From assembly GCA_016839905.1 (NCBI GenBank), contig JAEOTJ010000308.1, positions 1-8,257 on the forward strand: DNA of 8,257 bases, in the 5' to 3' direction. Position 1 is the first letter of the stretch, and each line of letters begins with the position of its first letter. The position numbers and the translations under genes are program-made. This document shows positions 1-8,257 of the stretch, in pieces. The stretch comes from Promethearchaeota archaeon. Its GTDB lineage: Archaea; Asgardarchaeota; Lokiarchaeia; Sigynarchaeales; SOKP01. The notes beneath the pieces were generated by a model. That model worked only from the letters and a program-made list of their open reading frames with translations. It was not told where the DNA came from and ran no database searches.

Positions 1-1149
1 GCAATTATCAAAATACATTTAACAGATACATCCATTACAAAAATGGAAGTTCAAGATATTACTCGCGAAATCTATATATCACCATGGGGTGTTATAAAGG
101 TTAAAGAGAATATTGTACTTCATAATCTTGGCCTATTAGATATCTATTCTTTTAAATTTAATATTCCTGGACCAGCAAGAAGCGTAAAAGTTTTTGATTA
201 TCTTGGTGAGATATTAGGAATGGAAATTGTACCTGAAAGTAATTACACGCATTTAGAATATAAGGAATTAATAATAGATCTATCTGAGAATCGTGTAAGA
301 ATCGTCCGAAATTCTAAAGCTTCATTTTCAATTGAATATTTTCTACCTTGGGAGAAGTATAACTCTTTTGATTGGTTTCGAGAGTCTGTTTTTATGGATA
401 TACACACATCTGTTTTTGAATTTTTAGGTAAATCACAAACTATTAAAATATTTATTGATGGTTGCTACAAAATAGAATCAATTACTGATCCTCCAGATGC
501 TATTGAATATTCTAATGGGATAACAGTATTAATTTATGAATCTGATTATGTTTGTTCTTTAGAAAGTCATCCTATCCAATTCACATTTATAATCGATTCT
601 TTTGATTTTTTACTACGACCTATTGTTCTTATGCTTGTTATCTCCTTTCTAGCTTCCGCTTTCGTTTTAGTTATTAAAAATAAAAAAGAAGAAGAAGTTT
701 ATGGAATTATTAGGAAAGAGTTTCTACCCTTAAATGAAATTCGAGAATTTACTTCATTATATGAAGAAAAAACCGCATTAGTTTTAGAAATAAGAAACGC
801 AATTGAAGGTGCAAAGCGTAAAAAAATTCCTAAAAAGAAGTCTAAAAGTATTATAACGAGAAATACTTCAAAAATGATAGAAGTTGAAAATGATTTATTT
901 CCATTTAAAAAAATAGTACAGGAAACAAATGATACTTTTAAATCGATCATAGAAAATCTAGAAACATTAGAAGCTGAAAGAGATACTATTAAAGATTCAT
1001 TAAATCTCTTAGAAACTCGATATAAACAGGGAAGATTACCTTCTAGAGAAACTTATATGAAATTAAGAGATAATTTCTTGAAAAGAAGGAATAAAATTGA
1101 TAGAACAATTGATAAGAAAATTCAACAATTAAGAAGTTATTTACTTTAA
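1..1149 (+). CDS. RPN1: Ribophorin I (OST1)-like oligosaccharyltransferase subunit, 5'-partial
   Basis: The frame is open from base 1 with no stop, so the ATG at 43 is probably internal and the N-terminal part lies outside the window. Numbering from that ATG, residues 7-23 (TREIYISPWGVIKVKEN) match, from memory, the ribophorin I block T-R-x-I-x-x-S-x-W-G-x-I-x-V-x-E-N at the start of its second lumenal domain. A beta-rich ectodomain follows to about residue 187. One membrane helix lies at about 188-211, followed by basic residues (KNKK). A cytosolic tail of about 155 residues is highly charged and predicted helical, and ends with a segment (about 331-368) resembling the ribophorin I C-terminus. 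In eukaryotes ribophorin I is a non-catalytic subunit of the ER oligosaccharyltransferase, and its cytosolic helical bundle contacts the ribosome in the co-translational complex. Homologues have been reported in Asgard archaea. The ectodomain here should face outside the cell. The Trm112-like gene follows after 14 nt, so co-transcription is likely. The family call is strong; an OST role in this organism is inferred. Confidence 0.82.
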   Translation, partial: AIIKIHLTDTSITKMEVQDITREIYISPWGVIKVKENIVLHNLGLLDIYSFKFNIPGPARSVKVFDYLGEILGMEIVPESNYTHLEYKELIIDLSENRVRIVRNSKASFSIEYFLPWEKYNSFDWFRESVFMDIHTSVFEFLGKSQTIKIFIDGCYKIESITDPPDAIEYSNGITVLIYESDYVCSLESHPIQFTFIIDSFDFLLRPIVLMLVISFLASAFVLVIKNKKEEEVYGIIRKEFLPLNEIREFTSLYEEKTALVLEIRNAIEGAKRKKIPKKKSKSIITRNTSKMIEVENDLFPFKKIVQETNDTFKSIIENLETLEAERDTIKDSLNLLETRYKQGRLPSRETYMKLRDNFLKRRNKIDRTIDKKIQQLRSYLL

Positions 1150-1163
1150 TTTCTTTTTTAGAG

Positions 1164-1808
1164 GTGATTGAGTTAAAACCTTGGCTATTTGATATTTTGG
1201 CTTGTCCTATTGACAAGCATTTTCCCTTAAAGTTATTTATATTTTCTTTTAATAATGATGATGGGGAATTTCAATTATATTTAAATTTATATGATGAAAG
1301 AGACCTATCCCTTATTAAAAAAGATAATGTTATTCAATTTGAAATCGCTGATAATGAAGAAGAAATGCTCGTAAGAGATAATATTATTATTGAAAAACAA
1401 TCCTTAACAAAATATATTAATCTTATTATTTCTAGTATTGATGAGTTAAATAATATTTATAATAAAACCACAAGTAAAACCAGTATTAAATGCTTTAATT
1501 TAATTACATCAGAAATTAAGGAAAAAATCTTAGATTTTTCTAAGAATTTTAAAATAAATCAAATTGAAGATATTTTGCCTGAATTATCTTTCATAAATAA
1601 AATTAAAATAGATGTTGAAATCGAAACTGGATTGTTATTTTGTGATAAATGCCTACGTTGGTTTCCAATTATAGAGACCATCCCACAAATGCTCCCAGAT
1701 GAATATCGAGATGAAAAAAAAGATGTTGATTTTTTAAATGCTAATAAAAAATTATTAGAAGAAGAATTTTTAAATAAAAATCTAAAACCATTTAATATTT
1801 ATATATAA
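1164..1808 (+). CDS. trm112: Trm112-family zinc protein with long internal insertion
   Basis: This 214-residue protein has a split Trm112 fold. The N-terminal piece, residues 4-24, contains LKPWLFDILACP and then FPLKL. The C-terminal piece, residues about 150-180, contains C160-x2-C163 followed by WFPIIETIPQMLPDE, like the 'CxxCG..Y.I..GIPNLLP' end of Trm112. Trm112 is a small activating partner that stabilises several SAM methyltransferases acting on tRNA, rRNA and release factor. Prokaryotic versions are about 60 residues and yeast Trm112 is about 135. This one has about 120 extra residues between the halves, predicted helical around 78-148, in the same place as the eukaryotic insertion. 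The first zinc pair reads C14-x4-H19 where yeast has C-x4-C, so zinc may be held by Cys3His or be absent. The start is a GTG that overlaps the Shine-Dalgarno-like GAGGTGAT (1161-1168). No other usable in-frame start precedes the conserved LKPWL block, so the exact start is only moderately certain. The stop lies inside the probable TATA box of the downstream tRNA gene. Confidence 0.8.
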   Translation: MIELKPWLFDILACPIDKHFPLKLFIFSFNNDDGEFQLYLNLYDERDLSLIKKDNVIQFEIADNEEEMLVRDNIIIEKQSLTKYINLIISSIDELNNIYNKTTSKTSIKCFNLITSEIKEKILDFSKNFKINQIEDILPELSFINKIKIDVEIETGLLFCDKCLRWFPIIETIPQMLPDEYRDEKKDVDFLNANKKLLEEEFLNKNLKPFNIYI

Positions 1809-1810
1809 AA
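1796..1810 (+). promoter_or_regulatory. Probable TATA box of the tRNA-Gln gene
   Basis: The sequence ATTTATATATAAAAC-like stretch is centred about 30 bases before the mature tRNA start at 1833. This is the expected distance for an archaeal TATA box with a short 5' leader. It overlaps the last codons and stop of the Trm112-like gene. The background is so AT-rich that the position relative to the tRNA, not the sequence, is the main support. Confidence 0.5.
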
Positions 1811-1832
1811 CAATTAAGATATTTACTAAAAT

Positions 1833-1905
1833 AGCTCTGTGGTGTAGCGGCCAAGCATCGAGGGCCTTGAACCCTTTGACCCAGGTTCGAATCCTGGCAG
1901 AGCTA
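1833..1905 (+). tRNA. trnQ: tRNA-Gln (anticodon TTG)
   Basis: A full cloverleaf can be drawn by hand. The acceptor stem is AGCTCTG (1833-1839) with CAGAGCT (1898-1904), with discriminator A1905. The D-arm is 1842-1858, with G18G19 at 1849-1850. The anticodon stem is GAGGG (1860-1864) with CCCTT (1872-1876). The loop is CCTTGAA (1865-1871), giving anticodon TTG at 1867-1869. A 4-nt variable loop precedes the T-arm CCAGG/TTCGAAT/CCTGG (1881-1897). The A1-U72 pair and the GGTGTAGCGGCCAA D-arm are typical of archaeal tRNA-Gln, which is first charged with glutamate and then amidated by GatDE. No CCA is encoded and there is no intron. Position 33 is C instead of the near-universal U, which is unusual. 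A T-rich stretch follows the gene and may end transcription. Confidence 0.93.
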
Positions 1906-2014
1906 ATCTTTATTTATATATGATATTAAAAATTTAAAAAGAATTTTAAATAATAAATATTTTTAATCTTTAAATTAATAATTGGCTAAAAAATCTAATT
2001 AATTGAAAATTTAA

Positions 2015-3394
2015 ATGATCTATATATCTGAATTAAATTGGGGCTTTTATGAGATACTCTTTTTAATCATCATATTTGCTATTGGATTTTCTTTAACTCT
2101 AATAATTATCCCTTATATTATAAAGCTAATGAAGAAAAAAGGATTCATTGGTTTTGATATTCATAAAAATACTCGTCCAGAGGTCGCTGAATCTGGAGGG
2201 CTTAGTATATTAATAGGATTTTCGATTGCATCAATATTTTTAATATTTTTTTTTCCACAGTTTTTTAATGAGATTTTAATTTTTCTCTTAACAGTGTTAT
2301 TAGCTGGAGCAATAGGATTTATTGATGATGTAATAAAACTTAGATCACGCTATAAGATGATATTAATAATATTTGCAGGGAGTCTTATTTTTATTACAAA
2401 TTATATTGGATTTATTCACATAGAATCTCCAACCATTCCTATTCTTGGAAAAATGAGATTAACAATCATATATCCTTTAGTGGCTCCTTTAATTGTTGCC
2501 GTTTTTGCAAATACAGTAAATATGCTTGAAGGATATAATGGCGAAGGGACTGGTACTTGTCTAATTGCAGTATTATTTATATTTATTTGTGGATTAATTT
2601 TAAATTCTGCAATAGCGATATTGTTTTGTACTATTACAATTGCGGTTTTAATACCTTTTTTCATTTACAATAAGTATCCCGCAAGGATTTTCCCAGGAGA
2701 TATCGGTACATTAAGTATTGGTGCAATGATTGCGTGTATTGCATTGTTTGGATCTCTCGAGGCTGTTGTTTTTTCAGCACTTTTAATTCACATTTTTAAT
2801 AGCTTTTATGTATTATATTCGGTTAGGGGTTTTTTTGAGAGCTCTAAAATTCTAGAAAACAGGAGTGATACTATATTATTAGAAAATGATCAGATAATGG
2901 CGTCAGATCAAAAGAAAGCGGCATTATCTTTACCAAGATTAATATTAGCAAAAGGACCATTATCAGAACCTCAATTAGTTAAAAATTTTTTTGTCATTTC
3001 AATAATATGTGGCTTTTTATCTATAATAACCGCTTTATTAATTGCATGGACCATAGGAACTATTAGCTTTCCAATTGTAATAATTATAATTATTAGTTTT
3101 ATTGTACCGATAATCCTTTTAATGTATTATTTTCCTAGAATTAGGGGAGTTGTAGTTTTAATGTTTATATTGTTCATTTCAGGGATTGTCCTCATGTTTA
3201 TTATAAAAACCATTATAATGCCGGCATCCCTTCCACATATAAAATTAATTTGGATTGAAATCCCGTTGAATTTAGTCGTTGTTTTCTTAATTGTTGTCTC
3301 GGGTTTAGGTTTATGGTACCTTATTTCCATCCAATATTTCTGGATTGAAATTAAAAAAATGAAATCATTAAAAGATAAAAAATCAAACAAATAG
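2015..3394 (+). CDS. alg7: GPT/ALG7-type UDP-GlcNAc:polyprenyl-phosphate GlcNAc-1-phosphate transferase
   Basis: This 459-residue multi-pass membrane enzyme belongs to the MraY/WecA/GPT superfamily. It probably transfers GlcNAc-1-phosphate, or a related aminosugar phosphate, from UDP-sugar to a dolichyl-type phosphate on the cytosolic face, the first step of N-glycan assembly. Visible motifs in order are: RPEVAESGGLSI (54-65); GFIDDVIKLRSRYK (101-114) with the metal-binding D104-D105; NTVNMLEGYNGEGTG (166-180), the counterpart of N-x-x-N-x-x-x-G-x-N-G-x-E; PARIFPGDIGTLSIGA (222-237) with catalytic D229; and H259 with N262 in the last family motif. The eukaryotic-type segment LSLPRLILAKGPLSEPQL (304-321) resembles the C-terminal 'TLINL.LK.LGP.HE..L' of DPAGT1/ALG7. 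About three further hydrophobic segments follow, so it is longer than the ~400-residue eukaryotic enzymes. ATG 2015 is the first start. No clear Shine-Dalgarno site precedes it, and the 109-nt gap after the tRNA is plain AT-rich sequence that presumably holds its promoter. The exact sugar substrate cannot be read from the sequence. Confidence 0.88.
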   Translation: MIYISELNWGFYEILFLIIIFAIGFSLTLIIIPYIIKLMKKKGFIGFDIHKNTRPEVAESGGLSILIGFSIASIFLIFFFPQFFNEILIFLLTVLLAGAIGFIDDVIKLRSRYKMILIIFAGSLIFITNYIGFIHIESPTIPILGKMRLTIIYPLVAPLIVAVFANTVNMLEGYNGEGTGTCLIAVLFIFICGLILNSAIAILFCTITIAVLIPFFIYNKYPARIFPGDIGTLSIGAMIACIALFGSLEAVVFSALLIHIFNSFYVLYSVRGFFESSKILENRSDTILLENDQIMASDQKKAALSLPRLILAKGPLSEPQLVKNFFVISIICGFLSIITALLIAWTIGTISFPIVIIIIISFIVPIILLMYYFPRIRGVVVLMFILFISGIVLMFIIKTIIMPASLPHIKLIWIEIPLNLVVVFLIVVSGLGLWYLISIQYFWIEIKKMKSLKDKKSNK

Positions 3395-3508
3395 TAAATC
3401 ATGGATCTTAAATAGCGAAGTTAAAAATCTAAAAAAAAATTCTTATTCTTTATATAATTTTTAACTTTAAATTATATCTTTGAATAAATTTATAGAATTT
3501 TATATTGA

Positions 3509-3520
3509 TTAATATAAAAA
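3509..3520 (+). promoter_or_regulatory. Possible TATA box for the M48-UbiA-PHP unit
   Basis: TTAATATAAAAA lies about 38 bases before the TTG start at 3553. Initiation about 25 bases downstream would leave a short leader that just contains the ribosome binding site. The whole 3395-3552 gap is AT-rich and has other TATA-like words, for example near 3450-3458, so this choice is tentative. Confidence 0.3.
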
Positions 3521-3538
3521 ATTAATAGTAAGTTAAAA

Positions 3539-3545
3539 GAAAGGT
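3539..3545 (+). promoter_or_regulatory. Ribosome binding site deciding the TTG start at 3553
   Basis: GAAAGGT is followed by a 7-base spacer and then TTG at 3553. It supports this uncommon start codon, and the resulting N-terminus (MKKNLRYSLLFIYIF) begins with lysines before the first membrane helix, as expected. Confidence 0.6.
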
Positions 3546-3552
3546 ATTTTCA

Positions 3553-6144
3553 TTGAAAAAAAACCTAAGATACTCATTATTATTTATTTATATATTTTGC
3601 TCAATAGCATTATTTTACTTATTTGGGTTTATTTTAAATCAACCGGATTGGAACCTCATTCTAATAGATTTGACCTTTTGGATTTGTATATCATTATATC
3701 TATTCACTATTAATGAATTTTATCATTGGGCAAAAAATGGGCGTCGCAGTGAGATGAGTGACCTTGTTGCTCTTGGATTCTTCTTTTTCATTATTTTCTT
3801 TTTTACGAGAGATTTGATGACCTCAATGATGGGAGCATTCTCTATATATTTATGGATGGGAATTGTAGAATTGAAAGATTATCCTGTTATTAATAAAATA
3901 TTGATTATTTCATTAGTTACTTATAATGTTATTTTTATAGCGGGATTGATATCTGCATACTTAGGAGACCCATTTATCCTTAATACAACCTTCGCATTTT
4001 CCATTTGGATTATTCTTGGCTTAGGTTTTTTATTGTTTGGTAGAAAATATATAATCGTTTGGCGTTTTATGTCTCCAGCATATTTAATGTTATTCTTGTA
4101 TATAATTGCTTGGTTAGCAGTTGGATTTATAAATCAATATACTCCTATAAATTTTTCTCAATTTATTGATTTTAGTAATTTTACTCTAATAGATTTGATA
4201 TTAAACATATATTTCGTTTTGATTTTAGTAAATTGGGCTATCTATTTTATTTCGGGACCAATATTGGATAAAATGTTGGGGATTAAAAGGCTAAAAGAAG
4301 ATAGAATATTAGATATCGTAGAAGATGTGAAAAAAAATGTTGGAATTAAAGGGAAAGTGAAAGTGGGCTTTGGAAAATATCCAATTTTAAACGCAATGGC
4401 TTATGGTTCGGTTTTTGATAAAAGAATAGCAATAATTGCTGAAGATACTCACCAAATTCCTGAAGATGAATTAAAGGGAATTGTTGCTCATGAATTATCA
4501 CATACAAAGGGAAAGCATACACTTATTCTTACATTTATTACGACTGGAGATTTAATTATGCGCATGTTGCTTGGATTGCCTGCCACTTATTATGATTACA
4601 CTTTTGGAGAACCACGTATTCCTATGATTAGTTTTATTTTTTTAAATTTCGGAATTTATATGTTACTTTATATTTTTGTTAGGATATTAGAAGGTAAAGC
4701 AGATTTAATGACAAAAAAAGCAGGCTATACTAATGAGTTAGCAAAAGCACTTTACAATTTAGAAAGTTTTTACGCCACAGGAAGGGAGATCGGCTTAAAT
4801 ACAATGCTTTTATGTGAAGAAAAGATCACTCGCGACAATCAATTAATAGATTATATAGATACTGCAAAATATATTAATCTTTCGATGATAAGACCTTCAA
4901 GAGCATCACTTTTGGGTAACTTTTTAAATTCTCATCCTCCTACATACTTTCGAATCGCAGCATTATTAGGTGATGATTTAATGCCTGGTAAAGAAGCTAT
5001 TCTTCCTTTTATTTGCTTAAAAAGGTCAAAACAAAAAAAATATGCAAAAAAATTCGAAGAACCACGTGAAAAATTTAAAATCATCGCAAACGATAAATTT
5101 AAAGAGTTTTTTGAAATAAAAGATGTATCTGAATTAATGAAAAACTTCAATAGAAGAGAGAGATTTAGATATATCCTTAAAAAGGATTTTATATTTAAAC
5201 ATAAAATTACAGATGAAATAATAATTGGTAAGTTAGAAGATATTAAATTTATTGATGATATTTGTAATATTGATCAATATATTATTTCTGATTTAAAAAC
5301 TAATGAAAAACATCATCTAAACGCCTTATATTACACATATACTCAAATAGATTTAAATGAAATATATTTCTTTAAAAATGACACTCCATTGTTTTTAAAT
5401 CATATTGATTTGAATCAACAAAAAACTGATGGGAATTATGTTTTTATGGATAAGGATAGTAATAAAATTCTAAAACCGATAAATAAAACAAGATTACCAA
5501 ATTCAGTACAAATTCTTAAAGATTTTAAAGACCATGATATATTCTTTAAATTAAAAGGCACATTAAACATCTATAAATGTAATAACATTATCTCAGCTGA
5601 TAATCTTGATAATTATGAATTAGAACTTATTAATTTGAGAAAAAATGAAGATCCAAATTTGATAAAAATTAAATTAGAGGATTTAATTATCCGTCCCAAA
5701 AATATTTTTTTCTCAATAAGTAGAAATATTGAATTTCGACAATCTGAAATTGCACTCTTTAATTGGTTATTAAATAATCAACCTCGTTCGTTTATATATC
5801 TTAAAAAACCAGTAAATAACTTAGAAATTGGATATATTCAAAAATATAATATAAGTCCTAACCCTAAAAATTTTAAGCAAATATATAATGAAGACCAAAG
5901 CAAATATACCCCCAATAAAGAAAATGTCATTAGCGATGAATCTAGTAAAAATGAGTTTATAATCATAAAAAATATATTTGGAAATGAAAAAAAAATCCCA
6001 TATAAAATATTAGAAATAATATCTTTTGAATATAATACTGCTATGATTCAAAAGAAATCAGAAACATCTATTTTCACCAAGTTCAGCTATAAAATCTTAA
6101 AGAAGTTTAAACCACAAAAAGTTTTATCTCTTAATAAAGTTTAA
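3553..6144 (+). CDS. M48-family membrane metalloprotease with long unassigned C-terminal region
   Basis: This is an 863-residue zinc protease of the Ste24/HtpX clan. Residues 1-240 contain about seven membrane helices (roughly 8-28, 34-54, 70-103, 113-137, 145-162, 174-194, 211-236). The catalytic domain has NAMAYG (280-285), H313-E314-L-S-H317 (zinc ligands and catalytic Glu), two more hydrophobic segments (about 323-341 and 357-377), E380-G-K-A-D384 (third ligand Glu plus conserved Asp), and H461-P-P-T, the family's C-terminal motif. The region from about 490 to 863 is hydrophilic, Asn/Lys/Ile-rich and unlike typical HtpX (~290 residues) or Ste24 (~430-475 residues). It may consist of repeated small beta-rich modules. 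The likely role is membrane-protein quality control or processing of membrane-bound substrates, with the C-terminal region serving for substrate or partner binding, but no substrate can be named. The start is TTG with a good ribosome binding site. The UbiA gene follows after 28 nt. The protease assignment is firm; the C-terminal function is unknown. Confidence 0.88.
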   Translation: MKKNLRYSLLFIYIFCSIALFYLFGFILNQPDWNLILIDLTFWICISLYLFTINEFYHWAKNGRRSEMSDLVALGFFFFIIFFFTRDLMTSMMGAFSIYLWMGIVELKDYPVINKILIISLVTYNVIFIAGLISAYLGDPFILNTTFAFSIWIILGLGFLLFGRKYIIVWRFMSPAYLMLFLYIIAWLAVGFINQYTPINFSQFIDFSNFTLIDLILNIYFVLILVNWAIYFISGPILDKMLGIKRLKEDRILDIVEDVKKNVGIKGKVKVGFGKYPILNAMAYGSVFDKRIAIIAEDTHQIPEDELKGIVAHELSHTKGKHTLILTFITTGDLIMRMLLGLPATYYDYTFGEPRIPMISFIFLNFGIYMLLYIFVRILEGKADLMTKKAGYTNELAKALYNLESFYATGREIGLNTMLLCEEKITRDNQLIDYIDTAKYINLSMIRPSRASLLGNFLNSHPPTYFRIAALLGDDLMPGKEAILPFICLKRSKQKKYAKKFEEPREKFKIIANDKFKEFFEIKDVSELMKNFNRRERFRYILKKDFIFKHKITDEIIIGKLEDIKFIDDICNIDQYIISDLKTNEKHHLNALYYTYTQIDLNEIYFFKNDTPLFLNHIDLNQQKTDGNYVFMDKDSNKILKPINKTRLPNSVQILKDFKDHDIFFKLKGTLNIYKCNNIISADNLDNYELELINLRKNEDPNLIKIKLEDLIIRPKNIFFSISRNIEFRQSEIALFNWLLNNQPRSFIYLKKPVNNLEIGYIQKYNISPNPKNFKQIYNEDQSKYTPNKENVISDESSKNEFIIIKNIFGNEKKIPYKILEIISFEYNTAMIQKKSETSIFTKFSYKILKKFKPQKVLSLNKV

Positions 6145-6172
6145 TTTGAATGCAAATTTCTAAAGATTTATA

Positions 6173-7123
6173 ATGGTAAGTATGCCAAAGAAAATTAAGA
6201 ACTTGCTTTACTTATTACGAGTAAGGCAGTATTATAAGAACGGTTTAATTTTTGTAGGTTTATTTTTCAGTCTTAACATTTTAGACTTTTCTTATTATAT
6301 TACTGTTTTTCTTGGCTTCATCTTATTGTGTTGTGTATCTTCTATTAATTATATTGTAAATGATATTATAGATATTGAAAAAGATAAAAAACACTCTGAA
6401 AAATTACCAAAAAAACCACTTGCCTCAGGAGAAATTTCAATATTTGTCGCTTTTTTAATCATAGGTATATTAGCTGCTATTATAATTATAGCAATAATCA
6501 TTTTTCTTCCGAATTGGGCTTTTATCTTTATGCTTGTATTGCTATTTATTACTGGACAATGTTACAATCATTTCTTTAAGGATATTGCTTTTGCAGATCT
6601 TGTAGTTCTTTCATTAGGTTATTTATGGAGGGCTCTTGCAGGAGTTGTATTAACAGAAGTGTATATTTCACCTTGGTTGTTGCTTGCGATTTTTGAAATT
6701 GCCATGTTTCTCTCAATCGCGAAAAGACAAGGAGATTTAGAATTACTTGGAGAAAAATTTGCTAAAGAACATAAAAAAATCTATGAACATTATTCAGTCG
6801 AATTATTAAAACAATTTCAGACGATTATTACAAGTTCAATATTTATTACTTGGACATTATATTTAATTATAAGATTCAATTTATTTTCAGGCGATGCATT
6901 ATATGTAAGAGATTATATTGTCTTTATAACAGTTCCGCTTTTATTATATATTATTATGCGTTATTTGTATTTAATTTTAGAAAAACCAGAAGTCGCAAGG
7001 AGCGCAGAAAAGGTTTTCACTGATAAAGGAATATTGATTGCCGGAGGCATCCTTTTTGGTATTTTAACATATGCTTTTTATTATGATGAATTAATTGAAT
7101 TTTTAAAAGCAATGTTTCCATAA
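6173..7123 (+). CDS. UbiA-superfamily polyprenyl-phosphate phosphoribosyltransferase-like enzyme
   Basis: This is a 316-residue polytopic protein. The first Asp-rich motif is N63-D64-x-x-D67-x-x-x-D71, followed by H74 and KLPKKPLASG (77-86), close to the 'NDxxDxxxDxxHPxKxxRPIASG' pattern of decaprenyl-phosphate phosphoribosyltransferase (DPPR synthase). LLRVRQYYKNGLIF (14-27) matches the family's 'LRPRQWxKNLLVF' opening. The second active-site region is YNHFFKDIAFAD (131-142), and AKRQGDLELLG (183-193) corresponds to the usual KR..E.. segment. DPPR synthase joins PRPP to a polyprenyl phosphate, giving a lipid-linked ribose (later arabinose) donor. UbiA enzymes also make quinones, haem O and archaeal lipids, but the KN and HPxK-type motifs favour the DPPR branch. 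The start could be ATG 6173 or ATG 6182 (beginning MPKKIKN); neither has a clear Shine-Dalgarno site. It sits between the protease and the PHP gene with short gaps, so one transcript is likely. Confidence 0.8.
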   Translation: MVSMPKKIKNLLYLLRVRQYYKNGLIFVGLFFSLNILDFSYYITVFLGFILLCCVSSINYIVNDIIDIEKDKKHSEKLPKKPLASGEISIFVAFLIIGILAAIIIIAIIIFLPNWAFIFMLVLLFITGQCYNHFFKDIAFADLVVLSLGYLWRALAGVVLTEVYISPWLLLAIFEIAMFLSIAKRQGDLELLGEKFAKEHKKIYEHYSVELLKQFQTIITSSIFITWTLYLIIRFNLFSGDALYVRDYIVFITVPLLLYIIMRYLYLILEKPEVARSAEKVFTDKGILIAGGILFGILTYAFYYDELIEFLKAMFP

Positions 7124-7130
7124 TAGGTTT

Positions 7131-7134
7131 GGAG
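7131..7134 (+). promoter_or_regulatory. Ribosome binding site deciding the TTG start at 7139
   Basis: GGAG lies 4 bases before TTG 7139 and 7 bases after the UbiA stop. It supports a TTG start that puts the conserved LDLHVHT block at residues 6-12, the normal place for a PHP protein. Confidence 0.55.
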
Positions 7135-7138
7135 AAAT

Positions 7139-7831
7139 TTGTCAGCCATTAAATTGGATTTACATGTTCATACGATATATTCTGGAGACTCTCTTATAAC
7201 TATAAAAGATTTATTAAAATATGCTAAAATCAAGGGATTAGCAGGATTTGCTATAACAGACCATAATACTTTAAAAGCCTACCATATTCTTAAGAAAAAG
7301 GCTCAAAAAGAACAGCTCATTATAATTCCAGGTTTAGAAATTGAGACTCATATTGGTGAAGTGATTGGATACTTTATAGATGATGATTTTAAATTAAAAA
7401 AAGATGAAAAAGATTTTTTTAATATTGTAGAAAAAATAAGGGATCATAATGGGTTGATTGTAGTGCCTCATCCATTCGATTTCTTAAGAAATAATCACCT
7501 AAAAATGAGTTTTTTAAGTGACAAAATAATTAAAAAATACATTAATGGTATAGAAATCTTAAATTCAAGAATTATATTCAAATCATGCGTTAAAAAAGCA
7601 AGAAAATTTAAAAATAAATACCATCTCTTTGAAACGGGAGGTTCAGATGCTCATACTATTAAGGAACTCGGAAATGCTTACACATTAATTAATGACATCT
7701 CTGATTTTTCTCTAGAAAGCATAAAAAAAAACCTACTGGCAAGAAAATCAAGAAGTTTAGGAAAATTATCAAGCCCCTTAGTGCATGCCATAACTGTAAT
7801 GAATAAAATAAAAAAAGGATTATATTTTTAA
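7139..7831 (+). CDS. PHP-domain metal-dependent phosphoesterase
   Basis: This is a 230-residue single-domain PHP protein. The metal-binding motifs are all visible: H9-x-H11 in LDLHVHTIYSGDS, D41-H42 in AITDHNT, GLEIET with E67 and E69 followed by H71, H111-P-F-D (VVPHPFD), and D170-x-H172 in GGSDAHT. The PHP fold binds two or three metals and hydrolyses phosphoesters; members include histidinol phosphatase, nucleotide phosphatases and the 5'-3' exonuclease YciV/TrpH. This protein lacks the extra insert domain expected in YciV/TrpH, and no feature fixes its substrate. It begins 15 nt after the UbiA-type gene and is probably in its transcript. In mycobacteria the product of DPPR synthase must lose its 5-phosphate, and this neighbour could do that here. 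That link is inference only. Confidence 0.82.
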   Translation: MSAIKLDLHVHTIYSGDSLITIKDLLKYAKIKGLAGFAITDHNTLKAYHILKKKAQKEQLIIIPGLEIETHIGEVIGYFIDDDFKLKKDEKDFFNIVEKIRDHNGLIVVPHPFDFLRNNHLKMSFLSDKIIKKYINGIEILNSRIIFKSCVKKARKFKNKYHLFETGGSDAHTIKELGNAYTLINDISDFSLESIKKNLLARKSRSLGKLSSPLVHAITVMNKIKKGLYF

Positions 7832-7835
7832 ATAA

Positions 7836-7949
7836 ATGATTATGCCTATAAAACCTCAGATTTTTATAGTGAAAACAACACCCAAGACGGTATTAGAAGA
7901 TTATATGAAATTAATGCATTTACCAGGAAAATGTTTAAATTTAATTTAA
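7836..7949 (+). pseudogene. Short ORF resembling the truncated start of a DUF362-type gene
   Basis: ATG 7836 starts 4 nt after the PHP stop and gives a 37-residue frame ending at TAA 7947. In-frame ATG 7842 is an alternative start. The stretch PQIFIVKTTPKTVLEDYMKL looks like genuine protein and recalls, from memory, the N-terminal strand and helix of DUF362 proteins ('KV.IVKT.PETVLEDY..LM'). The frame stops after LPGKCLNLI, and no continuation of this family is visible in any frame before the transposon end, so it is most likely a decayed fragment. The parent family is only a tentative recollection, and a small intact gene cannot be excluded. Confidence 0.4.
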
Positions 7950-8106
7950 AAATAATCCTTTTTCTTTGTTTTAACTTTCTTTTTTTAAACTTGATCTTCT
8001 CGCATGGCGTCCAGTAAAATAAAAATATCATTCTTGATAAAATCCCCTAAGTTTAAGAGACGTAAATCTATAATATATATTTAAACTAAATTTAGTGGAA
8101 TTATTA
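7950..8106. other. Unassigned AT-rich spacer between gene fragment and transposon end
   Basis: I see no convincing coding frame or RNA here. It holds pyrimidine-rich runs (about 7957-7987) that could serve as a terminator for the unit to the left, and a TATA-like stretch at about 8072-8086. The base content does not distinguish host DNA from transposon debris. Confidence 0.4.
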
Positions 8107-8112
8107 ATTGAA

Positions 8113-8257
8113 CTACTCGCCCTTAAAAGGGCGAGATTCCTTTTTCCTCGAAAACTGCCTAAAAAGATTCCGAAAAATCTCTTTAGGTCTTACATTTTCT
8201 CCAAAGGCGTGACTTCCCGTCGTTCCAACGGTAGATATATCCTCATGGATAATCATA
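8113..8257 (-). CDS. tnpB: TnpB (IS605 OrfB) RNA-guided nuclease, C-terminal fragment
   Basis: Reading the minus strand from the window edge gives 47 codons before TAG (plus 8113-8115). The peptide contains STVGTTGSHAFGENVRP and ends in a basic tail, RQFSRKKESRPFKGE. This is the typical TnpB ending found after the last RuvC and zinc-finger motifs ('R.GT.G..AFG...RP'). The catalytic residues lie beyond the window, so intactness cannot be judged. The Met at 8254-8256 is probably internal. TnpB is an RNA-guided DNA endonuclease that helps keep IS200/IS605 elements in place. The 3' end of the gene overlaps the candidate guide RNA scaffold. Confidence 0.72.
   Translation of the reverse strand, partial: MIIHEDISTVGTTGSHAFGENVRPKEIFRNLFRQFSRKKESRPFKGE
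8116..8135 (-). repeat. Perfect GC-rich inverted repeat at the TnpB right end
   Basis: CTCGCCC and GGGCGAG flank a TTAAAA loop that can add one more T-A pair. It is the most GC-rich hairpin in the window and touches the tnpB stop codon. Its likely roles are recognition of the transposon end by TnpA and folding of the guide RNA. Confidence 0.75.
8158..8187 (-). repeat. Imperfect hairpin inside the tnpB 3' end
   Basis: CCTAAA-A-AGATT pairs with AATCT-C-TTTAGG: 11 base pairs, one A-C mismatch and a 6-nt loop. Its place inside the coding end of tnpB fits a stem of the overlapping guide RNA scaffold. Confidence 0.5.

Follow-up and report, generated by a model that had tools for sequence, protein, structure and literature searches.

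The question raised by this locus is whether the open reading frame at the left edge of a Promethearchaeota contig encodes a genuine homologue of ribophorin I (OST1) and, if so, whether its cytosolic part could serve the same purpose as in eukaryotes. Ribophorin I in human cells helps hold the oligosaccharyltransferase (OST) against the ribosome. The stretch analysed, referred to below as the window, is 8,257 nt long.

The frame comprises 382 codons on the forward strand and continues beyond the left edge of the window, so that its 5′ end is open. A protein search with it retrieved 453 homologues at E ≤ 1e-3, hence it is not a chance frame. Among the 120 homologues listed, the best is 59% identical over the whole fragment, the complete proteins are mostly 590–630 residues long and 50–59% identical to it, and the names beyond “hypothetical protein” belong to Lokiarchaeota/Lokiarchaeia, Promethearchaeota, Thorarchaeota or Hodarchaeota MAGs. 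Since the full-length relatives have about 614 residues, some 230 N-terminal residues should lie upstream of base 1. In the alignment A1 (26 rows: the fragment and 25 relatives), the fragment starts at column 274 of 658; therefore, the ATG at position 43 is internal and does not represent the OST1 start. A single-sequence scan of genome contigs with the fragment returned 74 pattern matches and no relatives. The preliminary description credited the protein with both an ectodomain and a cytosolic helical tail; of the ectodomain, the window covers just the second half. The features of the locus are collected in Table 1.

Table 1. Features of the OST1 locus (positions in the window; residues numbered from the start of the OST1 fragment).
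Feature	Position	Strand	Evidence
C-terminal 382 residues of an OST1 / ribophorin I homologue; the gene starts outside the window	1..1149	+	ORF, homologues, profile match to human RPN1 and 8WHN
Second ectodomain beta-sandwich, residues 15–198	43..594	+	AF2; structural match to human and yeast OST1
S-x-W-G-x-I-x-V-x-E-N block, residues 27–37	79..111	+	Sequence; A1 conservation; same pattern in aligned human chain
Single transmembrane helix, residues 200–227	598..681	+	AF2, hydropathy
Cytosolic four-helix bundle, predicted ribosome-docking domain; residues 244–272, 278–309, 311–342, 349–381	730..1143	+	
Trm112-like protein, next gene downstream	1164..1808	+	Pfam PF03966
tRNA-Gln (TTG)	1832..1906	+	ARAGORN; Rfam RF00005 at 1833–1905
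Membrane protein of glycosyltransferase family 4, second protein-coding gene after OST1	2015..3394	+	PF00953

The part of the ectodomain encoded in the fragment has the OST1 ectodomain fold and is collinear in sequence with the ectodomain of eukaryotic RPN1. Thus, the A1 profile matches the human chain 6s7o_E over residues 90–458, conserved block included (E 3e-6 for the chain). The block pointed out earlier (S27, W29, G30, I32, V34, E36, and N37 in the fragment) is present, and the same pattern occurs in the aligned segment of human RPN1; S27, P28, W29, G30, V34, and E36 are conserved in at least 90% of the 26 A1 rows. The ectodomain family profile, Pfam PF04597, gives no match to the fragment alone, which is devoid of the N-terminal half; of the 26 A1 sequences, 17 match it at E ≤ 0.01, the fragment itself not being one of them.

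The single membrane helix suggested by the preliminary description is borne out by the AF2 model and by the hydropathy peak at residues 207–225. Complete relatives also carry an N-terminal hydrophobic segment; the fragment harbors the C-terminal helix, its own N-terminus being outside the window. Directly after the helix, a cytosolic four-helix bundle is predicted. The tail is charged over about 155 residues, as was noticed earlier (36 K+R and 26 D+E in the last 155 residues), and it is better conserved than the ectodomain piece: in A1, the mean column entropy is 0.75 vs. 1.47 bits, with 35 of 143 positions invariant in the tail vs. 12 of 198 in the ectodomain piece. A test for a basic patch on the tail in our alignment gave no significance; the pattern is not exceptional. 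Several Pfam families (GapR, HalX, DUF3450, PspA, and others) hit the tail weakly; these were dismissed as scattered helical matches of low score, below the cut-offs where these were shown.

The closest known counterpart is OST1 of Candidatus Prometheoarchaeum syntrophicum MK-D1 (WP_147663064.1; tail PDB 8WHN), which has the same four-helix cytosolic bundle: in structural comparison, the modelled tail shares 37–38% identity with 8WHN at 1.8–2.0 Å over ~142 residues. As far as the two proteins were compared, 8WHN being the tail alone, they differ by sequence divergence only. With human RPN1 (8b6l_O, 6s7o_E, 6s7t_E), the protein shares the collinear ectodomain, the conserved block, the single membrane helix, and, as predicted, a cytosolic four-helix bundle of ~150 residues; the identity in structural alignments is 17–22%, falling to 11% in the tail, which superposes on the human bundle only at 5.3 Å over 145 residues. 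The supposed likeness of the tail end to the human protein proved weak by sequence: residues 514–607 of human RPN1 align with positions 51–144 of the Asgard tail profile (39 rows, 149 positions), both spans being 94 long, at an E-value of 1.1, and coiled-coil proteins such as tropomyosin (best 6.4e-4) outrank human RPN1 in this search. The alignments of the fragment to the chains 6ezn_A, 7oci_A, 8agb_E, and 6c26_1, which we take to be yeast Ost1 (the entries name only the complex), stop at chain residue 470–474. Yeast Ost1 is not known to have a cytosolic bundle.

A quite different protein was also considered, namely a membrane protein of no relation to OST1 that combines a beta-sandwich resembling that of M1 aminopeptidases with a generic coiled-coil tail. 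Profile and structure searches did not place the ectodomain in another family, OST1/RPN1 coming ahead of all others listed; the OST1 chains outscored the aminopeptidases by ~5 to 6 Z units. The sandwich is followed by a membrane helix and a bundle, and no catalytic domain. As for the tail, structure predictions give a compact four-helix bundle, close to 8WHN and loosely similar to human RPN1, and a simple coiled coil was rejected on these grounds. The fragment also hits 8WHN at E 2.9e-25. The aminopeptidase reading is therefore considered already refuted, its residual probability being negligible.

REX1B (PF14966) was also tried as a sequence relative of the tail and set aside, its matches being at the background level. 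The profile matched 3 of 30 OST1 tails at E ≤ 0.1 (best E 0.0019). Of the 227 Asgard genomes, 44 had matches at E ≤ 0.1, none over the curated cut-off; among the places listed, two (in G134 and G148) coincide with OST1 tails, and 2 of 14 controls matched too. Ten REX1B-matching places (L116–L125) scored with the tail profiles contained no clear tail (best E 0.0013, L116). The fission yeast Rex1BD (8j0h), a separate protein with 15% identity to the OST1 tail, was absent from the tail searches (one complete listing, the best 60 of 66, and the best 60 of 63). Human REX1BD is reported in PMC11507723 as an associate of the proteasome lid.

Of 227 Asgard genomes, 133 match the ectodomain family PF04597 at E ≤ 0.01 (124 of them above the curated cut-off), whereas none of 14 control genomes does. 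The tail profile, built partly from the same genomes and applied with no control genomes, matches 205 of the 227 at E ≤ 1e-5. A C-terminal membrane helix followed by 144–172 residues was present in 75 of the 80 OST1 loci inspected, eight of the 80 being second copies of genes already in the set. The shortest tail (L076) extends up to the point where the sequence of its locus stops. As to the other five, L039, L040, and L042 start within the tail region, at the edge of a contig, L051 is cut by a contig end, and in L077 the helix falls below the threshold with the tail present. Among the 20 listed of the 22 genomes lacking a tail-profile match, an ectodomain match was recorded in four. Two of these, G163 and G169, encode long charged tails after the membrane helix; the broader profile A3 matches that of G163 almost over its full length (E 1.6e-5) but not that of G169. 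The gene of G179 is cut by a contig end, and the match in G118 lies in a frame of 199 residues that opens at base 33 of its contig. Overall, no complete Asgard OST1 without a tail was seen among the loci inspected, including three of the 22 genomes without a tail-profile match.

The Lokiarchaeial bin G002 contains two full-length, tailed OST1 genes on different contigs (L007 and L022), representing either paralogues or a mixed bin. Longer frames of 981–1233 aa with OST1 matches were encountered in G186, G188, G189, G204, and G218; the one in G186 (L113, contig G186:C45) ends in the same tail domain.

OST1 is reported to occur in TACK archaea as well (PMC11417166), and such proteins were sought in order to learn how old the tail is beyond Asgard. 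All 59 relatives retrieved for G227 fell within the Asgard set already searched, and a protein search with OST1 of L077, one of whose relatives is named Candidatus Baldrarchaeota, yielded only seven close proteins.

The gene neighborhood was counted, by the best match per locus, in 42 relatives from a species-representative genome collection, all of them Lokiarchaeota/Lokiarchaeia. The Trm112-like gene directly follows OST1 in all 42 loci; in the window, its product (214 aa) shows a match split by a long insert, residues 8–170 falling on profile positions 4–38. The best match to the glycosyltransferase family 4 protein lies downstream of OST1 in 34 of the 42 loci, sometimes across a gap of 2–4 kb, and ~5 kb upstream in L013, L026, and L031; an M48 peptidase follows downstream in 32, a UbiA-type prenyltransferase in 28, and a PHP protein in one, several of the loci ending before downstream genes could appear. 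The best PDB match of the glycosyltransferase is UDP-GlcNAc:dolichyl-phosphate GlcNAc-phosphotransferase (DPAGT1; E 7.8e-11). Hence, it is probably an Alg7/DPAGT1/AglH-like GlcNAc-1-phosphate transferase responsible for the first step of N-glycan assembly, a role that is likely and not proven because phospho-N-acetylmuramoyl-pentapeptide transferase (MraY) is close behind (E 3.6e-10). Farther along the window (3553–6144), there is a gene for a membrane protein of 863 aa; an M48 peptidase domain occupies its residues 248–472, and its C-terminal extension of ~390 residues shows no Pfam match at E ≤ 1.

How such a protein might operate can be outlined from its better-known relatives. OST1 would reside in the cell membrane, in contrast to human RPN1, which resides in the ER. 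Its two-domain beta-sandwich would face outward, adjacent to the catalytic subunit STT3/AglB by analogy with the human and yeast OST. The chain would cross the membrane once and end, on the cytoplasmic side, in a basic four-helix bundle. By binding the large ribosomal subunit close to the exit tunnel, this bundle would hold the glycosylating enzyme at the translocon during protein synthesis. In the mammalian STT3A complex, the cytosolic domain of RPN1 contacts the 60S subunit (PMC6929149, with reference to Braunger et al. 2018). According to PMC11417166, the cytosolic domain of MK-D1 OST1 crystallised as a four-helix bundle with the topology of the human docking domain and pulled down human ribosomes from lysate as well as semi-purified and highly purified ones, and the ectodomain control did not. 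The ribosome-docking role put forward in the preliminary description is thus supported through the MK-D1 orthologue; the present OST1 itself is known from its sequence and model. We infer that it would likewise bind the ribosomes of its own cell at the membrane and so bring STT3/AglB close to the nascent chain.

One may accept OST1 as an orthologue by descent and still read the tail otherwise: in Lokiarchaea, it could be a platform on which other proteins of the translocon or envelope assemble, the binding of human ribosomes reflecting a basic surface that sticks to rRNA. The basic composition of the tail (36 K+R to 26 D+E) fits this reading, as do the unexceptional basic-patch pattern in the alignment and the use of human, not Asgard, ribosomes in the published pulldown (PMC11417166). 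It is at odds with the unbound MK-D1 ectodomain control and the binding of highly purified ribosomes, with the human docking-domain topology described for the MK-D1 tail (PMC11417166), and with the stronger conservation of the tail relative to the ectodomain piece. On balance, we regard the platform as unlikely, and the frame is, with high confidence, the C-terminal ~60% of a genuine, probably Lokiarchaeial OST1, a non-catalytic OST subunit that is proposed to dock through its bundle.

The protein adds one member to an established family: earlier papers mention OST1 in Asgard archaea (PMC10307638, PMC8813620, and PMC8993221), and the tail, structure, and ribosome binding of MK-D1 OST1 have already been published (PMC11417166). 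A survey of the OST1 tail across Asgard genomes was not found in the open-licence literature; no priority is claimed. The additions made here are the breadth of the tail-profile matches (205 of 227 Asgard genomes), one more member, and a recurrent neighborhood with a probable enzyme of the first step of N-glycan synthesis. N-glycosylation may be coupled to translation in the Asgard cell. If the archaeal ancestor of eukaryotes already had an OST1 whose tail bound ribosomes, N-glycosylation may have been physically coupled to protein synthesis before the endoplasmic reticulum arose, a point already made and partly tested in print (PMC11417166).
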